Origin: a bacterium
Lineage (GTDB): Bacteria; SZUA-182; DTGQ01
Length of the DNA stretch: 5,639 bases
Reading direction: 5' to 3'
NCBI GenBank assembly: GCA_023512255.1
Contig: JAILZY010000147.1
Coordinates: forward strand, 1 to 5,639
How positions within the stretch are numbered: the stretch's first letter is position 1; each line of letters starts with the position of its first letter. The notes beneath the pieces are model-generated. The model saw only the letters and a program-made list of their open reading frames with translations, was not told where the DNA came from and searched no databases. Position numbers and translations under genes: made by a program. Positions 1-5,639 of the stretch are shown one piece after another.

Positions 1-2
1 AT

Positions 3-47
3 GTTAACTCACACATTTTGTGAAAGTTAACTGATTGATTTTAAAAT
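3..47 (+). promoter_or_regulatory. Interrupted palindrome with weak promoter-like hexamers
   Basis: GTTAACT (3-9) pairs with AGTTAAC (25-31), and inside it CACA (12-15) pairs with TGTG (19-22), all centred on base 17. A weak sigma-70-like pair overlaps it: TTGTGA (18-23) and TAAAAT (42-47) with an 18-nt spacer. It could be an operator over a distant promoter for the cytochrome operon, or the 3' end of whatever lies to the left. No T-run follows, so a classical terminator is unlikely. The palindrome is seen directly; the promoter reading is weak inference. Confidence 0.3.
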
Positions 48-143
48 GCAATCAAGCATTCGCTCTGGCATAAGGATGTTATAACTCATTATGGTTGGTC
101 GCTTATCAATCCGACGCCGCGACGGCCAGCCAGAAGGCACAGA

Positions 144-223
144 TATTTCCCATTTTATTTCCCATGTTATGGTCATAACTCCTATGGCCATAACTCCTTT
201 GATCTTTCCCCTGATCTTTTTTC
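144..223. repeat. Three consecutive short tandem duplications
   Basis: Three adjoining two-copy tandem repeats fill this stretch: a 12-nt unit TATTTCCCATTT/TATTTCCCATGT (144-167, 11/12 identical), a 15-nt unit ATGGTCATAACTCCT/ATGGCCATAACTCCT (169-198, 14/15), and a 12-nt unit beginning TGATCTTT (200-223, 9/12). A related ATAACTC...TATGG arrangement occurs at 81-95. This could be replication-slippage debris or clustered binding sites in the upstream region of the cytochrome gene. The gene-free stretch 1-330 holds this block, the palindrome near base 17 and the leader pairing listed below; I see no coding sequence in it. Confidence 0.7.
167..192. promoter_or_regulatory. Pair of palindromes 15 bp apart, candidate operator
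   Basis: TTATGGTCATAA (167-178) is an inverted repeat with 5-bp arms around a 2-bp centre, and TATGGCCATA (183-192) is a perfect 10-bp palindrome. Their centres are 15 bp apart because they sit in the two copies of the 15-nt tandem repeat. Twin palindromic sites about 140-160 bases upstream of the cytochrome start could bind a dimeric regulator. No known regulator consensus is claimed. Confidence 0.3.
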
Positions 224-228
224 TGCCT

Positions 229-318
229 TACCTCCAGATTTTCTCTTAAACTTTCGGCTAAAAATAAGCGATAAGAAGATAACAACCGCGGAACAGAACA
301 TGGAAGGGTATGGAGGTA
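229..318 (+). promoter_or_regulatory. Anti-Shine-Dalgarno / Shine-Dalgarno pair in the cytochrome leader
   Basis: TACCTCCA (229-236) is perfectly complementary over 8 bases to TGGAGGTA (311-318), which contains the GGAGG that is the best ribosome binding site for the cytochrome gene. If the transcript starts upstream of base 229, folding would hide this site and reduce translation; an alternative fold of the 74-nt intervening segment would free it. The upstream segment is pyrimidine-rich, which raises the chance of a coincidental match. A regulated leader is inference. Confidence 0.35.
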
Positions 319-330
319 TCGACATAAGGT

Positions 331-879
331 ATGATCAGCAGGTGGAAAGCTGCTCGGGCAGTTTGGGCTTATTCAGCCATAATCATCAGTATCTTTAGTA
401 TCTTTCTCGTTATCTTTCTCGTCTTGGCCGGTGCGCATTCAGTCTCTTTTGCTCTTCCCCCTTTGCCTTTTTACCTCACCAGCAGGGAGGAGCAGATCGA
501 GTCCTTCCCCTGCCAAGACTGCCATCAGGATCAATTGGAGGAAAGCGAACCGAGCGAGCAGCGAGAGCATGCCCAAATTTCGGTTCAACATGGGGGGATG
601 CGCTGCCTTGGCTGCCATGATCAAAAAGACAGGAATACCTTGCGAGCGGTTGATCAGCGCCAGGTTAGTTTTTCCAATATGGAACAGATGTGCGGCGGCT
701 GCCATGCGGCTGATTACCAGGATTGGACAAAGGGAATCCACGGTAAACTGGTAGGCTCCTGGCGAGGCGTTCAGCGGGGGTTAAGGTGCGTAGAATGCCA
801 TGATGTTCATCAACCAAGGCCTATGGCCCTAAAACCAGAGCGCCCCCCTGATCCACCGGCTGCCTCACGTGCTAAATGA
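331..879 (+). CDS. Membrane-anchored tetrahaem cytochrome c
   Basis: A 182-residue c-type cytochrome with four CXXCH haem sites at residues 61-65, 92-96, 121-125 and 153-157. One hydrophobic segment (about 13-35) after a basic N-terminus should act as a signal anchor, placing the haems in the periplasm. Besides the haem-motif histidines (65, 96, 125, 157) the soluble domain has exactly four others (80, 87, 137, 160), enough for bis-histidine ligation of all four haems. The segment around 128-145 (YQDW...GIHGK...GSW) and the Pro-rich tail resemble small cytochromes encoded beside ferredoxin and NrfD genes. It probably carries electrons between the Fe/S protein encoded downstream and soluble cytochromes. 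ATG 331 is chosen because a TAA at 325-327 blocks upstream extension; GGAGG (312-316) is 14 nt away, longer than usual, while AAGG (326-329) is only 1 nt away. Family-level function is well supported; partner and direction are inferred. Confidence 0.9.
   Translation: MISRWKAARAVWAYSAIIISIFSIFLVIFLVLAGAHSVSFALPPLPFYLTSREEQIESFPCQDCHQDQLEESEPSEQREHAQISVQHGGMRCLGCHDQKDRNTLRAVDQRQVSFSNMEQMCGGCHAADYQDWTKGIHGKLVGSWRGVQRGLRCVECHDVHQPRPMALKPERPPDPPAASRAK
388..422 (+). repeat. In-frame tandem duplications in the cytochrome membrane anchor
   Basis: AGTATCTTT occurs twice in tandem (388-396, 397-405), and an overlapping 12-nt unit TATCTTTCTCGT is repeated exactly (399-410, 411-422). The second duplication encodes IFLVIFLV in the transmembrane helix, lengthening it by four residues without a frameshift. 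The identity at third codon positions points to a recent duplication rather than selection for similar residues. Confidence 0.8.
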
Positions 880-912
880 GACTCTCAGGGCGTTCCCTAT
901 CTTTTTGAAGTA

Positions 913-1018
913 ACAATTTTCGCTCTTATTTATTAGCTACCATTGAGAGACATAACCCTAATAAGAGCTAAGCTCCTTTGAGGGTTTATGGTGTCTGATA
1001 TATAAGAGCGACAATTTT
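913..1018. mobile_element. MITE-like insertion of 90 bp with 8-bp target duplication
   Basis: ACAATTTT occurs at 913-920 and again at 1011-1018. Immediately inside these copies lie perfect 9-bp inverted ends, CGCTCTTAT (921-929) and ATAAGAGCG (1002-1010). The similarity extends to 16 bp with two mismatches (921-936 against 995-1010). Direct repeat, inverted repeat, 90-bp body, inverted repeat, direct repeat is the signature of a small non-autonomous transposable element. The body holds no meaningful reading frame. It does hold a second hairpin (951-959 with 981-990, one bulged T) and an internal copy of ATAAGAGC (961-968) that could pair instead with the left end (922-930 with 960-968). From memory, 8-bp target duplications and GGCTCTT-like ends recall the ISL3 family; this parentage is a guess. 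Removing the element and one direct repeat leaves a gap of 125 bases between the cytochrome and Fe/S genes. With its competing pairings, an RNA attenuator is an alternative reading, but it would not explain the flanking 8-bp direct repeats. Confidence 0.7.
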
Positions 1019-1041
1019 AAGTAAAAAGGGCAGGGGAGTTG

Positions 1042-1091
1042 AACAATATATCTCTTTAACAATATAGCTAAGATAACACTATAGCTGAGAT
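1042..1091 (+). repeat. Three iterated AACAATATA-like repeats upstream of the Fe/S gene
   Basis: AACAATATA at 1042-1050 and 1058-1066 and AACACTATA at 1075-1083 recur at 16- and 17-nt intervals. The last two units form a 17-nt tandem repeat (1058-1074 and 1075-1091) identical at 15 of 17 bases. Promoter-like hexamers lie in the array: TTGAAC (1039-1044) with TATAGC (1063-1068) at 18 nt, and TTAACA (1056-1061) with TATAGC (1080-1085) at 18 nt. The second pair would start transcription almost at the ribosome binding site GGAAG (1092-1096), so the first is more plausible. The array could be direct-repeat operator sites or slippage products; the promoter claim is weak. Confidence 0.5.
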
Positions 1092-1102
1092 GGAAGTATA
1101 AT

Positions 1103-1987
1103 ATGCTGACACGAAGGGAATTTATTAAAAAATCAGCTCAAGGAGCCTCTTTACTCACTCTAGGCTCATTGATCAGCGGCTGCTTTTCGAGAGGTTTTTT
1201 TCAAAACCATCTCAGGCGGATGAGCCGTGAGGAAGCGAAGCGAACCATACAAAGGCTAGAGGATGAATATCGGCACGAATTTTCTCGGCAGGTCAAGGTC
1301 AAGGATACGCCGGCTCAGCAGGATGTTTTGTTTGGTATGGCGATTGATCTTTCCAAATGCATCGGTTGTCGAAGGTGTGTCTGGGCTTGCACAAAAGAGA
1401 ATAACCAATCCAGAGATCCTCAGATCACCTGGATTGATGTGTTTGAAATGAAGCATGGCTCCTCCATGGAGCTTGCCCTTGATCAAGGAACCCGCTACTA
1501 TCGACGAGAGATGGTTCCGGCAAAAGGGCATTTTTATCTGCCGGTTCAGTGCCAGCAGTGCCAGGACCCACCCTGTGTGAAGGTCTGTCCGGTGAAAGCC
1601 ACCTGGAAAGAGCCGGACGGAATCATAGTTATCGACTATGACTGGTGTATCGGCTGCCGCTATTGTCTGGCCGCCTGTCCTTACGGCGCCCGAAGATACA
1701 ACTGGGGCCGTCCTACTCTGCCTGCTGAGGAGCTAAACCCTAATGTTCACCTTTTAGGGAACCGGCCAAGGAGTAAAGGTGAGGTTGAAAAATGTACCTT
1801 CTGCCTTCACCGAACCAGAGAGGGGCTCTATCCTGTTTGTGTCGAGGTCTGCCCTACCGGTGCCCGCAAGTTCGGCAATCTCCTTGACCCCAAAAGTGTT
1901 ATCAGGAAAATCCTGGCTGAGAAAAATGTCTTTGTGCTCAAGCCAGAATTGAACACCAAACCAAGATTTTATTACTATTTCAGCTAG
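1103..1987 (+). CDS. Tat-exported 4x[4Fe-4S] ferredoxin-type electron-transfer subunit (DmsB/HybA/HmcB-like)
   Basis: A 294-residue iron-sulfur subunit of the family that pairs with NrfD-type membrane proteins. Sixteen cysteines form four complete cluster motifs: residues 86/89/92/96, 150/153/158/162, 182/185/188/192 and 231/234/246/250 (the last with 11 residues between its inner cysteines). All expected ligands are present, so four [4Fe-4S] clusters are predicted. The N-terminus carries a twin-arginine motif TRREFIK (residues 3-9) and a hydrophobic stretch ending in ISGC with Cys27, which fits a lipobox. The mature protein may therefore be a Tat-translocated lipoprotein on the periplasmic side. 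Unlike HybA, it shows no C-terminal membrane helix. The tail (about 276-294, KPELNTKPRFYYYF) resembles HmcB-like proteins. It should relay electrons between the NrfD-like subunit and the tetrahaem cytochrome. ATG 1103 is supported by GGAAG (1092-1096, 6-nt spacing) and by placing the Tat motif at the N-terminus. Confidence 0.93.
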   Translation: MLTRREFIKKSAQGASLLTLGSLISGCFSRGFFQNHLRRMSREEAKRTIQRLEDEYRHEFSRQVKVKDTPAQQDVLFGMAIDLSKCIGCRRCVWACTKENNQSRDPQITWIDVFEMKHGSSMELALDQGTRYYRREMVPAKGHFYLPVQCQQCQDPPCVKVCPVKATWKEPDGIIVIDYDWCIGCRYCLAACPYGARRYNWGRPTLPAEELNPNVHLLGNRPRSKGEVEKCTFCLHRTREGLYPVCVEVCPTGARKFGNLLDPKSVIRKILAEKNVFVLKPELNTKPRFYYYFS

Positions 1988-2004
1988 TATTATTTTTACT
2001 AGCT
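1982..2004 (+). other. Perfect 8-bp hairpin over the Fe/S stop codon
   Basis: AGCTAGTA (1982-1989) is the exact reverse complement of TACTAGCT (1997-2004) with a 7-nt loop. The left arm contains the TAG stop of the Fe/S gene (1985-1987), and the structure ends three bases before the AAGGAGG ribosome binding site of the NrfD gene. It is AT-rich and has no T-run after it, so it is not a good terminator. A role in mRNA stability or in setting subunit ratio by ribosome-coupled unfolding is inference. Confidence 0.5.
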
Positions 2005-2007
2005 TAT

Positions 2008-2014
2008 AAGGAGG
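2008..2014 (+). promoter_or_regulatory. Ribosome binding site of the NrfD-like gene
   Basis: AAGGAGG is a near-perfect Shine-Dalgarno sequence, 12 nt before the GTG start at 2027, longer than typical. The in-frame TAA at 2021-2023 excludes any start further upstream, and the next in-frame TTG (codon 11) is farther still, so GTG 2027 is the best start. Confidence 0.75.
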
Positions 2015-2026
2015 CATCTTTAACAG

Positions 2027-3298
2027 GTGAAGACAAAAGGATCAAATCTACCCAACTTGCTATTTACAGGCGGGGCAGGCTATTATCTCTGGCTGTCTTT
2101 TCTGGGTGCGGCAGTAGTCGCAGGTGCGCTGGCCTATATCTTGCAAATCCGCCATGGCCTTATCATCACTGGCATGCGCGATCCTTTCCCTTGGGGGCTA
2201 TATATTGCCAATTTTACCTTCCTGGTAGGCATAGCTGCGGCCGCTGTCCTGGTGGTCATTCCCTCCTACCTCTACCATTATCAGCCGCTGAAAGAGGTCT
2301 GTCTGATTGGAGAGTTTCTGTCTGCATCCTCAATCGTCATGGCCCTGCTCTTTGTGGTCATTGATCTTGGCCGGCCCGACCGCTTCTGGCATATTATCCC
2401 CGGCTTTGGTCTGCTCCACTTTCCCCAATCGGCCATGGCCTGGGACTGTCTGGTCCTGTGGGGGTATCTGGTGCTGAACCTGCTTCTATGCGGCTATATC
2501 TTGCGATGTAAATACCAGAGCAGGCAGCCCTCCACCGCTCTGCTCATGCCTCTGATTTACCTTTCCATTCTCTGGGCGATTAGTATTCACACCGTAACCG
2601 CCTTCATCTACAGCTCGCTCTCCTCCCATCCCACTTGGCATCAGGCGATTATGATGCCTCGCTTTTTAGCCTCGGCCTTCTCCTCCGGGCCTGCTTTTCT
2701 GATCTTGATACTTCAGATTATAGGCCGCTGTACCCGCTGGCCGGTAGAGAAAAAAGCGCTCCACAAACTGGCCGAGATCATGACCATAGCCTTATTCTTC
2801 AACCTATTTATGCTTGGAGCTGAGATTTTGGTTGAAACTTATGCCGCAGCCCATCATCTTACCCACCGCCTATACCTTCTCTTCGGGCTTCAGGGACATA
2901 CTGCCTTGGTCGCTCCCACCTGGTTAGCGATTGGAGCTCAAGTGTGCGCTCTCATTCTCTTGCTATTTCCAAAGGCTCGCCAAAACCTGAAGCTGCTCAA
3001 CCTCTGCTGCACAAGTATCTTTGTCAGTATCTGGTTTGAGAAGGGCATCGGGCTTCTTGCCTTGGGGTTTATCCCCTCATCGAGCGGGGAAATCTTCGAA
3101 TATCACCCCACTCTTGCTGAAATAACCATCACTGCTGCCATCTGGGCTATCGGCCTGCTCATCTTTACTCTGCTGGTCAAACTGGCCGTGGCCGTTGAAA
3201 CCGGGGCTCTCCAGCAGGCAGCACATGCTCAAGGCGAGCAGCCGAAAAGCAGAGAAAGCGAGCAAATCGGGCAAGAGGCAAAGCCGCTGTCCGGGTAG
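2027..3298 (+). CDS. NrfD/PsrC-family polytopic membrane subunit (HmcC/DsrP/ActC-like)
   Basis: A 423-residue integral membrane protein with about ten predicted helices (roughly 20-40, 57-82, 92-113, 137-160, 171-197, 211-234, 248-270, 292-314, 322-348, 362-390) and a hydrophilic charged tail (391-423). Family-like motifs include RDPFPWGLYI (51-60), the IDLGRPDRFW segment (112-121), AMAWD (136-140), the IHTVTAFIYSS segment with His188 (187-197), and GFIPS...Y.PT near 347-362. Ten helices and these motifs point to the larger HmcC/DsrP/ActC branch rather than the eight- or nine-helix NrfD/PsrC form. Members bind menaquinone or ubiquinone near the periplasmic face and pass electrons to or from the partner Fe/S subunit; some are proposed to translocate protons. 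It follows the Fe/S gene by 39 bases and is almost certainly co-transcribed with it. It starts with GTG. Quinone species and direction are unknown. Confidence 0.92.
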   Translation: MKTKGSNLPNLLFTGGAGYYLWLSFLGAAVVAGALAYILQIRHGLIITGMRDPFPWGLYIANFTFLVGIAAAAVLVVIPSYLYHYQPLKEVCLIGEFLSASSIVMALLFVVIDLGRPDRFWHIIPGFGLLHFPQSAMAWDCLVLWGYLVLNLLLCGYILRCKYQSRQPSTALLMPLIYLSILWAISIHTVTAFIYSSLSSHPTWHQAIMMPRFLASAFSSGPAFLILILQIIGRCTRWPVEKKALHKLAEIMTIALFFNLFMLGAEILVETYAAAHHLTHRLYLLFGLQGHTALVAPTWLAIGAQVCALILLLFPKARQNLKLLNLCCTSIFVSIWFEKGIGLLALGFIPSSSGEIFEYHPTLAEITITAAIWAIGLLIFTLLVKLAVAVETGALQQAAHAQGEQPKSRESEQIGQEAKPLSG

Positions 3299-3340
3299 CC
3301 TGGGGAAAATAAGGAAAATAAAAAATCAAGCACTTAACCT

Positions 3341-3380
3341 TTGGCCTCAAATGTATTATCATATATACTATGATATACAT
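3341..3380 (+). promoter_or_regulatory. Candidate rpoD promoter embedded in a palindrome
   Basis: TTGGCC (3341-3346) and TATACT (3364-3369) are separated by 17 nt, a good sigma-70 spacing with a strong -10 and a moderate -35. An interrupted palindrome surrounds the -10: bases 3351-3363 pair with 3369-3380 over 12 bp with one bulged T (core ATCATA...TATGAT) and the loop is TATAC. Transcription would start near 3376, giving rpoD a leader of about 105 nt. A dimeric regulator covering the palindrome would block the -10. The positions are seen; promoter activity and regulation are inferred. Confidence 0.5.
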
Positions 3381-3426
3381 GAGAGGATGAAGAGAAGTAG
3401 CGGCTAATAGCTAAATAGCTGTTGGA

Positions 3427-3470
3427 TTTTCTTAGGCCGAATTGCCGATGAACCAAAGGGGCCAAGAAAA
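3427..3470 (+). other. Leader hairpin immediately upstream of the rpoD ribosome binding site
   Basis: TTTTCTTAGGCC (3427-3438) pairs with GGCCAAGAAAA (3460-3470) over 11 bp with one bulged A and a 21-nt loop. It ends one base before the likely Shine-Dalgarno AAAGGA (3472-3477). A ribosome on this start would overlap the stem, so it could tune translation or protect the transcript. There is no T-run for termination. An 8-nt tandem repeat (AATAGCTA/AATAGCTG, 3406-3421) lies just upstream. Confidence 0.45.
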
Positions 3471-3481
3471 GAAAGGAAATT

Positions 3482-5284
3482 ATGATCAAAGAGAATGAAG
3501 GGAAAATCGAGCATCTGATAACTCTGGGAAAAGAGCGGGGAGGCTACCTGACCTATACCGAGGTCAATGATTTTCTTCCTGATGAGCCTATTTCTCCAGA
3601 TGAGCTCGATGATCTGGTGTCGGAATTAGAATCAGAGGGTATTGAGCTGGTTGATACCCTTGCCTCGGTAGGTGCAAGTAGAAAGTCTGTCGGGGAAGCT
3701 GACCTTTTCTCTTTTGAAGATAAAATCGAAGAAGACGAAAAAGAGAATGCCGCTTCAGAGGAAGAAGCCGAGGAAGAGGAAGCAACCCGAGACTATGCCC
3801 GTCTGTACCTAAAAGAGATGGGCGCGGTGCCTCTTTTGACTCATGAGGAGGAGATCAGCCTAGCCAAACAGATCGAAGAGGGAGAAACAGAAGTGATCAA
3901 CGCCGCGCTTTGCTCTCCCCTGACGATCAAAAAAGTGGCTGAATTTGCTGACCTACTTCGGTCAAAACTGGAAGATACTGAGGAGCTGGTGAAAGAGCTA
4001 GAGGCGGAAAATTATCTGGTAGAAGAAGAACTTGATGTTCCCTTGCTTCTCTCTCTGATTGAGCAGGTAGAAAAGCTGCGCAGCCAGGAGCAGCAGATGG
4101 CCGCAGAGAAAATAGCCGCTGCGGCAGAGCAACCCCAGCAGCAGGCTGCCTGGGCCAGGCGGCTGGAGAAAGAGGGCCAGCCAAGGAAAGAGAAGATCGT
4201 TTCTCTGCTGAAGCAGATAAATCAAAGAGTTAGGTTTATTGATAAGATCATCCAGAGGTTGAAAGAGCTAGAGGCTGAAGCAGCAGGAGCCGAGCAGGAG
4301 ATAACAAAAGCCACAGAGCAACTCAGCGCCCTCTCAGGGCAACGGCGGCAAGCCCTTACCACTACTCAGCTCACAGCCGCCGAAGCCGCAGATGAGCACC
4401 ACCTAGAGGCTGAGCAACACCTAGAGACCGAGCAGAGGAAATACCATCTTATCATCGCCGAGGCTCAGGAGAGGATCAGGCGGGTAGAGGAAGAAGCCAG
4501 GCTATCACGAGATGAGCTAAAGCGCACCGTGCAGGTCATAAACAGTGGCGAGAGCAAAGCCCAGATGGCCAAAGATCGTATGACCAGGGCCAACTTGCGC
4601 CTTGTGGTCTCGATTGCCAGACGCTACACAAACCGCGGTCTGCCCTTCCTCGATCTGGTCCAGGAGGGGAATATCGGCCTGATGAGGGCGGTGGATAAAT
4701 TTGACTACACCATGGGGCACCGATTCAGCACCTACGCTACCTGGTGGATTCGCCAGGCAATCACCCGAGCCATTGCTGATCAGGCCCGAATTATCAGAAT
4801 TCCAGTCCATATGACCGAGACAATCACCAGGCTGATCCGCGCCTCAACCGCCCTATCTCAAGAGCTGGGACGCCAGCCTACGGCTGAGGAGATTGCCGCC
4901 CGGCTGCACATTCCGGTGGATAAGGTGAGCAAGGCGCTTGAAACCGTCAAAGAGCCAATCTCCCTAGAAACCCCTATCGGGGAAGAGGAGGATAGCTACC
5001 TAGAGGATTTTGTCGAGGATAGAAAAATCGCCTCCCCGGAAGAGGCGGCCACGAGGCGAAATCTCTCGGAGCAGACCCGCAAAGTACTCGCTACCCTAAC
5101 CCCCCGTGAGGAGCAGATTTTACGAATGCGCTTTGGGATTGATCAGCCCGAAGACCATACCCTGGAGGAGATCGGAGCGAGGTTTCACGTTACCAGAGAA
5201 CGTATTCGGCAAATTGAGGCCAAGGCCCTGCGCAAGCTGCGCCACCCCTCCCGCTCCGCCCAGATAAAGGAATTCGTGAAGTAG
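3482..5284 (+). CDS. rpoD: RNA polymerase primary sigma factor RpoD (sigma-70)
   Basis: A 600-residue housekeeping sigma factor that directs core RNA polymerase to -35/-10 promoters. Region 1.1 spans about 5-60 ([19 protein letters not shown]), followed by an acidic linker (79-100). Region 1.2 covers about 102-134 ([12 protein letters not shown]). A long non-conserved region (about 140-363) precedes region 2 (366-445). Region 2.4 [11 protein letters not shown] keeps the Gln425 and Thr428 used for -10 recognition, and His443 and Glu446 match the extended -10 residues. Region 3 follows (about 450-515), then region 4 (529-595), whose helix-turn-helix [20 protein letters not shown] holds the Arg572/Glu573/Gln577 contacts for the -35. 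The presence of region 1.1 and the full region 4.2 argues for the primary factor, not an alternative one. The non-conserved region resembles Desulfobacterota-type RpoD at its ends ([33 protein letters not shown]), but residues about 205-340 are unusually Ala/Glu/Gln-rich and probably coiled coil. AAAGGA (3472-3477) precedes ATG 3482 by 4 nt. dnaG, a frequent neighbour, is not directly upstream. Confidence 0.97.
4394..4429 (+). repeat. 18-nt in-frame tandem duplication in rpoD
   Basis: Bases 4394-4411 and 4412-4429 are identical at 15 of 18 positions and encode EHHLEA followed by EQHLET (residues 305-316). The duplication lies in the non-conserved region of the sigma factor, where length change is tolerated, and adds about two helical turns to the predicted coiled coil. 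Confidence 0.65.
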
Positions 5285-5290
5285 CCCGCT

Positions 5291-5440
5291 CCTCCTTCCC
5301 GTCAGGGGGCAATTGGTCGGGTGAGTTGAGCGGCAGCCGATGCCGGCCGCGCCTTCTTCCCGTCAGGGGGCAATTGTAGGGGCTGTAGGGGCACAGCATG
5401 CTATGCCCCGATCCTCCTCCTGCCCGGCAGGGAGGGGGCA
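5291..5440. repeat. GC-rich REP-like repeat cluster downstream of rpoD
   Basis: A 25-bp unit at 5291-5315 recurs at 5352-5376 with one mismatch (last 21 bp identical, core CCCGTCAGGGGGCAATTG), 61 bp apart. A third, diverged copy with a short insertion appears at about 5415-5442 (CCTGCCCGGCAGG and GGGGGCAAT). Between them are the hairpin CGGCA...TGCCG (5331-5345) and the direct repeat GTAGGGGC within 5376-5392. Such extragenic palindromic clusters are often dispersed through genomes and may be REP elements mobilised by a RAYT-type transposase, or may stabilise transcript ends. No clear intrinsic terminator with a T-run follows rpoD. From 5441 to about 5510 I see nothing identifiable. Confidence 0.6.
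5388..5409. repeat. 22-bp near-perfect palindrome in the REP-like cluster
   Basis: The left arm GGGGCACAGCA (5388-5398) and right arm TGCTATGCCCC (5399-5409) form a palindrome with a single mismatched pair (C5394 against A5403). GTAGGGGC-led palindromes of this kind recur in many environmental bacterial genomes, by recollection, so this is probably a dispersed repeat rather than a gene-specific operator. Confidence 0.6.
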
Positions 5441-5521
5441 ATGGCTGAGCCCGAGGGATGTTGAATTTGAAGCCGATGTGGTAGCCTGATACTCCTAGGG
5501 TAATGGCATCATAATTGGTTA

Positions 5522-5544
5522 ATCTTAATCTATAATATTAAGAT
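5522..5544. other. AT-rich 8-bp hairpin with a TATAAT loop
   Basis: ATCTTAAT (5522-5529) is the exact reverse complement of ATTAAGAT (5537-5544), and the 7-nt loop contains a consensus -10 hexamer TATAAT (5531-5536). No good -35 lies 16-18 nt upstream, so promoter activity for the frame downstream is doubtful. The arm and loop lengths equal those of the hairpin at 1982-2004, but the sequences differ. Confidence 0.35.
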
Positions 5545-5563
5545 GATATAAAATATAATAATT

Positions 5564-5639
5564 AGTGTCTGTCCGAAAAAATGCCTTTTGGGATTACACC
5601 TATAATGAGCAAAATCAAATATATAGGTAACAGGCACAT
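5564..5639 (+). mobile_element. Possible left end of an insertion sequence (partial)
   Basis: After an AT-rich tract, AGTGTCTGTCCGAAAAAA (5564-5581) begins a segment that resembles an IS terminal inverted repeat, and a reading frame opens within about 40 bases and continues off the window. That spacing between end and transposase start is usual for insertion sequences. The matching right end and target duplication would lie outside the window, so this cannot be confirmed; it rests on arrangement and a vague resemblance. Confidence 0.25.
5605..5639 (+). CDS. Partial reading frame at the window edge, possible transposase N-terminus
   Basis: From ATG 5605 the frame reads MSKIKYIGNRH and stays open to the end of the window. 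An in-frame ATG at 5581 would add eight residues (MPFGITPI), and the frame is open back to a TAG at 5563-5565. There is no clear Shine-Dalgarno. Too little is visible to assign a family. The link to a transposase comes only from the IS-end-like sequence just upstream. Confidence 0.25.
   Translation, partial: MSKIKYIGNRH

Follow-up and report, generated by a model that had tools for sequence, protein, structure and literature searches.

A 90-bp element in a cytochrome-DsrO spacer very probably belongs to a multicopy MITE family of its genome

What is the 90-bp inverted-repeat stretch that lies between two genes of a redox operon, and how did it come to be there? The window, that is, the whole stretch of DNA analysed, is 5,639 nucleotides long and makes up an entire contig (C6) of a 3.83-Mb draft genome in 172 contigs. 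An original prediction, made from the letters of the window, had described a MITE-like element placed between the cytochrome and Fe/S genes, and this is indeed where the stretch lies, flanked by the genes for a multihaem c-type cytochrome and a DsrO-like protein (Table 1). The predicted geometry was exact to the base: 8-bp direct repeats (ACAATTTT) adjoin the 90-bp element without a gap, and its ends (CGCTCTTATTTATTAG / CTGATATATAAGAGCG) are perfectly inverted over 9 of 9 bp and match at 14 of 16 when extended. The body had also been called non-coding, and no ORF of at least 60 aa among those of the window covers it. As a single strand, the element folds on itself over its whole length, with energies of -34.4 kcal/mol (z -5.7) for RNA and -16.5 (z -5.2) for DNA. 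This structure is far beyond chance, since it not only folds in this manner but recurs elsewhere in the genome as 90 bp of 92-99% identity bounded by exact 8-bp duplications that differ in sequence.

Table 1. Coordinates of the element and of the genes in the window
Feature	Position	Strand	Basis or remark
Multihaem c-type cytochrome	331-879		four CXXCH motifs
Left target-site duplication ACAATTTT	913-920	.	sequence; matches family A target consensus A..AT..T
Left terminal inverted repeat CGCTCTTATTTATTAG	921-936	+	first 9 bp perfect vs right end
90-bp MITE (very probable), family A short form	921-1010	+	own-genome copies; end-to-end hairpin
Right terminal inverted repeat CGCTCTTATATATCAG (- strand reading)	995-1010	-	sequence; recurrence in genome
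Right target-site duplication ACAATTTT	1011-1018	.	sequence
DsrO-like Fe/S protein	1103-1987		195.9 bits, slightly below curated cut-off 200
DsrP (DsrP/NrfD)	2027-3298		above its cut-off
RpoD	3482-5284		

Further copies of 921-1010 were to be expected from the original prediction, and they are abundant. A DNA search of the element's own genome returned 149 candidates, with full-length matches 85-100% identical among the 40 scored, and the perfect 16-base left end occurs at more than 80 places among the genome matches listed. From stretches fetched around left-end matches, with the ends held fixed, we recovered 80 copies that were intact at both ends. Exact 8-bp duplications flank 52 of these and duplications with one mismatch another 14, so that 66 copies have at most one mismatch; random pairing of flanks from different copies gave 1.2% exact and 1.0% one-mismatch pairs (2.2% together). 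No exact duplication of 9 or 10 bp was found among the 80 copies. The duplications are richer in A+T than the flanks (82% vs 63%) and follow the consensus A..AT..T, with A at position 1 in 54 and T at position 8 in 56 of the 66. That the 8-bp repeats belong to a longer conserved repeat unit was excluded for the copies examined, their sequence differing from site to site. A profile search of 775,523 sampled bases yielded 27 distinct copies; extrapolated to the genome, this is about 130. All but one (26/27) lie outside predicted ORFs, though coding sequence makes up about 82% of the sample; when the fetched copies were tested independently, open frames were present on both sides in 2 of 60, as against 70 of 272 nearby control points. 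A length of exactly 90 bp is shared by nine of the recovered copies, which are mutually 92-99% identical, the window copy being 95.6-98.9% identical to the other eight. This short form is outnumbered by long forms, with a mode of 113 bp and a length of up to about 130, in which the right half is partially duplicated in tandem (GGGTTTATGG..TCTGATATA repeated).

We then compared occupied and empty sites. The orthologous spacer between cytochrome and DsrO measures 47 bp in a genome of the same genus (G001) and is without the element there (DsrO 83% identical), and in a same-family genome it measures 27 bp (DsrO 64% identical). The empty site anticipated in relatives was thus found in part: their spacers are without the element, but they have diverged too far for the exact 8-bp target of the window copy to be aligned. 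A second repeat allows the comparison at the nucleotide level. It has ends of its own (CAGATGTTCCCCA...TGGGGAACATCTG), and its copies include those at L202 2463-2635 and L226 4655-4763. Because of these ends and of a 9-bp duplication (GAAATAAGG) around the L226 copy, we take it as a second MITE family. The host repeat reads GGTAAAAAAACAATAGTTTAAAG when empty and GGTAAAAAACAAT[element]AAAACAATAGTTGAAAG when filled, and the L202 and L226 copies (on contigs C24 and C77, respectively) are uninterrupted at the site, with a single copy of the target.

The strong fold and the position inside an operon spacer are also what favours a different account, in which the stretch is a structured cis-acting RNA of the redox operon, regulatory or processing, and palindromic by chance. 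According to the original prediction, such an RNA would be present at the same place in all relatives and have covarying stems. Neither was found: the element is absent from the orthologous place in the relatives, and the consensus pairs in 51 long copies show 20 one-sided changes, 0 two-sided changes and 18 broken cells. The hairpin therefore appears to reflect the inverted repeats and not selection on an RNA. Moreover, the roughly 130 copies stand beside different genes within differing 8-bp duplications, and the window has no Rfam match above gathering score. We regard an operon RNA as almost certainly the wrong explanation.

A prokaryotic MITE is shorter than 500 bp and non-coding, with terminal inverted repeats of about 4-30 bp (PMC10969869). 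The window element is short, non-coding and bounded by inverted ends, and the set of copies to which it belongs shows duplications of constant length, dispersed and mostly intergenic copies, and empty sites. With a probability of about 0.95, we conclude that the window element is, as first predicted, one member of a family of non-autonomous DNA transposons (MITEs), a family that we call A. A DDE-type transposase acting in trans would recognise the CGCTCTTAT ends, the element would insert into 8-bp, AT-rich targets, the cuts being staggered by 8 bp, and host repair would convert this stagger into the flanking 8-bp duplication, copies then persisting almost exclusively between genes. The simplest account is that the window copy arrived in the cytochrome-DsrO spacer once this lineage had split from the genus-mate. 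Neither the 90-bp nor the 113-bp body was found in the 59 other genomes searched, nor was the exact 24-mer of the left end found in the genome_contigs or viral_contigs collections. The end pattern CGCTCTYATWTATYAGNCNCCAT had one match in these collections, at 4348-4370 of a contig of a Paenibacillus MAG (L158, JAILZT010000041.1), which is probably a chance match. It is thus well supported that family A is genuine, that it is not matched in the collections searched and that it is of a well-known kind.

Which transposase could have moved family A? We found no full IS with CGCTCTYATWTATYAG-type ends in the 172-contig draft using three Pfam models and end patterns that covered most of the non-MITE sequence space. 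No end pairs at IS distance that separate MITEs would leave unexplained were recognised among the genome matches listed, and a scan of the retrieved sequence found no paired ends 0.5-4 kb apart with a duplication. An ISL3-family transposase is a tentative candidate: the duplications are 8 bp long and AT-rich, the ends contain GCTC (within GCTCTT), and G001 has one ISL3 transposase (PF01610, E 2.5e-72), whose element has ends GGCTCWACCATWTT and a duplication AGAAAAAT. However, PF01610 has no match in the own genome, a draft from which contigs may be missing. ISL3-type ends are GG-initial, and whereas the G001 element starts GGCTC, the MITE starts CGCTC and shares little else with it besides GCTC. 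Since no transposase with matching ends was found and the ISL3 and Tn5-type models have no match in the own genome, ISL3 parentage of family A is unproven. A helper of the IS4/Tn5 type seems improbable. The ends of family A do resemble the Tn5 end CTGACTCTTATACACAAG, with the CTCTTATA motif and an initial C, but PF14706 has no match in the own genome or in three related ones, and none of the three own-genome matches to PF01609 has such ends: the C29 copy has 18-bp ends that start CCGGACA, and the C107 and C135 copies are not bounded on both sides by CGCTCTTAT ends. Target duplications close to 8 bp are also known for IS1595, IS66, IS256 and ISAs1. The same holds for IS6 (PMC7986276). The helper may reside on an unbinned contig, be extinct or come from another family, such as one of these.

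Two candidates were rejected. The IS4-like transposase on contig C29, encoded 47 bp from a family A copy, was dismissed as the parent, as its element has 18-bp ends of its own with a CCGGACA start and stops about 30 bp before that copy. The sequence CGCTCTTATAGCCTCC, present at three contig ends, was dismissed as an IS end, as it sits in apparent coding sequence. At L086 900-2184, an IS4-like element with 18-bp ends that start CCGGACA has its transposase frame broken by a frame shift, and about 30 bp past its right end there is a family A copy.

Family A and the second MITE family are found nested at five loci, where a family A copy occupies one position of the CAGATGTTCCCCA-ended repeat with the duplication AAAACAAT. 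The inner copies at L007 (90 bp) and L037 (110 bp) point one way and those at L060 (111 bp), L170 (130 bp) and L025 (119 bp) the opposite way, and their orientation is independent of the similarity among the host repeats. Rfam gave no match above gathering score on the nested loci. The pair might have spread as one composite, with the inner element flipping and changing length in place by means of its own palindrome, which we consider rather unlikely; the nested pair would then be a small module, invertible and variable in length, that another MITE carries. Alternatively, the site may have been hit repeatedly, or inner copies may have been exchanged by gene conversion.

Several features of family A have counterparts in described MITEs. 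The Chunjie MITE of Geobacter uraniireducens likewise has tens of short copies, located between genes, conserved at their ends and flanked by duplications, occurs in size variants and has one copy within an operon; compared by description only, it is longer (178-235 bp vs 90 bp for the family A short form) (PMC10969869). QMITE1 and QMITE2 of Coxiella burnetii similarly represent several MITE families in one genome, with size variants, a whole-element fold and duplications of 7-9 bp, comparable to the 8 bp of family A, but they are larger (about 190-400 bp) and the ends of QMITE2 are longer (23-29 bp) (PMC10969869). The Correia element of Neisseria, like family A, exceeds 100 copies and forms a hairpin, and it is reported to invert, as the inner copies of the nested pairs occur in both orientations; its length is about 204 bp, however, and effects through promoters, IHF sites and RNase III are known for it (PMC10969869). 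Small elements inserted into each other are also seen in the BOX/RUP/SPRITE clusters of Streptococcus pneumoniae (PMC10969869), whereas the family A nested pair recurs at five loci with the inner element at an identical position.

Does the window copy affect the operon? The cytochrome-DsrO gap is 223 bp, of which the element and one duplication make up 98, compared with 47 bp in the genus-mate. If transcribed, the element would give a long RNA hairpin; RNase III cleaves the transcripts of Correia elements (PMC10969869), and by this analogy the window copy may influence expression. A terminator was not found, however, and the sole promoter-like match, at 1073-1102 (10/12), is not within the element; chance alone would give 0.5 such matches. 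We thus think it unlikely that the element has taken on the added role of regulating or splitting the operon, whether as promoter, terminator or RNase III site.

Established knowledge of MITEs is left unchanged by family A. What is documented is a MITE-rich genome from a lineage that is uncultured; it has several families, insertions nested in one another and sites that are naturally empty. In genomes of this kind, a spacer, a small-RNA call or a predicted promoter may be transposon DNA. Other bodies with CGCTCTTAT ends occur in the own genome, namely a 140-bp element (C90:37497-37636, duplication AATTTAAT) and relatives on C158, C32 and C35, and G001 has cousin elements, about 120, 180 and 400 bp long, whose ends read CGCTCTCATTTATYAG. 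Since cousins with such ends are present in both genomes, the end type is probably older than the species split. We also noted in G001 a multicopy, apparently non-coding element of about 400 bp with ends CGCTCTCATTTATTAGACACCAT (L101 1500-1897), inside which several contigs end (L105, L106, L109 and L110).

Repeats of this sort partly explain why the assembly is fragmented: the window's contig is one of several that end in them. The first 75-77 bases of the window (1-75) correspond to the right part of a different repeat, likewise multicopy and about 120 bp long. At least five more copies of it are present in 775 kb; it has inverted ends like CCTGAATCCAGAGCGAA / TTCGCTCTGGCATAAGG and is probably a further MITE family. 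As contig C10 begins with the identical 77 bases, the assembly evidently broke at the window start. At the other end, the contig stops (5563-5639) within a repeat TAGTGTCTGTCCGAAA...TTTCGGACAGACACTA that measures roughly 220 bp in full (L211, L023); at L023, it is inserted into a family A copy. Finally, a 30-base stretch at 77-106 of the window (TTATAACTCATTATGGTTGGTCGC...) recurs at several places in the genome.
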